Assembly: GCF_010747475.1 (NCBI RefSeq)
Contig: NZ_VSLZ01000004.1
Coordinates: forward strand, 310,001 to 374,000
Length of the DNA: 64,000 nt
Direction of reading: 5' to 3'
Source of the DNA: Halorussus sp. MSC15.2
Lineage (GTDB): Archaea; Halobacteriota; Halobacteria; Halobacteriales; Haladaptataceae
Part shown: piece by piece, positions 1 through 64,000 of the stretch
Position numbering within the stretch: position 1 is the stretch's first letter
Layout: each line of letters starts with the position of its first letter
Program-made: the position numbers and the translations under genes
Notes under the pieces: generated by a model
What the model was told of the DNA's origin: nothing
What the model saw: the letters and a program-made list of their open reading frames with translations, nothing else
The model's database searches: none

Positions 1-196
1 CTTCCGGGTCGGTCGGCGGTTCGGCGTGGGGGTTCGCGGCGCGATTCCGGAGGTCGTAGTGGTCTCGGGGCCACGTGCCGAACGAGGGCGTCCACGACTC
101 GACGGGACCGATGCCGACGAGCGTGCTAACACCGCCGAGGGCGGCGACGCCGACGCCGGACGCGAGGAAGTGGCGACGAGAGCAATCGGAGGGCAT
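1..196 (-). CDS. Tat-exported protein, N-terminal part (possible PQQ-repeat beta-propeller)
   Basis: Only the first 65 or so codons are in the window; the gene runs off the left edge. The protein opens with a twin-arginine signal (Ser-Arg-Arg-His-Phe-Leu then a Gly/Ala/Val stretch), so it is probably folded in the cytoplasm and exported by Tat. The segment after the signal, with Trp-Pro-Arg-Asp and Asn-Arg-Ala-Ala-Asn-Pro, resembles the opening of haloarchaeal PQQ-repeat (BamB-like) proteins, but too little is present to be sure. It is preceded by a 66-bp gap from hemG, which reads in the same direction. Confidence 0.6.
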   Translation of the reverse strand, partial: MPSDCSRRHFLASGVGVAALGGVSTLVGIGPVESWTPSFGTWPRDHYDLRNRAANPHAEPPTDPE

Positions 197-262
197 CGTT
201 CGGCGTGAGACGGAACGCCGGGAAAGAATCTTCGGTTCGCCGACAGGAACGGGTGGAAAGTA

Positions 263-1549
263 TTATTGAATCTCGTCCGCCAGCGACTCGGCCTCCCGAA
301 TCCGACTGGGGACGCCCATCCGCGCGGTGTAGTTGGTCGCCAGTCGGACGTTCTCCGGGAGGTCGATACGCTCGACGGCGTCCCACGAGGTGTCGTAGGC
401 CGGGAACCCGCGCCGGAGGACGTTCACGGCCACGACCGCCGCCTCGGCGCCCGTCACCTCCTCGAACTCGGCCGCCGCAATCTCGCCCATTCGCTCCTCG
501 CTCTCGTCCAGAATCCCGGGGTCGTGCATCCCGCCGAGGAAGGCCGTGCAGACCCCTCGGTCGAACATGCTGGCGTTCCACGAGACGCCGAGCGTCCGGA
601 GGCCCTCGTCGAACCCGACCTGATAACCGAGCGCCGGGTCCACGCCCGCCGCGTCGAGGTCCGTCCGGAGGTAGACCATGGCGAGCGGGTTGTAGTTCAG
701 TTCGCGGAGCGCGTCGGCCGAGTCGGGCGCGAGGCCGGCCACGAGGTCGGCGGTGAGGTCCGCGGGCGTCGTCAGGACTACGCGGTCGAACGACTCGGAC
801 CCGTCGGGCGTCTCCAGCGTGACGGTCCCGTCGTCGCCCTCCCGAACCCCCGTCACGGGCGTTTCGAGGCGGACGTTCTCGGCGTGGGCTTCGGCGAGCG
901 CCTCCGGCAGTCGCTGGAGACCGTCGTCGAAGGAGATGGCCGGCGGCGTGTCGCGCCCGCCGGCGGTGCGGTGGATGGCGGCCTTCAGGAGACTCCCGTG
1001 GCGCGCTTCGAGTTTCACGAGGCCCGAGAGCGCGTGGCCGACCGGCATCTCGGCGGGGTCCGACCCGTAGATGCCGCCGAACAGCGGACCGAGCAGGTTC
1101 CGGTAGGTCTCCGCGCCGAACTTCCGGGTGAACATCTCGGCCGCGCTCTCCTCGGGGTCCGCGGGGTCGGTGAAGGGTTCGGCGAGGACCGTCCGCTTGG
1201 TCTCGGCCGACAGCAGGTCGGTCGCGCCGAACTCCTCGACGGAGAAGGGCGCTGGCCGGAGTTCGCCGTCGGCGTAGACGCAGATGGGGAGGTCGGGGTC
1301 CGCGGTGCGGACTTCCGACTCCAGTCCGAGGTCCTGAATCAGCCCGTCGATGCGGTCGGTGCGCCGGACGCGTTGGGGACCCCACTCGAGCAGGTAGCCA
1401 TCGACGCGCTCGCTTCGGACGACGCCGCCGGGGTCGGGCGCGGCCTCGAACAGGGTGAAATCGGCGTCGCGCCGGTCGAGATAGTGGGCCAGCGCGAGAC
1501 CCGTGATGCCCCCGCCGACGATTCCCACCGACTGCTCGTCCGTCCTCAT
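263..1549 (-). CDS. hemG: Protoporphyrinogen/coproporphyrinogen oxidase (HemG/HemY type)
   Basis: A 428-residue FAD-dependent amine-oxidase-fold protein. The N terminus has the dinucleotide-binding loop GIVGGGITGLALAHY followed by the acidic residue that ends the second strand (FEAAPDPGG), and the C terminus has the second FAD contact region (TNYTARMGVPS). Family members oxidise porphyrinogens in late heme synthesis. The ATG overlaps the stop of the upstream ferrochelatase gene by 4 bp (ATGA), which indicates an operon and fixes this start: an in-frame extension further upstream is only the ferrochelatase read in another frame. Whether the substrate is protoporphyrinogen or coproporphyrinogen cannot be read from the sequence. 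Confidence 0.9.
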   Translation of the reverse strand: MRTDEQSVGIVGGGITGLALAHYLDRRDADFTLFEAAPDPGGVVRSERVDGYLLEWGPQRVRRTDRIDGLIQDLGLESEVRTADPDLPICVYADGELRPAPFSVEEFGATDLLSAETKRTVLAEPFTDPADPEESAAEMFTRKFGAETYRNLLGPLFGGIYGSDPAEMPVGHALSGLVKLEARHGSLLKAAIHRTAGGRDTPPAISFDDGLQRLPEALAEAHAENVRLETPVTGVREGDDGTVTLETPDGSESFDRVVLTTPADLTADLVAGLAPDSADALRELNYNPLAMVYLRTDLDAAGVDPALGYQVGFDEGLRTLGVSWNASMFDRGVCTAFLGGMHDPGILDESEERMGEIAAAEFEEVTGAEAAVVAVNVLRRGFPAYDTSWDAVERIDLPENVRLATNYTARMGVPSRIREAESLADEIQ

Positions 1550-2610
1550 ATCCGTTCGACCGGCGCGTTGAGGCACATCGCGTCGGGCGAGTCGGAACAC
1601 TGGCACTGGCGGAACTGGTAGTAGCCAGGGTCGAAGTCGCCGACGAACGGTTCGACCAAGTCGCCGAGGACGTCGCGGAAGCGGTCGTCGTCGTGGGGCA
1701 CCGGGACCCGGTAGAAGTCGAGACCGAGTTCCTCGGCCTCCTCGCGGAGTTCGTCGTCGAGTTCCGAGAGCGTCTCGCTCTGCTCGTGCATGAAGCTTAT
1801 CGGTTCGACGACGATGCGCTCGATGTCGTCGGACTCGCCGATTTCCTCGACTAGCTCCTCCACGTCGGGTTCGGTCCACGGAATGTCGCGGTTCTCGTGG
1901 TTCTGGTAGCCCAGCGAGTAGGATTCGACGCCGAGCTTTCGGCCGACGACCTCGCAGAACTCCTCGACGTAGGTGTCGTACCTGCTCCCCTCGTCGAGGT
2001 AGTGGCGCGGCGTGCCGTGGGCCGAGTAGACGAGTTCGGTGTTCTCGTCGGTCAGGTCCAGTCCGTGGGCCTCGGTGAACCGGCGGACGTTCTCGGCGCG
2101 AATCTCGTTGTAGAGCGGGTGGCGGTGCCACCCCGTGATTTCCGCGACCGGCACGTCCCAGTCTCGTTCTGCGGTCTCCTCTTTGAGTTCTTCGAGCGCG
2201 GCCACGGTCGTCGAGGCACCGCAGAGCGGGTAGACCGGCAGTCCGACCAACTGGTCCACGCCGTCCTCGCGGGCGGCCTCGACCGCGTCGCCGATGAACG
2301 GTTCGGTGAACTGCATGCCGACGTAGGTCTCGACGTCGTAACCGCGGGCGTCGAGTTCGTCGGCCAGCGCGTCGGCCTGCGCCTCGGCCTGCGGGTTCAG
2401 CGGGGAGCCGCCTATCTCCTCGTACTCCTCGATGAGACCGGGCGCGCGGCGCTCTGCGAGCTGTCGGGCGCGCTCGCGGGCCTCCTCCTCGGTGTCGGCC
2501 TCCTCCAGCGACGCGTTGTTCAGGAAGATGCGTTCGAGATACGCGACGACGTTCTCGCGAGTCGGTTCCGACGGCTCACCGAAGTTGAGCAGGACGACTC
2601 CTGTAGACAT
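1546..2610 (-). CDS. hemH: Ferrochelatase
   Basis: A 354-residue ferrochelatase that would insert ferrous iron into a porphyrin. It starts MSTGVVLLNFGEP, the usual first strand of the family, and contains the family segment with the active-site histidine (VYSAHGTPRHYLDEGSRY). It is the first gene of a hemH-hemG operon with a 4-bp overlap. The C-terminal tail carries three cysteines (C336, C338, C346). Some ferrochelatases bind a [2Fe-2S] cluster through C-terminal cysteines, so a cluster here is conceivable but inferred. The divergent gene upstream encodes a DICT-domain sensor. Confidence 0.93.
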   Translation of the reverse strand: MSTGVVLLNFGEPSEPTRENVVAYLERIFLNNASLEEADTEEEARERARQLAERRAPGLIEEYEEIGGSPLNPQAEAQADALADELDARGYDVETYVGMQFTEPFIGDAVEAAREDGVDQLVGLPVYPLCGASTTVAALEELKEETAERDWDVPVAEITGWHRHPLYNEIRAENVRRFTEAHGLDLTDENTELVYSAHGTPRHYLDEGSRYDTYVEEFCEVVGRKLGVESYSLGYQNHENRDIPWTEPDVEELVEEIGESDDIERIVVEPISFMHEQSETLSELDDELREEAEELGLDFYRVPVPHDDDRFRDVLGDLVEPFVGDFDPGYYQFRQCQCSDSPDAMCLNAPVERI

Positions 2611-2724
2611 AGTCGGGCCTTAGGACAGTGTAATGTAATAGCTGTCGCTTGCGGGGCACGTCGCCGCTGCTGCGACGTATCAGTTTTAACACCTCCGAGT
2701 ACAACGGACGACGTAGAACGTCGA

Positions 2725-3435
2725 ATGACGCTTTCGTCCATCATCGCCGACGTGCGGGGGAACGAACGGACGCTCACCGTGTACGACCCGACCGACCCGA
2801 ACGACGTCTCGGAGTTGAGGCGCCACTTCGAGGTTCAGAACGTCGAGGTGAACGAGGCCACGGTCCCCGAGGGACCGGAGAACTTCGTCGTCTTGCAGGA
2901 CGACGGGGAGTTCCTCGCGGCCGCCGACCTCGACACCCTCCGACGCGCCGTCACGTTCGAGAGCGGACTCATCGAGGCGGACGACTTCGGCACGACGCAG
3001 GTTCCCGAGATACTCAAGCACGTGGACGACACTACGTTCACCGCCTACGGGAAGCGCCGGATGATTCTGGCCTCGCGCGAAATCGAGGAACGGGCGTGGC
3101 GAACGGGCGGCGGCGAACTCCACGCCGGGTTCCAGCGCCTGTCGCTGTTCCGCGACCAGTGGGACCTCTACGCTCGCATCGCCGACCGTGGCGTCCACGT
3201 CCACGCCTACGGTCTCCCCGACTGGGAACCGCCGGAGACGGAGTGGCTGACGGTCCACGACGACGACGAGCCAGAAGTCCGGGACTCGTGGTTCGTGGTC
3301 TTCGAGTCTCGGGACCGCGACAACTGTGCGCTGCTCGCAGAGGAACGCGAACCGAACGAGTTCGCCGGGTTCTGGACCTACGACGACGCCGTCGTCGGGG
3401 ACGTGCTGGGCCACTTGCGGTCGGCGTACTCGTAA
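2725..3435 (+). CDS. DICT sensory domain-containing protein
   Basis: A 236-residue soluble protein. The middle and C-terminal parts match the DICT fold (a histidine-kinase-associated sensory domain also found alone in haloarchaea): a strand and helix around KHVDDTTFTAYGKRRMILAS, then ASREIEERAWR, and the late segment SWFVVFESRD followed by NEFAGFWTYDD. No output domain is fused, so it probably works with a partner. I chose the ATG because a longer in-frame reading upstream lies over hemH. It is transcribed divergently from the heme operon across about 115 bp. The ligand is unknown; redox or light roles proposed for DICT proteins are inference. Confidence 0.8.
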   Translation: MTLSSIIADVRGNERTLTVYDPTDPNDVSELRRHFEVQNVEVNEATVPEGPENFVVLQDDGEFLAAADLDTLRRAVTFESGLIEADDFGTTQVPEILKHVDDTTFTAYGKRRMILASREIEERAWRTGGGELHAGFQRLSLFRDQWDLYARIADRGVHVHAYGLPDWEPPETEWLTVHDDDEPEVRDSWFVVFESRDRDNCALLAEEREPNEFAGFWTYDDAVVGDVLGHLRSAYS

Positions 3436-3529
3436 CGCTCGGGAGACCTCCGGAGCGCTACGATTGATACGTCGAGGAAGGTACGGTTTGGGAGCGGGAT
3501 TCAAGGGCCAGCAAGCCGTTTACGTTCCC

Positions 3530-3655
3530 GTGACTACCGAAAATCGAGACGGCGAGGACCGACCCGTCGGCGAGCGCCGGGACGACGCGATAGACCGACT
3601 GTTCGGGTCGCTGCCGACCGTACGGGTGTCTCGGCTACCCGACGACGAGGAGTGA
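3530..3655 (+). CDS. Small hypothetical protein, 41 residues
   Basis: A short frame from a GTG (VTTENRDGEDRPVGERRD) to a TGA. The upstream string GTTTACGTTCCCGTG and the acidic, Arg-rich composition look like a haloarchaeal leaderless small gene. No known domain is recognised. It lies in the same direction as the DICT gene 95 bp upstream. The call rests on composition and frame only. Confidence 0.4.
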   Translation: MTTENRDGEDRPVGERRDDAIDRLFGSLPTVRVSRLPDDEE

Positions 3656-3706
3656 GTCGTAACGGACGGACGACCGGGATACCGCGGCGTCACCGGTTTC
3701 GGTCGC

Positions 3707-5188
3707 TCAGTCGTCCTCGATTCGACGGTCTTCGAGGTCCGACCCCGGACTCGACGACCACACCCGGGGCACGACGGCCCAGAGGAGTTCGGTGACTAGC
3801 CAGAGCACCGCGACGACGCCGAACAGGACCGACGCGAACAGTTCTGGGAAGCCCATCCACGCCGGGGTGATGTACATCAGTCCGTTGAGGTACTTGCCCG
3901 GAATCAGGTTCTTCAGGAGTATCCAGAACTGCTCGTCGAGCGGCGGCGTCCGGGTCTCGACACCGGCCCGCCGGGCGCTCTCCCCGCCCGTACTCTCGTC
4001 GCCCGTATCGAGGCGCTCGGCCTCGTAGGGGAACGCCACGTCCACGCTCCAGACGACCTCGCCCTGTCGGTTCACCTCGAAGACGCGGTTACCGTTCGAG
4101 TCCGTAATCAGGGTGTGGCCGTTCGTCAGGCGGTCGGCGTCGCGGGGCCACTGCATCCGGGCGTCGCGCCACGTCCACGACTTCTGCCACGTTCCGTTCT
4201 CGCGCTGGTACTCGACGACCCGGTTGTTCTCGGAGTCGCCGACGACCACCGCCGGACCGCCCGACGACGCGTTGATGTAGTCGGGGTTGTGCTGCTCGTA
4301 GAGGGTGTCGTAGTCGTCCTCGTTGCCGAGGGTCCAGTTCTCCACGAGACCGCTGGTCCGGTTCACGAAGACCACCCGGTCGTGGTTCCGGAGACTCGCC
4401 ATCACGCGGCCGTCGTCGAGCAGTTCCACGTCGTTGACGTGGGTCCAGTCTTCGGGGTAGGGACCGCCGGTCGCCTCGGACGAGAAGGCCTCGGTGGCGT
4501 TCCACGTCCACCCGATGCGGCCGGTCTCGGCGTTCACGACGAACACCCGGTCGAGGTAGATGTCGGCCACCAGCAGGTGGGTGTCGTTGATGCGGTCCAC
4601 GTCGTGGTACCGGGTCTCGGGTTTCCCGGGCGTCACCTGCGACCAGACCGGGGTGACCTCGCCGGTCGTGAGGTTCACCCGTTCGTACCCGTTTCTGGTG
4701 CAGGCGCCCACGTCGCGGTGGGCGGCGTAGTACTCGTCCCACGTCTCGCGGTCCACGGCGTACTCGGAGACGTTCCAGTCGTCGGGACACTCCGACGCCG
4801 TGAGGTGGTCGGAGTAGCCGTACTCGACGGTCGCTTCCGTGCCGGGGACGGGGTCCACGTCCCAGTAGCGCGTGTGCGAGTCGTCGTAGTGGAGGACGGA
4901 CCCGTTGGGCGCGAACGCCAGCAGTTCGGCCCGCGCTCGCGGTCCCTCGCCGCGGCTACCGAGCCACGAGTTCGAGTCGGTCGCGACCACGGTGATGCCG
5001 TCGCTCTGCGGGGCGACGCGGGCGTCGGCGTCCGTGAGACCGCTTCCGTCGAGGTGGTCCTCGACGGTCCCGTCGGCCGAGGTTATCGCGTACCCGGACC
5101 CGACGGCGAGGGCCGTGACAGCGAGTACCACGGCGAAAACTACGCGGAGGCGGCGTTTTCGAGTCACTACAGGTTTGGCAACGAACAC
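3707..5188 (-). CDS. Arylsulfotransferase-like membrane-anchored beta-propeller protein
   Basis: A 493-residue protein with an N-terminal transmembrane or signal segment (about residues 12-34, LRVVFAVVLAVTALAVGSGY) and a second membrane helix near the C terminus (FGVVAVLWLVTELLWAVV). Between them is an extracellular propeller of the arylsulfotransferase (ASST) family, seen in repeated blades such as HDVDRINDTHLLVADIYLDR, THVNDVELLDDGRVMASLRN and RDADRLTNGHTLITDSNGNR. Many Asn-X-Thr/Ser sequons fit a surface glycoprotein. Haloarchaea carry many such proteins. Bacterial ASST transfers sulfate between phenols, but catalytic activity here is unproven and a structural or sensing role is possible. 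Confidence 0.75.
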   Translation of the reverse strand: MFVAKPVVTRKRRLRVVFAVVLAVTALAVGSGYAITSADGTVEDHLDGSGLTDADARVAPQSDGITVVATDSNSWLGSRGEGPRARAELLAFAPNGSVLHYDDSHTRYWDVDPVPGTEATVEYGYSDHLTASECPDDWNVSEYAVDRETWDEYYAAHRDVGACTRNGYERVNLTTGEVTPVWSQVTPGKPETRYHDVDRINDTHLLVADIYLDRVFVVNAETGRIGWTWNATEAFSSEATGGPYPEDWTHVNDVELLDDGRVMASLRNHDRVVFVNRTSGLVENWTLGNEDDYDTLYEQHNPDYINASSGGPAVVVGDSENNRVVEYQRENGTWQKSWTWRDARMQWPRDADRLTNGHTLITDSNGNRVFEVNRQGEVVWSVDVAFPYEAERLDTGDESTGGESARRAGVETRTPPLDEQFWILLKNLIPGKYLNGLMYITPAWMGFPELFASVLFGVVAVLWLVTELLWAVVPRVWSSSPGSDLEDRRIEDD

Positions 5189-5338
5189 GCATTTAATCTT
5201 TACCGTAGCGACGACCCCGGCGTAGACGCCAGCACACGGTGTCCCCGTGACGAAACGGCCGGAGACGCGGACAATCCGACCGGAAATAATTCGACTATCG
5301 ATAGGTCGGTGCGAACTGCGTTCGGGCGCGAGAGCCGA

Positions 5339-6088
5339 TTACTGGACGTGCGGTTCGAACACGTCTGCCCGCAGGGTCTCGTGGACGTGTTCGAGCAGAT
5401 TCCGCAGGTTCTCGGCGTCCTCGCGGTTGTACTTCACGAGTCGGTCGAGCGCCGCGTCGTCCTCGTCGCGGTCGTAGCGGTGCCAGAGTCTGACCGCCTC
5501 GCGGCCGTCCACGTCGTCGTCGTCGCGGTCGATGCCGACCTCGCGCTCGACGGTTTTGAGACCGCCCGAGAGACCGACCTGCTTGCAGGTGTACATCAAA
5601 TCGAGGTGGGGCGTGGTCACGTCGAGGTCGAAGTTGTCTTCGAGGAAGGGTTGGTCGAACCGCTTGCCGTTGAACGAGACCAGCACGCTCGACTCCGCGA
5701 ACTCCTCGCGGAGCGCTTCCGCAGTGAGGTCTCTCCCCTGCACGTAAGTCCGGGTCTCGCCGCCGCGGTGGAGACTGACCGTCGTCACGTCGTGGCGCGC
5801 GCTGTCGAGGCCGGTGGTCTCGATGTCGAAGAAGCAGGCGTCGTCGGCGAAGTTGCCGTAGGTCCGCCAGAGGCTCCCGCTCGGCAGTCGCTCGCCGAAG
5901 AACGAGGCGTCCCCGGCGTCGAGGCGCTCCCGGGCCGCGTCGATGAACTCCCGGACGTACTCGGTGGTCTTGGGGCCGAGCAGGCCGTCCTCGAAGTCGT
6001 CCCAGTGGGTGACGCCCTGCTGCCAGAGTTTCCGCTCGGTCTTCTCGCCCACCCGGCGTGCGCCGATGAACGAGTTCTGGAGTTTCAT
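5339..6088 (-). CDS. RNase H-fold 3'-5' exonuclease-like protein (YprB/DnaQ type)
   Basis: A 249-residue protein. The N-terminal 70 residues form a helix-hairpin-helix-like region (GARRVGEKTERKLWQQGVTHWDDF). A DEDD-type exonuclease domain follows: motif I is FFDIETTGLD, motif II lies in SFNGKRFDQPFLED, and motif III is at KYNREDAENL with an Asp six residues after the Tyr. This order matches the YprB-like RNase H family found throughout haloarchaea and presumed to trim DNA or RNA. It stands alone with no operon partner. The substrate is unknown. Confidence 0.8.
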   Translation of the reverse strand: MKLQNSFIGARRVGEKTERKLWQQGVTHWDDFEDGLLGPKTTEYVREFIDAARERLDAGDASFFGERLPSGSLWRTYGNFADDACFFDIETTGLDSARHDVTTVSLHRGGETRTYVQGRDLTAEALREEFAESSVLVSFNGKRFDQPFLEDNFDLDVTTPHLDLMYTCKQVGLSGGLKTVEREVGIDRDDDDVDGREAVRLWHRYDRDEDDAALDRLVKYNREDAENLRNLLEHVHETLRADVFEPHVQ

Positions 6089-6203
6089 TAGTGGGCCGCA
6101 TTCGTGGGAGGGGTCTTAGTCGGGTGGGTTTTCCGCCGACGGACCCCCGACGAATCGACCCGAGAGGAGGTTAGGTGTGACAGTCACCCCCACGATTCGG
6201 CCC

Positions 6204-6353
6204 TCACTCCACGAACTCGATATCGGTGTCGCATATCGGACAGGAGTGGACGCCCCGGCTCTCGTCCAAGTCGGATTTCCGCCCGGTCCACCCGCAGTCG
6301 GAACAGAGAACGGTGTCGCCGCTCACGGGCGTCGGTTGCGAAGGCTGATACAT
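6204..6353 (-). CDS. Small zinc-ribbon protein, 49 residues
   Basis: A short gene with two CxxC pairs, C17/C20 (VLCSDCGWTG) and C38/C41 (HSCPICDTDIEF), spaced as in a single zinc ribbon. It begins MYQPSQPTPVSG and ends EFVE. Haloarchaea encode many such one-domain zinc proteins, usually of unknown function; some take part in regulation or biofilm formation. The four cysteines, the intact frame and a coding-like third-position G+C bias support it as real. Confidence 0.75.
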   Translation of the reverse strand: MYQPSQPTPVSGDTVLCSDCGWTGRKSDLDESRGVHSCPICDTDIEFVE

Positions 6354-6467
6354 AAGAGTGGGGCACAGAAGTCGCGCGAAGCGTCTGGCTACAGATTGTC
6401 GAGAGAGGCGTCCGGCGACTGACCGGCGGGTTATGTCGAGAGTATAATAGGAGGAACCGTCCCGGCT

Positions 6468-6803
6468 TCACTCCAGCAGGTCGCGGTACGCCGGGTGGAC
6501 CCACGCGTACTCGACCGCTGTCAGGCCCTCGCGCACGTTCTCGTTGCGCGCCAGCGTCTCCGCCTCGTGCTGGCGGACGCCCTCGGCGTCGTAGGGAATC
6601 GCCGACGCGAACACGCCCTCGTAGTGGTAGACCACGCGCTCGCCGCCGTCCTCCAGTCCGACCAGCGAGTACGCGCCGTTGGCCCGGCGCAGGACGTTCG
6701 CGGCTTTCACGTACACGTCGGTCCCGCCCTGCTCGCGGGCGATGGCCTCGCAGAGTTCGTCGAACCGTTCCGTCCTCCCACTGGACGCGACCGAACTTGC
6801 CAT
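6468..6803 (-). CDS. Conserved hypothetical haloarchaeal protein, 111 residues
   Basis: A soluble alpha/beta protein starting MASSVASSGRTERFDELCEAI. It has strands around YVKAANVLRRANGAYSLVGLED and RVVYHYEGVFASAIPYD and ends with AWVHPAYRDLLE. No catalytic motif or metal-binding site is evident and I do not recognise a named family. A longer in-frame start exists about 78 bp upstream but would read through a low-G+C stretch with non-coding composition, so the inner ATG is preferred. Confidence 0.6.
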   Translation of the reverse strand: MASSVASSGRTERFDELCEAIAREQGGTDVYVKAANVLRRANGAYSLVGLEDGGERVVYHYEGVFASAIPYDAEGVRQHEAETLARNENVREGLTAVEYAWVHPAYRDLLE

Positions 6804-7136
6804 GTGAGCGTAATGGGCGGATATCACTAAAGGGGTGAGCCAAGCGCGGTGAAACTGAAAGTGGTCGACGGGACCGGACATGTTCGTCCTGCGGGTCCCG
6901 GAACTGGTCAGTATCGTACGAACACGTAGATTGATAACGCTTCAGCGTAACGTAAAAGTGCAGACCTGGCTGCGTGTCAGTGTCTGACGTCCTGGGCTGG
7001 TATCCCACTATCACTACCCCCAAACTGGCTTTGCGCAGTTCGAGTCCTCGAAACTGTTGAGCGATAGCGGAGCGGCCGGACGCCGGATTCTGTCGCTGGC
7101 CGAAGCACACATCCCTCCGGCAGACGTACTGGCCCT
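6804..7136. other. Gene-free stretch with low G+C relative to the window
   Basis: About 330 bp between two divergent genes. It is noticeably richer in A+T than the surrounding genes and lacks the strong third-position G+C bias. A tRNA T-loop-like string (GTTCGAGTCC near 7039) occurs but no cloverleaf can be drawn. A minus-strand frame crosses the region without clear protein features. It may hold the two divergent promoters and possibly remnants of a decayed element. Confidence 0.35.
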
Positions 7137-7745
7137 GTGTTTCCCGACGAGATAGAGACAGCGCGCCTGCGACTCGTCCGTCTCTGCCGCGAGAACGTCT
7201 CGACGGCGGAACTCTACCGGCACATGCGCGCGGATGCGCCCCACATGAGCGAGGTCAGCGAGTACGCGATGTGGGACCCCCACGAGACGCCGAAGGACAC
7301 CGACGACTTCCTCACCGACACCGAGCGACAGTGGGACGACTACGAACAGGCCACCTACGCCATCTTTCTGCGGCCCTCGGAGTCGAGCGACGACGGCGAG
7401 CGCCTCGCGGGCACGACTAATCTCCACTTCGACTGGGAACGTCGCTCGGCGGAGTTGGGTATCTGGCTCCGCAAACCCTTCTGGGGCCGGGGGTACTCCG
7501 GCGAGCGCGCGGCGGCGATGCTGGAACTGGCCTTCGACCGACTCGACCTCGAACTCGTCGGTGCGTCCCATCAGGACGGCAACGCCAACTCCCGGCGTGC
7601 CATCGAGAAGTACGTCGAACGGTTCGGCGGCCAGTACGACGGCGTCCTCCGCAACTTCGTCCCGCAGGGCGACGAAGTTCGGGACCTCCACCGCTACACC
7701 GTCTCGCAGGAGCAGTACCGGGACGCGATGGGGGACGAGACGTGA
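7137..7745 (+). CDS. GNAT-family N-acetyltransferase (RimJ/RimL type)
   Basis: A 202-residue acetyltransferase. It begins with the usual RimJ/RimL opening (IETARLRLVRLCREN). The acetyl-CoA-binding part is the beta-strand/loop ELGIWLRKPFWGRGYSGERAA, where Arg/Gly-x-Gly-Tyr corresponds to motif A, followed by a late strand LELVGASHQDGNANSRRAIEKY typical of this subgroup. Such enzymes acetylate protein N termini, aminoglycosides or small amines; the substrate here is unknown. The start codon is GTG. The gene is convergent with the serine protease gene downstream. Confidence 0.85.
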   Translation: MFPDEIETARLRLVRLCRENVSTAELYRHMRADAPHMSEVSEYAMWDPHETPKDTDDFLTDTERQWDDYEQATYAIFLRPSESSDDGERLAGTTNLHFDWERRSAELGIWLRKPFWGRGYSGERAAAMLELAFDRLDLELVGASHQDGNANSRRAIEKYVERFGGQYDGVLRNFVPQGDEVRDLHRYTVSQEQYRDAMGDET

Positions 7746-7775
7746 ACAGCATCGCGGGTTCGGGGTCCGAGACGT

Positions 7776-8915
7776 TCAGAACGTGAGACCGTGCTGTTCG
7801 GTGATGTGATGGGCGGCGGTGCCCCAGATGTAGTTCTCGCCCGGCCACCACGTCCGGGCGTTGTTGAACCCGCCGACCAGCACGCCCGCGTCCGGGTCGT
7901 CGGGGTCGGGGTGGTAGTTGACCGACCCGCTGTCGCCGTCGGCGAACCCCGACTCCCGGCCCCACTTGAGTTGGCCCCGCTTGCAGATGGCCCCGTACGC
8001 GCAGGTGAGACCGTCCACCGCCTGAATCTTCCCCTTCGTGTGGCCGGTCTTGACGCCGCGCTTTTCGAGCGGTTCGCCCGCGGCCTTCAGGTCCGCGAGA
8101 CCGACCTTGGTGAACTGGCCGACGACCCGACCCGGCGACCCCTCGTGAATCCGGTGGAGCGGGCGGTAGTCTGCCGCCGGTCGGGCGCAGACGACGTCCG
8201 ACTTGGGGTATCCCGACCGGACCTCGCCGATTCGCGTCCGGCCGCCGTCGAGCAGGTAGAGCGGTTTGCCGCGGTTGTCGGTGCCGCCGAAGACGTGGTT
8301 GGCGGTGGCGAAGTACAGCGACCCGTCGGTCGGGTCGGTCATGGCGGGCGCGAGCGTCCCGTAGAGGTCGTCGCTGGCGACCGGGACGCTCCCGGGAACG
8401 CCCTCTTGGGCCGACGGCGACGCCGACCCGCTCGGTCCGGCGTCCAAGTCCGTGTCGCGCTCCGTCCTCGGTTCGACGCGACGGACCTCGACCGGCGTCT
8501 CTTCGACGCGCTCGGGCACCTCACCGCGGGCCTCTTCCGCGGTGACCTCGACGCGAATCTCCGCGTTCGGGCCGCCGTACTCGCCCGGTGACACCGCCGA
8601 GTTCGCCACGGCGTCGTGGTGTATCACGTCGAGGTTCCGGTGGGCCGCCAGCGCCGACCGGAAGTCGTCGTACCAGTCGGCCGGAACCGTCTTGCGTCGG
8701 GGTCGAAACGCCCCGTCGTCTCCCCGCGTCAGACCGTAAACCACCGGCACCTCGTCCCGACTCGCCGCGCGTACGTCCTCGGCCGTGAGAAGTGACGCCG
8801 AGAGCGCGCCGAAGCCCAGACCGGCCAGCGTGTCCACGAACCGACGCCGCCCCATCGTGGTCACCGATTCGTCGTGGACCGCGCTAGTCCGGTGCGTAGT
8901 GTCGTCTTCCCCCAT
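7776..8915 (-). CDS. Tat-exported chymotrypsin-fold serine protease-like protein
   Basis: A 379-residue protein with a twin-arginine region (MGRRRFVDTLAGLGFGALSASLLTA, residues 21-45; quoted only as landmarks MGRRRF and GLGFGALSASLL). The C-terminal half shows a plausible catalytic triad in family order: His207 in YFATANHVF, Asp240 in PKSDVVCARP, and Ser329 in the GDSG motif (FADGDSGSV). Two Cys near the end (CAYGAICKRG) could form a disulfide outside the cell. The N-terminal 150 residues may be a propeptide. A GTG start 12 bp further upstream is also possible. The substrate is unknown; it could be an extracellular or cell-surface protease. Confidence 0.75.
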   Translation of the reverse strand: MGEDDTTHRTSAVHDESVTTMGRRRFVDTLAGLGFGALSASLLTAEDVRAASRDEVPVVYGLTRGDDGAFRPRRKTVPADWYDDFRSALAAHRNLDVIHHDAVANSAVSPGEYGGPNAEIRVEVTAEEARGEVPERVEETPVEVRRVEPRTERDTDLDAGPSGSASPSAQEGVPGSVPVASDDLYGTLAPAMTDPTDGSLYFATANHVFGGTDNRGKPLYLLDGGRTRIGEVRSGYPKSDVVCARPAADYRPLHRIHEGSPGRVVGQFTKVGLADLKAAGEPLEKRGVKTGHTKGKIQAVDGLTCAYGAICKRGQLKWGRESGFADGDSGSVNYHPDPDDPDAGVLVGGFNNARTWWPGENYIWGTAAHHITEQHGLTF

Positions 8916-9064
8916 TTCCCCGCACACCTGTACGCCGGACTTTCACTTGAAACTGCTTGCCCGCGATACGGGAGCGACCGTTAGTACAAGCCCGACGAGA
9001 GGTCGTGGAAACGTCGAAGAGCGACCGCCGACGCGGACGGTGACAGATTCGGAGTCTGTCTCGG

Positions 9065-9325
9065 TCAGGTCGGACCGAGAACCGCGTCGGTCTCGACGCG
9101 GGTCACGGCGTCGAGCGAGCAGACCGCGTCGATGTCCGACTGCTCGACTTCGACCAGCAGACGGTCGAACTGGAGTTCGCGGACGAGTTCCCCGTCGAGC
9201 GATTCGACGGACGCCGCGACGGTCTCCGCCGACGCGTCCTCCGCGACGGACAGGACAAGACGGACCGTTTCGCCCGGAATCGGGTCCCGACGAAGCGACC
9301 GGACGGTGTGGCTGAGGTAGGTCAT
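9065..9325 (-). CDS. Small hypothetical protein, 86 residues
   Basis: An 86-residue protein starting MTYLSHTVRSLRRDP. The pattern PGETVRLVLSVAEDASAETVAASVESLDGELVRELQFDRLLVEVEQSDIDAVCSLDAVTRVETD is broken here into its landmarks: ETVRLVLSVAED, LLVEVEQSDIDAVCSLD and VTRVETD. The alternating strands resemble the peptidase-inhibitor I9/subtilisin-propeptide fold (about 80 residues, where LL-V-EVE and VTRVE strands are usual), but this is a weak resemblance. It ends 10 bp before the M24 peptidase gene on the same strand, so the two may be cotranscribed. Confidence 0.55.
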   Translation of the reverse strand: MTYLSHTVRSLRRDPIPGETVRLVLSVAEDASAETVAASVESLDGELVRELQFDRLLVEVEQSDIDAVCSLDAVTRVETDAVLGPT

Positions 9326-9335
9326 GTATCGGCGT

Positions 9336-10445
9336 TTAGAGCGGTTCCCACGTCCGCGGCGAGTCGTTCAGGCGCTCGCACCCCGACTCGGTGACGGCGA
9401 CGAGGTCTTCGATTCGGACGCCGAACTCGCCCGGCAGGTAGACGCCGGGTTCGACGCTGAACACCATCCCGGGTTCCAACTCGGTCTCGTTGCCCGCCAC
9501 GACGTAGGGGTCCTCGTGGACGTCGAGACCGACGCCGTGGCCCGTGCGATGGACGAACCGGTCGCCGTAGCCCGCGTCCTCGATGACTTCGCGGGCGGCG
9601 CGGTCGATTTCTTCGGCGGGGACGCCGGGTTCCACGGCGTCGATTGCGGCCTGCTGGGCCGACCGGACGGTCTCGTGGACCGCCTCGTACTCCTCGGGCG
9701 GGTCGCCGGCGAACACGACCGTCCGGGTCTGGTCGCCGGGGTAGCCGTCGACGTACGCGCCGAAGTCCAGTACCACGGGGTCGCCGCGCTGAATCTCCCT
9801 GTCGCCGTGGCGGTGGTGCGGTTTCGCGCCGTTCGGTCCGGACCCGGCGATGGTGCCGAACGCGACCCCCTCGCCGCCCGCCGCGGCGAGTCGGCGCTCG
9901 ATTTCGTCGGCGAGTTCGGTCTCGGTCATCCCGATGGCGTTTTCTCCCAACTCTCGAATCTCGACGCTGACCCGGTCGGCGAGTTCGGCGGCGTCCCGGA
10001 GCGCCGCGAGTTCGGCCTCGTCCTTCCGCATCCGGAGGTCGTCGAACACCTCGCTGGCCAGACCGAAGTCGGCGTCGGGGAGCGTCTCGCGGAGGTCCTG
10101 CGTGAACAGCGCCCACATCGTGTCGTCCACGAGGAGTCGGCCGCCCCGGAGGTCGAACTCCGCGGCGAGGTCGGCCACGAGTTCCGTCGGGTCCTCGCCG
10201 TCCGACCAGAGCCTGATATCCTCGACCCACGAGGCGTCTCGAATCTGTTCGTCGTACATCTCGGGCGCGACGAACGCCGGGTCGCCGTCGCTGGGAATCA
10301 CGAGGAACAGGTGGCGCTCCATCGGTTCATCGCGGAACCCCGATGCGTAGAAGAGGTTCGTACTCGGGAACAGGATGGCCGCGTCCGCGCCCAGTTCGCC
10401 GAGTCGGTCCTGACACCGCCGCGTTCGCGCTTCGAAGGCGTTCAT
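9336..10445 (-). CDS. M24-family aminopeptidase (Xaa-Pro dipeptidase/aminopeptidase)
   Basis: A 369-residue enzyme with a creatinase-type N-terminal domain (FPSTNLFYASGF) and a pita-bread catalytic domain. The dinuclear metal ligands are visible in family order: two Asp in VVLDFGAYVDGYPGDQTR (Asp and Asp 11 apart), His in HRTGHGVGLDVHE, Glu in VFSVEPGVYLP and Glu in VRIEDLVAV. It would remove residues ahead of proline from peptides in the cytoplasm. It sits in tandem with the 86-residue protein downstream. Its upstream neighbour is divergent. Confidence 0.9.
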   Translation of the reverse strand: MNAFEARTRRCQDRLGELGADAAILFPSTNLFYASGFRDEPMERHLFLVIPSDGDPAFVAPEMYDEQIRDASWVEDIRLWSDGEDPTELVADLAAEFDLRGGRLLVDDTMWALFTQDLRETLPDADFGLASEVFDDLRMRKDEAELAALRDAAELADRVSVEIRELGENAIGMTETELADEIERRLAAAGGEGVAFGTIAGSGPNGAKPHHRHGDREIQRGDPVVLDFGAYVDGYPGDQTRTVVFAGDPPEEYEAVHETVRSAQQAAIDAVEPGVPAEEIDRAAREVIEDAGYGDRFVHRTGHGVGLDVHEDPYVVAGNETELEPGMVFSVEPGVYLPGEFGVRIEDLVAVTESGCERLNDSPRTWEPL

Positions 10446-10566
10446 GTCCGTGGGTTGTTCGGGAGTCGATTTAAATGTAGGCGGACGGCGTCACGAAAGC
10501 GAGCCGTCGCAGGTGGCGGTGTCCGTGATGGCGTGAACGTCGGTGGACGTGTGCCGACGGCCTTCT

Positions 10567-10586
10567 TGGTATGTTTTGACGTACCA
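10567..10586. promoter_or_regulatory. Possible regulator half-sites TGGTA-N10-TACCA
   Basis: A short inverted repeat (5-bp arms, 10-bp spacer) in the AT-richer gap between the divergent M24 peptidase gene and the 55-residue protein gene. The arms are short and such patterns arise by chance, so this is only a candidate operator. The same gap also holds AT-rich strings that could be TATA boxes for either gene. Confidence 0.25.
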
Positions 10587-10692
10587 CAATGGTCTTGTAT
10601 CATATTCTTTCGCCAAAGAACTTATCCTGTCCAGAGACCTAGGACCGCTACTGATTACCAGCGTCGGACGACGGCGCGAAGCGAGGAAGACG

Positions 10693-10860
10693 ATGGACGA
10701 AACGCAAACGCACACGGTGGAAACCGCTCGGACCGAACCGGACCGCACCGACTTCGACGACTACGCCAGCTACGAGGAGAACGACTCGCTGGTCGTCTGC
10801 GACCGACAGAACCCGAACGCGTGGGTGAAGTCGGACGTCACCGCCGAGATTCGCAGCTAG
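10693..10860 (+). CDS. Small conserved haloarchaeal protein, 55 residues (DUF7331-like)
   Basis: A 55-residue acidic protein beginning MDETQTHTVETARTEPDRTD and containing YEENDSLVVCDRQNPNAWVKSD. The core D-x-x-NP-[ND]-AWV-[KR] recurs in another small protein of this window (56640-56894). No catalytic site is seen and the function is unknown. The ATG is chosen because upstream in-frame codons cross an AT-rich promoter-like region. The family name is from memory and should be taken as tentative. Confidence 0.7.
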   Translation: MDETQTHTVETARTEPDRTDFDDYASYEENDSLVVCDRQNPNAWVKSDVTAEIRS

Positions 10861-10906
10861 TTTTCCGGCCTGAAAACGTAGACCGACGCGGCAGTCGACG
10901 GAACGC

Positions 10907-12157
10907 TCAGCGGCAGTTGTGACAGACGTACTCGGTGGGGTTCGACCCCTCCCAGTCTATCATCGACACGTACTCGCCGCACTCGCGGCACCACGTCCAG
11001 TAGAGCGGTCTATCGACTTCCGCCACGGTCCGGACCTCGGGCGCAGTGTCGTCGCCGGAGTCCCGGCGAATCTCGACGTACTCACTCGTGACCCTCTCGA
11101 CCTCGCCGTCGATGGAGGCGTGCTGGGTGTTGCTGATGCCGTCCGACCCGGGCGTCGCTATCATCTCGCCCGCGCCGACCTGCTCGCCCGGCGACACGAT
11201 TGGTTCGCTCGGGGCCACGACCCCCTCGAAAGCGGGGTTCGTCACTAGCGGAATCCTGACCCTCTCCGGACGCAGGGTCTCGGTCGGTTGGGTCTCGTGG
11301 TCGCCGTCCCAGTTGTACGCACTGATGACGTTGATGCGGCCCTGACTGCCGAGCGTGTTCTCCCAGACGACGTCGCCATCGAGGACCAGCACGCAGTTGG
11401 TGCGCTTGGTGACGCCGAACCCCTCTGGGTTCTCGATTTCGAAACACCACCCCGGACCGCCGTCGGCGAGCAGTTCGCCGACGTCGAGGTCGGACACCGA
11501 GCGACCCGCGGCCCGGAGGACCTCGTCGGCGGGCGTCCCTATCGGTACTTCGAGGAACCGGTGCCGGGGGACGTTCCCGCCGACGTGGACGAACTTGTGC
11601 GTCGTCGGCTCGCCGTCCCTGAACGCCCTGAAGATGTTGTACAGGGTCTCGGTGTTCTGGACGAGCCAGCCGTGGTCCATCGGCAGGTCTTGGCCGATAA
11701 CCTCCCCGCCGACCATTCGGAGCAAGACGCTCTCCATCCCGTACTCGTACTTGTCTTCCGTGTAGGCGAAGACGACGCCGGACTCCTCGTCGGGGTCCAC
11801 CGGAAGTTCGGCCGGTCGGTAGACCGTCGCGTCAGTGGCAGCCTCGAACTCGCGCATCCACTCGTCGCGGTCCTTGGCCTTCGCCCCGACGACGACCGTC
11901 TCGAACGCCCTGTCGACGAGCGCGTCGAAGAGTGCGGCGAAGTCGTCGGCGTGTTCGCGGCCGAGCCACTTGTCGATGTAGTAGTTCGGTTCGCTCTCTT
12001 GGTGGTTCACGAGCAGGTGGTCCACCTCGTCGATTCGGTCCCACTTGGCGTACGACGGCATGCCCGCCCCGCCCGCTCCACTCACGCCGGCGTTCCGGAG
12101 CGTCGTCGCGAGGTCCGAGAGTTCGGCCTGTTCGAGTTGCTGGAGCGTGACGCTCAT
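10907..12157 (-). CDS. RnfC/complex I 51K-like flavoprotein with C-terminal zinc ribbon
   Basis: A 416-residue protein related to RnfC, NqrA and the 51-kDa subunit of complex I. The glycine-rich FMN/NADH loop is at about residues 24-36 (GVSGAGGAGMPSYAKW); an SLBB-like section follows (FVHVGGNVPRHRFLEVPIGTPADEVL), then a barrel-sandwich part (PSEPIVSPGEQVGAGEMIATPG). RnfC normally ends in two [4Fe-4S] motifs. Here the C terminus instead has four cysteines, C390/C393 and C412/C415, spaced like a zinc ribbon or rubredoxin-type site. It is divergent from 2-oxoacid dehydrogenase E1 genes. A role in NADH or quinone-linked electron transfer is inferred, and the partner is unknown. Confidence 0.75.
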   Translation of the reverse strand: MSVTLQQLEQAELSDLATTLRNAGVSGAGGAGMPSYAKWDRIDEVDHLLVNHQESEPNYYIDKWLGREHADDFAALFDALVDRAFETVVVGAKAKDRDEWMREFEAATDATVYRPAELPVDPDEESGVVFAYTEDKYEYGMESVLLRMVGGEVIGQDLPMDHGWLVQNTETLYNIFRAFRDGEPTTHKFVHVGGNVPRHRFLEVPIGTPADEVLRAAGRSVSDLDVGELLADGGPGWCFEIENPEGFGVTKRTNCVLVLDGDVVWENTLGSQGRINVISAYNWDGDHETQPTETLRPERVRIPLVTNPAFEGVVAPSEPIVSPGEQVGAGEMIATPGSDGISNTQHASIDGEVERVTSEYVEIRRDSGDDTAPEVRTVAEVDRPLYWTWCRECGEYVSMIDWEGSNPTEYVCHNCR

Positions 12158-12297
12158 ACGAGAACATACTCATTAATAATCCATAATAATATCGGTACGC
12201 ATAACGATTTAGATACGATTGTTTGTTATTGACCACCATGTAAGGGGAAGCTGGTCACTGCCACCTCAGCTAAGTAGAGCGACGTGGTACAGGCTCC
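12158..12297. promoter_or_regulatory. Divergent promoter region, RnfC-like gene / E1 genes
   Basis: 140 bp that is strongly AT-rich on the RnfC-like side: on the minus strand there are TATTATTATGG and TTATTAATGAG strings about 10-30 bp before the ATG, which are good TATA candidates. The E1 side is G+C-richer with no clear TATA box. A shared regulator binding here would coordinate both transcripts, but no convincing operator is visible. Confidence 0.45.
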
Positions 12298-13497
12298 GTG
12301 GTCCGGGACCAAGTGGCCGATTTCTCGGTCGAGTACGTGCAAGCACTGGACGAGGAGGGCGACCTCGACGCGGCGCAGGCCCCCGACGTGGACGACGACC
12401 AGTTGGTGGAGATGTACAGGCTCATGCGCCTCTCCCGCCGTGCCGACGAGCGGGCCATCGCGCTCCAGCGCCGAGGCGAGTCCGGGACCTACGCGCCTGC
12501 CATCGGACAGGAGGCCGCACAGGTCGGGTCAGCCATCGCGATGACCCCCGACGAGTGGATGGTGCCGTCGTTCCGCGAGAGCGCGGCGTTCCTCACGCGG
12601 GGCGCGCCGTTCCACCGCCTGCTGTGGTACGCCATGGGGATGGAGGAGGGCGCGGAGGTCGCCGACGCCAACTTCCCGCCAGCGATTCCCGTTGGGACCC
12701 AACCGCTCCACGCCGCCGGCATCGGGTGGGGACACGAAATCGCCGGAGAGCGGAAGGCGGCGCTGACCTACTTCGGGGACGGCGCAACCAGCGAGGGCGA
12801 CGTGTACGAGGCGATGAACGTCTCCGGCGCGCTGGACGCCCACGCGGTGTTCTTCTGCCAGAACAACCAGTGGGCCATCTCGACGCCGCGCGAGACTCAG
12901 ACCCGGGCCGAGACGCTGGCCCAGAAGGCGGTCGCGGCGGGAATCGAGGGCGTGCAGGTGGACGGCAACGACGTGCTAGGCGTGCTCTCGGTCGCGAGGG
13001 ACGCGCTCGAATCGGCACGTGAGGGCGACCCCGTGTTCGTCGAGGCGCTGACCTTCCGGCGGTCGATGCACACCACCAGCGACGACCCGAGCGTCTACCG
13101 GACCGAGGAGCAGGAGAGCGAGTGGGAGACCCGCGACCCCATCGTCAGGTTCGAGGCGTACCTCCGGAACGAGGGCCTGCTCGACGACGACCGAGTGGAC
13201 CGGATTACCGACGAAATCGAGGAGTTGCTCGCCGACGAGATAGACCGGGCGAAGGCGGGCCGGGAGCAGGTCGTACCCGCGGAGATGTTCGACCACGTGT
13301 TCGCCGAGACGCCGCCGGAACTCCAGCGACAGCGGGAGACGTTCGAGCGCGAACAGGGCGACGGCGAGGTGGCGTCCGCCGAGGAGGGGATGAGCGGCGA
13401 GGAGCGCGCGGCCGGCGGAGAGGTTTCGGGGCGCGGCGACGTCCGCGAGGAGAGGGAGACGTCGGAGGACGAGGAGGTGTCCGGCCGTGGCGAATGA
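12298..13497 (+). CDS. pdhA: 2-oxoacid dehydrogenase E1 component, alpha subunit
   Basis: A 399-residue thiamine diphosphate enzyme subunit. The ThDP-binding motif runs from GDG at 160-162 (FGDGATSEGD) to Asn190 (FFCQNNQ). The conserved TYAPAIGQEAAQ and the phosphorylation-loop-like FRRSMHTTSDDPS are also present. With the next gene it decarboxylates a 2-oxoacid (pyruvate or a branched-chain acid) and passes the acyl group to lipoyl-E2. The last 60 residues are Glu/Gly/Arg-rich and of low complexity, unlike most homologues. The start is GTG. It overlaps the beta-subunit gene by 11 bp. No E2 or E3 gene follows. Confidence 0.88.
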   Translation: MVRDQVADFSVEYVQALDEEGDLDAAQAPDVDDDQLVEMYRLMRLSRRADERAIALQRRGESGTYAPAIGQEAAQVGSAIAMTPDEWMVPSFRESAAFLTRGAPFHRLLWYAMGMEEGAEVADANFPPAIPVGTQPLHAAGIGWGHEIAGERKAALTYFGDGATSEGDVYEAMNVSGALDAHAVFFCQNNQWAISTPRETQTRAETLAQKAVAAGIEGVQVDGNDVLGVLSVARDALESAREGDPVFVEALTFRRSMHTTSDDPSVYRTEEQESEWETRDPIVRFEAYLRNEGLLDDDRVDRITDEIEELLADEIDRAKAGREQVVPAEMFDHVFAETPPELQRQRETFEREQGDGEVASAEEGMSGEERAAGGEVSGRGDVREERETSEDEEVSGRGE

Positions 13498-14455
13498 ACT
13501 CCGACTCGTGGAGGCGATTCGACAGGCCCTCCGAGAGGAGATGGCCCGCGACGAGTCAGTGGTCGTCTACGGCGAGGACGTGGGCGTCAGCGGCGGGGTG
13601 TTCCGAGCGACGCAGGAGTTGCAGGACGAGTTCCCCGAGCAGGTGTACGACGCGCCGCTGGCGGAGGCCGCCATCCTCGGGATGGGCGTCGGTCTCGGCG
13701 CGACCGGGTTCACGCCCGTCCCGGAGATTCAGTTCGCCAGTTTCGCCTATCAGGGGTTCCACCAGTTGGTGCAACACGCCTCGCGGATGCGGAGTCGGAC
13801 TCGGGGGACGCTCGGAGTTCCCATGACCGTCCGAATGCCCTACGGAGGCGGTATCCGGGCGCTGGAACTCCACTCCGAGAGCTTCGAAGCCGGGTTCGCC
13901 CACGTGCCGGGCCTGAAGACGGTCGTACCGTCGAACCCGTCCGACGCGAAGGGCCTGCTGACCGCCGCGATTCGAGACCCCGACCCCGTGATGTTCCTCG
14001 AATCGACGAGTCGCTACCGGGCCGCTCGGGAGTCGGTCCCCGAGGGCGAACACACCGTTCCGCTGGGCGAGGCCGAGGTCGTCCGCGAGGGCGCGGACGT
14101 GACCGTGGTCGCGTGGGGCGCGATGCTCCACGAAGCGATGAGCGCGGTGGAGGACGCGGAGGCAGACGCCGAAGTCGTCGACCTCCGAACTATCTCTCCG
14201 ATGGACTCGGCGACGATTCTGGAGTCGGTCAGGAAGACCGGCCGGTGCGTCGTCGTCCACGAGGCCCCGCGGACGGGCGGCCTCGCGGCCGAGATTACCG
14301 CCCGCATCAACGACGACGCGCTCTACCACCTCGAAGCGCCGGTCGAGCGCGTGACTGGCTACGACGTGCCGTTTCCGATGTTCGCCCGCGAGGAGGCCTA
14401 TCGACCCGACGAGGAGCGAATCCGGCGCGGCATCGAGCGCGCGCTGTCGGCCTGA
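13487..14455 (+). CDS. pdhB: 2-oxoacid dehydrogenase E1 component, beta subunit
   Basis: A 322-residue transketolase-like beta subunit starting from GTG (VANELRLVEAIRQALREEM). Family features: the ThDP-activating Glu region VVYGEDVGVSGGVFRAT, the DAPLAEAAILGMGVGLGATG loop, and the C-terminal part RTISPMDSATILESVRKTGRCVVVHEAPRTGG (shown by its landmarks RTISPMD and HEAPRTGG). It forms the alpha2beta2 E1 with the upstream gene. The 11-bp overlap suggests translational coupling. Substrate preference (pyruvate, branched-chain or acetoin-type) cannot be read directly. Haloarchaea often carry several E1 pairs. Confidence 0.88.
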   Translation: MANELRLVEAIRQALREEMARDESVVVYGEDVGVSGGVFRATQELQDEFPEQVYDAPLAEAAILGMGVGLGATGFTPVPEIQFASFAYQGFHQLVQHASRMRSRTRGTLGVPMTVRMPYGGGIRALELHSESFEAGFAHVPGLKTVVPSNPSDAKGLLTAAIRDPDPVMFLESTSRYRAARESVPEGEHTVPLGEAEVVREGADVTVVAWGAMLHEAMSAVEDAEADAEVVDLRTISPMDSATILESVRKTGRCVVVHEAPRTGGLAAEITARINDDALYHLEAPVERVTGYDVPFPMFAREEAYRPDEERIRRGIERALSA

Positions 14456-14488
14456 CGAGCGTCGAATCGGTGGCGTCGGACCGCCGGG

Positions 14489-14776
14489 TTAGTACTGCTC
14501 GGCTTCCAGTTCTTCAAGGTGCTGTTCGAGTTCGGGGTACTGCTCCACGTCAACGAACCCGTAGTCGCCGCCGCCGTAGAAGCTCTCGGGGAGTTCGCGC
14601 TCGACCAGCATCGTCTCCGGGTCGGCGTCGACGTGGTTCACTTTGTTCAGCGGGACGACTCGGACCTCGTCTGTACCGTCGAGACAGACCACGCTTCGCT
14701 CGCGGAACAGTACCGCGTCGAACTCCAGCGCGTCGTACTCGTCTACCGTGTACACTGTCGGGCGGGTCGGTGCCAT
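14489..14776 (-). CDS. Conserved hypothetical protein, 95 residues
   Basis: A 95-residue acidic protein starting MAPTRPTVYTVDEYDALEFD. It alternates short strands (AVLFRERSVVCLDGTDEVRVV shown by RSVVCLDG, and VPLNKVNHVDADPET) and ends in a Glu-rich helix (YPELEQHLEELEAEQY). No motif or family is recognised. It is convergent with the E1 operon, 33 bp from its end. A minus-strand AT stretch before the ATG (TTTTAATACGG) fits a TATA box. Confidence 0.65.
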   Translation of the reverse strand: MAPTRPTVYTVDEYDALEFDAVLFRERSVVCLDGTDEVRVVPLNKVNHVDADPETMLVERELPESFYGGGDYGFVDVEQYPELEQHLEELEAEQY

Positions 14777-14952
14777 ACGTCCTGAAGCAGAGGCTCCGTA
14801 TTAAAATCAGGTGGAGAAAAAGGGGGACTACTGCGAGAGCGGGGTCGGACTGCATCGAATCGGAACCCCTACGCACCGTAACCCGTGTTTTCCGTGACGA
14901 AACAGTGGGTTTCGTCGGGTGGCGTCGCGGTAACTTCCCAGTACGAGAGGCC

Positions 14953-14969
14953 GTATATCTTTCATATAC
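14953..14969. promoter_or_regulatory. Inverted repeat GTATAT-N5-ATATAC upstream of tfb
   Basis: Perfect 6-bp arms around CTTTC, lying about 25-40 bp upstream of the likely tfb TATA box (TTTATC near 14993-14998). The ATG of tfb lies about 28 bp after that box, which fits a leaderless transcript. The palindrome could be a regulator site, or an alternative TATA element with chance symmetry. Confidence 0.4.
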
Positions 14970-15025
14970 TTCACATCAAATGGCCACGCAGGGTTTATCT
15001 ACCACACCGCCTTACTAACAGACTC

Positions 15026-15988
15026 ATGACGGGGCCAATCCGCCAGCGGGAGCGGGACCAAGAGACCGAACGGGAGCAAGAGTCCGAGGAATCGCAGACC
15101 TGTCCGGAGTGCGAGGCCGGAACGTTAGTCGCGGACGCTGGCGGGAGCGAGTTAGTGTGCGAGGATTGCGGATTGGTCGTCGAGGAACGAAACGTGGACC
15201 GCGGTCCAGAGTGGCGAGCGTTCAACCACCAAGAGCGCCAGAGCAAGAGTCGAGTCGGTGCACCCACGACCAACACGATGCACGACAAGGGCCTGACGAC
15301 CACCATCGACTGGAAGAACAAGGACGCCTACGGTCGGTCGCTCTCCTCGGAAAAGCGGAGTCAGATGCACCGACTCCGGAAGTGGCAAGAGCGCATCCGG
15401 ACGAAGGACGCGGGCGAGCGGAACCTGCAGTTCGCGCTGAGCGAACTCAACCGGATGGCGTCGGCGCTCGGGGTTCCCCGTTCCGTACAGGAAGTCGCGT
15501 CGGTCATCTACCGCCGCGCGCTCAAGGAGGACCTGATTCGGGGGCGCTCCATCGAGGGCGTCGCCACCAGCGCGCTCTACGCCGCCTGCCGGAAGGAGGG
15601 CATCCCGCGCTCGCTGGAGGAGGTCTCGGAGGTGGCCCGCGTGGACCGCAAGGAAATCGGTCGGACGTATCGGTACGTCTCGCAGGAACTCGAACTCGGG
15701 ATGCAACCGGTGGACCCCAAGAAGTACGTCCCGCGGTTCTGCTCGGACCTCGACCTGAGCGAGGAAGTCGAGAGCAAGGCCAACGAGATTATCGACGTGA
15801 CCGCCGAGAAGGGACTGCTCTCGGGGAAGTCGCCGACGGGGTACGCGGCCGCGGCCATCTACGCCGCCTCGCTGCTCTGCAACGAGAAGAAGACCCAGCG
15901 CGAAGTCGCAGACGTCGCTCAGGTCACCGAAGTTACGATTCGGAATCGGTATCAGGAGCAGATAAAGGCCATCGGACTTTACAACTGA
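15026..15988 (+). CDS. tfb: Transcription initiation factor TFB
   Basis: A 320-residue TFIIB homologue. The N-terminal zinc ribbon has C26/C29 and C45/C48 (TCPECEAG and LVCEDCGLV). The B-finger/linker region follows ([12 protein letters not shown]), then two cyclin-fold repeats ([21 protein letters not shown] and [19 protein letters not shown], given as starts) and the C-terminal recognition helix ([20 protein letters not shown]) that reads the BRE. It recruits RNA polymerase to TBP-bound promoters. Haloarchaea carry several TFB paralogues, so which one this is remains open. A longer reading exists upstream, but this ATG matches the TATA spacing and family length. Confidence 0.93.
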
Positions 15989-16031
15989 GCGACCGAACGT
16001 TACCGTAACCGGGTTCGCGCCGGGGACGACC

Positions 16032-16325
16032 ATGGAAAAGGAAATCGGACGGCGGTTCGAGCGACGATTGGACGAGGAGTTCGGCGGCGACGCCGGAACG
16101 CGCCGAGTAGTCGCGCGGCAGGCCCGCGACCTCGCCGACTCGGGGCAGTTCGAGACCGACGTGGACCGGCAACTGACCGCACCGGTCGTCGTCGAGAATC
16201 TCCGCGACGCACCCGACGACCTCGCGCTCGCCGAGAAGTGGAACTGGTGGATGGGTGCGCTCGAACTCGCCTACGGCGGCTACGACCGCTTTCGAGTCGT
16301 GCGGTGGGCGGGCGGGCCGGAGTGA
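16032..16325 (+). CDS. Conserved hypothetical protein, 97 residues
   Basis: A 97-residue mainly helical protein, MEKEIGRRFERRLDEEFGG at the start and GGYDRFRVVRWAGGPE at the end, with an aromatic stretch EKWNWWMGALELAYGGY. No cysteines or catalytic pattern. It follows tfb by 43 bp in the same direction and could be read from the same transcript. No function is recognised. Confidence 0.65.
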   Translation: MEKEIGRRFERRLDEEFGGDAGTRRVVARQARDLADSGQFETDVDRQLTAPVVVENLRDAPDDLALAEKWNWWMGALELAYGGYDRFRVVRWAGGPE

Positions 16326-16421
16326 GCGAGTGAACCGGACCAGTAGCGCCGGCGGACCGAGGAAGTGCGCGTGCGGAGACACGAGGAGTCGCAGAAACCA
16401 CGGAACGGACAGCCCTCGCAG

Positions 16422-17180
16422 TCAGGCCGGTAACCAACCCGTCGCTGTGAGATACGCGACGTAGAACTGAATCGCGTTGAACGCCCCGTGGACGAGGGCC
16501 GGAACCACGAGGTTGTCGGTCCGTTCGTACGCGAGGCCGAGAATCGGCGAGAGGACGAGCAGCACCGCGAGGTACGCGATTTTTCCCGCGCCCCGTAAGG
16601 AAAAGACGTGGACCACCGCGAAGACGAAACTCGCCGCGGCGATGGCGACCCACGGCCCGAACGCCTCGCGAAGGCGGCCCTGCACGACGCCGCGGTAGAG
16701 CAGTTCCTCGCCGGGACCGATGAACAGGAACGAGAGCGGCACGAGCAGGAGGAAGATTCGGGGGTCGCGTTCGCCGAACTCCGCGACCGCGTTCGACGCC
16801 GACTGAACGCCGAACGCGGAGAACAGCACGGAGAGTGCGACGAGACCGGCGAACAGCGCCACGAGGCCCCCGACCGACCACGCGAGGTCCCGGAGGGTCG
16901 GGACCCGGGCCGCGACGAAGTCGAATCCGCGGTCGGTGTACGCCAGATAGCCGAGCGCGAACGTGCCGAACGCGACGCCCTGTCCCATCACGACCGAGAC
17001 GCCGAGCAACAGCGCCGGACGCTCCATCAGGGCCACGCCGACCTGAATCAACGCCAGCGCGGTCACGCCGACGACCGCTACCGCGAACCCGTAGCCGCCG
17101 ACCCCCAGTAACGCCGCCGCGAGCAGGGTACGTCCGGGCGAGACCGGCGACGACGAGTCCCCGGCCCGTACTCGTTCCAT
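16422..17180 (-). CDS. CPBP-family intramembrane metalloprotease (CAAX/bacteriocin-processing type)
   Basis: A 252-residue polytopic membrane protein with about seven hydrophobic segments. The three family motifs are present in order: EExxxR in GPGEELLYRGVVQGRL, F-x-x-x-H in FVFAVVHVF, and HGxxN in LVHGAFNAIQF. These residues form the glutamate/histidine metal site of Abi/CPBP (Rce1-like) proteases. Haloarchaea have many paralogues and their substrates are generally unknown. The start is chosen at MERVRAGDSS; longer in-frame readings cross the neighbouring gene. Confidence 0.88.
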   Translation of the reverse strand: MERVRAGDSSSPVSPGRTLLAAALLGVGGYGFAVAVVGVTALALIQVGVALMERPALLLGVSVVMGQGVAFGTFALGYLAYTDRGFDFVAARVPTLRDLAWSVGGLVALFAGLVALSVLFSAFGVQSASNAVAEFGERDPRIFLLLVPLSFLFIGPGEELLYRGVVQGRLREAFGPWVAIAAASFVFAVVHVFSLRGAGKIAYLAVLLVLSPILGLAYERTDNLVVPALVHGAFNAIQFYVAYLTATGWLPA

Positions 17181-17203
17181 TTCGGACGAAGTACGACCCG
17201 CGG

Positions 17204-17629
17204 TCACTTGAAAGTCGCTCGCACGGCGTCGGCGGGCGTCGTCGGACCGCGGCGGTACCGAGGGCGAGTCCCGCGAGTGCGCTCGACCTCGAAGGCCCGG
17301 AGCAGGACGACCAGTCGGCCGTCCGAGAGCGTCGCGCGGAGCATCGGCCCGCGACTCGTGGCGGTCACGTAGGGCGGGTCCGCGACCGGCGGTGCCGACA
17401 GCGACTCGCCTGTCGCGCACACCGCGTCTGCGAGCACGTCGGGCAAGCAGGTCCACACTCCCGCGGATTCGAGTCCGGCGCGGAGCGGAGCCGCGACCGC
17501 GGCGGGGTCAGTAGTCCAGTCGTCGGCCCACGTCTCGGCCACCGCGTCGGCGCACCGCAGGACGGTCTCGACGGTCTGGGAGTGGGTTTCGAGGACGCGT
17601 TCGCGGGCGAGGGTGGCGGGTCCGGTCAC
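17204..17629 (-). CDS. Conserved hypothetical protein, 141 residues
   Basis: The frame begins at a GTG (VTGPATLARERVLETHSQTV). A GTTTATGCGCC string about 28-35 bp upstream on the minus strand is a good TATA box for a leaderless message, so I prefer this start to a longer reading that would run into the tatA promoter. The middle has VWTCLPDVLADAVCATG, and the C-terminal half forms strands PYVTATSRGPMLRATLSDGR and LVVLLRAFEVER, as landmarks. The family is not recognised. It is divergent from tatA and ends 23 bp from the CPBP protease gene start. Confidence 0.55.
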   Translation of the reverse strand: MTGPATLARERVLETHSQTVETVLRCADAVAETWADDWTTDPAAVAAPLRAGLESAGVWTCLPDVLADAVCATGESLSAPPVADPPYVTATSRGPMLRATLSDGRLVVLLRAFEVERTRGTRPRYRRGPTTPADAVRATFK

Positions 17630-17712
17630 GGGTACGTCTGGCAGTTCGGACGCCGGCGCATAAACCTCGGGGGAAAAGCCTACAAGTGAGGGGCCGAACC
17701 GTGAGGATAGAG

Positions 17713-17973
17713 ATGGAACAGATGATTCCACTATTCGGACCAGTGCCCGGCGGGATGGAGATGATGGTGATTCTCCTCATCGCCGTCCTGCTGTTCGGCG
17801 CGAACAAGATACCGAAACTCGCCCGCTCGACCGGTGAAGCGATGGGCGAATTCAAGAAAGGACGACAGGAAATCGAGGACGAACTGCAGAACGCGGCCGA
17901 CCCCGAGACCGACTCCGAGGTCGGCGCGGCCGAGACCGACGCTAACGTCGAAACCGATACCTCGGAAGCGTAG
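17713..17973 (+). CDS. tatA: Sec-independent protein translocase subunit TatA
   Basis: An 86-residue TatA/E-type protein: a short N terminus ending in PGGMEM, one membrane helix (MVILLIAVLLFG), the hinge FGANKIPKLAR, an amphipathic helix (STGEAMGEFKKGRQEIEDEL) and an acidic tail. TatA polymerises around TatC to open a path for folded proteins. This fits the heavy use of Tat signals in the region (for example the protease at 7776-8915). No tatC lies nearby. A longer in-frame reading starts 27 bp upstream but ATG MEQMIPLFGP matches the family. Confidence 0.92.
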   Translation: MEQMIPLFGPVPGGMEMMVILLIAVLLFGANKIPKLARSTGEAMGEFKKGRQEIEDELQNAADPETDSEVGAAETDANVETDTSEA

Positions 17974-18099
17974 ACGATTTCACACGCCGACGCGTAACGC
18001 AGATGGTTCGCTTTTCGCCGCGCTCGTAACCAGTTTCAGTTGCTTCTCCTCCCGAATCGACCCCGAGGTTAAGGGGCTTCGGTACCCACGTACGAGTAC

Positions 18100-18174
18100 A
18101 TGAGTAGCGAGGAACTTCAGGAAACCAACACCGAGGAGCGCTTCGAGTTCAAGAAGGAGGAGAGCGCGGCGTGA
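18100..18174 (+). CDS. sufB: SufB N-terminal segment, out of frame with the main SufB gene
   Basis: 24 codons, MSSEELQETNTEERFEFKKE then ESAA and TGA. This is the normal beginning of haloarchaeal SufB (Thr-Glu-x-Arg-Phe-Glu-Phe-Lys-Lys-Glu-Glu), but the frame ends where SufB should continue. The TGA overlaps the GTG of the following 450-residue frame by 4 bp (GTGA). Removing two bases, or adding one, near 18164-18171 would join the two into one protein of about 473 residues, which is the usual length. Either this is an assembly indel, or the leader is translated separately and coupled to sufB. Confidence 0.7.
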   Translation: MSSEELQETNTEERFEFKKEESAA

Positions 18175-19523
18175 GGTCCGGAAAGGGGCTGACCGAAGAG
18201 GTCGTGAACCTCATCAGCGACGACAAGGACGAACCCGACTGGATGCGCGAGCGACGCCTCCGCGCGCTCGAACACTACCACAACATGCCCCTGCCCACCG
18301 ACTGGCCCGGGCAACCCGACCTCACCCAACTCGACATCGAGGAAATCGTCCCCTACATCCGCCCCGACGTCGACAAACGCGAGGGCGCGGACAGCTGGGA
18401 CGACCTGCCAGAGGACATCCAAGACACCTTCGAGAAACTCGGCATTCCCGAAGCCGAGCGCAAGGCCCTCTCCGGGGTCGGTGCGCAGTACGAGTCGGAG
18501 GTCGTCTACCAGAACATGCAAGAGCAGTGGGAGGAGAAAGGCGTCGTGTTCTGCAACATGGACGAGGCGGTCCGCGAACACGAGGACCTCGTCAAAGAGC
18601 ACTTCATGACCTCCTGCGTCCCCCCGAGCGACAACAAGTTCGCCGCGCTCCACGGCGCAGTCTGGAGTGGCGGCAGCTTCGTCTACGTCCCCGAGGACGT
18701 CACGGTCGAGATGCCGGTCCAAGCTTACTTCCGGATGAACTCGGAGGGCATGGGCCAGTTCGAGCACACCCTCATCATCGCCGAGAAGGGCTCGGAGGTC
18801 CACTACATCGAAGGCTGCAGTGCGCCCAAGTACGGCAGCCACAACCTCCACTCCGGCGGCGTCGAAGTGTTCGTCGGCGAAGACGCCCACGTCCAGTACT
18901 CGACGGTCCAGAACTGGTCGAAGAACACCTACAACCTCAACACCAAGCGCGCGCTCGTCGAGAAGGGCGGCCGCATGGAGTGGGTCTCGGGCAGTATGGG
19001 GTCGAAAGCCACCATGCTCTACCCCTGCTCCATCCTCAAGGGCCGCGGCGCCTCCGCGAACCACATCTCCATCGCGTTCGCGGGCGAAGGCCAGAACATC
19101 GACACCGGCGCCAAAGTCTACCACAACGCGCCTCGCACCAACTCCACTATCGAGTCCAAGTCTATCAGCAAGGACGGCGGCCGCACCAACTACCGCGGTC
19201 TGGTCCAAATTTCGGAGGGCGCGACCGACTCCAGCACTAGCGTCGAGTGCGACGCGCTGATGTTCGACAACGACTCGGTCTCCGACACCATGCCCTACAT
19301 GGAAATCGACGAGTCGAAAGTCGACGTCGCCCACGAGGCCACCGTCGGCAAAATCGGCGACGAGGACGTCTTCTACCTCCAATCCCGAGGGCTGGACGAC
19401 GACGACGCCAAGCAGATGATTGTCTCCGGCTTCATCGAACCCATCACCGAGGAACTGCCCATCGAGTACGCCGTGGAACTCAACCGTCTCATCGAGTTGG
19501 AGATGGAAGGCAGTCTCGGATAG
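18171..19523 (+). CDS. sufB: Fe-S cluster assembly scaffold protein SufB (main frame)
   Basis: 450 residues of SufB from a GTG. The beta-helix core is clear: GAVWSGGSFVYVPEDVTVEM, FEHTLIIAEKGSEVHYIEGC, SAPKYGSHNLHSGGVEVFVG and the C-terminal ARG-like turn FYLQSRGLDDDDAKQMIVSG (with SR in place of the common ARG). SufB forms SufBC2D, which builds Fe-S clusters on persulfide sulfur. In haloarchaea sufC, sufB and sufD usually sit together; here tatA lies upstream and a winged-helix gene downstream, so it is an orphan or second copy. The first about 20 residues are encoded in another frame (see 18100-18174). Confidence 0.88.
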   Translation: MRSGKGLTEEVVNLISDDKDEPDWMRERRLRALEHYHNMPLPTDWPGQPDLTQLDIEEIVPYIRPDVDKREGADSWDDLPEDIQDTFEKLGIPEAERKALSGVGAQYESEVVYQNMQEQWEEKGVVFCNMDEAVREHEDLVKEHFMTSCVPPSDNKFAALHGAVWSGGSFVYVPEDVTVEMPVQAYFRMNSEGMGQFEHTLIIAEKGSEVHYIEGCSAPKYGSHNLHSGGVEVFVGEDAHVQYSTVQNWSKNTYNLNTKRALVEKGGRMEWVSGSMGSKATMLYPCSILKGRGASANHISIAFAGEGQNIDTGAKVYHNAPRTNSTIESKSISKDGGRTNYRGLVQISEGATDSSTSVECDALMFDNDSVSDTMPYMEIDESKVDVAHEATVGKIGDEDVFYLQSRGLDDDDAKQMIVSGFIEPITEELPIEYAVELNRLIELEMEGSLG

Positions 19524-19735
19524 TCCCGGACGCTCCTCGGTTCGGCTTCCGTTCGTTGTTCTTCGGCCGCGGTGTCGGCTTCTGCTCTTCGCGGTCGTTC
19601 GTTTCCGGTCTCCGGCAATCGTCGGTTTCCGTTTCTCTGCCCCGTGACGACGCACACGCTACGACGCGGGACTGGGAGTCGGAGACGACCGACGGAATGC
19701 GATAGCCGTTTAAGTGAGAAAGAAAATTGTCGGGT

Positions 19736-20101
19736 ATGACCGGTGACTCCGTCGGGGGCGACGATGACCGCGACGGGTCAGTCGGCATCGACGAAGTTCT
19801 CAGCCTCCTCAGCGACCGCTACAGACGACACGCGCTCGCGTGCCTCGACGGTCTCCCCGCGCCCATCACGCTCGAAGGACTCACCGACCAAGTCGCGGGT
19901 CGGGAGTTCCAGCAACCGCCCGACAAGGTGTCGATGATAAAGCGGACACAAATCGCCACCGCGCTCCACCACACCCACCTCCCGAAACTCGACGAGGTGG
20001 GGATTATCGTCTACGACGGCGACGAGGGGAAGGTGACCGAGATTCGCATCGAACCGCCGCTCACGGGCTTCCTCGACAAGATTCGCCGACACGAGGGATA
20101 G
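19736..20101 (+). CDS. Winged-helix-like haloarchaeal protein (DUF7344 type)
   Basis: A 121-residue protein. After an acidic start, it has LSLLSDRYRRHALACLDGLP, a winged-helix first helix in which R-x-R-x-x-A/I-x-x-x-L is typical, then TLEGLTDQVAGRE and the recognition-helix/wing part ALHHTHLPKLDEVGIIVYD. The HH-x-HLPK-L-x-x-x-x-[IV] signature recurs in the protein at 23505-23852. Such proteins are abundant in haloarchaea and are presumed transcriptional regulators. The target is unknown. A TTG start 9 bp earlier is possible but less likely. Confidence 0.8.
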   Translation: MTGDSVGGDDDRDGSVGIDEVLSLLSDRYRRHALACLDGLPAPITLEGLTDQVAGREFQQPPDKVSMIKRTQIATALHHTHLPKLDEVGIIVYDGDEGKVTEIRIEPPLTGFLDKIRRHEG

Positions 20102-20153
20102 TCCACGAGGCGGAACAAGCAGGTGACTCAGGTAACAGAGACCGAACGGGAAC

Positions 20154-20342
20154 TCACTCCTCGGTCTGTTCTTCTTCGCCGTCGATAGTTATCTCGGTCG
20201 GTTCGTTCGCTACCTCCTGCCACTCCCCGGACTCGCCACCGCTCTGGGACCCGAGGACGTAGCCGATGGCGAACGTCAGTGCGAGCAGCGCGAGCGTTGC
20301 GAGCGGCGACCGGCCGCCGTCTGACTGCGTGCGTTCCTGCAT
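20154..20342 (-). CDS. Small single-pass membrane protein, 62 residues
   Basis: A 62-residue protein: MQERTQSDGGRSP, a membrane helix LATLALLALTFAIGYVLGSQ, then an acidic tail GESGEWQEVANEPTEITIDG. The helix ends with a Gly-x-x-x-Gly-like packing pattern. It could be a small membrane subunit or anchor; no family is recognised. It is convergent with the winged-helix gene. Confidence 0.65.
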   Translation of the reverse strand: MQERTQSDGGRSPLATLALLALTFAIGYVLGSQSGGESGEWQEVANEPTEITIDGEEEQTEE

Positions 20343-20457
20343 ATCGTATCCGACGGGCGAGGGGGACTTTGTGGTTGCGGCGCGTGCGACGGATTCCGAA
20401 TCGGTGAGGGGTCCGAATCGGGCGGCTAGTCGCACCGAGCGCACGCCGTCAGTCGCG

Positions 20458-22134
20458 TCAGTAGCCCGTCGCGTTGCCGTCCTTCCGAGGTTCGGTCGCG
20501 CCCGAGAGGACCGGGTCGTCGCCGTGGAGACCCTCGACGCGGGTTATCTGGGCACCGCCGAACATCACCGGCGGGAGGACGCGCACGTCGTGGCCCTTCC
20601 GGGCGAGTTTCGACTGGGTCGCCCCGTCGAGGCGGCCCTCGACCGCGAGTTCGCCCGACTCACGGTAGCGCCAGCGCGGGTGGTCGAGCGCCGCCTGAAG
20701 CGGCATGTCGTAGTCCACCACGTTCGAGATGACCTGTACGTGGCCCTGCGGTTGCATGTATCCGCCCATCACGCCGAACGCGGCCCAGTCGCCCTCGTCG
20801 AACTTGGCGAGACCGGGAATCAGCGTGTGGAACGGTCGCTTGCCGGGTTCGAGACTGTTCGGGTGGTCGGGGTCCAGCGAGAACGACGCGCCGCGGTTCT
20901 GGAGCGCGATGCCGGTGTCGCCCGCGACGAGTCCCGACCCGAACCCGGCGAACCGGGAGTTGATGAACGAGACCAGATTCCCCTCGTCGTCGGCGACCGT
21001 CAGGAGGACGGTGTCGGCGTCCTCCGCGTGCGAGTCGGGAACGCCGAACGACACGTCGTCGTCCGCCGTCTCGCCGATGCCCTCGGCGCGCTTCGCGGCC
21101 CACTCCGCGGACGCCAGCGGCGGAATCTCCTCGTACTCGGGGTCGGTGATGTAGCGGTGGCCGTCGTGGAACGCTCGCTTCATCGCTTCCGCGAAGTAGT
21201 GGATGCGCTCGGGCGAGTCGAGCGGGTGGTCACCAGCGCCGATTTCCTCGGCGACGTTGAGGGCTTCGAGCGCGACGAGACCCTGATTGTTCGGCGGGAG
21301 TTCGTATATCTCCGCGCCGTTGTACGTCGTGGAGACCGGGTCGATGAACTCCGGTTCGAAGGCCGCGAGGTCTTCGACCGTCATGAACCCGCCCGCGGCC
21401 TGCACCTCCGCGGCTATCTTCTCCGCGATTTCGCCCTCGTACACCGCGTCCGCGCCCTGCTCGGCGATGGTCCGCATCGACTCGCCGAGGCGCGGGAGGC
21501 GCATGGTCTCGCCCGTCTTCGGTGCGCGACCGTCTTTCAGGTACGCCTCGCGGGCGTGGTCGTCGGTGAACAGGTCCTCCGCGCCGGTCCAGTGGGAGGC
21601 GATTATCTCCGAGACGGGGTAGCCCTCGGTCGCGTACTCGATGGCCGGTTCGAGCGCGTCCGCGAGCGTCAGATTCCCCAGTCGCTCCACGGTCGCCTCC
21701 CACCCGCGGGCCGTCCCCGGCACCGTGACCGCGTGCGGCCCGAGGAAGGGCATTCCGGCCTCGTCCGGCGAGTCGGTCGCGTAGCCCCGGGATTCGGGGT
21801 AGTAGTCGCTGGCGTTCGCGTCGGCCTCCAGCGCGGCCCGGACGTTCTCGATGGTCGCGTCCGCGGGCGCACCGCCGCACGACCGCATCGCGCCCACCTC
21901 GCCGTCGGCGGTCCGGTAGAGCGCGAACACGTCGCCGCCGAGACCGGTACTCGTCGGTTCGACCACGTTGAGCGCGGCGGCGGTCGCTACCGCGGCGTCG
22001 AAGGCGTTGCCGCCCTCGCGCAACGACCGGACCCCCGCCTCGGCGGCGAGGGGTTGGCTCGTGGCGACGAGACCGTTCGGGGCGTAGACTGTCGAGCGGC
22101 GCGAACTGAATCGGTCCGGGTCCGGGTCGGTCAT
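20458..22134 (-). CDS. ggt: Gamma-glutamyltransferase family protein
   Basis: A 558-residue Ntn-hydrolase. The substrate region GGNAFDAAVATAAALNVVEP and the loop TGLGGDVFALY are typical. The processing/catalytic threonine aligns with Thr375 in EDADTVLLTVADDEGNLVSF, just before the conserved D-x-x-GN-x-V-S. The sequence has V-L-L where the classical family has T-H-Y, as in the YwrD-like branch. The late loop AGFGSGLVAGDTGIALQNRG also fits. Such enzymes cleave gamma-glutamyl bonds; haloarchaea make gamma-glutamylcysteine, a possible substrate. The C terminus ATEPRKDGNATGY is typical of this group. No signal peptide is seen. Confidence 0.88.
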   Translation of the reverse strand: MTDPDPDRFSSRRSTVYAPNGLVATSQPLAAEAGVRSLREGGNAFDAAVATAAALNVVEPTSTGLGGDVFALYRTADGEVGAMRSCGGAPADATIENVRAALEADANASDYYPESRGYATDSPDEAGMPFLGPHAVTVPGTARGWEATVERLGNLTLADALEPAIEYATEGYPVSEIIASHWTGAEDLFTDDHAREAYLKDGRAPKTGETMRLPRLGESMRTIAEQGADAVYEGEIAEKIAAEVQAAGGFMTVEDLAAFEPEFIDPVSTTYNGAEIYELPPNNQGLVALEALNVAEEIGAGDHPLDSPERIHYFAEAMKRAFHDGHRYITDPEYEEIPPLASAEWAAKRAEGIGETADDDVSFGVPDSHAEDADTVLLTVADDEGNLVSFINSRFAGFGSGLVAGDTGIALQNRGASFSLDPDHPNSLEPGKRPFHTLIPGLAKFDEGDWAAFGVMGGYMQPQGHVQVISNVVDYDMPLQAALDHPRWRYRESGELAVEGRLDGATQSKLARKGHDVRVLPPVMFGGAQITRVEGLHGDDPVLSGATEPRKDGNATGY

Positions 22135-22308
22135 GGGAGGGGATTCCGTAGCAGGGTTGAAAAACGACAGGGAAGGGGCAGAGTGCGAACGGTGAGGGAA
22201 GACGACTTCTCAGTTCCGAGCCGCGCCCCTTCGCCAGATACCCCCGCCGCTACCGTCCTGCCGGTTACTGAATCCTTTTCAGCGGCTCGCACCAAACGCT
22301 ACTCGACG

Positions 22309-23319
22309 ATGACTGCACTGGAAGACCTCGACCTCGACTTCGTCCAGTTCGGTGGCACCGGTTTGCAGACGAGCGAACTCCAGTTCGGGACGTGGCGGTT
22401 CGGCAAGGAGACCGAGGAAGGCAACGTCGAAATCGGCGAGGACCGCGCCGAGGAACTGCTCGACGCCTACGCCGAGGCGGGCGGACGATACATCGACACC
22501 GCCGACGTGTACGGGGCCGGGAAGGCCGAGGAGTGGATTGGCGATTGGCTGTCCGAGCGCGACCGCGAGCGGTTCACTATCGCCTCCAAAATCTACTGGC
22601 AGATTCGAGACGACGACCCCAACAGCAGGGGCACGAACCGGAAGAACCTCCGGCACCGCGTGGACGAGATTCTCGACCGTCTCGGCACCGACTACATCGA
22701 CGTCCTCTACATCCACCGCTGGGACGACCAGACGCCGACCCGCGAGATGATGAAGACGTTCGACGCCATCGTCAGGTCGGGGAAGGTCAACTACCTCGGG
22801 GCGTCCACGCTCCGGCCGAACGCGTGGAAGGTGGCGAAGGCGAACGAAATCGCTCGCGCCGAGGGCTGGGAGCCGTTCACGGTACTCCAGCCGCGGTACA
22901 ACCTCGTGGACCGCGAAATCGAGGGGGACTATCTGGAGATGGCCCGACGGGAGAACCTCGCGGTCTGTCCGTGGAGTCCACTGGGTCAGGGCTTCCTCAC
23001 CGGGAAGTACTCCCGGGAGGACGGGCTGACCGGCGACTCGCGGGCCGCCGAGTCCAGTCGCTTCCGGGAGTCGTACCTGACCGAGGAGAACTTCGACGTC
23101 CACGACGAACTCGACGCGGTCGCCGAGGAGGTCGGCGCGTCGCCTGCCCAGACCGCGCTCGCGTGGGTGATGCACCGCGACGGCGTGACCGCGCCCATCG
23201 TCGGTGCCCGCACGGTCGAGCAACTGGAGGAGAATCTCGCCGCCGCCGAGATAGACCTCTCCGACGAGCAGGTCAGACGACTCACCGAGTCGAAGGGCGG
23301 GCCGTACGCCGGTCTCTGA
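22309..23319 (+). CDS. Aldo/keto reductase
   Basis: A 336-residue AKR-superfamily TIM barrel. The catalytic tetrad is visible in order: Asp and Tyr in DTADVYGAGKAEEW, Lys in FTIASKIYW, and His in LYIHRWDD. The C-terminal NADPH-phosphate-binding region (TAPIVGARTVEQLEENLAA) fits AKR11-13-like enzymes. It would reduce aldehydes or sugars with NADPH. The gene is divergent from ggt across a 174-bp gap. The ATG is chosen because a far longer upstream reading runs antisense through ggt. Confidence 0.9.
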   Translation: MTALEDLDLDFVQFGGTGLQTSELQFGTWRFGKETEEGNVEIGEDRAEELLDAYAEAGGRYIDTADVYGAGKAEEWIGDWLSERDRERFTIASKIYWQIRDDDPNSRGTNRKNLRHRVDEILDRLGTDYIDVLYIHRWDDQTPTREMMKTFDAIVRSGKVNYLGASTLRPNAWKVAKANEIARAEGWEPFTVLQPRYNLVDREIEGDYLEMARRENLAVCPWSPLGQGFLTGKYSREDGLTGDSRAAESSRFRESYLTEENFDVHDELDAVAEEVGASPAQTALAWVMHRDGVTAPIVGARTVEQLEENLAAAEIDLSDEQVRRLTESKGGPYAGL

Positions 23320-23413
23320 GGGACGGAACTACCGGCCGGAACTGGTTCGGAAGGCCCGAGAGGCACGGCGCGGACGAGTCGGTTCCGCGGCGGCGAGTCG
23401 TCGGTGCCCCGGT

Positions 23414-23454
23414 GCGCGGCGTTCGCAGAGGAGTAGGTCGCGCGGCGTTCGCAG
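23414..23454. repeat. Two direct copies of a 15-bp string, 26 bp apart
   Basis: GCGCGGCGTTCGCAG occurs at 23414-23428 and again at 23440-23454, in the gap between the aldo/keto reductase gene and the convergent winged-helix gene. The origin may be replication slippage. No element ends are visible. Confidence 0.6.
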
Positions 23455-23504
23455 GGGGCTGGTTCAATTTTCGCGGTCGCGGTTGAGGATTCCGTGCACG
23501 GTGG

Positions 23505-23852
23505 TCACTGGAAGTCGTCGGCGGCCTCGACGAACGGAGCGACCGCGTCGGCCCGAGCGAGCGACACCTCGCCGGTCTCGGCGTCGTACGCGACGACGTT
23601 CGCGTCGGCCATCTTCGGGAGGTGGACGTGGTGCAACGACCCGGCCACCTCGTCGGGGGTCGCCGGAGGTCGGTCTAGGTCTGGGTCCTCCGTTCGCCGT
23701 GCGACCGCCGCGGCGAGTTCCGACACGGAGAGCGGAGACTCCCGGTCGGAGAGGACCGAAATCGCGTACCGACGGCGCGGGTTCCGGACGAGTTCGAAGA
23801 TAGTATCGAGCGACTGTTCGGTAGGGGTGTGTGAGTGTGTCGTGTTCTGCAT
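23505..23852 (-). CDS. Winged-helix-like haloarchaeal protein (DUF7344 type)
   Basis: A 115-residue protein with the same plan as the one at 19736-20101: LDTIFELVRNPRRRYAISVL, then LSVSELAAAVARRTEDPD and SLHHVHLPKMADANVVAYDA. The helix-turn-helix and the HH-x-HLPK wing signature indicate DNA binding. It lacks any ligand domain, so regulation may depend on a partner. The neighbouring TrmB-type regulator is divergent, with a 220-bp gap that contains an AT-rich string GTACTTAAGCG suited to a TATA box. Confidence 0.8.
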   Translation of the reverse strand: MQNTTHSHTPTEQSLDTIFELVRNPRRRYAISVLSDRESPLSVSELAAAVARRTEDPDLDRPPATPDEVAGSLHHVHLPKMADANVVAYDAETGEVSLARADAVAPFVEAADDFQ

Positions 23853-24074
23853 GTATCGTTCACCTACGAGATGGCCACGTCGGTCGTCCGCACTTCTCTC
23901 CGCGGAGAACGCGAGGCCGCGTCCGTGACCGTACCCGAGTTACCGCCCCGACGTACTTAAGCGAAGTTCGACTCCGCACGGAACAGCGGACGCGTTGTTC
24001 CTCTGGGAGGAACACCGACGCTTCCCCGCTTCGACGCCCGAAGACCATACAGTTCTCCCGCCCTTCCCATCGAT

Positions 24075-24875
24075 ATGGACGACGGCCAAGCGGCGGTCAA
24101 CGCGCTGGAGCAACTCGGACTGACCGAGTACGAGGCGCGGTGCTTCGTCGCGCTCACGAGACTCCCCCACGGGACGGCGAAGGAGATAGGACAGGTGGCC
24201 GACATTCCGCGGTCGCGGGTCTACGAGACGATGGAGCGCCTTCAGGACCGAGGACTGGTCGAGTTCCAGGAGGGCGAACCGAGGACGTTCCAGAGCGTCT
24301 CGCTCGACACCGCACTCCGGACCCTCCGCAAGGAGTACGACTCGTACTTCGAGACGGTCGAACAGACCCTCAGCCGCATGGAGCCGGTCTACAAGGAGAC
24401 CCAGCAGGCCGTCTGGGCCATCAGCGACCACGAGCAGGTCACCGAGCGAGTACTCGACCTCGTGGGGGACGCGACCGACGAACTCCTGTTGCTCGTGTTC
24501 GAGGAGACCGTGCTGGACGAGGCGGTGCTGAGCGCGCTCTCCGAGGCCGACGAGCGCGGCGTCACCGTCCACGTCGGCACCGACGTCGAGGCGATTCGGG
24601 AGCGCGTCGAGACCGCCGGATTCGACGCACACGTCTTCGCCACGCCGCTCGTGGAGTGGTTCGGTAACATGACCGAGACGCCGCGAATCGGGCGACTGCT
24701 CATGGCCGACCGGGGTCCGGTGCTGACGAGCGCCGTCCACGACGAGGAGCTTCCGGGGGTGCCGAACGAGACGGCGGCGTGGAGCGACGGTATCGACCAC
24801 GGCTTCGCGACGTTCGCCGAACGCGTCCTGAGTTACGAACTCGAACGGAACGTCACCGGGTCGTTCGGGGATTGA
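24075..24875 (+). CDS. TrmB-family transcriptional regulator
   Basis: A 266-residue regulator. Residues 5-75 form the TrmB winged helix (LEQLGLTEYEARCFVALTRL, then GTAKEIGQVADIPRSRVYET, and a wing LVEFQEGEPRTFQSV). A coiled-coil helix SYFETVEQTLSRMEPVYKET follows, and then a phospholipase D-like/TrmB effector domain (DELLLLVFEETVLDEAVLSA; VTVHVGTDVEAIRERV). TrmB proteins commonly respond to sugars or central metabolites. No sugar transporter is nearby; the adjacent purine-type permease is a possible but unproven target. Confidence 0.85.
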   Translation: MDDGQAAVNALEQLGLTEYEARCFVALTRLPHGTAKEIGQVADIPRSRVYETMERLQDRGLVEFQEGEPRTFQSVSLDTALRTLRKEYDSYFETVEQTLSRMEPVYKETQQAVWAISDHEQVTERVLDLVGDATDELLLLVFEETVLDEAVLSALSEADERGVTVHVGTDVEAIRERVETAGFDAHVFATPLVEWFGNMTETPRIGRLLMADRGPVLTSAVHDEELPGVPNETAAWSDGIDHGFATFAERVLSYELERNVTGSFGD

Positions 24876-24971
24876 TTTCCGCGGGTCGCCGACGAATCTC
24901 GCGGTTCGGCGATGCGTACTCGGAGCGGCCGACTCGATGAGACTCACTCGCTCGTACTCGCTCGGCGGTGG

Positions 24972-25106
24972 TCACTCGACGCCGAGCAGTTGGAGGGCCT
25001 GCCGGACGTGGTAGTTGACCTCGTCCATCTCCTCCGCCGACAACGCGTCGTTCAGATGCTGGACTGCGCCTCGCTTCTGTTCCGACGAGTGCTCCGACTC
25101 ACCCAT
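24972..25106 (-). CDS. Small hypothetical protein, 44 residues
   Basis: A complete 44-codon frame: MGESEHSSEQKRGAVQHLND then ALSAEEMDEVNYHVRQALQL and LGVE. It is predicted as two amphipathic helices, with no cysteines. On the minus strand GTTTAAATTCCC lies about 25-30 bp before the ATG, a strong TATA box for a leaderless message, which makes this a convincing small gene. Function is unknown. Confidence 0.7.
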   Translation of the reverse strand: MGESEHSSEQKRGAVQHLNDALSAEEMDEVNYHVRQALQLLGVE

Positions 25107-25436
25107 GTATCGATAGCTTCACTCCGGGAATTTAAACGACCGAGTACTACGCGAGGAACAACATCGATAGTTGACACGGCAGAAGGCGCTCGGTGATACG
25201 ATTCGGGGGAGCGAACGACCGGGCGTCGGTTCCGCGGCCGAATACGAGCGACGGGCAAGTCCCCCGACGTCAGCGGCGGCGAGCGTACCGAATTAGTTCG
25301 ATTTTGAGACCGAAGCCCGAAGGATAACCGGCATATTTATGCAAATCGTTTGGGGAACTGTATCCATGCTACTTTTACGTCCGGTTAGCGCGACGCGTGC
25401 TTCGACCGCCGCGACGGTCTCACCGGGTGAGCCTCG
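25107..25436. promoter_or_regulatory. 330-bp gene-free leader region before the NCS2 permease
   Basis: It contains the TATA box of the minus-strand 44-residue gene (near 25130), and toward the permease AT-rich elements GCATATTTATGC (about 25331) and CTACTTTTACG (about 25369). If these are the promoters, the permease message has an untranslated leader of roughly 40-80 nt, longer than for most genes here. I see no base-pairing pattern typical of a known riboswitch. Confidence 0.4.
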
Positions 25437-27062
25437 ATGAGCGGGGGAGACGACGACTTCGAGGAAGTCGAGAAGGACTTCTCCCCCGAGGGACCCGGCG
25501 TCGAACCCGAGGCCGAGGCCTCGATAGACATCGAGTACGGAATCGACGACAAGCCGCCGCTGGGCGAGTCGATACTGCTGGGCTTCCAGCACTACCTGAC
25601 GATGATTGGTGCGAGCGTCGCGATACCGCTGGCCCTCGCCGGGGCGATGGGGATGCCCGGCGGCGCGACCGCACGGCTCATCGGCACGTTCTTCGTCGTC
25701 TCGGGCATCGCCACGCTGGCCCAGACCACCGTCGGGAACCGCTACCCCATCGTGCAGGGCGGTACCTTCTCGATGTTGGCCCCGGCGCTCGCCATCATCG
25801 GCGTCCTCGCGTCGAACGGCGCTGGCTGGCAACTCATGATACGCGAACTCACCGGGGCGGTCATCGTCGCCGGACTCGTCGAGGTACTCATCGGCTACTT
25901 CGGAGTCATGGGGTGGCTCAAGCGGTACATGGGTCCGGTCGTCATCGCCCCGGTCATCGCGCTCATCGGACTGGCGCTGTTCAACGTCCCCCAGATTCAG
26001 AACCCGAACTTCGGCGCGCCCGGTACGGGCCAGAACTGGTGGCTGCTCGGCCTGACGATGGTCCTGATAATCGCGTTCTCCCAGTACCTCGACCGCTACC
26101 ACCGCTCGTTCCGGCTGTTCCCGGTCCTGCTCGGCATCGCGTCGGCGTGGACCATCGCGGCCGTCCTCTCGGTGGTCGGCGTCTTCCCCGAGGGGTCGGT
26201 AAGCTACGTGGCGCTCGATTCGGTGACGGAAGCACCCCTATTCCAGCCCATCTACCCGTTCCAGTGGGGCCTCCCCCTGTTCACGCCCGGATTCATCATC
26301 GGCATGGTCGCCGGGATGCTGGCGTCGGCCATCGAGAGTTTCGGCGACTACCACTCGGTCGCCCGGATGGCGGGGCGCGGCGCGCCCAACGCCCGGCGCA
26401 TCAACCACGGCATCGGGATGGAGGGTCTCGGAAACACCTTCGCTGGCATCATGGGCACCGGAAACGGTTCGACCTCCTACACCGAGAACGTCGGCGCGAT
26501 AGGCATCACGGGCGTCGCCTCGCGCTACGTCGTCCAAATCGGTGCCGCCGTGATGATAGTCGTGGGCTACTTCGGCCCGGTCGGCCAACTGTTCGCCACG
26601 ATTCCGGCCCCCATCATCGGCGGTCTCTACGTCGTGATGTTCGGTCAAATCACGGCGGTCGGTCTCTCGCAACTCAAGTACGTGGACCTCGACGCCAACC
26701 GGAACGTGTTCATCGTCGGGTTCGCGCTGTTCGCGGGACTGGCGATTCCGGGCTACATGTCGAACGTCGGCGCGGGCATGGACGCTTCCGCGTCGGCGGC
26801 GTTCCAGCAGGGCCTCGCCGCGGTACCGATTTTCGGCCCGGTTCTCGGGTCGGACGTGGTCGCCACGACCATCTTCGTCATCGGCGGCACCGGGATGGCC
26901 GTCGGCGGCATCGTCGCGTTCTTCCTCGACAACACCATCCCCGGCACCCGCGAGGAGCGGGGCCTGACCGCGTGGGAGGACCTCACCGAGGACGACAGCG
27001 ACTTCGAGTCGTTCTGGGACAGACGGAAGGAGGACGCGGAAGCGACCCAGAGCGCCGACTGA
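25437..27062 (+). CDS. NCS2-family xanthine/uracil permease
   Basis: A 541-residue membrane protein with about 14 hydrophobic segments. Family landmarks: GFQHYLTMIGASVAIPLALA near the start, QGGTFSMLAPALAI, the substrate-binding helix FGDYHSVARMAG preceded by AIESFGD, and the NxG-like loop GTGNGSTSYTENVGAIGITG, the NCS2 signature. It imports purines or uracil with H+ or Na+. The acidic N terminus (residues 1-40) is a haloarchaeal addition. A PH-like membrane protein gene follows. The frame-broken XdhC homologue downstream is linked to xanthine dehydrogenase maturation, so purine breakdown is a plausible theme. Confidence 0.9.
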   Translation: MSGGDDDFEEVEKDFSPEGPGVEPEAEASIDIEYGIDDKPPLGESILLGFQHYLTMIGASVAIPLALAGAMGMPGGATARLIGTFFVVSGIATLAQTTVGNRYPIVQGGTFSMLAPALAIIGVLASNGAGWQLMIRELTGAVIVAGLVEVLIGYFGVMGWLKRYMGPVVIAPVIALIGLALFNVPQIQNPNFGAPGTGQNWWLLGLTMVLIIAFSQYLDRYHRSFRLFPVLLGIASAWTIAAVLSVVGVFPEGSVSYVALDSVTEAPLFQPIYPFQWGLPLFTPGFIIGMVAGMLASAIESFGDYHSVARMAGRGAPNARRINHGIGMEGLGNTFAGIMGTGNGSTSYTENVGAIGITGVASRYVVQIGAAVMIVVGYFGPVGQLFATIPAPIIGGLYVVMFGQITAVGLSQLKYVDLDANRNVFIVGFALFAGLAIPGYMSNVGAGMDASASAAFQQGLAAVPIFGPVLGSDVVATTIFVIGGTGMAVGGIVAFFLDNTIPGTREERGLTAWEDLTEDDSDFESFWDRRKEDAEATQSAD

Positions 27063-27115
27063 CCCCCGACTCGCGGAACCGTCCCTTTTTCGCACCGCGA
27101 CGCCAACGCCAATCC

Positions 27116-27574
27116 GTGACAGCCATCTCCGACTCGCTCCCCGAGGGCGAGTCCGTGCGCGAGCGACTGGCCCTCCGAACCGGCGGGTCGGTCGCGCTGA
27201 CCGACGACCACCTGTTCGTCGTCACCGCCGACGCGTCGGGCGACGACGAAGTGACGAAGATTGCGCTCGACGACGTGGTCGAAGTGACCGTCGAAGACTT
27301 CGACCACTTCCTCGCGGTCCTGAGCGTGGTCCTCGTCGGGTGGGGCCTCTACTCCACCCGCCGGAACGCGGCGCTCGGTCTCGCGTTCGCGGCGTTCGGC
27401 GCGGTCAGCCTCTACTGGACCTACCGGAAGCGCGGGAAGGCCCGCATCAAAGTCGTGAACCGACCGAAACCCGTGTCGGTGTTCCCCGCGGACACGGCCG
27501 CGTTCTACGACGCGCTGGAACCCCTGATGGCCGAGCGACCGGACGAATCCGCGGACGAGTCGGAGTCGGACTGA
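27116..27574 (+). CDS. Membrane protein with a PH-like domain, 152 residues
   Basis: A 152-residue protein from a GTG (VTAISDSLPEGESVRERLAL). Strands GGSVALTDDHLFVVTAD and EVTKIALDDVVEVTVEDFDH resemble the bacterial-type PH domain, followed by two membrane helices (FLAVLSVVLVGWGLYSTRRN; ALGLAFAAFGAVSLYWTY) and a cytosolic tail. It begins 53 bp after the permease gene; the T-rich string CCCTTTTTCGC between them may act as a terminator. The function is unknown. Confidence 0.65.
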   Translation: MTAISDSLPEGESVRERLALRTGGSVALTDDHLFVVTADASGDDEVTKIALDDVVEVTVEDFDHFLAVLSVVLVGWGLYSTRRNAALGLAFAAFGAVSLYWTYRKRGKARIKVVNRPKPVSVFPADTAAFYDALEPLMAERPDESADESESD

Positions 27575-27672
27575 CCCCGGCCGAATCCAAAAGAGACGAG
27601 GGTCGAGACGACCGGCATCGGCGTCCACCGCGACGTGGACACCGAGCGAGACCTGCGGGACCTCCGGCGTCG

Positions 27673-28913
27673 TCAGTCCGAGTCGGTGGCGCGGTCGGGC
27701 CGCGAGTGAATCGGTCCCTCGGTGTCGGTCAATCGCCCGCCGGTTCGACCGTTCGAGGCGGCCAGCACCTCGGCGACGACCGAGAGCGCGATTTGGGAGG
27801 GTTCGCCGCCGCCCAAGTCGAGACCGACGGGCGTCGAGATTCGGTCCAACTCGTCGTCAGAGAGTTCGACGCCCTCGTCGGCCAGCGCCTCGCGCATCTG
27901 GTCGAACGCTTGCGCGGCCCCATCACCCCGACGTAGGGAACCCCGCAGTCGAGGAGCGCGTCGAGCGCCAGTCGGTCGTCCACGAAGTTGTGGCTCATCA
28001 GCACGGCGTAGGTGTCGGCCGGGCGAGAGACCGCGTCCGCGACGTCCGGCGGCCGTGCGGCGACGACCTCGTGGGCCGCCGGGAACCGCTCGCCGTCGGC
28101 CCGCGCGCCGCGCGAGGTGGCGACCGTCACCCGGAACCCGGCGTCGCGCGCGAGGCGGGCGACCGGCCGCACGTCGCCGCCGTGACCGAAGACCAGCAGT
28201 TCCGGGACCGGTTCGAGACCGTCCACGAACACCGCCGCGGTCCCGCGCTCGGTCTCGACGGTCACGGTGTCGGAGCGACCCGCCGCGGCGAACGCGGCGG
28301 CGCGCTCGCGGACCGCCGCGAGCAGGTCGTCCGGGAGCGGCGGGCGGGGGTCCGTAGACGCCGCCGAACCGTCTTCGCCGACGAGCGCCCGCGCGCCGAC
28401 CGGGACGGTCCCGTCGCCGCCGGAGACCGGGTGGTCGCCGCCGACGACCGTGAGCAGGGCCGCGTGCGTCTCGCCGGACTGCGAGTCCGACGACGTTCGA
28501 GGGGCCTCGCGTCCCTCACTGCCCGTCTCGACGCGGTTCAGCACGGGCCGAAAGCTCTCGTCTGCGGGTTCGACCAGCACGTCGATGACCCCGTTACATC
28601 CCAGACCGAAACTCCACGTGTCGTCCTCGCCCGTGAGGTCGAACGTCTCGCAGACCGGACCGTCCGCGAGCGCGCGCTCCGCGAGGTCCGCGACCGGGCC
28701 GTCGAGGCATCCGGCGGTGATGGCCCCGACCGCTCGCTCGTCGGCGAGGACGCGCTTCGCGCCGGGGCGGCGGTAGGCCGACCCCTCGACCGAGACGACG
28801 GTCGCCACGGCGGCACGGGGGCCGGTGTCGCCACCGTCACTCGCCTCGATAGCGTCCCGGAGGGCCGCGCGGACCGACAGTGTGCTCGCGTCCCACGCGT
28901 CCGTCTCGTCCAT
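27673..28913 (-). pseudogene. xdhC: XdhC/CoxI-family protein gene, broken by a one-base frameshift
   Basis: Two adjoining frames together encode one XdhC/CoxI protein of about 413 residues. The first frame holds the N-terminal domain (VATVVSVEGSAYRRPGAKRV; AITAGCLDGPVADLAERAL; DTWSFGLGCNGVIDVLVEP) and the Rossmann domain (LLVFGHGGDVRPVARLA; MSHNFVDDRLALDALL; GVPYVGVMGPRKR). The second frame resumes with FDQMREALADEG and ends RISTPVGLDLGGGEPSQIAL. A single missing base near 27904-27910 accounts for the shift. The family inserts the sulfurated molybdenum cofactor into xanthine or CO dehydrogenase. No molybdoenzyme gene is beside it. It may be a true pseudogene or a sequence error. Confidence 0.85.
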
Positions 28914-29074
28914 GAACCGTGGTAGCAAGTCTGAATATTTAGGTGTTGGCGTCGAGCGTCGGGCGGGAGACGGGGCGGCGCTCGGGACGCTCGTCCCCGA
29001 AATCCCGTGACGAGGCACGAAGACCCCTCGCTCGGAAGTAAAAATATATCCGTCGCTCCGTCGCTACTTCCGGC

Positions 29075-30004
29075 ATGGACTTATCAGGGAAGTCGGTCCT
29101 CGTCACCGGGGGTGCCGGACTCATCGGCACGCACCTCACCGAGTCGCTCGCCGAGGACAACGACGTGCTGGTCGCGGACAACTGCTCGAAGGGCAACCGC
29201 GAGTGGGTGCCCGAGTCGGCCGCGTTCGCCGACGTGGACCTCACCGACGCCGACGACGTGGCCGAAGTCGTCACCGCGGACCTCGACGTGGTCTTCCACC
29301 TCGGGGCGCTCTCGGACGTGAACCGGGGCGACCACCGCCGGGTGTTCGAGGAGAACAACGCCATGCTCTACAACATCCTCGAACGCATGGACGAGGTCGG
29401 TCTCTCGAAGATAGCCTTCGCCTCCTCCTCGGCGGTGTACGGCGAAGCGCCCCGGCCCACGCCCGAGGACTTCGCGCCCCTCGAACCCGTCAGCACCTAC
29501 GGCGCGAGCAAACTGGCGGGCGAGGGCCTGCTCTCGACGTACGCTCACTCCCACGACTTCACGACGTGGATGTTCCGGTTCTCGAACGTCGTCGGTCCCC
29601 ACCAGCGCAACAACGTCATCTCGGACTTCATCGAGAAACTGCTGGAGGACCCCGACCACCTCACGATTCTCGGCAACGGTCGTCAGGAGAAGTCCTACCT
29701 CCACGTCGAGGACTGCGTGAGCGGGATGGAACACGTCGTGGAGCACACCGACGACCCGACCAACCTCTACAACCTCGGCACGCGGACGACCATCTCGGTC
29801 ACGCGCATCGCGGAACTGGTCAGCGACGTGGTCGGCTGTGACCCCGAGTTCGAGTACACCGGCGGCGACCGCGGGTGGACCGGCGACGTGCCCAAGATGC
29901 GCCTCTCCATCGAGAAGGCCAGCGCCATCGGGTGGTCGCCGGAACGCGAGAGCGCCGAGGCGGTCCGGACCGCGGCCGAGCAGTTGCACGAGGAACTGCG
30001 CTGA
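29075..30004 (+). CDS. NAD-dependent epimerase/dehydratase (GalE-like)
   Basis: A 309-residue extended short-chain dehydrogenase. NAD binding: VLVTGGAGLIGTHL. The catalytic Ser and Tyr-x-x-x-Lys are in FASSSAVYGEAP and VSTYGASKLAGEG. The RFSNVVGPHQRNNVISDF loop fits UDP-sugar 4-epimerases or similar enzymes for cell-surface glycans. A TATA box AAATATATCC lies about 30 bp before the ATG, so the message is leaderless. No other glycan genes are adjacent, so the substrate is unassigned. Confidence 0.88.
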   Translation: MDLSGKSVLVTGGAGLIGTHLTESLAEDNDVLVADNCSKGNREWVPESAAFADVDLTDADDVAEVVTADLDVVFHLGALSDVNRGDHRRVFEENNAMLYNILERMDEVGLSKIAFASSSAVYGEAPRPTPEDFAPLEPVSTYGASKLAGEGLLSTYAHSHDFTTWMFRFSNVVGPHQRNNVISDFIEKLLEDPDHLTILGNGRQEKSYLHVEDCVSGMEHVVEHTDDPTNLYNLGTRTTISVTRIAELVSDVVGCDPEFEYTGGDRGWTGDVPKMRLSIEKASAIGWSPERESAEAVRTAAEQLHEELR

Positions 30005-30016
30005 ACTGCGGCGCGG

Positions 30017-30970
30017 TCAGTCCGCGCTCGCTGTCGTCGTGAACTGGTCGCGCGAGACGTGGATGCTCGTCCAGTACACCTCGCCGTCGCGTCGGACGAG
30101 GTACGACCCGTCGATGTGACCCGACCCGCCGGCATCCTCGTCGTCCTCCCACGCGTAGCGGACCTCCTCGTTCCGACGGAATCGCTCGGCCAGTTTCCAC
30201 ATCGCGTCGGGCGGCGTCTCGTCCGGCGGGACCCGATAGCCGCCCTCGTTCTCGACGGCCTGCCGGACGATGTCGCGCTCCGCGCTCGTCAGCCCCGAGA
30301 GCGCGAACGCGTATCGCTCTCGAACCTCCGCGCCGTACCGCTCGGCGGAGGGATTGACCACCTCGGCCGCGTACCGGTACGTCTTCAGTTCGGTCGCGTG
30401 CGAATCGTCCACCTCGAATCGCCCCTTGGTCTCGGAGTCCCAGACGACGACCGGGCGCTCGGGGTCGGGGACGAGCGCGGAGTCGGGAATCTCGCCGTCG
30501 AGATACAGCAGCGACGACCCGAACCCGAGGAAACTCCCGTCGTCCCACCCGTTTTCGGCGAACTTCTCGCGGTCCACGGCCGGCAGGTCCGCGTAGCGAA
30601 CCGTCTCGCTCTCGGCGACCGACCCCTCGACCGGGTCGAGCGTGAAGTGGAACGTGGTCGCGGGCGCGGACGCCACCACGTCGTGTGAGAGCCGATACAC
30701 CGACCCCTCGTAGACGAACGACCTGTTCGCGGGGAGCGGCGGGTCCACGTCCTCGACGGTGGCCGACCCGTTCTCGACGGCGTCGGTGACGAGTCGGCGT
30801 CGGTCCGAGGCCCCATCTTCGAGTTCGTGGGTGACCTTCTCGGCGATTTCGGCGTCGGTGATAGTCTCCATGTGGAGGGAGGCGGCGGGCATCCGGGCAC
30901 AGCCCGTACAACCGCCGAGCGCGGCGACGGTGAGGGTCGCGCCGGTCGCGAGGAACTCGCGGCGGTCCAT
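30017..30970 (-). CDS. Tat-exported lipoprotein, unknown function
   Basis: A 317-residue protein with a Tat signal and lipobox: MDRREFLATGATLTVAALGG followed by Cys21, the expected lipidation residue. The mature part has several strands (FVYEGSVYRLSHDVV; TTFHFTLDPVEG), a Trp-rich stretch (VVVWDSETKG) and ends with strands SGHIDGSYLVRRDGEVYWTS. No enzyme motif is seen. A longer start (27 bp upstream) exists, but the minus-strand ATATTTTATG string sits where a TATA box for the inner ATG is expected. It is convergent with the epimerase gene. Confidence 0.75.
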   Translation of the reverse strand: MDRREFLATGATLTVAALGGCTGCARMPAASLHMETITDAEIAEKVTHELEDGASDRRRLVTDAVENGSATVEDVDPPLPANRSFVYEGSVYRLSHDVVASAPATTFHFTLDPVEGSVAESETVRYADLPAVDREKFAENGWDDGSFLGFGSSLLYLDGEIPDSALVPDPERPVVVWDSETKGRFEVDDSHATELKTYRYAAEVVNPSAERYGAEVRERYAFALSGLTSAERDIVRQAVENEGGYRVPPDETPPDAMWKLAERFRRNEEVRYAWEDDEDAGGSGHIDGSYLVRRDGEVYWTSIHVSRDQFTTTASAD

Positions 30971-31101
30971 GGCGCGGCATTGCTGTCGGTCAGTCATAAA
31001 ATATCGGGTCGGAGAGTGGAATTTTCGTCGCGGCCGACGGTCCCCCGAGACACCTTCGAGGAGCGACAGAACAAAGACGCAAGCCCGAGTCATGTCGTCT
31101 C

Positions 31102-32799
31102 ATGGCAGCAACCAACGAGGAACTCGTCGCCCAACTCGAAGCCCTCGGCGTCGAGTACGTCTTCGGCTACCCCGGCGGCCGCGTCATCGAACTGCTGGAC
31201 GAACTCCCCGAGTCCGACGTGGACGTGGTCCGCCCGCGCGACGAGCGCGAGGGGAGCGTCATGGCCGAGATGTACGGTCGCCTGACCCAGACGCCGGGCG
31301 TCCTCGCCGGGCAGGGACCGTGGATAGGGAGCCTCGGCACCATCGGCCAGATGGAGGCCCGCCTCTCTTCGTCGCCGATGGTCGTGCTGACCGAGGCCAG
31401 CGAGCGCGGCGACTACTCGACGCTCGCGCCCTACCAGCAGTCCAGAGGCGACTACGGCGGTCTCGACCTCCCCAAGATTCTGGACGGCGTGACCAAGGAA
31501 CACTGGTTCCCGCGCTCGCCGACCGAGACCCTCCGGAGCGTCCAGTTGGCGTTCAAGCACGCGACCGCGGGACGGCCCGGTCCCACCGCGGTCATCCTCG
31601 ACGGCGACGCGGTCACCGAGGAGGTGCCCGAGGACCCGATTCCGCCGGTCTGGGACGCCGACGAGCAGGTCCGGAACTGGGACGCCGCGCCGACCGACGA
31701 AGACGTGGAGCAGGCCGCCGAGGCCCTCGCCGCGGCCGAGCGACCCGTGATAATCGCGGGCAACGGCGTCCACGCCGCGCAGGCCTACGACGAGTTGCGG
31801 GCCGTGGCGGAGGCGTACGACGCCGTTGTCGTGACCTCCTACCTCGGGAAGTCCACGATTCCGGAGACCCACGACCTCGCGGCGGGCGTCATCGGGTCGT
31901 TCGGCCACGAGGGCGCGAATCAGGTCGTGAGCGAGGCCGACGCCCTGCTGGTGGCGGGGTGTCGGATGAACCCGATGGACACCAACTGGCAGGCCCCGAG
32001 TTTCGTCCGACCCGACGAACAGACGATTATCCACGCGGACGTGGACACCCGGAACGCGGGATGGGTCTACCCCGCCGACGTGGGCCTCATCGGCGACGCC
32101 AAAGAGAGCCTGCGGGCGCTCGAAGCGGCAGGCGAGGGAAGCAACGACTGGGCGCGCGACCGGGCCGAGTCGGCCCGCGAGTCGTTCTCTGACCCGAAGT
32201 GCGAGTCCGACGCCTCGCCCATCAAACCTCAGCGCGCCGTGAAGGAAATCGAGGCGGTCGCCGACGAGGACACCATCGTCACGGCCGACTCCGGGAACAA
32301 CCGCTTCTGGCTTCTGAACTACCTCCAGACCCCGGGTATCCGGACCTACTTCGGGTCGGGCGGCGTCGGCGGTATGGGGTGGGCGACCCCGGCGGCGGTC
32401 TCGGCCGCCATCGCGACCGACAGAGACGTAATCGGCGTCGCGGGAGACGGCGGATTCACGATGACGATGACCAGCGTGGAGGTCGCGGTCGAGCAGGGGG
32501 TCGCGCCCACCTTCGTCGTGCTGAACGACACCAGCCTCGGGATGGTCCGCCAGATGCAGGAGGAGGACGGCGACATCGCGGGCGTCGAGTTCCACGACAC
32601 CGACTTCGTGGCCATCGCGGAGGGATTCGGCGCGGCGGGAATCCGGGCGACGACCCCGGACGAACTCGGCGTGGCGCTCGCCGAGGGGAAGGACAACGAC
32701 GTGCCGACGGTAATCGACGCCCGCATCGACCGCGAGGAGGACATGGCCGAGCAGTTGCGGTCGTCGTTCTACGCCGAGGTCGGCGGCCTTCACGAGTAG
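31102..32799 (+). CDS. Thiamine diphosphate-dependent enzyme, acetolactate synthase-like
   Basis: A 565-residue protein with the three domains of the family: the N-terminal PYR domain (VEYVFGYPGGRVIELLDEL; Glu in RDEREGSVMAEMYGRLTQTP), the central FAD-like domain (VIIAGNGVHAAQAYDELR), and the PP domain with the ThDP motif VAGDGGFTMTMTSVEVAVEQ ending LND. The active-site area is RDEREGS rather than the usual HE-x-GA, so it is not a standard acetolactate synthase (IlvB). A 2-oxoacid decarboxylase or sulfopyruvate decarboxylase-like activity is possible. No small subunit gene (IlvN) follows. Confidence 0.85.
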   Translation: MAATNEELVAQLEALGVEYVFGYPGGRVIELLDELPESDVDVVRPRDEREGSVMAEMYGRLTQTPGVLAGQGPWIGSLGTIGQMEARLSSSPMVVLTEASERGDYSTLAPYQQSRGDYGGLDLPKILDGVTKEHWFPRSPTETLRSVQLAFKHATAGRPGPTAVILDGDAVTEEVPEDPIPPVWDADEQVRNWDAAPTDEDVEQAAEALAAAERPVIIAGNGVHAAQAYDELRAVAEAYDAVVVTSYLGKSTIPETHDLAAGVIGSFGHEGANQVVSEADALLVAGCRMNPMDTNWQAPSFVRPDEQTIIHADVDTRNAGWVYPADVGLIGDAKESLRALEAAGEGSNDWARDRAESARESFSDPKCESDASPIKPQRAVKEIEAVADEDTIVTADSGNNRFWLLNYLQTPGIRTYFGSGGVGGMGWATPAAVSAAIATDRDVIGVAGDGGFTMTMTSVEVAVEQGVAPTFVVLNDTSLGMVRQMQEEDGDIAGVEFHDTDFVAIAEGFGAAGIRATTPDELGVALAEGKDNDVPTVIDARIDREEDMAEQLRSSFYAEVGGLHE

Positions 32800-32848
32800 C
32801 GTCGGCGAAATCGGGAGTCGTCCCGGGGCGACGGAGGTTCCCGACCGA

Positions 32849-33445
32849 CTACTCGACCGACGGCATCAACTGCCGGACCGAGACGCTCGTTCCGACGAAC
32901 GCGCCCAGCGTCCCGAAAACGAGAGGGAACAGCGGAACGAACACGACCCACTGGAGCGACCCGTAGTTGAACAGCGCGGGGAACGCCCGTTCGCTCCCGG
33001 TATCGACCCGGAACTGGAACGCCGAGGCGACGAACGCGGCGGCGTAGCCGACAGTCAGAAACGCGCCGACGCCGACCGGGACCGGAGCGCGCTCCCACGG
33101 GCGTCGCGCCGCGACGAACCCCGCGACGAGACACGCTAGCGCCGGAGCGAAGTAGAGCGACGGCGCTCGCGCGGCGAACACGTCGGCGGCGGAGACGCCG
33201 GTAGAACCGGGTTCGGTCACGGTCATCATCGGGACGCGATGGGCGCTGGCGAGGAACCATCCGACGACCGCCTCGGTCGGTTCTCCGGCGGCGACGTAGT
33301 ACTCCCAGTACTGCTGCTGTCTCGACGGGGCGAGGTGACGACCGAGCAGTGTCGGGAGGCGATAGAGCGTCAGCGCGGCCGCGAGACCGTACGCGAGCAG
33401 GTAGGCGGCCGCGCCCGCGATGGCGCGCTGGAGGGCGACTCGCAT
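32849..33445 (-). CDS. Multi-pass membrane protein, 198 residues
   Basis: A 198-residue protein with about four membrane helices: AIAGAAAYLLAYGLAAALTL, APALACLVAGFVAA, GVGAFLTVGYAAAFVASAF and WVVFVPLFPLVFGTLGAFVG. A loop after the first helix carries RQQQYWEYYVAAGEPTEAVV. No transport or enzyme signature is recognised. It is convergent with the upstream ThDP enzyme gene and divergent from another membrane-protein gene (33584). Confidence 0.65.
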   Translation of the reverse strand: MRVALQRAIAGAAAYLLAYGLAAALTLYRLPTLLGRHLAPSRQQQYWEYYVAAGEPTEAVVGWFLASAHRVPMMTVTEPGSTGVSAADVFAARAPSLYFAPALACLVAGFVAARRPWERAPVPVGVGAFLTVGYAAAFVASAFQFRVDTGSERAFPALFNYGSLQWVVFVPLFPLVFGTLGAFVGTSVSVRQLMPSVE

Positions 33446-33583
33446 GACCGTGCCGTCGGACCGGGGCTACTTGTGCGTTACGCGGCGTTCGAGTCGAGCG
33501 CGAGACTGTGCACGTCTGTCAATACGCCACAGACGTGCGGCGAACCGTGAGAGTCTTGCGTATGCCGTTCCTCGGTCGGACCG

Positions 33584-34063
33584 ATGAACTCCGAAGTGGC
33601 CTCGCCCGCACAGGAATCGGACTTCCCCGCGCCGGTGTACCTCCTCGCGGCCCACCTCGCGGTACTCGTCGCGGTGATTCACGTCACGCTCGGACTCTAC
33701 AACTGGATTCGGTGGGCGAGTGCCGGGTTCCTCGTTCCGCGCGACCTCCGGTGGCCGCTGTTCGTCTTCTCCGGGGTCGCGCTCGTCGTCGGTCTCGTGC
33801 TAGCCACGCGCGGCCGGTATCGACGCCCGCTCTACCTCGGCGGTATCGCGCTGATGGCCGTGTACGTCGGGGGCTACTTCGCGTGGCACGCCACCGGCCA
33901 CCGACCGCTGTTGCTGTTCGGCGAGGGCGCAGGTCACACCGGACCGCTCGTCCCCTTCCTGTTGGACCACCTGTTCGCCGGGCCGGTGAAGTTCCTCGCT
34001 CTCACCTCGGAGGTCGCGTTGGCCGTGGTGTTGGCGTATCTGTTCGTTCGGGAGTCTCCATAG
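33584..34063 (+). CDS. Multi-pass membrane protein, 159 residues
   Basis: A 159-residue protein with four hydrophobic segments: VYLLAAHLAVLVAVIHVTLG, WPLFVFSGVALVVGLVLA, LYLGGIALMAVYVGGYFA and FLALTSEVALAVVLAYLFV. Histidines lie on helix faces (H in AAHL, IHVT, FAWHATGHR, LLDHLF), which could ligate heme or copper. That is only a suggestion. The gene is divergent from the 198-residue membrane protein. Confidence 0.65.
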   Translation: MNSEVASPAQESDFPAPVYLLAAHLAVLVAVIHVTLGLYNWIRWASAGFLVPRDLRWPLFVFSGVALVVGLVLATRGRYRRPLYLGGIALMAVYVGGYFAWHATGHRPLLLFGEGAGHTGPLVPFLLDHLFAGPVKFLALTSEVALAVVLAYLFVRESP

Positions 34064-34199
34064 TCCGGACGGCCGTAGACCATATCGCGTAAGGACCTCT
34101 CCTGCGGGTCGTCCCCGCGAAACGGGACGACCCCCACCGTCGTTCGTGCGACGGTATCGCGCTGGCGGACGAACGAATCCCGGTCGTCGTCCGCCGAAC

Positions 34200-35168
34200 T
34201 TACAACTCGTCCAGCACTTCGTCGGCGAACTGGGCCAGCACCGTCCTCGCGTCGCGGTCGCTCCCCCGAATGCCGATTGCGAGGTGGTCCACGCCCCGGT
34301 CGGCGAGCGCGCGGAAGTGTTCGACGAACCACTCGCTCCCGGCGGCGAACCCCTGATGGACGTGTTCCATCCCGGCCTCGGGGTCGGCCTTCAGGTTGAC
34401 CGTCGTCGCCTGCGCGAAGGGCTTGTCGCCCGCGGCCTCGCGCCAGTCGCCGACGACGCTCTCGACGGTTTTCAGGGGCATCTGGTAGTGAAGCCAGCCG
34501 TCGCCGTTGTCTGCTATCCAGTCGAGCGACTGGCGGGAGTTGCCGGTCACGAGCAGCGGAAGCGTCTCCGTGGTAGGTTTGGGAACGACGTTGAGGTTCC
34601 CGTCGAGCGTCCCGTACGCCGACTCGACTTCCGGGAACTCCTCGGCCCAGACCGTCCGGAGGACCCGGACGTGCTCGCGGAACCGCTCGCCGCGCGCGGC
34701 CTCCTCGACGCCGAACGCGGAGTACTCCGGCGAGCGGTCGCCCGTGGCGATGCCCAGCACGAGGCGGCCGTCGGAGAGTCGGTCCACCGACGCGGCCGAC
34801 TTCGCGACGTGGAGGGGATGGCGGAGCGGCAGGACGACGCTCCCGGTCCCGAGCGCCACGTCGTCGGTGCGGGCCGCGACCTGTCCGAGGTAGACCCACG
34901 GGTCGTACACCTGTCCGGCGTCGCCGAATTTGGGCCAGTAGGTCGGCACGTCCCTGACCCAGAGCGCGTCGAAGCCCAGTTCCTCGGCGTCCCGGGCGAG
35001 TTCCATCTGGTCGTCCATCGGCGGCACGTCGTCCTCGGCGGTCGTGATGGGGAAGAACAGGCCGACTGAGAGGTCGTCGTCGCCGAAGAGGCGTCGGAAG
35101 CCGCGGTTCTCGTGACCGCGGTTCGCGCGGTCGCTGTTCTCGCGGCCTCGGTTCGCGCGGTCTGTCAC
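34200..35168 (-). CDS. LLM-class flavin-dependent oxidoreductase
   Basis: A 322-residue luciferase-like F420/FMN enzyme. Family landmarks: SVGLFFPITTAEDDVPPMDD at the start, DALWVRDVPTYWP, the cis-peptide region GTGSVVLPLRHPLHVAKSAA and GRLVLGIATGDRSPEYSAFG. The N terminus has a repeated Arg/Asn-rich extension (DRANRGREN then DRANRGHEN), which is not part of the fold. It is divergent from a cytochrome P450 gene with a 104-bp gap, so the two oxygen- or flavin-dependent enzymes may be co-regulated. The substrate is unknown. Confidence 0.88.
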   Translation of the reverse strand: MTDRANRGRENSDRANRGHENRGFRRLFGDDDLSVGLFFPITTAEDDVPPMDDQMELARDAEELGFDALWVRDVPTYWPKFGDAGQVYDPWVYLGQVAARTDDVALGTGSVVLPLRHPLHVAKSAASVDRLSDGRLVLGIATGDRSPEYSAFGVEEAARGERFREHVRVLRTVWAEEFPEVESAYGTLDGNLNVVPKPTTETLPLLVTGNSRQSLDWIADNGDGWLHYQMPLKTVESVVGDWREAAGDKPFAQATTVNLKADPEAGMEHVHQGFAAGSEWFVEHFRALADRGVDHLAIGIRGSDRDARTVLAQFADEVLDEL

Positions 35169-35272
35169 GGGCGGAGATAGGGGTTCCCGACACGAGAAAG
35201 CGACGTTTCCGTAATAGTCACCCGCGCTACCAATCCGGACAGTTTAACGCGCCAACGTCGTAGCGAGGTAAC

Positions 35273-36514
35273 ATGAGTTCCGCGAACCCGCAAGGCCTGC
35301 AGGCGTTCCCCGAGGAACTGGCGAGCAGGGAGTCGTGGCTCGAACCGTTCGACTGGTACCGCGAGATGCGTGACGACGACCCGGTCAGGTACGACCCCGA
35401 CCGCCGGACGTGGGACGTGTTCCGGTACGAGGACGTCAAGCGAATTCTGGACGACGACGAGGCGTTCTCGGTGAATCCGCGACTCGCGAGCGACTTCGTG
35501 GAACCCGACAACCCGGGCGAGGGTCTCATCTTCGACACGATGCTGTTTCAGGACCCGCCGCGCCACGACGAACTCCGCGGCGTCGTGGACGACGAGTTCC
35601 AACCGCGGGCGCTGCGGGAACGCGAGTCGCACTTCCGGGACCTCGCGGGCGACCTGCTCGACGACGCCGTGGAGGACGGCGGCGGCCGGATGGACGTGGT
35701 CGAGGACCTCGCGTACCCCTTCCCGGTGACGGTCATCGCCGAGTTGCTGGGCGTCCCCGCCGAGAACCGCGACCGATTCAAGCGCTGGTCCGACACCCTC
35801 GTCTCGGCCGCGAGCGACGACGAGGGTAGCGAGGAGTACGCCGAGCGCCAGCAGCAGGCCCAGATGGAGATGGCCCAGTACTTCGTAGAGGCGATAGGCG
35901 ACCGCCGGGAGAACCCGCGGGACGACTTGTTGTCCCAAATCGCCACCGCGGAGTTGAGCGACGGCAGTACCCTGTCGCGCGAGGAGGCGCTGGGCATGTG
36001 CATCCTGTTGCTGGTCGCGGGCAACATCACGACGACGAACCTGATAGCGAACGCGGTCAGGTGTTTCGCGGACGCCGACGAAGACCTCTTCGAGCGACTC
36101 CGGGGCGACGAGCGCGGACTCACGACCGCGCTGGAGGAGACGCTGCGCTATCGGTCGCCGGTGCAGGCGATGACCCGCATCGCGACCGAGGACGTGACCA
36201 TGCGCGGCGAGACCGTCGAGGAGGGCGACCGGGTCATCGTCTGGCTCGGGTCCGCCAACCGCGACGAGCGACGGTTCGAGGACGCCGACGCGTTCCGGCC
36301 CGACCGGTCGCCGAACCAGCACCTCGGGTTCGGTCACGGCACCCACTACTGTCTGGGTGCACCGCTGGCGCGACTCGAAGCCAAAATCGCGCTCGGCGAA
36401 CTGCTCGACAGGGCCGAGGACCTCCGCATCGCCGACGCCGAACTGCGCCCGACTCGGAGTTCGTTCGTCTACGGCGTCGAGTCGCTCCCGATTCGGTACT
36501 CCGAGCGGAGTTAG
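35273..36514 (+). CDS. Cytochrome P450
   Basis: A 413-residue P450. The heme ligand is Cys360 in LGFGHGTHYCLGAPLAR. The ExxR motif is E289-T-L-R292. The I-helix has LLVAGNITTTNLI, with the oxygen-activating acid/Thr pair partly changed (Asn and Ile precede Thr). It is a soluble, class I-type enzyme that needs a ferredoxin and reductase from elsewhere. The soluble type resembles bacterial CYP families in haloarchaea. The natural substrate is unknown. Confidence 0.93.
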   Translation: MSSANPQGLQAFPEELASRESWLEPFDWYREMRDDDPVRYDPDRRTWDVFRYEDVKRILDDDEAFSVNPRLASDFVEPDNPGEGLIFDTMLFQDPPRHDELRGVVDDEFQPRALRERESHFRDLAGDLLDDAVEDGGGRMDVVEDLAYPFPVTVIAELLGVPAENRDRFKRWSDTLVSAASDDEGSEEYAERQQQAQMEMAQYFVEAIGDRRENPRDDLLSQIATAELSDGSTLSREEALGMCILLLVAGNITTTNLIANAVRCFADADEDLFERLRGDERGLTTALEETLRYRSPVQAMTRIATEDVTMRGETVEEGDRVIVWLGSANRDERRFEDADAFRPDRSPNQHLGFGHGTHYCLGAPLARLEAKIALGELLDRAEDLRIADAELRPTRSSFVYGVESLPIRYSERS

Positions 36515-36541
36515 CGTCTTCCGGGAAGGGCGGAATCGGGG

Positions 36542-37363
36542 TCAACCGAACCGTTCGGCGGCGACCGGGGCGGCGAGCGCCCCCGCCATCACCGCGGCGT
36601 TGGCGACGAACGCGAACGCGAGCGGAACGTCCAACTCCGTGCCAGCGTAGCCGATACCGAGCAGGACGGGGAGGATGCCCACGAGCAACAGGAGTTTACT
36701 ACGGAGAGAGTCGAGCGTCGGGACCGAATCGAGCGCTTCCCACGTCAGCGCCCCGCCGACCGCCGCGCCGAGGACGGCCACCCCGTCGTGACTCGCGCCG
36801 CTGACGACGAACGCGAGCGCCCCGAACGCCAGCGCCAGCACGAACGCCTCCCGCGGGTCGTGTTCGGTCAGCGCGAACGCGGCCGCGAGGAAGAGGACGC
36901 CGATAATCATCCCCGCGACCACGTCGCGGACGAAGTGAACGCCGAGGACGACCCGCGAGAGGGCTATCAGCGCGACGAGGACGGCGGCGACCGCGTACCG
37001 CGAGCGCCGCGACCCGACCTCCAAGTCGTACGCGAGGATGCCGTACCCGATGGTCGAACCGGTCGCGTGGCCGCTGGGGAAACTGTAGCCCGAAATCGGG
37101 ATGACGGCGGTCATCTCCGAGGGCCGCGGCGCGTCGAAGAACGTCTTGAGCGCGGTGACGAGCGCCATCCCGGCTATCGCCAGTCCGATGGCGTGGGACC
37201 CCCGCTCGTGGTCGGCGAACCAGTAGTCGAGGACGAACAGCGCAAGAAAGAACGCGGGATTGCCGATTCGCGTGATGAGCACGAACACTGGTATCAGCCA
37301 CGGCGGAATCACCTGTCGGATGAACTCGCCGATTTCGTGACCCACGACCGGAGTCGCAGTCAT
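36542..37363 (-). CDS. PAP2-family membrane phosphatase
   Basis: A 273-residue polytopic protein with the three phosphatase motifs: K-x6-RP in LKTFFDAPRPSE, PSGH in YSFPSGHATGS, and S-R-x5-H-x3-D in SRVVLGVHFVRDVVAG. It probably removes phosphate from isoprenyl or phospholipid pyrophosphates at the outer face of the membrane. About eight helices extend beyond the motif region. The start at MTATPVVGH is chosen; an in-frame extension of 17 codons exists. Confidence 0.9.
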   Translation of the reverse strand: MTATPVVGHEIGEFIRQVIPPWLIPVFVLITRIGNPAFFLALFVLDYWFADHERGSHAIGLAIAGMALVTALKTFFDAPRPSEMTAVIPISGYSFPSGHATGSTIGYGILAYDLEVGSRRSRYAVAAVLVALIALSRVVLGVHFVRDVVAGMIIGVLFLAAAFALTEHDPREAFVLALAFGALAFVVSGASHDGVAVLGAAVGGALTWEALDSVPTLDSLRSKLLLLVGILPVLLGIGYAGTELDVPLAFAFVANAAVMAGALAAPVAAERFG

Positions 37364-37557
37364 CGTCGGGGTATAGGCACGACCGAACCTTGTACGTGGC
37401 GGGCAACGCCGCATCTCTGAACCGACACGGCGGGGTGAGGTCGATAGCTGACGAAGGAGACGTGTGAGTGATAACGCTGTGGGAGAGGTATCGAGTCAAC
37501 GAATTTTCATTCGGCGTGTTGCACTTTTTTTGAGGGTTCCGGATATATTTGCGAGTG

Positions 37558-38526
37558 ATGAGCGAATCAGCGACCGTACTCGTCACGGGCGGCACCGGCT
37601 TCATCGGCTCCTACGTCGCGCAGGACCTCGCGGAGGCGGGCCACGACGTGGTGGCCTACGACCTCTCGACCGACACGCGGATTCTGGAGAAACTCGGCGT
37701 AGCCGACGACGTGGAGGTCGTCCGCGGCGACATCACCGACCCGACCAGCGTGATTCGGGCGGTCCGCGAGTCGGGCGCGACCCGCGTCGTCCACCTCGCG
37801 GCCCTGCTGACGAACCTCGCGCGAGACAACCCCCGGGGCGCGGCCGAAGTCAACGTGATGGGCACGAACAACGTCTTCGAGGCGGCGCGGACCCTCGACG
37901 ACCAAGTCGAGCGCGTGGCGTGGGCGTCCTCGGCCGCGGTGTACGCGCCGCCCGCGAACTACGAGGGCGACTGGGTGGACGAAGAGGATTTGGTCTACCC
38001 CGACACGCTCTACGGCGCGACCAAGGAGTACAACGAGCATCAGGCCAAGGTCTACTTCGAGGACCACGACGTGAGCCACGTCGGCCTGCGCCCCACGGTG
38101 GCCTACGGTCCCTACCGCGAGACCGGCGGGTCGGCGTTCCTCGCCGACATCGTGGAGAAACCGGCGGTCGGCGAGTCGTTCTCGGTGGAGTACGGCGACC
38201 AAGTCATCGACTGGCAGTACGTCGAGGACATCGCACAGGCGTTCCGGAAGGCGGCGTTCGCGCCCGAGGAGAACCTGAGCCAGCGTATCTACAACGTCCG
38301 GGGCGAGGTCGCCACGATTCGGGAGGCCGCCGAGACGGTCCGCAGAATCGTGCCCGACGCCGACATCGAGGTCAGCGACGAGGGCGAACTCCCGTGGACC
38401 CAGCGACTCGACATGACCGACGCCAGAGAGGATTTAGGGTACGAACCGGAGTACGACCTCGAAACAGGGTTCCGGGCCTACATCGACGCCCTCCGCGCCG
38501 AAGAGGGACTGGACCCGCTGGAGTAG
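37558..38526 (+). CDS. NAD-dependent epimerase/dehydratase
   Basis: A 322-residue extended SDR. NAD-binding loop VLVTGGTGFIGSYVAQDL; catalytic WASSAAVYAPP and TLYGATKEYNEHQ (Tyr-x-x-x-Lys). The C-terminal segment LDMTDAREDLGYEPEYDLET is typical for UDP-sugar or L-threonine dehydrogenase-like members. The gene is alone; the neighbouring cupin is 125 bp downstream. An ATG 9 bp upstream is also in frame. The function could be in glycan or amino-acid catabolism. Confidence 0.87.
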   Translation: MSESATVLVTGGTGFIGSYVAQDLAEAGHDVVAYDLSTDTRILEKLGVADDVEVVRGDITDPTSVIRAVRESGATRVVHLAALLTNLARDNPRGAAEVNVMGTNNVFEAARTLDDQVERVAWASSAAVYAPPANYEGDWVDEEDLVYPDTLYGATKEYNEHQAKVYFEDHDVSHVGLRPTVAYGPYRETGGSAFLADIVEKPAVGESFSVEYGDQVIDWQYVEDIAQAFRKAAFAPEENLSQRIYNVRGEVATIREAAETVRRIVPDADIEVSDEGELPWTQRLDMTDAREDLGYEPEYDLETGFRAYIDALRAEEGLDPLE

Positions 38527-38651
38527 TACGAGACCGGCGAGCCGATTTTCGGAAGCGTTTCCTCCCGGTACCGTCCGCGCTTACGGGAGAATCCTCGGAA
38601 ACCGAATATCAGTTCGAACAACTTTTTCCGGGCGTCCGACCTGTGTCCGCC

Positions 38652-39128
38652 ATGGAGAAAGTCGCCATCGAAGCGGTCGAGAACGAGCGGAATCCGATGA
38701 AGGTTCACAGCGTCCGCAAGCCGGTCTCTCGGGCGCTCGGCACCGACCACTTCGCGATGAACTACTTCGAGTTGGAGTCGGGGGAGTCGTTCTCCGGCGG
38801 TCTCCACCGACACAACGACCAAGAGGAGGTGTTCTACGTCGAGTCGGGGACCGCGACGTTCGAGGTCGGACTCGACCGCGAGGCGGTCGAAGTCGAAGCG
38901 GGCGAACTGATTCGGTTCCCGCCCGGCGAGTTCCAGAAGGGGTACAACGACGGCGAGACGACCGTCGAGGGGTGGGCGCTCGGCGCGCCCGGCGCGATGC
39001 ACGACTGGGACGAACTCCAGTCGCGGGCCTACTGTCCGGAGTGCGAGGCCGAGACGACGCAGGACGTGGGCATGGCGGACGGCACCTTCGAACTCACCTG
39101 CACCGAGTGCGGGACGACGCAGGGATAG
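38652..39128 (+). CDS. Cupin-domain protein with C-terminal zinc ribbon
   Basis: A 158-residue protein. The cupin barrel carries the metal-site motif: GLHRHNDQEEVFYVESGTAT (His-x-His and Glu), then FPPGEFQKGYNDGE (the second-motif region, where the usual His is not evident). A zinc ribbon follows in the last 32 residues: C128/C131 (YCPECEAE) and C150/C153 (LTCTECGTTQG). The combination suggests a cupin sensor or enzyme with a nucleic acid- or protein-binding zinc module. It is not in an operon with an obvious partner. Confidence 0.85.
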   Translation: MEKVAIEAVENERNPMKVHSVRKPVSRALGTDHFAMNYFELESGESFSGGLHRHNDQEEVFYVESGTATFEVGLDREAVEVEAGELIRFPPGEFQKGYNDGETTVEGWALGAPGAMHDWDELQSRAYCPECEAETTQDVGMADGTFELTCTECGTTQG

Positions 39129-39204
39129 TCGGGCGGCGTTCGAAGACCCCCGGGCAAACTATATCTACACGGTCGTCGCACTGTCGGAGTTGGGGGGAAC
39201 GAGA

Positions 39205-40107
39205 ATGGTCAGAGGACGCGACTCCGAAAGCGACGCATCGCTTCGAATAGACAGGCGAACCGCGCTTCGGACGGTCGGCGGCGGACTGTCCGCGCTCGGT
39301 CTCGGTCTCGCTACCGGCGGAACAGCGAGCGCGCAGGAGGGGTTCCCGCCGAGCGAACGAACCCGGTGGGGGAACGCGGTATCGGTGGGGAACGGCGACG
39401 CGCGGGCCTTCCTCACGCGGGGACGCTCGGGAGCGCCGCGCTTCCTCGGCGTCTGGTTGAGCGAGGACGCGCTGAGCGGACTGCCCGAGGAGGGCGACCA
39501 CGTCAGGCACACGGTGCCGCTCCCGGACGGGACCGCGACCGTCGCGAACGTCGAGTGGCTGACCGCGGACTGGAACCCGCACGGACACGGGCCGGAGGAC
39601 GTGTACGACGTGCCCCACTTCGACTTCCACTTCTACTTCGACCCGCAGGAGCGAGTCGAGCGACGGATTCCGCCGGGCGGGTGCGACGCGGACGGCGACG
39701 GGGAGAACGACAGTCCGGTGCCCTGCGACGTGTACGAGCGGGCCACCGAACCGCTCCCAGACGCCCAGCGACCGCCGGGGTACGTGCCGACCGACGACGT
39801 GGTTCCGGGGATGGGCAACCACTGGGTGAAGCGGGACGCGCCCGAACTGCAGGGCGAGCAGTTCACGCACACCTACATCTACGGGTCGTTCGACGGTCGA
39901 ATCAACTTCCTCGAACCCATGATAACGAGACAGTTCCTCGAGAACCTGCAGGGGAGGGTCGTCAGCGAGGTTCCCACCCCGCGGCGGTTCCCGACTCGCG
40001 GGTTCTACCCGACCGAGTACGCGATTCGACGAGTTCGGGGGGAAGACGCCGTCGCGGTGTACCTCCGGCGATTCCAGCGGTTCCGGGGGACTCAGTCGGT
40101 GTTCTGA
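39205..40107 (+). CDS. Tat-exported protein, unknown function
   Basis: A 300-residue protein. The Tat signal is in residues 15-43 (DRRTALRTVGGGLSALGLGL then ASAQ, a signal peptidase site). The mature part is His- and aromatic-rich (WNPHGHGPEDVYDVPHFDF then HFYFDP), followed by VPGMGNHWVKRDAPELQGEQ and FTHTYIYGSFDGRINFLEP. This pattern resembles a DUF5602-type extracellular protein, possibly metal-binding through the histidines. The gene's 3' end overlaps the convergent methyltransferase gene by 16 bp. Confidence 0.75.
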   Translation: MVRGRDSESDASLRIDRRTALRTVGGGLSALGLGLATGGTASAQEGFPPSERTRWGNAVSVGNGDARAFLTRGRSGAPRFLGVWLSEDALSGLPEEGDHVRHTVPLPDGTATVANVEWLTADWNPHGHGPEDVYDVPHFDFHFYFDPQERVERRIPPGGCDADGDGENDSPVPCDVYERATEPLPDAQRPPGYVPTDDVVPGMGNHWVKRDAPELQGEQFTHTYIYGSFDGRINFLEPMITRQFLENLQGRVVSEVPTPRRFPTRGFYPTEYAIRRVRGEDAVAVYLRRFQRFRGTQSVF

Positions 40108-40820
40108 GCCACGAAGACGGCGTGGCCGCTCTCGTCGGGGTCTGCGTCCGCGTCGTACCAACCGTGGCGTTCGACCGAGAGACCTAGCACGCCGCAGACG
40201 CCGTCGAGGTACGCGGCGTCGTGGTCGTACAGGCGATGGGTGTCCGCGAAGAACTCGCCGTCCGGCGTGAACACGAGCGAGTCCCAGCGGTAGGACGAGT
40301 CGCCCACCTCGTGAACGTCGGTGAGTCGGGCGTAGGTTCCATCGTCGGACTCGTAGGACACGAGTCGCGGGTAGGTTCCCTCCTCGCCGGTCGCGAACTG
40401 GTCGAAGACGAGGACGCCGTCCGCCGTAAGGTGGTCGGCCGCTGCGCGCAGACTCTCGGCGACGGCGTCGGGGTCGAGGTGCTGGACGACCGTGAAGGGG
40501 AACCAGACGAGGTCGAACTGCCCGTCCACCGGGAGGTCCGGCAGTTCGCCGACCCGGAACTCCGCATCCGACTTCGTCCGGGCGCGCTCGACCATCGCGG
40601 GGTACTTGTCCACGCCGACGACTTCGAATCCCTCTTCGCGGAGTCGCTTGCTGTGTTCACCGGTACCGCAGCCGACGATTAGCGCGCGCTCTGCGTCGGC
40701 GTCGCCCCCGGCCACCGCCGCGAATCGGTCGAGGACGAACTCGACTTCGGCGTCGTAGTCCTTCTCGGCGTAGATGGCGTCGTAGGTCTCGGGGTACTCC
40801 GCGTACAGATTCTCGTTCAC
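40092..40820 (-). CDS. SAM-dependent methyltransferase (class I)
   Basis: A 242-residue methyltransferase from a GTG (VNENLYAEYPETYDAIYAEK). SAM-binding motif I is ALIVGCGTGEHSKRL, motif II is VVGVDKYPAM, and motif IV is DLVWFPFTVVQHL. The minus-strand TATA-like string TTTAATACT lies about 25 bp before this GTG, which suits a leaderless start. Earlier in-frame codons lie in the promoter. The substrate is unknown; small-molecule or lipid-type methyltransferases share this build. Confidence 0.85.
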   Translation of the reverse strand: MNENLYAEYPETYDAIYAEKDYDAEVEFVLDRFAAVAGGDADAERALIVGCGTGEHSKRLREEGFEVVGVDKYPAMVERARTKSDAEFRVGELPDLPVDGQFDLVWFPFTVVQHLDPDAVAESLRAAADHLTADGVLVFDQFATGEEGTYPRLVSYESDDGTYARLTDVHEVGDSSYRWDSLVFTPDGEFFADTHRLYDHDAAYLDGVCGVLGLSVERHGWYDADADPDESGHAVFVAQNTD

Positions 40821-40968
40821 GCGACTGAAGACGCACAGAATAGTATTAAATCCAACCATTATGCAGACGGCGTGTCGAACCTGCGCGTGATACGCGTCGG
40901 TGAGAGGCTCCGGTCACTGCCTCGATTGCGTGGAAAAGAGTGAACTGAAGCGCGGGTCGGCCGGGTTC

Positions 40969-41307
40969 TCAGGGCTGGAGGTACGCGTAGCCGTCCTCCT
41001 GCAATCGGGTCAGTTCGCTCGCGCCCGAGGAGACCGTCTCGACGCCCTCGACGAGGTCACCGTCGTCGAGGTCCATCATGTCGAGGGTGTTGCTACAGGC
41101 CTTGAACGCGATGCCCGAGTCGAGGAGTTCCTGCACCGTGTCGCTGTGGGTTCCGTCTCGCGTAACTGGGTCGATGCCCTCGGCCTGCGCGACGACCGCG
41201 ATGTCATCCATCTCGATGGTCTCGTCCTTCGAGAGGTTCTCCGCTATCGTAAGGACGGTGTTCTGGTGGTCCTCGTCGCCGCTCGTGAGGTGGAATGCGG
41301 TTCGCAT
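40969..41307 (-). CDS. DsrE-family protein
   Basis: A 112-residue DsrE/F-like alpha/beta protein: MRTAFHLTSGDEDHQNTVLT, DDIAVVAQAEGIDPV, LLDSGIAFKACSNTLDMMDL. The fold is used by sulfur-transfer proteins with a conserved Cys; here one Cys lies in FKACSNT, at the position of the family's active-site loop. It could be a sulfur-relay or redox protein. It is divergent from the HD-domain gene. Confidence 0.8.
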   Translation of the reverse strand: MRTAFHLTSGDEDHQNTVLTIAENLSKDETIEMDDIAVVAQAEGIDPVTRDGTHSDTVQELLDSGIAFKACSNTLDMMDLDDGDLVEGVETVSSGASELTRLQEDGYAYLQP

Positions 41308-41453
41308 CGTCTTGCGTACGTCGCTGGTTCGGAAGTGGTTGCTGGCCCCTCGACCTGCGACGAGAAATGCCACGGGGAGCGCGTTCGTTTCGGACAGCCG
41401 TATGACAACTCCACAACCACTATGCCGCTGGGAATGGACCGCTCACACCACCC

Positions 41454-42119
41454 GTGACACAGCAACTAGGTCCCCTCGCCCAAGCGGTGTCGTTGTCGTA
41501 CTACGAAGACGCCCTCCCGGGGCACGACGAGTTCCACGCCAATCGAGTTCGGAGTCTTTCGGTTCGATTGGCGAACGAATGGGAGCGGACGGTCGATAGA
41601 GAGGTTCTCTCCGCGGCGGCGTGGCTACACGACATCGGTCGCCCGCTTGAGCGGTCGGGCGAAATCGAGAATCACGACAGGTGGGCCGCGGAGGAGGCGA
41701 GGGACCTCCTCGAAAACGAGGAGGTGGCGGCCGACCGAATCGAGGCCGTCCAGCACTGTATCCGAACGCACAGTATTCGGTCGAGTTCCCCGGACCCGGA
41801 GAGTCCCGAGGCGAAACTGCTCTTCGACGCGGACAAGTTGGAGGCGACCGGCGCGGTCGGTATCGCTCGCATGGCCTGTATCGTCGGCGAGCGCTCGGGG
41901 AGAGCGGGCGAGAAGTACGCGGCAATCGGGAACTCGGCAGTTCGGGGAGTGGAAACCTCGGACGTTCCGGACATTGCTCTTCTCCGAGACTGGGCGAAGG
42001 AGCGTCTGGCTAGGGTCCACACGCCACCCGGACGACGTCTCGGAGAGTCGCGGTGGCGTTTCATGGAGGAGTTCTTCGCGCAGTTCGACCGCGAGATAGG
42101 GGTCCACGGAAAGGGATAG
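41454..42119 (+). CDS. HD-domain phosphohydrolase
   Basis: A 221-residue HD protein from a GTG. Metal ligands fit the order H...HD...D: His28 in EFHANRVRSLSV, His59-Asp60 in AWLHDIGRP, and Asp125-like in LFDADKLEATGA. The helix HCIRTHSIRSSSPDPESPEA gives the third site. The build matches the YpgQ/YedJ-like hydrolases with nucleotide pyrophosphatase or phosphodiesterase activity. A second HD gene follows 158 bp downstream. Confidence 0.88.
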   Translation: MTQQLGPLAQAVSLSYYEDALPGHDEFHANRVRSLSVRLANEWERTVDREVLSAAAWLHDIGRPLERSGEIENHDRWAAEEARDLLENEEVAADRIEAVQHCIRTHSIRSSSPDPESPEAKLLFDADKLEATGAVGIARMACIVGERSGRAGEKYAAIGNSAVRGVETSDVPDIALLRDWAKERLARVHTPPGRRLGESRWRFMEEFFAQFDREIGVHGKG

Positions 42120-42277
42120 TCCCTACAGAGACTCGGACAGAACGCGGAGTATCGGGTGCAGAAGATTGCGGTCGAGACTCGCGACGACGCGGAGGCGAGA
42201 GGCCGCGGAACTGCGTCCGCCGACAGTTCAGTTCCGAGACACGAACCCTTACGGTCCGGCCGAGAGATTCGACACGT

Positions 42278-42880
42278 ATGACCGACGAAGCTCCGGACTA
42301 CCGCGAGCAGGTCGAATCGGCCTTCCCCGAGATTCGGGACATCGAGGACGAGAGTCTGCGCGAGCAGGTCACGGAGGCGTGGACGCTCGGTCTCGAACGT
42401 GGCGGATGGAAGGACGTCTCCGACGTTCCCTACGCGTGGAACATTCACGAGGTTTCGAACGTCGAACACGTCCGCGGGGTCACGCGAATCGCCGCGAAAT
42501 CCGCCGAGGAACAGCGGGAGTTCCACGGCGCAGACCCCGACCTCGACGTGATTCGGGCCGCCTGTCTGCTACACGACGTTGGAAAGTGCTACGAGTACGT
42601 GGACCACGTGGACGGGGAGAAACTGCTGGACCCCGACCCGACCTACGTCAGCGAGGAGATTCCCCACTCGATTTCGGGGTACGCGCTGGCCCACGAAGTG
42701 GGGTGTCCGTTGGCGGTCCAGCGGGCGATTCCCCACTTCCTCGGTGAGGTACCCAAGCGGACGCTGGAAGCGGAACTGGTCAAGAGCGCCAACTCGGCGA
42801 GTTCGAACGCGATTACCCAGTCGGCGATGGGCATCACGCTACAGGAGTGGGTCGAGACGTACTCGCAGACGAGCGACTGA
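42278..42880 (+). CDS. HD-domain protein
   Basis: A 200-residue HD protein: His64 in NVEHVRGVTRIA, His99-Asp100 in AACLLHDVGKCYEY, and the later SGYALAHEVGCPLAVQRAIP (His). The last acidic ligand is less clear than in the neighbour. The shared orientation and closeness to the preceding HD gene suggest an ancient duplication or joint function, but sequence similarity between the two is low beyond the HD motifs. The substrate is unknown. Confidence 0.85.
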   Translation: MTDEAPDYREQVESAFPEIRDIEDESLREQVTEAWTLGLERGGWKDVSDVPYAWNIHEVSNVEHVRGVTRIAAKSAEEQREFHGADPDLDVIRAACLLHDVGKCYEYVDHVDGEKLLDPDPTYVSEEIPHSISGYALAHEVGCPLAVQRAIPHFLGEVPKRTLEAELVKSANSASSNAITQSAMGITLQEWVETYSQTSD

Positions 42881-42980
42881 GGGGACGGAATCCGAGTCCG
42901 TAGCGGAGGTCCCGTCCGAAGCGGTTCCCGACTCCGGTTCCGCCCGAACTTACAAACCGCCGCCCGTGGTAACGCAGTTC

Positions 42981-43124
42981 ATGGCAACATGTCCACACTG
43001 TGAGTCCGACATCACCGAGTGGGCGCAGCGACTGGAGCAGGGAGAGCGCGCGAGCACGCCGAAAGTCTGGACCTGCCCGGAGTGCGATTCGGTCCTCGGC
43101 ATCTCCGACTGGGGGTCGGAGTAG
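42981..43124 (+). CDS. Small zinc-ribbon protein, 47 residues
   Basis: A 47-residue protein with C4/C7 (MATCPHCESD) and C32/C35 (WTCPECDSVL), enough for one zinc ion. A TATA-like ACTTACAAACC string lies about 25 bp upstream, so a leaderless start at this ATG is likely. It is convergent with the Tat protein gene downstream. The function is unknown. Confidence 0.75.
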   Translation: MATCPHCESDITEWAQRLEQGERASTPKVWTCPECDSVLGISDWGSE

Positions 43125-43157
43125 CGTTTCCGTTTGCGTTTACGTTTTCGTTTTCGC

Positions 43158-44411
43158 CTATTCGCTTTTGACGTTCCACCCGCGGAACCGCGAGATAGCG
43201 CCGTGTTCGTCGATAGCGTACGCGCCGAAGGGGAGACCGGGGTCGACGTCGTAGCTGATTCTGGCGGTGTCGTACTCGCCCGAAACCTGCGACACGCCGT
43301 GGACCGAGTCGCCCTGCGCTATCCACCAGACCACGCGGTCGAGTTCGCTGTCGGAGTCTGTCGCGGAAACCTCGAACTGAATCCGCTCGGTCGTCTCGTA
43401 CTCCGTCCGCAGGATTCTGGCCGAGGGGTTCAGACGCTCGACGACGGGCGGTCGATTCCCGTCCGAACCGACCTCGACCGTCCAACTGACGGTGTCGATT
43501 GGGTCGTCGCCCTCGTGAGACGACTCGCCCTCGCGGTAGACCGCCGAGCGAACTCGGTGGGTACCGGGCGACTCGAAGCGATGGGTGAACGTCGCTCGAC
43601 TGCTCGAACCGAGGTGGCCGTAGAACAGGTCGGGACCGACGCGCCGGTCGCCGTCCACGTACCACTCCGCCGAGACGTAGTCGCCGGGGTAGTCGCTGAC
43701 GGCGGTCTCGAACAACACCGGGACGTCCGGTTTGACCGTGATTTCCCGTTTCGGACTGCCGCGCGAGACGGTCGGCGAGGGCCGGGAGGGCGTCACCTCG
43801 TTTCCGTTCAGCGAGACCGTGGCGGGACCGGCGAGCGCGAACGTCGTTATCTCGCCTTCTACATCGAACTCGTCTACGCCGCGGTCGGGACCGACGTGGC
43901 CGACGGCCCGCGACCCATCGACGCTGTCGCCGCCGTCGCGTTGTCTGACTGGACCGCTGGCCGTGAACTCGTAGACTGCGACGCCGCCGCCGTCGCTCTC
44001 GACGCGAAGACGGTCGGTCCCCGACCCGGCGTCGAAATCGTCGCCCGCCAGCGACCCGGTCGGTCGCGGGAACGACGACGGTTTGACTCGCTCGCCGTCG
44101 CGGGAGAGCGTCGCCGGACCTGCGAGGACGAGACCGGTGATATCCCCGGAGTATCGAAAGGTGTCGGTTCCCCGCTCCGGACCGACGTTGCCCGCGGCGC
44201 GACTGCCGCCGACCCGGTCGCCGCTGTCCTCCTGTCCGAGGTCGCCGCTCACAGTGAACTCGTAGGCCGCGAATCCGCCGCCGTCGCTCTCGATTGTGAG
44301 CGTCTTCGAGGGCGCGACGTGCGCCGAGACGGAGCGGCCGACGAACGGTGTCACACCTGCGGCGGCGACCCCTCGCGCGAGGAACCGCCGACGAGAGTTC
44401 TCGTTGCCCAT
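43158..44411 (-). CDS. Tat-exported protein with two tandem repeats and PKD-like domain
   Basis: A 417-residue secreted protein. The Tat signal is in residues 7-30 (RRRFLARGVAAAGVTPFVG). Two repeats of about 76 residues follow (roughly 37-112 and 134-209), sharing ESDGGG then AVYEF or AAYEF, SGD or SGP and AGPAT at matching places. A PKD/Ig-like region comes next (SAEWYVDGDRRVGPDLFYGH; FTHRFESPGTHRVRSAVY), and another at the C terminus (IQFEVSATDSDSELDRVVWW). This is a cell-surface or exported adhesion-like protein; no enzyme motif is seen. Confidence 0.8.
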   Translation of the reverse strand: MGNENSRRRFLARGVAAAGVTPFVGRSVSAHVAPSKTLTIESDGGGFAAYEFTVSGDLGQEDSGDRVGGSRAAGNVGPERGTDTFRYSGDITGLVLAGPATLSRDGERVKPSSFPRPTGSLAGDDFDAGSGTDRLRVESDGGGVAVYEFTASGPVRQRDGGDSVDGSRAVGHVGPDRGVDEFDVEGEITTFALAGPATVSLNGNEVTPSRPSPTVSRGSPKREITVKPDVPVLFETAVSDYPGDYVSAEWYVDGDRRVGPDLFYGHLGSSSRATFTHRFESPGTHRVRSAVYREGESSHEGDDPIDTVSWTVEVGSDGNRPPVVERLNPSARILRTEYETTERIQFEVSATDSDSELDRVVWWIAQGDSVHGVSQVSGEYDTARISYDVDPGLPFGAYAIDEHGAISRFRGWNVKSE

Positions 44412-44603
44412 ACGGAGCGCTACGAGGGGTGGAATCAAAGTTATTCACAGCGTATCGACAGTATCGAACCTCTAATCCCCGGAATCCGAGACGGCTCGTG
44501 GGTCGTTTCGGAAGCGCGCGGAACGCCCTCGAACGTGACAGTCACCCCGAACGACCGGTGAATGGAACACGTTTTTCTATCGAGACGCACTACTGTCGCA
44601 TGC

Positions 44604-44819
44604 ATGACAGACGTATCGTGGCAGTTCGTCCGGTTCGTCGCGACCGTTCTGGTTCTCGGGCCGCCAGTCGCGTACTACGTCTATCGAGACCGGAAGCGGC
44701 GCGGCGAGTCGCGGCCGCTCGCGTGGGCGCTCGGACTCGGCGTCCTCGGCATCCCGGGCCTGATATTCCACCTCTATCTTCGCGGAGACTTCGCCGGGCC
44801 GAACCGCGACGGCGAGTAG
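44604..44819 (+). CDS. Small membrane protein, 71 residues
   Basis: A 71-residue protein: MTDVSWQFVRFVATVLVLGP then VAYYVYRDRKRRGE, and a second helix WALGLGVLGIPGLIFHLYL. It has two membrane helices separated by a basic cytoplasmic loop. No family is recognised. The ATG follows a TTTTTCTATCG string that could serve as promoter at about 30 bp. Confidence 0.65.
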   Translation: MTDVSWQFVRFVATVLVLGPPVAYYVYRDRKRRGESRPLAWALGLGVLGIPGLIFHLYLRGDFAGPNRDGE

Positions 44820-44882
44820 CACCGGAATCGCGGCCGAAAGGGACCGCCAGGTCTACTCTTCGGACGGACCGGCGCTCCTAGC

Positions 44883-45944
44883 TCAGAACTCCGTGACGAC
44901 TTCGATGCTGACCGTGCCGTAGTCGTTCATCGCCGCCAGTCGGTCGGGCACGTCGCTCAGCGCGACCTCCCGCGTCACCAGTTCGGCGGGCGAGACGGTG
45001 CCGCGGTCCATCATCCGGAGCAGTTCGCCGTAGCGCGTCGGCGGCATCCCGCGCGACCCGAGGAACGTAATTTCGTTCATCGTCATCGCGTCGGTCGGGA
45101 GCGCCACCTCGCCGCGCTCCTCGTCGGTCGTCAGGCCGAGTTGGAGGTGCTGGCCGCGCTTGCGGAGGCACGCGACGGAGTTGCGGCAGGTCTCGGCGAC
45201 GCCCAGCGCGTCCACCGAGACGTGCGCGCCGCCGGGGGTGAGACGACGGATTCGCCCGGGCACGTCGGCGACCGCTCCGGCGTTCACCGTCTCGTCCGCG
45301 CCCAACTCCTCGGCCTTCGCCAGTTTCTCGTCCGCGAGGTCCACCGCGACGACGTTCGCACCGAGCGCGTCCGCGACGTGGACCGCCGAGAGACCGACGC
45401 CGCCGCAGCCGTGGACCGCCACCCAGTCGCCGGGGGTGAGGTCCGCGCGGTGAGCGAGTCCGTGGTACGCCGTGGCGAACCGACAGCCGAGTCCGGCCAT
45501 CTCGACCGGCGAGACGCCGTCGGGGAGCGCCACGGCGTTGTAGTCGGCGTACGGGACGTGGACCCGCTCGGCGAACGCGCCGGGCGCGTCGGCCTCGAAC
45601 CCGAGCGCCAGTCCGTCCTCGCAGACGTTTCCGTGGCCGTTCCGGCAGTGCTCGCAGTCGCCGCGTCCGAGGTTGAACGGGACCGCGATTCGGTCGCCCT
45701 CGCGGAAGCGCTCGACGTTCGGGCCGGTCGAGACCACGGTGCCCGCGGGTTCGTGGCCGAGAATTTGGCCCTCGGGTACTTGGTCGTCGGCCCACTCGCC
45801 GTGGCCCTGCCACGCGTGCCAGTCGCTCCGGCAGACGCCGCAGGCCTCGGTCTCGACGACGACGCCGTGGTCGTCGGCGTCGGGGGCGGGGACCTGCTCG
45901 ATTTCGAGCGGTTCGCCGTACTCGCGCAGAACTGCTGCTCTCAT
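44883..45944 (-). CDS. Zinc-dependent alcohol dehydrogenase
   Basis: A 353-residue medium-chain dehydrogenase. The catalytic zinc region is ETEACGVCRSDWHAW and GHEPAG; the structural zinc site is DCEHCRNGHGNVCEDG. NAD(P) binding is VHGCGGVGLSAV. The C terminus is typical (GTVSIEVVTEF). It is downstream of the esterase gene on the same strand (142-bp gap) and could be part of the same detoxification neighbourhood. A longer start upstream is unlikely because ATG MRAAVLREYG matches the family. Confidence 0.9.
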   Translation of the reverse strand: MRAAVLREYGEPLEIEQVPAPDADDHGVVVETEACGVCRSDWHAWQGHGEWADDQVPEGQILGHEPAGTVVSTGPNVERFREGDRIAVPFNLGRGDCEHCRNGHGNVCEDGLALGFEADAPGAFAERVHVPYADYNAVALPDGVSPVEMAGLGCRFATAYHGLAHRADLTPGDWVAVHGCGGVGLSAVHVADALGANVVAVDLADEKLAKAEELGADETVNAGAVADVPGRIRRLTPGGAHVSVDALGVAETCRNSVACLRKRGQHLQLGLTTDEERGEVALPTDAMTMNEITFLGSRGMPPTRYGELLRMMDRGTVSPAELVTREVALSDVPDRLAAMNDYGTVSIEVVTEF

Positions 45945-46085
45945 GCTGGTACTATCAGTCCGGTGGGTCGGTGCGGGGTTAAATCGGTGGGTCGCGGCGA
46001 GATGGTCGGGCGTCGCCGACACTCGGGAGAGGACGCCGAGAGACATCGGCGTCCTCCGCAGGACAATTCCGAGAGACGCTCGGCC

Positions 46086-46775
46086 TCACTCCGGCGACCC
46101 AGCGAGTCGCTCCACGAGCGACCCGACGAACGCCATCTCGTCGTCGTTCACGGCGTGTTCCAGTCCGGGGTAGATTCGCTCGGTCACCTCGGCGTTCAGG
46201 TCCCGGAACGCCGCTGCGGTCTCACGGACGCGCTCGACCGGGACGTGGTCGTCGGCGTCTCCGCACCCGAAGAACGCGGGCGTCCCAGACAGCGAGCCGT
46301 CGTACACCCTGCGGGCGTCCAGCGGACCGACGAGACCGCCGGAGAGCGCCGCGACGCCGCCGTACCGTCGTGGGTTGCGCGCGGCGTACTCCGCCGCGAG
46401 GCAGGCCCCCTGCGAGAAACCGAACAGCACCACCCTGTCGAGCGGGATGCCCTTCGCCACGGCGTCGTCCACGACGGCATCGACCGCGCAGAGCGCCGAC
46501 GAGAGGTGCGGTTCGTTGCGCTCGACCGGGGCCAGAAACGAGTGGGGATACCACCGACTCCGGGCGGCCTGCGGCGCGAAGAAGGCCACGCCGTGGCGGT
46601 AGAGCGGTTCGGCGAGGTTGACCACGCCCTGCGCCGTCGCGCCCCGACCGTGCAGGAGGACGACCGCGACCTCGGCGGCCCGAATCGGCGCGCCCGCCGT
46701 GACGACGTGTTGGTCGGCGTGGGGGTCCTCCGCGGAACCAGCAGGACTCTGCCGGTCGTCGGAACCGTCGGTCAT
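46086..46775 (-). CDS. Alpha/beta-hydrolase, phospholipase/carboxylesterase type (MhqD-like)
   Basis: A 229-residue esterase. The nucleophile elbow is GFSQGACLAAEYA (Gly-x-Ser-x-Gly), the oxyanion region VVLLHGRGATAQG, and the catalytic His in GLEHAVNDDE. The acid is likely Asp in DADDHVPVER. Its ATG overlaps the stop of the upstream VOC dioxygenase gene by 4 bp, so the two are translationally coupled. In Bacillus, mhqO and mhqD encode a dioxygenase and hydrolase that remove hydroquinones; a similar role here is inferred from the pairing. Confidence 0.86.
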   Translation of the reverse strand: MTDGSDDRQSPAGSAEDPHADQHVVTAGAPIRAAEVAVVLLHGRGATAQGVVNLAEPLYRHGVAFFAPQAARSRWYPHSFLAPVERNEPHLSSALCAVDAVVDDAVAKGIPLDRVVLFGFSQGACLAAEYAARNPRRYGGVAALSGGLVGPLDARRVYDGSLSGTPAFFGCGDADDHVPVERVRETAAAFRDLNAEVTERIYPGLEHAVNDDEMAFVGSLVERLAGSPE

Positions 46776-47728
46776 TCCGACTCGTTCCTGCGCGGGAGTT
46801 CGACCGGCGGGAGTTGGCGCTCTATCAGGTCGCGGTCCTCCTCGAACCAGTCGGGCAGGACGAGCGACTCGCCGAGCGTCGCGGGGTCCTCGTCGGCGGT
46901 GAGGCCCGGCGATTCGGTCGCCAGTTCGAAGAGAATACCGCCGGGTTCCCTGACGTACAGCGAGTGGAAGTAGTGGCGGTCGCGCACCCGGGAGACGTCG
47001 TAGTCGCGCTCCCGGAACAGGTCGTGCCACTCGTACAGTTGCTCCTCGCTCGCCACGCGAACCGCGACGTGGTGAATCGTCCCGATTCCCTCGCGGCCGA
47101 AGGAGGCCGAGCGGTCGAGAACGTCCACGACGGTCGCGTGGTCGCCCGAGGCGCGGTACCGAATCCGATTGACGTCGCCGTCGCGCTCCTCGCCAGCGAG
47201 GTCGAAGCCGAGCGTTTCGAGCGTTCCCGCGGTCGTGTACGGGTTGGTCGGCAACAGGGTGACGCCGTGGACGCCCCGAATCGCGGCGTCGGCCGGAACC
47301 GACCCGCCGGTCCACGGTTTGACGGGCGAGTCGGCGGTCACGAGTTCCACCGGGGTTCCGGCGTCGTCCTCGAACCGGAGGACGGTCTCGTCGAAGCGGC
47401 GGCGGGGTCCCGTCACGTCGACGCCGCGAGCGTCGAGGCGGTCGGTCCAGTACGGAACGGAACCCGGCGGAATCGCGAACGAGACGCCGCTTATCTGGGG
47501 TTTGCCGAGGCGGCCCGGCACGTCGTTGGGGTACGGGAAACAGGTGAGGAGCGTCCCGAGGTCGCCGGTCTCGTTCCCGTAGTACAGGTGGTACCGGAGC
47601 ATGTCCTCGTAGTTCACCGTCCGCTTGACGAGGCGGAGACCGAGGACGTCCGCGTAGAAGTCCACGTTGCGTTGGGGGTCGCCCACTATCGAGGTGACGT
47701 GGTGGACGCCCGGAGAGTCGTCGAGCAT
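46772..47728 (-). CDS. VOC-family ring-cleaving dioxygenase (MhqO-like)
   Basis: A 318-residue protein with two vicinal-oxygen-chelate modules. Metal ligands are expected at His in PGVHHVTSIV, His in GTIHHVAVRV and Glu in GGILFELATE. The segment RDRHYFHSLYVREPGGIL is typical for hydroquinone- or catechol-type ring-cleaving enzymes. It precedes the esterase gene with a 4-bp overlap. This supports an operon that opens and hydrolyses quinone-derived rings. Direct proof of substrate is lacking. Confidence 0.87.
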   Translation of the reverse strand: MLDDSPGVHHVTSIVGDPQRNVDFYADVLGLRLVKRTVNYEDMLRYHLYYGNETGDLGTLLTCFPYPNDVPGRLGKPQISGVSFAIPPGSVPYWTDRLDARGVDVTGPRRRFDETVLRFEDDAGTPVELVTADSPVKPWTGGSVPADAAIRGVHGVTLLPTNPYTTAGTLETLGFDLAGEERDGDVNRIRYRASGDHATVVDVLDRSASFGREGIGTIHHVAVRVASEEQLYEWHDLFRERDYDVSRVRDRHYFHSLYVREPGGILFELATESPGLTADEDPATLGESLVLPDWFEEDRDLIERQLPPVELPRRNESE

Positions 47729-47802
47729 CGGTCGTGCGTAGGTTTCGGTCGCGCGAGGATGACTGTGGCGGCCTCGGCAACTCGCGGTGGGTCCGCCGAC
47801 TG

Positions 47803-48897
47803 TCAGGGCGACTCCATCGAGTCCACCAGTTCCCGGAACGCCGCCCCGTCCAGCGAGCGCGACGACCCGGCCCAGACGGCGTAGCGGACGCCGTCTTCGG
47901 CCCAGAGGGCCTCCCACGCGCCGCGGTCCTCCGTCAGCGCGGCGTAGTGGACCGTCGTACCCCGCAGGTCGAGGGCGGCCCGCGTCTCGGCCGACTGGTC
48001 GGAGGGGTCCGGCGGGAGCGACGGTGCGAGGGGACTGTCCTCGTCGGCCGCCAGTAGCCAGAGGTGGTCGCTCCCGTTCGCTCGGTTCCGGAAGACCGCC
48101 TCCAGTGCGTCCGCTTCGGTGAACGTCAGTGCGGAGTCGAGGACGAACTGCCCGCCGGGGGAACTATCGGAACCACCGGGGACGAGCGCCGGGACCGGCG
48201 AGTCGGTCCGGAGCGCGACCGGTGAGAGGACGAGGCTGGCCTCGTAGGGATGCTCGGGCGCGTAGTCCCACAGGCCGTGGGGAACGACCGGCGGGCGGCA
48301 GCCGTAGCGCACCCAATAGTTCAGCCTGTGGAACGGGACGCGCCGGACTCGGCGGGCACCCTCGGGGTCGGCGGGCGTCAGTCCGTCGAGGAGACGCGTC
48401 AGTTCCTCGTCGGAGAACTCGCCCTCGGAGACCGAGAGTTCGACCTGCGTTCGGTCGCGTTGGACGCAGGCACCGCGGTTGTCCTTGTAGTCGGTGCCGA
48501 GCCACCCCACCGCGTCGCCGCACTCGAACGGCGCGGGGTCGGGCGTGCGCCACAGCGGGGCGATACTCGCCGAGGGCGGTGCCCAGTCGTAGCAGAACTG
48601 CTTGAGCCTGAGCCGCCGGTCCTCGCCCGCCACCGCGGTGCGAACGCTGCAGGGGTTGCCGTCGCTGTGGGGCGTCTGGTCGATGTCCTCGGCGGCCACG
48701 TCGCTCGGGCGGCCGGGCGGTTGCTCGGGGCGGTGAGTGACCGTCTCGACGCGACAGTCGTCGGGGAGCCACTCGGGTTCGAAGACGACGAAGTTCACCG
48801 CGGCCTGCGCGTCGGCGGGCGCTGTCTCTCGGGGCGGGGCGGCGTCGTCGGCGCGGGTCAGTCGAGTCTCCGGGTCGGCGCTCCTCCAGACGGTCAT
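47803..48897 (-). CDS. Hypothetical protein, about 364 residues
   Basis: A 364-residue protein from ATG MTVWRSADPETR (or a further ATG 21 bp upstream, MCRERDTMTVW). Motifs: NFVVFEPEWLPDDCRVETVTHR near the start, read here as NFVVFEPEWLPDDC and VETVTHR; a middle part CGDAVGWLGTDYKDNRGACV; and the end VRYAVWAGSSRSLDGAAFRE. Two similar halves (FEPEWLPDDC ... ELSVSEGEFS; LTEDRGAWEAL ... FRELVDSM) suggest internal duplication. The FVVFEPEWLPDD pattern resembles DUF4367-type anti-sigma-like domains, but this is tentative. Unknown function. Confidence 0.6.
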   Translation of the reverse strand: MTVWRSADPETRLTRADDAAPPRETAPADAQAAVNFVVFEPEWLPDDCRVETVTHRPEQPPGRPSDVAAEDIDQTPHSDGNPCSVRTAVAGEDRRLRLKQFCYDWAPPSASIAPLWRTPDPAPFECGDAVGWLGTDYKDNRGACVQRDRTQVELSVSEGEFSDEELTRLLDGLTPADPEGARRVRRVPFHRLNYWVRYGCRPPVVPHGLWDYAPEHPYEASLVLSPVALRTDSPVPALVPGGSDSSPGGQFVLDSALTFTEADALEAVFRNRANGSDHLWLLAADEDSPLAPSLPPDPSDQSAETRAALDLRGTTVHYAALTEDRGAWEALWAEDGVRYAVWAGSSRSLDGAAFRELVDSMESP

Positions 48898-48975
48898 CGT
48901 ATCGCGCTCCCGGCACATCGCGTGGGTGAATCTGGGGTCAGTCGCACGAATCGAGGTTCGCGCGAATCGGCCAAA

Positions 48976-49015
48976 AGTGTTAGCTGAACCGTATTTTTGT
49001 TCTCGGTTCGACACT
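48976..49015. promoter_or_regulatory. Imperfect inverted repeat between two divergent genes
   Basis: AGTGT and GAACCG (48976-48991) face CGGTTC and ACACT (49004-49015) across a 12-nt T-rich loop. It lies in the 255-bp gap between the 364-residue gene and the MFS gene. Such a hairpin could be an operator or a structured RNA; no known family fits. Confidence 0.4.
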
Positions 49016-49152
49016 TCAGGTGCGCACCCGACGCCGGGACCTCGTTATCATCGAAAGCACACCTGACCGAGACCCCACCTGACCGCGCCCTCCCCGTCAC
49101 CGTGATTTCCGAGACAGCCGGAACTTTAAACCCGTCCTGAAAACGTAGCGGC

Positions 49153-50358
49153 GTGAGCGACGACGAAGACGCGCCGACCCCCTCTCGCGGCCAGACCGTC
49201 GGTCTCGTCGCCGGACTCTTCGCGCTCTCGACGGCGGCGGGCGCGTACGAAATCGCACCGGCGAGTATCCTGCCGCTGGTCCGCGAGTCGCTGGGCGTCG
49301 GTCCGACGTTAGCCGGATGGCTTGTCAGCGTGATGTACCTCACTGCGGTGGTCGCCAGCGTCCCGGTCGGGGTCGCGCTCGACCGGGTGTCGGTCCGGAA
49401 GGCCGTCGCCGCGGCCGCCGTCGCACTGCTGGTCGCCGGTAGCTGGGGCTGGGTCGCCGCGACGGCGGGGGCCTACTGGTGGCTGTTCGCCTCGCGAATC
49501 CTCGGCGGGTTCGCCTACGTCGTGTTCTGGAACGCCGGGGCGAACGTGGTCGGGCAGGCCGTCGGTCCCGACGTTCGCGCGACGGCCGTCGGCGTGTTCA
49601 CCGCGAGCGCGCCGGTCGGGTTCGCGCTGGGGCAGTTCGGTAGTCCGCTGCTGGCCGACCTGTTCGGGTGGCCCGCCACGCTCCCCATCTTCACGGCCAT
49701 CGCAGTGGTCGGCGTCGCGGTGTTCCTGCTGGCGACGCGCGGCCGGAGCCTCGCGGTCGAGACCGGCGCGCCGAGTCGCGCCGAGGTGCGCGACCTACTC
49801 GCCAATCGGGCGGCGTGGACGCTCTACGCCCTCTCGTTTCTGGCGTTCTCGCTGTACCTGTTCCTCAACAGTTGGCTCCCGAGCTATCTGACCGACCGCC
49901 TCGGCGTCTCGCTCGCGCTGAGCGGACTGCTGACCGCGTTGTTCCCCGCGGTCGGCGTCGTCTCGCGGACCGGGGGCGGCGTCATCTCGGACCGGCTGTT
50001 CGGCGGGGAGCGCCGCCCGGTCGTCCTGCTGGCGTTCGTCGCGGCCGCGCCGGCGGTCACGGGGTTCGTGGTGGTCTCGCGGGTCGGTCCCGCTATCGCG
50101 CTCCTACTCGTCGCGGGGTTCGCTGTCCAACTCACCATCGGCCTGCTCTACACCTACGTCGCGGAAGTCGTCGCGCCGACGGTCCGGTCCACGGCCATCT
50201 CGATGCTGACCAGCGTCGGCCTGTTCGGCGCGTTCGCCGCCCCGATAGCCGGGGGCGCGATAATCGACCGCGTGGGGTATCGCCCGGCGTTCCTGCTCGC
50301 GGGTGTCGTCGCGGTCGTCGGCGTGGCGCTGGCGTGGTACGCGCCGGACGTGCGGTGA
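49153..50358 (+). CDS. MFS transporter
   Basis: A 401-residue membrane protein with 12 predicted helices, starting from a GTG. The motif-A-like loop after TM2 is GVALDRVSVRKAVAAA, and the second copy follows TM8 (GGVISDRLFGGERRPVVL). Helix 1 carries AGLFALSTAAGAYEIAP. It is a drug, sugar or organic-ion transporter of the major facilitator superfamily; the substrate cannot be read. An aEF-1alpha gene begins 66 bp downstream. Confidence 0.9.
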   Translation: MSDDEDAPTPSRGQTVGLVAGLFALSTAAGAYEIAPASILPLVRESLGVGPTLAGWLVSVMYLTAVVASVPVGVALDRVSVRKAVAAAAVALLVAGSWGWVAATAGAYWWLFASRILGGFAYVVFWNAGANVVGQAVGPDVRATAVGVFTASAPVGFALGQFGSPLLADLFGWPATLPIFTAIAVVGVAVFLLATRGRSLAVETGAPSRAEVRDLLANRAAWTLYALSFLAFSLYLFLNSWLPSYLTDRLGVSLALSGLLTALFPAVGVVSRTGGGVISDRLFGGERRPVVLLAFVAAAPAVTGFVVVSRVGPAIALLLVAGFAVQLTIGLLYTYVAEVVAPTVRSTAISMLTSVGLFGAFAAPIAGGAIIDRVGYRPAFLLAGVVAVVGVALAWYAPDVR

Positions 50359-50424
50359 CCTCAATCGCCGGAAGCCCTTTTGGTTCTGCGGGACGACTAC
50401 CACAGTTGTACGGTGGGGAATACC

Positions 50425-51689
50425 ATGGCAGACAAACCACATCAGAATCTGGCCATCATCGGCCACGTAGACCACGGAAAATCGACGCTCGTGGGACGAC
50501 TCCTCTTCGAGACGGGGAGCGTGCCCGAACACGTCATCGAACAGCACAAGGAGGAGGCCGAGGAGAAGGGCAAGGGCGGGTTCGAGTTCGCCTACGTGAT
50601 GGACAACCTCGCCGAGGAGCGCGAGCGCGGCGTCACCATCGACATCGCCCATCAGGAGTTCGAGACCGACGAGTACTACTTCACCATCGTGGACACGCCG
50701 GGCCACCGCGACTTCGTGAAGAACATGATTACCGGGGCGAGTCAGGCCGACAACGCCGTCCTCGTCGTCGCCGCCGACGACGGCGTCGCGCCCCAGACGC
50801 AGGAACACGTCTTCCTCGCGCGGACACTGGGCATCAACGAACTCATCGTCGGCGTCAACAAGATGGACCGGGTGGACTACGAGGAGAACCGCTACAAGGA
50901 GGTCGTCGCCGAGGTGCAGGACCTCCTGAATCAAGTCCGGTTCAACACCGAGGACGCCAGCTTCATTCCCATCTCCGCGCTGGAGGGCGACAACGTCGTC
51001 GAGCGCAGCGGGAACATGGAGTGGTACGACGGCGAACTCGTGCTGGAGGCGCTCAACGACCTCCAAGAGCCTGAGCCGCCGACCGACGCACCCCTCCGAC
51101 TCCCGATTCAGGACGTCTACACGATTTCGGGCATCGGGACGGTCCCGGTCGGACGCGTCGAGACGGGCATGCTCAACACCGGGGACAACGTGTCGTTCCA
51201 GCCTCCGACGTGGGCGGCGAGGTCAAGACCATCGAGATGCACCACGAGGAGGTGCCCGAGGCGGGACCCGGCGACAACGTCGGGTTCAACGTCCGCGGCA
51301 TCGGGAAGGACGACATCCACCGCGGCGACGTCTGCGGCCCGGCCGACGACCCGCCGAGCGTGGCCGAGACGTTCACCGCGCAAATCGTCGTGATGCAGCA
51401 CCCGAGCGTCATTACCGACGGCTACACGCCGGTCTTCCACGCTCACACCGCGCAGGTCGCCTGCACGCTGGAGTCCATCGACCAGAAGATAGACGCCTCC
51501 AGCGGCGAGGTCGAGGAGGAGGACCCCGACTTCATCCAGTCCGGTGACGCCGCGGTCATCACGGTCCGGCCCCAGAAGCCGCTGAGCATCGAACCCTCGT
51601 CGGAGATTCCGGAACTCGGGAGCTTCGCCATCCGGGACATGGGACAGACCATCGCGGCCGGACGCGTGCTGGAAGTCACCGAGCGCTGA
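50425..51689 (+). pseudogene. tuf: Elongation factor 1-alpha (aEF1A) gene, interrupted by a one-base frameshift
   Basis: Two frames jointly encode one protein of about 421 residues, the exact family length. Frame 1: G1 GHVDHGKST, switch [15 protein letters not shown]3 [10 protein letters not shown]4 VNKMD, then domain 2 up to DNVSFQP. Frame 2 resumes [17 protein letters not shown] and runs to GRVLEVTER, including [16 protein letters not shown] single base is missing near 51203-51206 (CAGCC then TCCGAC expected with one more base). aEF1A delivers aminoacyl-tRNA to the ribosome and is normally essential, so a sequencing error is more likely than decay, unless an intact copy exists elsewhere. 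The usual neighbour rpsJ is not present. Confidence 0.9.
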
Positions 51690-51753
51690 GTCGCCGAGCG
51701 ACACCTCGGCGAACACCGGATGACTTTACTACTCGGAGACCCTCGTGTTCGGT

Positions 51754-51942
51754 ATGGGTTTTGGTAGCTACGACGAGTCCGAACAAAAGGACCAAGAAAA
51801 CGACTTCGACGAGGACGACGGCGTGTCCGTCCACGAGAACACCCACGAAGGGGAAGTCTCGTTCGACTCGGACGCCTCGCAGGACGAACTTCTCGACCAA
51901 CTGAACGAGATAAAGAACAGCGGCGAGGACGACGAGGAGTAG
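51754..51942 (+). CDS. Small acidic protein, 62 residues (DUF5786-like)
   Basis: A 62-residue protein, MGFGSYDESEQKDQENDFDE, then VSVHENTHEGEVSFDSD and QDELLDQLNEIKNSG. Almost half the residues are acidic. The GFGSYDESEQ opening is a conserved haloarchaeal small-protein start (family name from memory: DUF5786). A GTG 9 bp earlier is in frame. It follows aEF1A by 64 bp and may belong to the same transcript. Function unknown. Confidence 0.75.
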   Translation: MGFGSYDESEQKDQENDFDEDDGVSVHENTHEGEVSFDSDASQDELLDQLNEIKNSGEDDEE

Positions 51943-52204
51943 CCCACCCCGAGAGGGGTAGCGGGGGTGAAGACGGCGTTTTTCTGCATTTTCATCGTTC
52001 ATCGTAGTTCCGAACACGCGTTCGGCTCTCAGTTCGGACCTCCGTCGTCGCTCGTCAGTCTCGGTCCTCAGCGTCGCTTCCGAAATCGGAGACCCAGAGG
52101 CTCGACCGACTCGACCCCTCGCGGAACCGAGGTCGGACGTGACTGCTCGCCCGGAGACCGCCGCTAAGCGAAAATCAATTACAGTTGCTACGCTATCCCG
52201 AACC

Positions 52205-52714
52205 ATGGAGACCGACATCCTCGGTCAGTTCGAAGCGTCCCTCCGCCGGATGAACGTCGGGCGAACGAGAGTCGAGACCGGGTCGTTCGAGGCGGCGCTG
52301 ACCTCGGTCGTCGAGACGCCCGCGGTCGGGTCGCCCCTTCCGTTCGATGGCGTCTCGTTGGCGGACACCGAGGTCGAACTCGACCCGACCCCGTCACAGT
52401 TGCGAGCGGCGAAGACCGGCGTGACCGCCGTCGAACTCGGCATCGCCGACTACGGGTCGGTGGTCGTCCGGTCGTCGCCCGACGGCGACGAACCGGTGAG
52501 TCTCTTCCCCGAGACCCACGTCGCCGTCCTGCGCGAGAGCGACGTGGTCCCGGACATGCCCGCCGCTTTCGAGCGACTGGAGACCGCCTTCGCGGCTGGC
52601 ACCGACGACGTCGTCGTCGCCACGGGACCGAGCGCGACCGCCGACATGGGCGAACTGGTGTACGGAGCGCACGGTCCCAAGGCGGTCCACGTCCTGCTGC
52701 TGGAGGACCGATGA
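52205..52714 (+). CDS. lutC: LUD-domain protein LutC
   Basis: A 169-residue LUD protein. It begins METDILGQFEASLRRMN and contains the family features LGIADYGSVVVRSSPDGDE, SLFPETHVAVLRESDVVPDM and, at the end, DMGELVYGAHGPKAVHVLLL. Together with the fused LutB-LutA gene it forms the lactate utilization complex (L-lactate to pyruvate). The gene overlaps the next by 4 bp (ATGA), which fixes the operon. An AT-rich string AATCAATTACAGTTGC lies about 30 bp upstream for the promoter. Confidence 0.9.
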   Translation: METDILGQFEASLRRMNVGRTRVETGSFEAALTSVVETPAVGSPLPFDGVSLADTEVELDPTPSQLRAAKTGVTAVELGIADYGSVVVRSSPDGDEPVSLFPETHVAVLRESDVVPDMPAAFERLETAFAAGTDDVVVATGPSATADMGELVYGAHGPKAVHVLLLEDR

Positions 52715-54951
52715 GTTCCGACCGCGCGACCCGGAAGGCGAAGGCGGCGGAGATTCGGCGACTCCTCGACGAGGAGGGCGACAGCGTCGCGGCGAACACC
52801 CGCGGCTTCAACGAGGGGCGCTACGAGTCGGTCGGGAAGTTGGACGACTACGAGCAGTTGAAAGAGGAGGCGCGGGCAATCAAGGAGGACGCAATCGAGC
52901 GCCTGCCGGACCTGATAGAACGGGTCCGCGAGAGCGTCGAGACCAACGGCGGCACCGTCTACCTCGCCGACGACGCCGCGGACGCCAACCGCTACGTCGA
53001 AGAGGTCTGCGAGCGCCGGGACGCCGAGACGCTGGTCAAGAGCAAGTCGATGACCACCGAGGAGATAGAGGTCAATCAGCGACTGGAAGACGCTGGCGTC
53101 GAGGTCTGGGAGACGGACCTCGGGGAGTTCGTGTTGCAAGTGGCAGACGAAGCGCCCTCCCACATCGTCGCGCCGGCCATCCACAAGTCACGGGAGTCCA
53201 TCGCGGACCTGTTCAATGCCCACTTCGAACCGGAGGAACCGCTCGAAACCGCCGAGCAACTCACCGAGTTCGCCCGCGAGTACCTCGGCGAGCGCATCGA
53301 GGACGCCGACGTGGGGATGACGGGGGCGAACTTCGTGGTCGCGGAGTCGGGCACCATCGCGCTGGTGACCAGCGAGGGCAACGCCCGGAAATCGGTCGTC
53401 GCGCCGGACACCCACGTCGCCGTCGCGGGCGTCGAGAAACTGATTCCGAACCTCTCGGACCTCCAACCGTTCGTGGAACTCATCGGTCGGTCGGGGACCG
53501 GACAGGACATCACCTCCTACGTCTCGCTGTTCAGTCCGCCGGTCGGGTCGCCGACCGTCGACTTCGACGACCCGGAGACGCCGCTATCGGAGTCGGGGGA
53601 CCCGGACGACCGGGAGTTCCACCTCGTCCTCGTGGACAACGGACGGACCGCGATGCGCGAGGACGACCAGTTGCGCGAGACGCTCTACTGCATCCGGTGT
53701 TCGGCCTGCGCCAACTCCTGCGCGAACTTCCAGTCGGTCGGCGGTCACGCCTTCGGCGGCGAGACCTACTCCGGCGGCATCGCCACGGGATGGGAGGCCG
53801 GTGTCGAGGGGTTGGATACCGCCGCGGAGTTCAACGACCTCTGCACGGGGTGTTCGCGCTGCGTGAATCAGTGCCCGGTCGGCATCGACATCCCGTGGAT
53901 AAACACGGTGGTCCGCGACCGCATCAACCGTGGCGAGGACGGCGAGTTCGACTGGTTGGTGGAGGGGCTGACGCCCGACGAGGAGTCGGGCGGCCTGAGC
54001 CTCCAGAAGCGGTTCTTCGGCAACTTCTCGACCGTGGCCCGCGCCGGGTCGGCGCTGGCTCCCGCGTCGAACTGGCTCGCCGAGACGGCTCCCGCGCGGT
54101 GGGCGATGGAGCGCGGCCTCGGCATCGACCGGCGACGAGACCTCCCCGAGTTCGAGCGCGAGACCTTCGCCGACTGGTTCGCCGACCGCGGCGGGTCCCG
54201 GATTTCGCCGACAGACGCCGACCGCGTCGCCGCGGTCTACCCGGACCTCTACACGAACCACGTGCAGGTCGAGCGCGGGAAGGCCGCCGTCAGGGTGCTG
54301 GAGGCGCTGGGCGTCTCGGTCAGGGTGCCCGACGTCGGGTCGAGCGGTCGCGCGCCGCTCTCGCAGGGGATGATAGCCACCGCGAAACGCCGGGCCGAGT
54401 CGGTCGCGCCCGCGCTCCTCGACCACGTCGAGGCCGGACGCGACGTGGTCGTGATAGAACCGAGTGACCTCGCCATGTTCGAGCGCGAGTACGGGAAGTT
54501 CCTCGAGGCCGAGCGCCACGAGGCGCTGGCCGACGACAGCTACGAGGTACTGGAGTACGTCTACGGCCTGCTCGAAGAGGGCGAGGCGGACGCGGACGAG
54601 ACGGTGAACGCGCTCACCCGCGGGGACGGGACGGAAGTCGCGTACCACAGCCACTGCCAGCAGCGCACGCTGGACCTCGAACCGTACACGACCGCCGTGC
54701 TGGAGGCGGCGGGCTACGACGTGCTGACCTCCGACGTGGAGTGCTGCGGGATGGCCGGGAGCTTTGGCTACAAGTCCGAGTACTACGAACTGAGCGTGGA
54801 CGTGGGCGAGCAGTTGCGCGACCAGTTCAGCGCTCCAGAAGCCGAGGACCGCCTCGTCGTCGCGAGCGGCACCTCCTGTCTGGAGCAGTTGGACTCGCTG
54901 TTGGGTCGGCCGACCCGTCATCCGGTCGAACTGCTCGACCCGGCGCGGTGA
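52711..54951 (+). CDS. Fused LutB-LutA: LUD domain, [4Fe-4S] ferredoxin motifs and CCG domain
   Basis: A 746-residue fusion. Residues 1-310 form the LUD domain of LutB (VYLADDAADANRYVEEVCER; VGMTGANFVVAESGTIALVT). Two [4Fe-4S] motifs follow: C327, C330, C333, C337 (CIRCSACANSCANFQSV) and C378, C381, C384, C388 (CTGCSRCVNQCPVGID). The C terminus has the LutA-type cysteine-rich (CCG) domain: HSHCQQRTLDLEPY and DVECCGMAGSFGYKSEY. In most bacteria LutA and LutB are separate proteins. The lactate oxidase complex feeds electrons to the quinone pool. It lies 4 bp over lutC, in an operon. Confidence 0.9.
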   Translation: MSSDRATRKAKAAEIRRLLDEEGDSVAANTRGFNEGRYESVGKLDDYEQLKEEARAIKEDAIERLPDLIERVRESVETNGGTVYLADDAADANRYVEEVCERRDAETLVKSKSMTTEEIEVNQRLEDAGVEVWETDLGEFVLQVADEAPSHIVAPAIHKSRESIADLFNAHFEPEEPLETAEQLTEFAREYLGERIEDADVGMTGANFVVAESGTIALVTSEGNARKSVVAPDTHVAVAGVEKLIPNLSDLQPFVELIGRSGTGQDITSYVSLFSPPVGSPTVDFDDPETPLSESGDPDDREFHLVLVDNGRTAMREDDQLRETLYCIRCSACANSCANFQSVGGHAFGGETYSGGIATGWEAGVEGLDTAAEFNDLCTGCSRCVNQCPVGIDIPWINTVVRDRINRGEDGEFDWLVEGLTPDEESGGLSLQKRFFGNFSTVARAGSALAPASNWLAETAPARWAMERGLGIDRRRDLPEFERETFADWFADRGGSRISPTDADRVAAVYPDLYTNHVQVERGKAAVRVLEALGVSVRVPDVGSSGRAPLSQGMIATAKRRAESVAPALLDHVEAGRDVVVIEPSDLAMFEREYGKFLEAERHEALADDSYEVLEYVYGLLEEGEADADETVNALTRGDGTEVAYHSHCQQRTLDLEPYTTAVLEAAGYDVLTSDVECCGMAGSFGYKSEYYELSVDVGEQLRDQFSAPEAEDRLVVASGTSCLEQLDSLLGRPTRHPVELLDPAR

Positions 54952-55049
54952 CGCTGACGTCGTCTGGTCTCTCACCCACTGATGCGAGCGCTCACGCACC
55001 GCCGCTCGAAATCGGGGCGGATTTACCTTCGAACCCACTACTCGGCGGC

Positions 55050-55739
55050 GTGAAGAACGTCACGGACAGAACCAGCAACCCCTTCGGGATGACGCCGCCC
55101 TGCGACCACGGGTGCGATGGGTCGGGCGACGGCTCCGGCCCCCGCGCCGTCTTCGGCTACGGGGACGCCAACGCGGACTTCCACGTGGTCGGCGACCATC
55201 CGGGCGTCCACGGCGGACGCGAGACCGGGATTCCGTTCACCGGCAGTCTTGCGGGCGAGCGCCTCCAACCCGTCCTGAACGAGGTTGGTCTGCTCGGAGA
55301 CGCCTACAGCGACGAACCCGCGGCGGCGGACTGCTTCTTCAGCTATCGTCACATGTGCTGTCTCCCCGAGGGTCGCGCGCCGACCGACCGCGACTACGAC
55401 GAACTGGAACCGTTCTTCGACGCGGAGTTGCGGGCCATCGCGGCCCACGTCCTCCTGCCCGTGGGCGAGCGCGCGACCCGGTACGTCCTCGGGACCTACG
55501 CCGCCCGCGAGGCGCTGTTGGACGGCGGTGAGCGAGAAGACCGGATGGCCGACCTCCACGCCGACCACGTTCCGGGCCGGGGCTTTCTGGTCGTCCCGGT
55601 TCGGGAACCGAGCGAGTGGGACGACGGCGACGGCGAACGACTGGCCGCCTCGCTGGCCGACCTGCTGTCGTCGGACTACCGCCAGACCGCGGACCTCGGC
55701 CGGTTCCTCGCGGAACACGACACCTACGAAGTCCGGTGA
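55050..55739 (+). CDS. Uracil-DNA glycosylase superfamily protein
   Basis: A 229-residue protein from a GTG (VKNVTDRTSNPFGMTPPCDH). The UDG-fold motif A is VVGDHPGVHGGRETGIPFTG, and the C-terminal motif region is VPVREPSEWDD. Cysteines CDHGC near the N terminus and HMCCLPEG in the middle could hold a [4Fe-4S] cluster as in families 4 and 5. A TTTACC string about 29 bp upstream fits a leaderless GTG start. It would remove uracil from DNA; in haloarchaea such genes appear in repair loci. The final His/Asn motif is unclear. Confidence 0.75.
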   Translation: MKNVTDRTSNPFGMTPPCDHGCDGSGDGSGPRAVFGYGDANADFHVVGDHPGVHGGRETGIPFTGSLAGERLQPVLNEVGLLGDAYSDEPAAADCFFSYRHMCCLPEGRAPTDRDYDELEPFFDAELRAIAAHVLLPVGERATRYVLGTYAAREALLDGGEREDRMADLHADHVPGRGFLVVPVREPSEWDDGDGERLAASLADLLSSDYRQTADLGRFLAEHDTYEVR

Positions 55740-55770
55740 TGGAGCGACGGATTCGGGTCCGTCGGGAGGT

Positions 55771-55941
55771 CTACGAGTACGTCCGTCCGCCGGGGACGAT
55801 AACGTCGAAGAACCCCCTGAAGACGCCGACGACGAGGTCGAGTACCAGCGGGACGAGCGGCACGACGATAAACAGCGCGAAGACAGCGCCGACGGCTACC
55901 GCCGCGATTTCGAGCGGAGATGTCGGCTTCGGAACGGCCAT
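55771..55941 (-). CDS. Small membrane protein, 56 residues
   Basis: A 56-residue protein: MAVPKPTSPLEIAAVAVGAV, then FALFIVVPLVPLVLDLVVGV and FRGFFDVIVPGGRTYS. One or two membrane helices are predicted. Longer in-frame starts would overlap the promoter of the ferritin-like gene, so the inner ATG is chosen. Function unknown. Confidence 0.6.
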   Translation of the reverse strand: MAVPKPTSPLEIAAVAVGAVFALFIVVPLVPLVLDLVVGVFRGFFDVIVPGGRTYS

Positions 55942-56105
55942 GAACGTCTCCACGACGGCATCCGTGATAACGGTGGTGTCGGAAACGGCAAGATAGTGGA
56001 AAGCGACGAGTGATGGTCGAGAGGTATCGGCAGGCCCGAACGCAGACGGACCCCCTCGAATCCGCAACAATAGCTAAGGACGTGTACGGGGTATCGGTTC
56101 TGGAG

Positions 56106-56609
56106 ATGGCTCTCGATACGCCCGAGGACTTGTTCGAGTACGAACTCCGTGGGATATACTACGCCGAGCGGGAGTTGGCCGACCTGCTGGACGAACTCCA
56201 GACCAGCGCGACGGAGGCCGACCTCGTGGACGGGTTCGCCGAACACCGCGACGAGACCGAGGTCCACGTCGAGCGCCTCGAACGCGTCTTCGACCTGCTG
56301 GGTCTCGAACCGCACGAGCGAAACGTGCCGACGGTCGACGCGCTCCGGGAGGAGAAGCGCGAGGCCGACACCGACTCCCACGACGTGGCGGTGCAGAACA
56401 CGCTCTACAACCACGTCGGTCGGAAGGCCGAGCGACTCGAACTCACCGCCTACGAGGGACTGCTCGCGCTGGCGGACGTGCTCGACGCCGACCCCGAGGC
56501 GGTGGACCTACTCGAACAGAACAGAAACGAGGACCGCGACGCGCTCGATACGCTCGAATCGGTCTCGGAAGGCGGCGAGTTCCAGTCGTTCATCGACCGA
56601 CTGCTCTGA
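56106..56609 (+). CDS. Ferritin-like domain protein (DUF892/YciE type)
   Basis: A 167-residue four-helix protein: MALDTPEDLFEYELRGIYYA, ERELADLLDELQT, FAEHRDETEVHVERLERVFD and AYEGLLALADVLDAD. The pattern of E, H and E-x-x-H residues on the helices fits a diiron-type YciE/YciF (DUF892) protein linked to stress. Family members begin at the LEDLFEYEL motif, which supports the ATG at MALDTPED rather than the in-frame start 93 bp upstream. No associated cofactor gene nearby. Confidence 0.75.
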   Translation: MALDTPEDLFEYELRGIYYAERELADLLDELQTSATEADLVDGFAEHRDETEVHVERLERVFDLLGLEPHERNVPTVDALREEKREADTDSHDVAVQNTLYNHVGRKAERLELTAYEGLLALADVLDADPEAVDLLEQNRNEDRDALDTLESVSEGGEFQSFIDRLL

Positions 56610-56639
56610 AAATCGACTGCCGAACGTTCTGAAGGCCGA

Positions 56640-56894
56640 CTACGAGTCGTCGCCGAACTCCGTCCCGCAGTTGCCACAAGCCATGCTCTCGGCGGGCAGT
56701 GCGCGTTGGGGCGTGACCAGACCGCAGTCGTCGCAGATGCCGTAGAGGCGTTTGTCCGGGTCGATACCGCTGACGAACTCCATCCGCACCCACGCGTCGG
56801 GGTTCGTCTCGTCGTAGATTTCGACGCCGCCGTCGGTTCGCTTCCAGTTCACCGGGTCGGCGTCCTGCTCCCGTCGCTCCAGTCGTTCGCTCAT
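56640..56894 (-). CDS. Small zinc-ribbon protein, 84 residues
   Basis: An 84-residue protein with C54/C57 (GICDDCGLV) and C73/C76 (MACGNCGTEF). The N-terminal part has VEIYDETNPDAWVRMEFVSG, which resembles the core of the small protein at 10693-10860. Probably a haloarchaeal DUF-type zinc protein; an RNA- or protein-binding role is plausible for zinc ribbons. It is convergent with the ferritin-like gene. Minus-strand AT-rich TTTTATGATAG is 20-30 bp before the ATG. Confidence 0.78.
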   Translation of the reverse strand: MSERLERREQDADPVNWKRTDGGVEIYDETNPDAWVRMEFVSGIDPDKRLYGICDDCGLVTPQRALPAESMACGNCGTEFGDDS

Positions 56895-57039
56895 CGCGTG
56901 GTAGAAGGGCGGACGGTATCTATCATAAAAGTTCCGTACTAATTTTCACTACGAGTGTACTAAAACTCCCCGCGGCGGGCGACGCCGGAGGGAACGACGG
57001 GAGAGAAAACGACTTACCTGACACGCGCGGAGTACGACC

Positions 57040-58062
57040 GTGAAACGGATTCAACTCGGAAACACCGTCTTCGAGGGACGGAACGACGTGTACCTGTTCG
57101 GGGACGACTCCGGACGGACGACGCTCGTGGACACCGGCGTCGCCTCGCCCGGGGTCCGCGAGCAGTTAGAGGACGAACTCACCGAGTACGGCGTCTCGTT
57201 CGGCGACGTGGACGCGATTCTGCTGACGCACTGGCACCACGACCACGCGGGTCTCGCGGGCGAGATTCAGGACGAGAGCGGCGCGACGGTGTACGTCCAC
57301 GAGGCCGACGCGCCGATGGTCGCCGAGGACGGCATGAACCACGAGACCGAAATCGAGGAGCGCGACCTGTTCGCGCGGTGGGGCGTCCCCGACGAGAAGG
57401 CCCGGGAACTGCTCGACTTCCTCGGTCTCCACGACCAGATTCAGGGCCGGTCCCCGGCGGTCGAGACGTTCACAGACGGCGCGACGTTCGACCTCGGGAG
57501 CGTCGAACTCGAAGCGGTCCACCTGGCCGGCCACGCCGCCGGACTGTCCGGGTTCGCACTGACCGACGGAGACGACCGCGAACTGCTCTCCGGCGACGCG
57601 CTCCTGCCGAAGTACACCCCGAACGTCGGCGGCGCGGACCCCCGGGTTGAGGACCCCCTCGGCACTTACCTCGACTCGCTGGACCGCGTCATCGAGAACG
57701 GCTACGACCGCGCGTGGCCGGGCCACCGCGACCCCATCGACGACCCCGCGGACCGAGCGCGCGAAATCGCCGCCCACCACCGCGAGCGAACCGAGCGCGT
57801 GCTGTCGGTGCTCCGAGAGCGCGGCGAGGCCGACGCGTGGACCGTCAGCGCCGACCTGTTCGGCGAGTTGTCGAACATCCACATCATGCACGGGCCGGGC
57901 GAGGCGTGGGCGCACCTCGACCACCTCGAACGCCACGGCGTGGCGGAGCGGACCGACGCGGGATACAGACTCCTCGACGAGAACCCAGACCTCGACGCGA
58001 TGTTCGAGTACGGCGGTGAGAACGACGAAGCGACCGAACCGAGCGCGGCGACGGAGGACTGA
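57040..58062 (+). CDS. Metallo-beta-lactamase-fold hydrolase
   Basis: A 340-residue protein from a GTG. The metal motif H-x-H-x-D-H is THWHHDHAG, with H64, H66, D68 and H69. Later ligands are His in LAGHAAGLS and Asp in [11 protein letters not shown]-terminal winged-helix-like part ([20 protein letters not shown]) is seen in several archaeal MBL hydrolases that act on thioesters or lactones. The gene is followed by ThuA with only 2 bp between stop and start, so an operon is likely. Confidence 0.87.
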
Positions 58063-58064
58063 CC

Positions 58065-58736
58065 GTGACCACCGTCACAGTCTGGAACGAGTACCGTCAC
58101 GAGCGAGAGGACGACGCGGCCCGCGAGGTCTACCCCGACGGTATCCACGCGACCATCGCCGAGTCCCTCGACGAACGGGGGTTCGACGTTCGGACGGCGA
58201 CGCTGGACGACCCCGAACACGGCCTCACGCCGGACGTGCTGGACGATACTGACGTGCTGACGTGGTGGGGTCACGAGGCCCACGAGGAGGTCAGCGACGA
58301 GGTGGTCAAGCGCGTCCACGAGCGAGTGCTGTCGGGGATGGGCCTGCTCGTCCTCCACTCGGGCCACTTCTCGAAGATTTTCAAGCGATTGATGGGGACG
58401 AGTTGCGGCCTCAAGTGGCGCGAGTCGGGCGAGACGGAGCGGATATGGACGGTCGAACCCGGCCACCCCATCGCCGAGGGTATCGGCGAGTGCATCGAGG
58501 TGCCAGAGACCGAGATGTACGGCGAGCGGTTCGACGTCCCGGCACCCGATACCTTGGTGTTCACGAGTTGGTTCGAGGGCGGCGAAGTGTTCAGAAGCGG
58601 GTGCTGTTACCGCCGCGGGTCGGGCCGAATCTTCTACTTCAGGCCGGGCCACGAGACGTACCCCATCTACCACCACCCCGAAATTCAGACGGTCGTGGCC
58701 AACGCCGTCTCGTGGGCGACACCTGTCGAAACGTAA
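58065..58736 (+). CDS. ThuA-domain protein (trehalose utilization-like)
   Basis: A 223-residue ThuA-like protein, the second gene of an operon with the MBL hydrolase. Starting from GTG ([20 protein letters not shown]), it has the type I glutamine amidotransferase-like fold: [54 protein letters not shown]. ThuA in rhizobia works on trehalose-derived 3-keto sugars. No sugar dehydrogenase is next to it, so the role is open. Confidence 0.85.
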
Positions 58737-58903
58737 TCATCTTCAGTCGGGAACGTTCCGCGTTCATCTCATCGGGAGTAAAACGGCCGTCTCCGGCGTT
58801 GTCGTTCCTCTCGGTCTCCAATCATCGGCTCTACCGCCTGATTTTGTAAAGTTAAAGGAAGGAAACCATTTATTAGGTAGCCGTGATTCCGGCAAGACAG
58901 AGG

Positions 58904-60523
58904 ATGCCGGAGGCGCACCCCCGTGTACTGCACGTCGAGGACAACGACTTCTTCGCTAAGGTCACGTCAGGAATTCTCGCCGACGAGTACGACATCGACG
59001 TGTTCACGGTGGAGAGCGCGGAAGCAGCACTCGAACGGTTGGAAACCAACCGGTTCGACTGTATCGTCAGTGACTACGACATGCCCGGCATGGACGGGTT
59101 GGAGTTACTGGACGCGGTCAGAGAGACCGACCGAGACGTCCCGTTTATCCTCCTGACCGGCGGCGGGAGCGAACAGATAGCGAGTAAGGCAATCTCGGCA
59201 GGTGTCACCGACTACCTGAAAAAGGGGACGGACCAAGAGCAGTTCGCAGTGTTGGCCAATCGCATCGAGAACGCCGTTTCGCGGCGACGCGCCGAGCGAC
59301 TGGCGAACCGTCAAATCGCGGTCAACGACCTCATCTGGGACGTGAGCCAAGCGATTTTACAGGCGTCGTCCCGCGAGGATATCGAGCAAATCGTCTGCGA
59401 ACGCCTCGCCGACTCGGGACCCTACCTCCTCGCGTGGGTCGGAACCGTGGACGAAGAGACCGCCTCCGTTCGACCGGAGGCGTCCGCGGGCGTCGAGCAA
59501 CGGTATCTCGACACCGTGATTCTCGACGGGGACCGAGAAGAAGGTGACAGCGTCCCCGTGAGGAAGGCGGTCGAAACCCAAAAAGTGCAGGTCAAACGCG
59601 GTGCGAGACTGAAAGAGCGGTTCCAGAACGAAGTCGACGCGAACGTCGAACGCTACGCCGTCGCCGCGGTCCCGCTCGTGTACGAGAACCGCGCGTACGG
59701 TGTCCTGAGCGTCTGGTCGGACGTCCGGCACGCGTTCGGCGAGACCGAGCGCCGCGTCCTCTCGAAGTTCGGCAACAACCTCGCGTACGCAATCGATTCG
59801 GTCCAGACGCGCAAGGAACTCGTCCGGCGCGAACAGCGACTGCAGGTGTTCAATCGAATCCTGCGACACAACCTCAGAAACGACCTCAACGTCGTACTGG
59901 GTCGGGCCGAGAACATCGCCGAAGAGTTTCCCCCGGCCGCGAACGAGGCGAGTATCATTCGGCAGAAAGCGAGCGAACTCATCGAGATTAGCGAGAAGGC
60001 GCGCGAGGTCGGGAAGACCCTCGACGGCGAGAACCGGGCCACCAAGCAGATAGACGTGACCGATTGCGTGAAACGAACCTGCGAGGAGTTCCGCCAGTCG
60101 TACCCGGACGTCGCGATAACGACCGACACCCCACAGAGCGCAGTCGTGTACGGCGACAAGACGCTCGAAGCCGCGATAAGCGAAATCGTAGAGAACGCCA
60201 TCGAACACGGTGGCGACCGCCCGTCGGTGAGCGTGACGGTCTCGGCCAGCGGGGACGACGAGTGGGTAGAAGTGACGGTCTTGGACGACGGACCCGGTAT
60301 CCCGGAGGAAGAGCGCAAAGTCCTCGCAGAAGGCGAGGAGACGGCGCTTCACCACGGGAGCGGTCTCGGTCTCTGGCTCTCGAACTGGATTGTCGGCAAG
60401 TTCGGCGGCGACCTGACGTTCGACGACTACCATACGAACGGCGGTGAAGTGACTCTGCGACTCCAGCAGGCGACCGAGGGAGTTTCACCGTGGCAAGATA
60501 TTTCGCCGTTAGAGTACGAGTAA
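58904..60523 (+). CDS. Response regulator-GAF-histidine kinase hybrid
   Basis: A 539-residue signalling protein. Residues 1-120 form a receiver: acidic pair E12/D13, phosphoacceptor Asp57 (IVSDYDMPGMDG) and Lys106 (DYLKKG). A GAF domain follows (ILQASSREDIEQIVCERLAD to VLSVWSDVRHAF). The kinase has His322 in ILRHNLRNDLNVVLG, an N box AISEIVENAIEH and G boxes DDGPGIP and GSGLGLWLSNWI. No membrane segment, so it is a cytoplasmic sensor. The ATG at 58904 is 30 bp after CATTTATTAGG, a good TATA box. Confidence 0.9.
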   Translation: MPEAHPRVLHVEDNDFFAKVTSGILADEYDIDVFTVESAEAALERLETNRFDCIVSDYDMPGMDGLELLDAVRETDRDVPFILLTGGGSEQIASKAISAGVTDYLKKGTDQEQFAVLANRIENAVSRRRAERLANRQIAVNDLIWDVSQAILQASSREDIEQIVCERLADSGPYLLAWVGTVDEETASVRPEASAGVEQRYLDTVILDGDREEGDSVPVRKAVETQKVQVKRGARLKERFQNEVDANVERYAVAAVPLVYENRAYGVLSVWSDVRHAFGETERRVLSKFGNNLAYAIDSVQTRKELVRREQRLQVFNRILRHNLRNDLNVVLGRAENIAEEFPPAANEASIIRQKASELIEISEKAREVGKTLDGENRATKQIDVTDCVKRTCEEFRQSYPDVAITTDTPQSAVVYGDKTLEAAISEIVENAIEHGGDRPSVSVTVSASGDDEWVEVTVLDDGPGIPEEERKVLAEGEETALHHGSGLGLWLSNWIVGKFGGDLTFDDYHTNGGEVTLRLQQATEGVSPWQDISPLEYE

Positions 60524-60614
60524 CTACACCAGCGTAACCGTCGTCCATCGGAAGGAGCCGACTCGTTCGCACCACCGACAAATATATACGAGCAAAGTGA
60601 TTAATACAGACAAT

Positions 60615-61424
60615 ATGAGCACGAAATCGAATGGGTTCGTAGAACGGTTCCGCCAACCGGAGTACACCGGCGAGAATCGATGTACACCGTGTACCATCGT
60701 CAACGTCGTCATCGCAGTCGTGGCGAGCGGGGTCGCTTCATACCTACTGACGCCAGTCGGTGGTGCAGTGGTGTTCGCGCTGTCGCTGGCGTCGATTTAC
60801 CTCCGGGGGTATCTGGTGCCGGGCACGCCGACGTTGACGAAGCGTTACTTCCCCGACTGGGTGTTGGCGCGATTCGACAAACTCGAAGACGAATCCGTGG
60901 AAATCAGTGAGGACGAGCGCGAACCGGAGGAAGTGCTGGCCGACGCCGGAGCGGTCGAACCCTGCGAGGAGATGGACGACCTCTGTCTCTCCGAGTCGTT
61001 CCGACAGACGTGGTACGACAACATGGAGTCCATCAAGTCAGACGGAACCGAGAAGAGCGACCTGAGTCACGTCCTCGACGTGGAGGAGGAGAAACTCACG
61101 TTCGACGAACACGACGAAGCGCTGGTCGCGCAGTACGACGGCGGCCACCTCGGACAGTGGGAGTCGCGCGCGGCACTCGTCGCCGACCTCGCAGCTGCGA
61201 AGGTGCTCGAAACTCGCTACCCCGACTGGGACGCGTTGAGCGTCACGAACCAGAGTCGCGTGCTGAGCGGTCTCCGAATCTTCCTCGACGCCTGTCCCGA
61301 CTGCGGCGGCGACATCGCGATGGAACAGGAAACCGTCGAATCGTGCTGTCGGACGATGGACGTGGTCGCAGTCAGTTGTTCGGAATGCGACTCCCGAATT
61401 CTGGAAGTCGAACACGACCAGTAA
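60615..61424 (+). CDS. Membrane protein with cysteine-rich ends, next to the origin
   Basis: A 269-residue protein. C23/C26 (NRCTPCTIV) precede two membrane helices (IVNVVIAVVASGVASYLLTP; VVFALSLASIYLRGYL). A long cytosolic part follows, ending with C227, C230, C244, C245, C255 and C258 (CPDCGGDIA; ESCCRTM; VSCSECDSRIL), probably a double zinc-binding site. A TATA box AATATATA lies about 30 bp before the ATG at 60615. The gene lies between a histidine kinase and an ORB cluster; its conservation at haloarchaeal origins could be checked. Function unknown. Confidence 0.75.
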   Translation: MSTKSNGFVERFRQPEYTGENRCTPCTIVNVVIAVVASGVASYLLTPVGGAVVFALSLASIYLRGYLVPGTPTLTKRYFPDWVLARFDKLEDESVEISEDEREPEEVLADAGAVEPCEEMDDLCLSESFRQTWYDNMESIKSDGTEKSDLSHVLDVEEEKLTFDEHDEALVAQYDGGHLGQWESRAALVADLAAAKVLETRYPDWDALSVTNQSRVLSGLRIFLDACPDCGGDIAMEQETVESCCRTMDVVAVSCSECDSRILEVEHDQ

Positions 61425-61608
61425 CCGCAGTTCGTGGTCGGGTCTTCGTGGGCTATTCCACGTCTTCGGTCTCTATCACACGCCTTCACTGTTTCAGTTC
61501 TCTCGTCTTCGGTTTCAGTTTTCTTCCTGCCCCGATACTCCCGATTCGCTGTTGGGTGTTATCCTCGAACTCGCACGACGTTCTCGCACGAAGTTTCGCC
61601 GACGTTCG

Positions 61609-61628
61609 ACCCCATCGTTTCCGCTGTC
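61609..61628 (-). repeat. ORB 1
   Basis: Matches the window ORB pattern on the minus strand: ACAGCGGAAAC, three variable bases, then GGGGT. On the plus strand it reads ACCCC-ATC-GTTTCCGCTGTC. Confidence 0.85.
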
Positions 61629-61644
61629 TATCGCGGTCACCACG

Positions 61645-61664
61645 ACCCCGCTGTTTCCGCTGTC
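61645..61664 (-). repeat. ORB 2
   Basis: ACCCC-GCT-GTTTCCGCTGTC on the plus strand, complete match to the ORB core and G-string in minus orientation, 16 bp after ORB 1. Confidence 0.85.
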
Positions 61665-61707
61665 TTCCGACGGTTCTCGTCACTCCGTCCGATTTCCGGT
61701 CGGCGGA

Positions 61708-61727
61708 ACACCGTAGTTTCCGCTGTT
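61708..61727 (-). repeat. ORB 3
   Basis: ACACC-GTA-GTTTCCGCTGTT on the plus strand: the core is intact and one G of the G-string is changed. Confidence 0.75.
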
Positions 61728-61752
61728 TTCGACTCGGGTAACGGCGCTCCCA

Positions 61753-61772
61753 ACACCAGTATTTCCGCTGTT
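61753..61772 (-). repeat. ORB 4
   Basis: ACACC-AGT-ATTTCCGCTGTT on the plus strand: core with one change at the first base and one change in the G-string. Confidence 0.65.
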
Positions 61773-61797
61773 ATGGCGGTAACCGAGTCTCACTGCA

Positions 61798-61817
61798 ACC
61801 CCACCGTTTCCGCTGTC
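61798..61817 (-). repeat. ORB 5
   Basis: ACCCC-ACC-GTTTCCGCTGTC on the plus strand, a complete match in minus orientation. Confidence 0.85.
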
Positions 61818-61930
61818 TTTCTCTCCGAGTCCGGCGAGTCGAGGGTCGGAGACTGTAATCGGATAGAATCGCAGTTGCTCGAACGGAATCAGGGTCGTGT
61901 TACCGAAAAAACAACGCACGGTTGACGGTA

Positions 61931-61950
61931 GACAGCGGAAACTACGGGGT
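61931..61950 (+). repeat. ORB 6
   Basis: GACAGCGGAAAC-TAC-GGGGT on the plus strand, in the opposite orientation to ORBs 1-5, after a 113-bp spacer. Confidence 0.85.
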
Positions 61951-61974
61951 TGATTCGCAGGGAGGTCGGGAGTA

Positions 61975-61994
61975 GACAGCGGAAACAGTGGGGT
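61975..61994 (+). repeat. ORB 7
   Basis: GACAGCGGAAAC-AGT-GGGGT on the plus strand, 44 bp from ORB 6 start to start, same orientation as ORB 6. Confidence 0.85.
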
Positions 61995-62044
61995 CGCCGC
62001 CGACGAGAGAAGACGACGGAATAGCAAATGCGGGAGGAAGAGAG

Positions 62045-63287
62045 TCAGTTCTCCGCGTCCTCGAACGTCGTCTGATAGTAGGGGCGGATGCTCTCGTGGA
62101 CACCCGCGAACTCGATGGTGTCTTCGAGTGCAGTGACCACCAACTGGAGGTCCTGTTTCAAGGCGTGTTTTCGGTACTTCCCGCCGGACATGCCCTCGTT
62201 CTTCTCCGTCGAAGAGATGACCCCGAGCATGGCGAGGTCCGCGAGGTGGTCGCGCATTCGGCGACTCGTCAAGGGTTCAGTACCGACGTGGTTACACAAC
62301 TGTTCGTACCGAGGCCGGATGTCGCGTGAACGGGCGGGCGTCTCTTCCTCGGCTTCGAGCGACGTGAGCGCGTAGAGGACGAGGCGGGCGTGTTCTGTGA
62401 GGTCGGCCACGCCCTCCATGATTCGGTCGCGTTCGAGTTTCTCGCGGGCCTCTTGGACGTGGTCGTCTGTGACCTGCTCGACGGCCTCCTTACGAGCGAG
62501 GTCCCCCGCTTCGAGGAGGAGGTCGAGAGCCTGCCGAGCGTCTCCGGCGTCCTGCGCGCCGTACGCCGCACAGAGCGGAATCACGTCCTCGGCGAGCGCG
62601 TCGTCGTGGAACGCGACCTGTTCGCGTTGGCTGAGGACTTTCTGGAGTTCTGTGGCGTCGTAAGGGGGGGAACGAGACTTCCTTCTCGCAGAGCGACGAC
62701 CGAACCTTCGCCGAGAGCGAGTCGCGGAACGAGAGGTCGTTAGAGATACCCACGAGACCGATTTTGGCGTGTTCGAGGTAGCCGTTGCTGCGGGCGCGCG
62801 GAATCTGGTAGAGGATGGAGTTGTCGTTGATGTGGTCCACCTCGTCGAGAACCACGATGACTGTACCGCCGAGTTTGTCGAGTTCCTCCCAGAGGAAACT
62901 GTAGACCTGCGCTTGGGGATAGCCAGTGTTACTAATCTGCTCGGAGGGGTCGCGGAGCGTGTTGACCAGACGGACGGCGACCTGATAACTGGAGTTGAGA
63001 CCGTCGCAGTTGATTTCGATGACGTTGAGCGAGATATCGTCGTACTTGGCGGCGTCGTCCTGCAGTCGGTTCAGGAGAAAGCGAGTGGCCGCCGTCTTTC
63101 CAACCCCGCTCTTTCCGTAGAGGAAGATGTTGGAAGGGGCCTCGCCGTTGATGATAGGCTGGAGTGCGGCGTGGTACTCCTCCAGTTCCTCGTCTCGTCC
63201 CACGAGGTTGTCCGGGGTGTACTCCTCGAGCAGAGCGTCCCGATTCTTGTAGAGGGAGTTGTCCCGGTCGAAGCTAAACGATGACAT
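62045..63287 (-). pseudogene. orc1: Origin recognition protein Orc1/Cdc6, interrupted by a frameshift in a 7-G run
   Basis: Two frames jointly encode an initiator of about 413 residues. Frame 1: Walker A at 58-65 (GKSGVGKT), Walker B at about 143-151 (IVVLDEVDH), sensor-1-like GLVGISNDLSFRDSL and SSLCEKEVSFPP. Frame 2 then continues with VIPLCAAYGAQDAGDARQAL (sensor 2) and the winged helix (TSRRMRDHLADLAMLGVISS). The shift is explained by one extra G in the run at 62664-62670 (6 Gs would keep frame). The protein binds ORBs and loads MCM. A TATA box CTTTATATCC (63312-63321, minus strand) is about 28 bp before the ATG. Confidence 0.88.
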
Positions 63288-63311
63288 GCACGATGCTTGA
63301 ACGGATGGGGA

Positions 63312-63321
63312 TATAAAGTGT
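63312..63321 (-). promoter_or_regulatory. TATA box of orc1
   Basis: CTTTATATCC on the minus strand, about 25-34 bp before the ATG of orc1, which suits a leaderless transcript. Confidence 0.7.
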
Positions 63322-63334
63322 CGTGGTTAGCGGC

Positions 63335-63346
63335 GTGTCCGCTGTT
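63335..63346 (-). repeat. Degenerate ORB-core-like element
   Basis: GTGTCCGCTGTT on the plus strand matches the ORB core GTTTCCGCTGTT with one change; no GGGGT G-string is attached. It sits between the orc1 TATA box and the palindrome. Confidence 0.4.
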
Positions 63347-63355
63347 TCTTCTGTC

Positions 63356-63375
63356 CCGGACATATTTATGTCCGG
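63356..63375. promoter_or_regulatory. Perfect 20-bp palindrome at the orc1 promoter
   Basis: CCGGACATA-TT-TATGTCCGG: two 9-bp arms separated by 2 bp. It is about 35 bp upstream of the orc1 TATA box and between ORB-like elements. It could be an operator for a dimeric regulator of orc1, or a cruciform at the origin. Confidence 0.6.
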
Positions 63376-63388
63376 ATGCAATGGCGGG

Positions 63389-63408
63389 TATCCGGCGTTT
63401 CCGTTGTC
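63389..63408 (-). repeat. Degenerate ORB
   Basis: The core GTTTCCGTTGTC has one change and the G-string side (TATCC) is poor. Confidence 0.45.
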
Positions 63409-63431
63409 CCGATTGACTTAAACACACACCC

Positions 63432-63451
63432 ACCCCATCGTTTCCGGAGCT
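63432..63451 (-). repeat. ORB 8 with extended G-string
   Basis: On the plus strand ACCCC-ATC-GTTTCCGGAGCT, preceded by CACACACACCC, so the minus strand reads GGGGT followed by GGGTGTGTG. The last four core bases differ from the consensus. It marks the left side of the AT-rich core. Confidence 0.7.
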
Positions 63452-63479
63452 ATCGGCAGGATAAGTGTGGGGTGTCACG

Positions 63480-63660
63480 TTGCTTCTAAATGAGGGGAAA
63501 GATTTATATAGGAACGTGGAAAACCATATCCGTAGTACAAATAAGCAAAATAGACTAAACGCCTCCTAGCTGTTGGAGTATACTTTTACTTAGAGAAACC
63601 GCTAAAGAACGCACGTTAGAACCGCTCGATAGTTTAACTAGATACTCGACAACTTCTGAC
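63480..63660. other. AT-rich candidate DNA unwinding element
   Basis: About 180 bp with marked A+T enrichment compared with the rest of the window, including GATTTATATAGG, AAATAAGCAAAATAGAC and GTTTAACTAGATAC. It lies between ORBs of opposite orientation, as expected for the place where the origin melts. Confidence 0.7.
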
Positions 63661-63825
63661 GATGTCCGAAACACTCTGCGGCCGAGCGCTCGGTATCGGT
63701 ATTTCGCGTTCTCTGTTCTGCGTTTCTCTTCGAACCACCTTCTCTCTCGAAATTGACGCTCTCTGCTCGGGTTCTATCACCACCCTCACCGTCTCGATTC
63801 TCTCCGTCCCCCTCTCGTCCACCGA

Positions 63826-63845
63826 AACAGCGGAAACGATGGGGT
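63826..63845 (+). repeat. ORB 9 with extended G-string
   Basis: AACAGCGGAAAC-GAT-GGGGT followed by GGGTGTCC; plus orientation, pointing away from the AT-rich core. Confidence 0.85.
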
Positions 63846-63893
63846 GGGTGTCCCCCCTCTCCCTCGACACACCCCCTCCGACGCACTCTCGAC

Positions 63894-63913
63894 AACAACG
63901 GAAACAGTGGGGT
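63894..63913 (+). repeat. ORB 10 with extended G-string
   Basis: AACAACGGAAAC-AGT-GGGGT followed by GGGTGTCC; 68 bp after ORB 9, same orientation, one core base changed. Confidence 0.82.
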
Positions 63914-64000
63914 GGGTGTCCCTCCGTTCGCTCGACCCGCGCTGACGCCGATGAAACCCCGACAGGGGTCGAACGGACCATCGAAGTACGCTCGGACGAT

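What the first reader, a model, noticed from the sequence alone, without database searches (positions are those of the whole stretch)
61425..64000. Probable chromosomal replication origin: orc1 with ORB clusters on both sides
At least ten 20-bp repeats of the form ACAGCGGAAAC-NNN-GGGGT occur in this 2.6 kb. Five minus-oriented and two plus-oriented copies lie downstream of orc1, and minus- and plus-oriented copies flank an AT-rich core upstream. Inverted ORBs around an AT-rich element next to orc1/cdc6 is the established plan of haloarchaeal origins. Unusual is the strong second cluster (seven boxes) behind the gene.
Basis: partly seen in the sequence, partly recalled or inferred. Interest (0 to 1): 0.85.

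Follow-up and report, generated by a model that had tools for sequence, protein, structure and literature searches.

The report
Megaplasmid replication origin of Halorussus
This is the replication start site of a roughly 400-kb second DNA circle in a salt-loving archaeon. Its initiator protein appears to have a second, far-away set of binding sites around a tiny zinc-protein gene, so control of replication may involve more than the start site.

Summary
The repeats are real and are origin recognition boxes (ORBs). Ten lie within 3 mismatches of ACAGCGGAAACNNNGGGGT (0.75 expected by chance), seven behind orc1 and three in front; three more lie just past the window end. The locus is an origin, but of a megaplasmid, not the chromosome. 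It lies on a 405-kb contig matching the Halorussus aquaticus plasmid. Orthologous Orc proteins (93-100% identical) are encoded on complete 303-558-kb plasmids. Cumulative GC skew peaks inside the upstream AT-rich core here, and within 360 bp upstream of orc in two of three relatives tested. The downstream cluster is not new: Haloarcula hispanica oriC2 has one, shown genetically to restrain initiation, and it is conserved here. What looks new lies outside the window. Across 16 Halorussus genomes, of 179 exact box matches 146 are at orc, 30 bracket a 46-aa zinc-ribbon gene far around the circle, and 3 are elsewhere. All boxes at that gene share one orientation. They are absent from a Halorussus that keeps the gene but lacks this Orc. 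I infer a remote initiator-binding site, for titration or for regulating the small protein. The orc gene here carries a one-base frameshift, most likely a sequencing error.

The parts
62045..63287 (-). orc1/cdc6 initiator gene, read in two frames: AAA+ part 62670-63287, lid and winged-helix part 62045-62664
   Evidence: NCBIfam TIGR02928 orc1/cdc6 family hits both pieces; Pfam Cdc6_lid and Cdc6_C on the second piece; 93-100% identical over residues 1-206 to intact orthologues
62664..62670 (.). 7-G run (C7 on the coding strand) where the reading frame shifts by one base; probable sequencing error
   Evidence: Relatives are open across this point; 3 of 40 genes compared in this stretch are split by single-base shifts relative to H. 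aquaticus; 59 synonymous against 1 non-synonymous codon differences over both halves
61609..61994 (.). Downstream ORB cluster: five minus and two plus boxes in the intergenic region behind orc1
   Evidence: boxes behind orc in all 15 loci 92-100% identical to this Orc
63336..63358 (-). Conserved box-like element (ACAGAAGAAACAGCGGAC) just upstream of the orc1 promoter; TATA-like box at 63310-63318
   Evidence: nearly invariant in nine aligned orthologous loci; TATA assignment by eye
63389..63407 (-). Weak inner ORB (4 mismatches)
63432..63450 (-). Origin-proximal ORB with extended G-string (GGAAACGATGGGGTGGGTGT); the most conserved stretch of the origin
   Evidence: identical in nine aligned orthologous loci including Halomicrococcus
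63501..63660 (.). AT-rich core, probable unwinding element, containing a conserved 56-bp segment at 63501-63556; cumulative GC-skew maximum at 63519
63827..63845 (+). Outer ORB, exact match; inverted relative to 63432
63895..63913 (+). Outer ORB; three more plus-oriented boxes follow past the window end at equivalents of 64096, 64203, 64322

Best explanation
This is the replication origin and initiator gene of a megaplasmid (secondary replicon) of a Halorussus species. The Orc1/Cdc6 protein binds inverted ORBs around the AT-rich core at 63501-63660, upstream of its own gene; the core melts and replication starts there in both directions. The seven-box cluster behind the gene most likely restrains initiation by titrating Orc, as oriC2D does for Cdc6E in Haloarcula hispanica. 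The same Orc has a second, remote set of boxes around a 46-aa zinc-ribbon gene on the same replicon. These probably act as an extra initiator sink and/or let Orc control that gene. Shown by computation: box identity, conservation, skew peak, plasmid location, the two-locus distribution of boxes, and their absence where the Orc is absent. Inferred: Orc binding, melting, titration, and any role of the remote site.
For: Boxes far above chance. Box 61976-61994 is identical to the core of a published haloarchaeal ORB-like element, TAACAGCGGAAACAGTGGGGTGGGGGGGT, from H. lacusprofundi Hla_3512 and H. walsbyi HQ2959A (PMC3528665). Cumulative GC skew maximum at 373,519 of the contig (window 63,519); in G006 238 bp and in G016 359 bp upstream of the orc ATG. 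The skew range exceeds all 500 block shuffles in each of four replicons. The core and flanking ORB are conserved in nine aligned orthologous loci. Orthologues on complete plasmids; 99% of a 24.9-kb window stretch matches the H. aquaticus plasmid at 93.7% identity. Two Halorussus genomes without this Orc (G001, G010) have no exact box anywhere. Known negative role of a downstream ORB cluster in H. hispanica (PMC3936714).
Against: No replication or binding data. In Halomicrococcus the skew peak lies 18.5 kb from orc. Circularity of the 405-kb contig is not shown. The orc gene as assembled is frameshifted. Titration is transferred by analogy from another haloarchaeon.
Confidence: 0.86

Rival explanations
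1. It is a chromosomal origin.
For: Related Orc genes occur on what is labelled a chromosome in Haladaptatus pallidirubidus, and on a 1.4-Mb 'chromosome 2' in H. halobius.
Against: Near-identical orthologues are encoded on complete 303-558-kb plasmids of Halorussus, Halomicrococcus and Haladaptatus; the contig matches the H. aquaticus plasmid and has no other Orc; other contigs carry their own Orc genes.
Confidence: 0.03
2. The downstream cluster (61609-61994) is itself an origin, or a second origin, because its minus and plus boxes are also inverted around a spacer.
For: Minus boxes, a 115-bp spacer and plus boxes; in the Halorussus loci scanned the cluster has the same two-sided orientation. 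Some haloarchaeal orc genes have ORBs only downstream (PMC3528665).
Against: The spacer is only 46% AT against 62% in the upstream core; skew peaks fall on the upstream side in three replicons; Haladaptatus and Halomicrococcus downstream clusters have one orientation only; the H. hispanica oriC2D region alone had no ARS activity (PMC3936714).
Confidence: 0.08
3. The downstream and remote boxes serve mainly transcription: Orc acts as a regulator of its own gene and of the 46-aa zinc-ribbon gene, and titration is a side effect.
For: Boxes bracket the small gene in 15 of 15 Halorussus genomes examined, in one orientation. Orc proteins can be regulators: Sulfolobus Orc1-2 is a global DNA-damage regulator (PMC9738581). 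Haloarchaeal zinc micro-proteins can regulate genes (Brz, PMC2253796).
Against: No expression data. Box number (1-7) and spacing vary widely, and a box usually sits after the stop codon, unlike a typical promoter operator.
Confidence: 0.35
4. The orc gene is a true pseudogene and this is a dead origin copy.
For: A single-base frameshift splits the protein between the AAA+ and lid regions.
Against: It is at a 7-base homopolymer; two other genes of 40 compared, including a tuf copy, are also split; both halves are under strong purifying selection; no other copy of this Orc exists in the assembly, yet the replicon persists.
Confidence: 0.07

Closest known systems
oriC2-cdc6E with oriC2D of Haloarcula hispanica (PMC3936714)
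   Same: Origin upstream of the Orc/Cdc6 gene, plus a dense ORB cluster directly downstream (11 ORBs in 722 bp there; 7 in about 390 bp here)
   Different: There it is on the main chromosome, here on a megaplasmid; whether the two Orc proteins belong to one family was not tested; no remote ORB cluster is reported in the papers searched
Origin II ORB element of Halorubrum lacusprofundi megaplasmid (Hla_3512) and Haloquadratum walsbyi (HQ2959A), PMC3528665
   Same: Core box ACAGCGGAAACAGTGGGGT is identical to one window box
   Different: That paper describes two different ORB types beside one gene; here one box type serves both sides
datA of Escherichia coli (DnaA titration) and remote initiator sites such as RctB sites of Vibrio cholerae
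   Same: A cluster of initiator boxes away from the origin, proposed to tune initiation
   Different: Different initiator and domain of life; the remote site here brackets a small zinc-ribbon gene; function untested; comparison partly from general knowledge
Orc1-2 of Saccharolobus islandicus (PMC9738581)
   Same: An Orc-family protein with binding sites outside origins
   Different: Orc1-2 is a non-initiator transcription regulator; this Orc sits beside its own origin

Membership tests
Archaeal orc1/cdc6-associated replication origin | Adjacent Orc1/Cdc6 gene with AAA+ and winged-helix domains | tested here: met
   TIGR02928, AAA_16, Cdc6_lid, Cdc6_C, in two frames; nearest solved chains 2QBY and 2V1U
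Archaeal orc1/cdc6-associated replication origin | Inverted ORBs with G-string flanking an AT-rich element | tested here: met
Archaeal orc1/cdc6-associated replication origin | Compositional skew switch at the locus | tested here: met
   Maximum at window 63519; repeated in G006 and G016, not exactly in G018
Archaeal orc1/cdc6-associated replication origin | Autonomous replication or marker-frequency peak | not testable with these tools
   Needs experiment or raw reads
Chromosomal origin (oriC1) | Located on the main chromosome | tested here: not met
   Contig and orthologues are plasmid
oriC2D-type negative control region | ORB-rich intergenic region directly downstream of the orc gene | tested here: met
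   Seven boxes; downstream boxes in all 15 close orthologous loci
oriC2D-type negative control region | No ARS activity alone; lowers copy of the origin plasmid | not testable with these tools
   Shown for H. hispanica only (PMC3936714)
Haloarcula oriC2/Cdc6E origin family | Orc at least 80% identical to Cdc6E | not tested
   Cdc6E sequence was not obtained; among plasmid records, relatives outside Haladaptataceae are at most about 71% identical

The most novel reading that the evidence does not exclude
The initiator of a conserved haloarchaeal megaplasmid has two main target loci on its replicon: the origin and a remote box cluster bracketing a 46-aa zinc-ribbon gene, 26-46% of the circle away. 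The remote site is a dedicated replication-control element, an archaeal counterpart of datA or crtS-type sites, possibly working through the small protein.
Probability: 0.4. Interest if true: 0.75.

Novelty: new variant of a known kind. Interest (0 to 1): 0.56.

Why it matters
How archaea hold several replicons at stable copy number is open. Here the initiator, its box and its near and far targets can be read from sequence in 16 related genomes, with a natural control that lacks the initiator and shows no boxes at the remote gene. That makes remote control of an archaeal origin directly testable by deleting one intergenic region. If true, bacterial-style initiator sinks evolved for an ORC-type initiator too.

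Tried and rejected
Rejected as remote sites: the box pairs 315 bp apart in Haladaptatus and Halomicrococcus, which lie inside a conserved HpcH/HpaI-aldolase-like reading frame with constant spacing (the aldolase label is by eye), and the G011 contig C17 cluster, which lies beside the gene that follows orc and is a fragment of the orc locus. The boxes as operators of the neighbouring MBL-fold nuclease gene only: the boxes persist in G005, G006, G008, G009 and G011, where that gene was not found at the remote locus, and in G015, where it is broken by a stop codon. A true duplication of orc in H. aquaticus: the record looks like an untrimmed circular overlap. Two paper searches failed on punctuation; one found no paper on Halorussus or Haladaptatus origins.

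Full report
Observation. Ten copies of ACAGCGGAAACNNNGGGGT (up to 3 mismatches) lie in 61609-63913, against 0.75 expected and at most 4 in 100 shuffles. Seven are behind orc1 (five minus, two plus) and three in front; a weaker minus box is at 63389, and three plus boxes lie just past the window end. On the whole 405-kb contig there are 16 copies with at most 2 mismatches; 30 letter-permuted control motifs give 0 to 2 each.

What it belongs to. The window is part of a 405,066-base contig (G000:C4) in a 4.4-Mb genome. One 24.9-kb stretch is 99% covered at 93.7% identity by the Halorussus aquaticus plasmid NZ_CP100401.1. The Orc is 93-100% identical (residues 1-206) to proteins of ten complete plasmids of Halorussus, Halomicrococcus and Haladaptatus, 303-558 kb as recorded, and it is the only Orc on this contig. 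So this is a conserved megaplasmid, not the chromosome. Two records differ: Haladaptatus pallidirubidus carries it on the chromosome, and H. halobius on a 1.4-Mb second chromosome.

Where replication starts. The cumulative GC skew of the contig has its maximum at 373,519 (window 63,519) and minimum at 206,639, 41% of the contig length apart; the range exceeds all 500 block shuffles. The same test on three relatives put the peak 238 bp upstream of the orc start in H. salilacus (G006), 359 bp upstream in G016, and 18.5 kb away in Halomicrococcus (G018). The window peak falls in the AT-rich core, whose 150-bp AT content of 62% is in the top 0.2% of the contig. An alignment of nine loci shows a conserved 56-bp segment in that core and an adjacent ORB with extended G-string identical in all nine. 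This favours the upstream side. The downstream cluster has a spacer of only 46% AT.

The downstream cluster. Boxes behind orc are present in all 15 loci whose Orc is 92-100% identical to this one: 4-8 boxes in Halorussus, 2-4 in Haladaptatus and Halomicrococcus (up to 3 mismatches). In Haloarcula hispanica an 11-ORB region behind cdc6E could not be deleted unless oriC2 was also removed, had no ARS activity alone, and lowered the copy of oriC2 plasmids; the authors propose titration of Cdc6E (PMC3936714). ORBs on both sides of orc are listed for other haloarchaea (PMC3528665). I therefore infer the same role here. One window box is identical to the core of a published ORB-like element (PMC3528665).

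A second, remote target. In this genome all 13 exact matches to ACAGCGGAAAYNNNGGKGT are on this contig: 10 at orc and 3 at C4:83477-83797. Over 16 Halorussus genomes with this Orc I count 179 exact matches: 146 at orc loci (including the doubled H. aquaticus record and a G011 fragment), 30 at the remote locus, 3 elsewhere (my tally). The reversed control pattern gives none. The remote boxes bracket a gene for a 46-aa protein with two CPxC-type motifs (C4:83633-83770), annotated as hypothetical in H. aquaticus (WP_163522741.1) and without a Pfam match over cut-off. In 15 of 15 Halorussus genomes with both this Orc and the gene, boxes (up to 3 mismatches) lie beside it, 1 to 7 per genome and 54 in all by my count, every one in the same orientation; in 14 of the 15 they are on both sides. 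G001 keeps the gene but lacks this Orc, has no box there, and has no exact match anywhere in the genome. Haladaptatus and Halomicrococcus relatives of the gene lack flanking boxes. The neighbouring nuclease gene is absent from the locus or broken in several genomes where the boxes remain. In eleven replicons the gene lies 26-46% of the replicon length from orc, never nearer than about 99 kb (computed from the positions; several contigs, including this one, are assumed circular). Two functions fit: an initiator sink like datA, or regulation of the small protein by Orc. Archaeal Orc proteins can act as regulators (PMC9738581) and haloarchaeal zinc micro-proteins can regulate genes (PMC2253796). 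I found no report of remote ORB clusters in haloarchaea in the library searched, which does not hold most subscription journals.

The frameshift. orc1 is split at a 7-G run (62664-62670); close orthologues are open there. Three of 40 genes compared with H. aquaticus in this stretch are split by single-base shifts, including a tuf copy. Between the two species the orc halves differ by 59 synonymous and 1 non-synonymous codons. A sequencing error is the simplest reading; a recent true mutation is not excluded.

Limits. No binding, copy-number or expression data exist here. The genomes are related, so counts are not independent events. Contig circularity is not shown. The Orc was not compared with Cdc6E, so membership of the oriC2 family is untested.

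Noticed in passing
G000:C4:83477-83797 (L034 5477-5797), outside the window: Remote ORB cluster bracketing a 46-aa zinc-ribbon gene, conserved in Halorussus and absent where this Orc is absent.
   Followed up: yes
window 50425-51686 and 27676-28913: A tuf (EF-1 alpha) copy and an XdhC/CoxI-family gene are each split by a one-base frameshift relative to H. aquaticus, suggesting indel errors in this assembly. An intact tuf is on contig C3.
   Followed up: partly
NZ_CP100401.1 (L240, L244-L247): The H. aquaticus plasmid record repeats about 46.7 kb at its two ends with small differences, so its true size is probably about 387 kb and its second orc copy an artefact of untrimmed circular overlap.
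   Followed up: partly
G027:C1:1746977-2405332 (Haladaptatus pallidirubidus chromosome): The orc locus and other box positions repeat at an exact offset of 551,849 bp: a tandem integrated megaplasmid or an assembly artefact.
   Followed up: no
L103, L105, L108, L110, L111, L102, L112: Palindrome-like ACACCGGAAACNCCGGTGT recurs in Haladaptatus and Halomicrococcus inside a conserved aldolase-like gene, exactly 315 bp from a second box-like sequence; a similar sequence sits 684-687 bp after the zinc-ribbon gene. Unexplained.
   Followed up: partly
L037 5926-6547 (G000:C10): Another Orc gene on an 85-kb contig has its own iterated box ACAGCGGCAACGAGGGGTG, one base off the window box in its core: a probable separate small-plasmid origin.
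   Followed up: no
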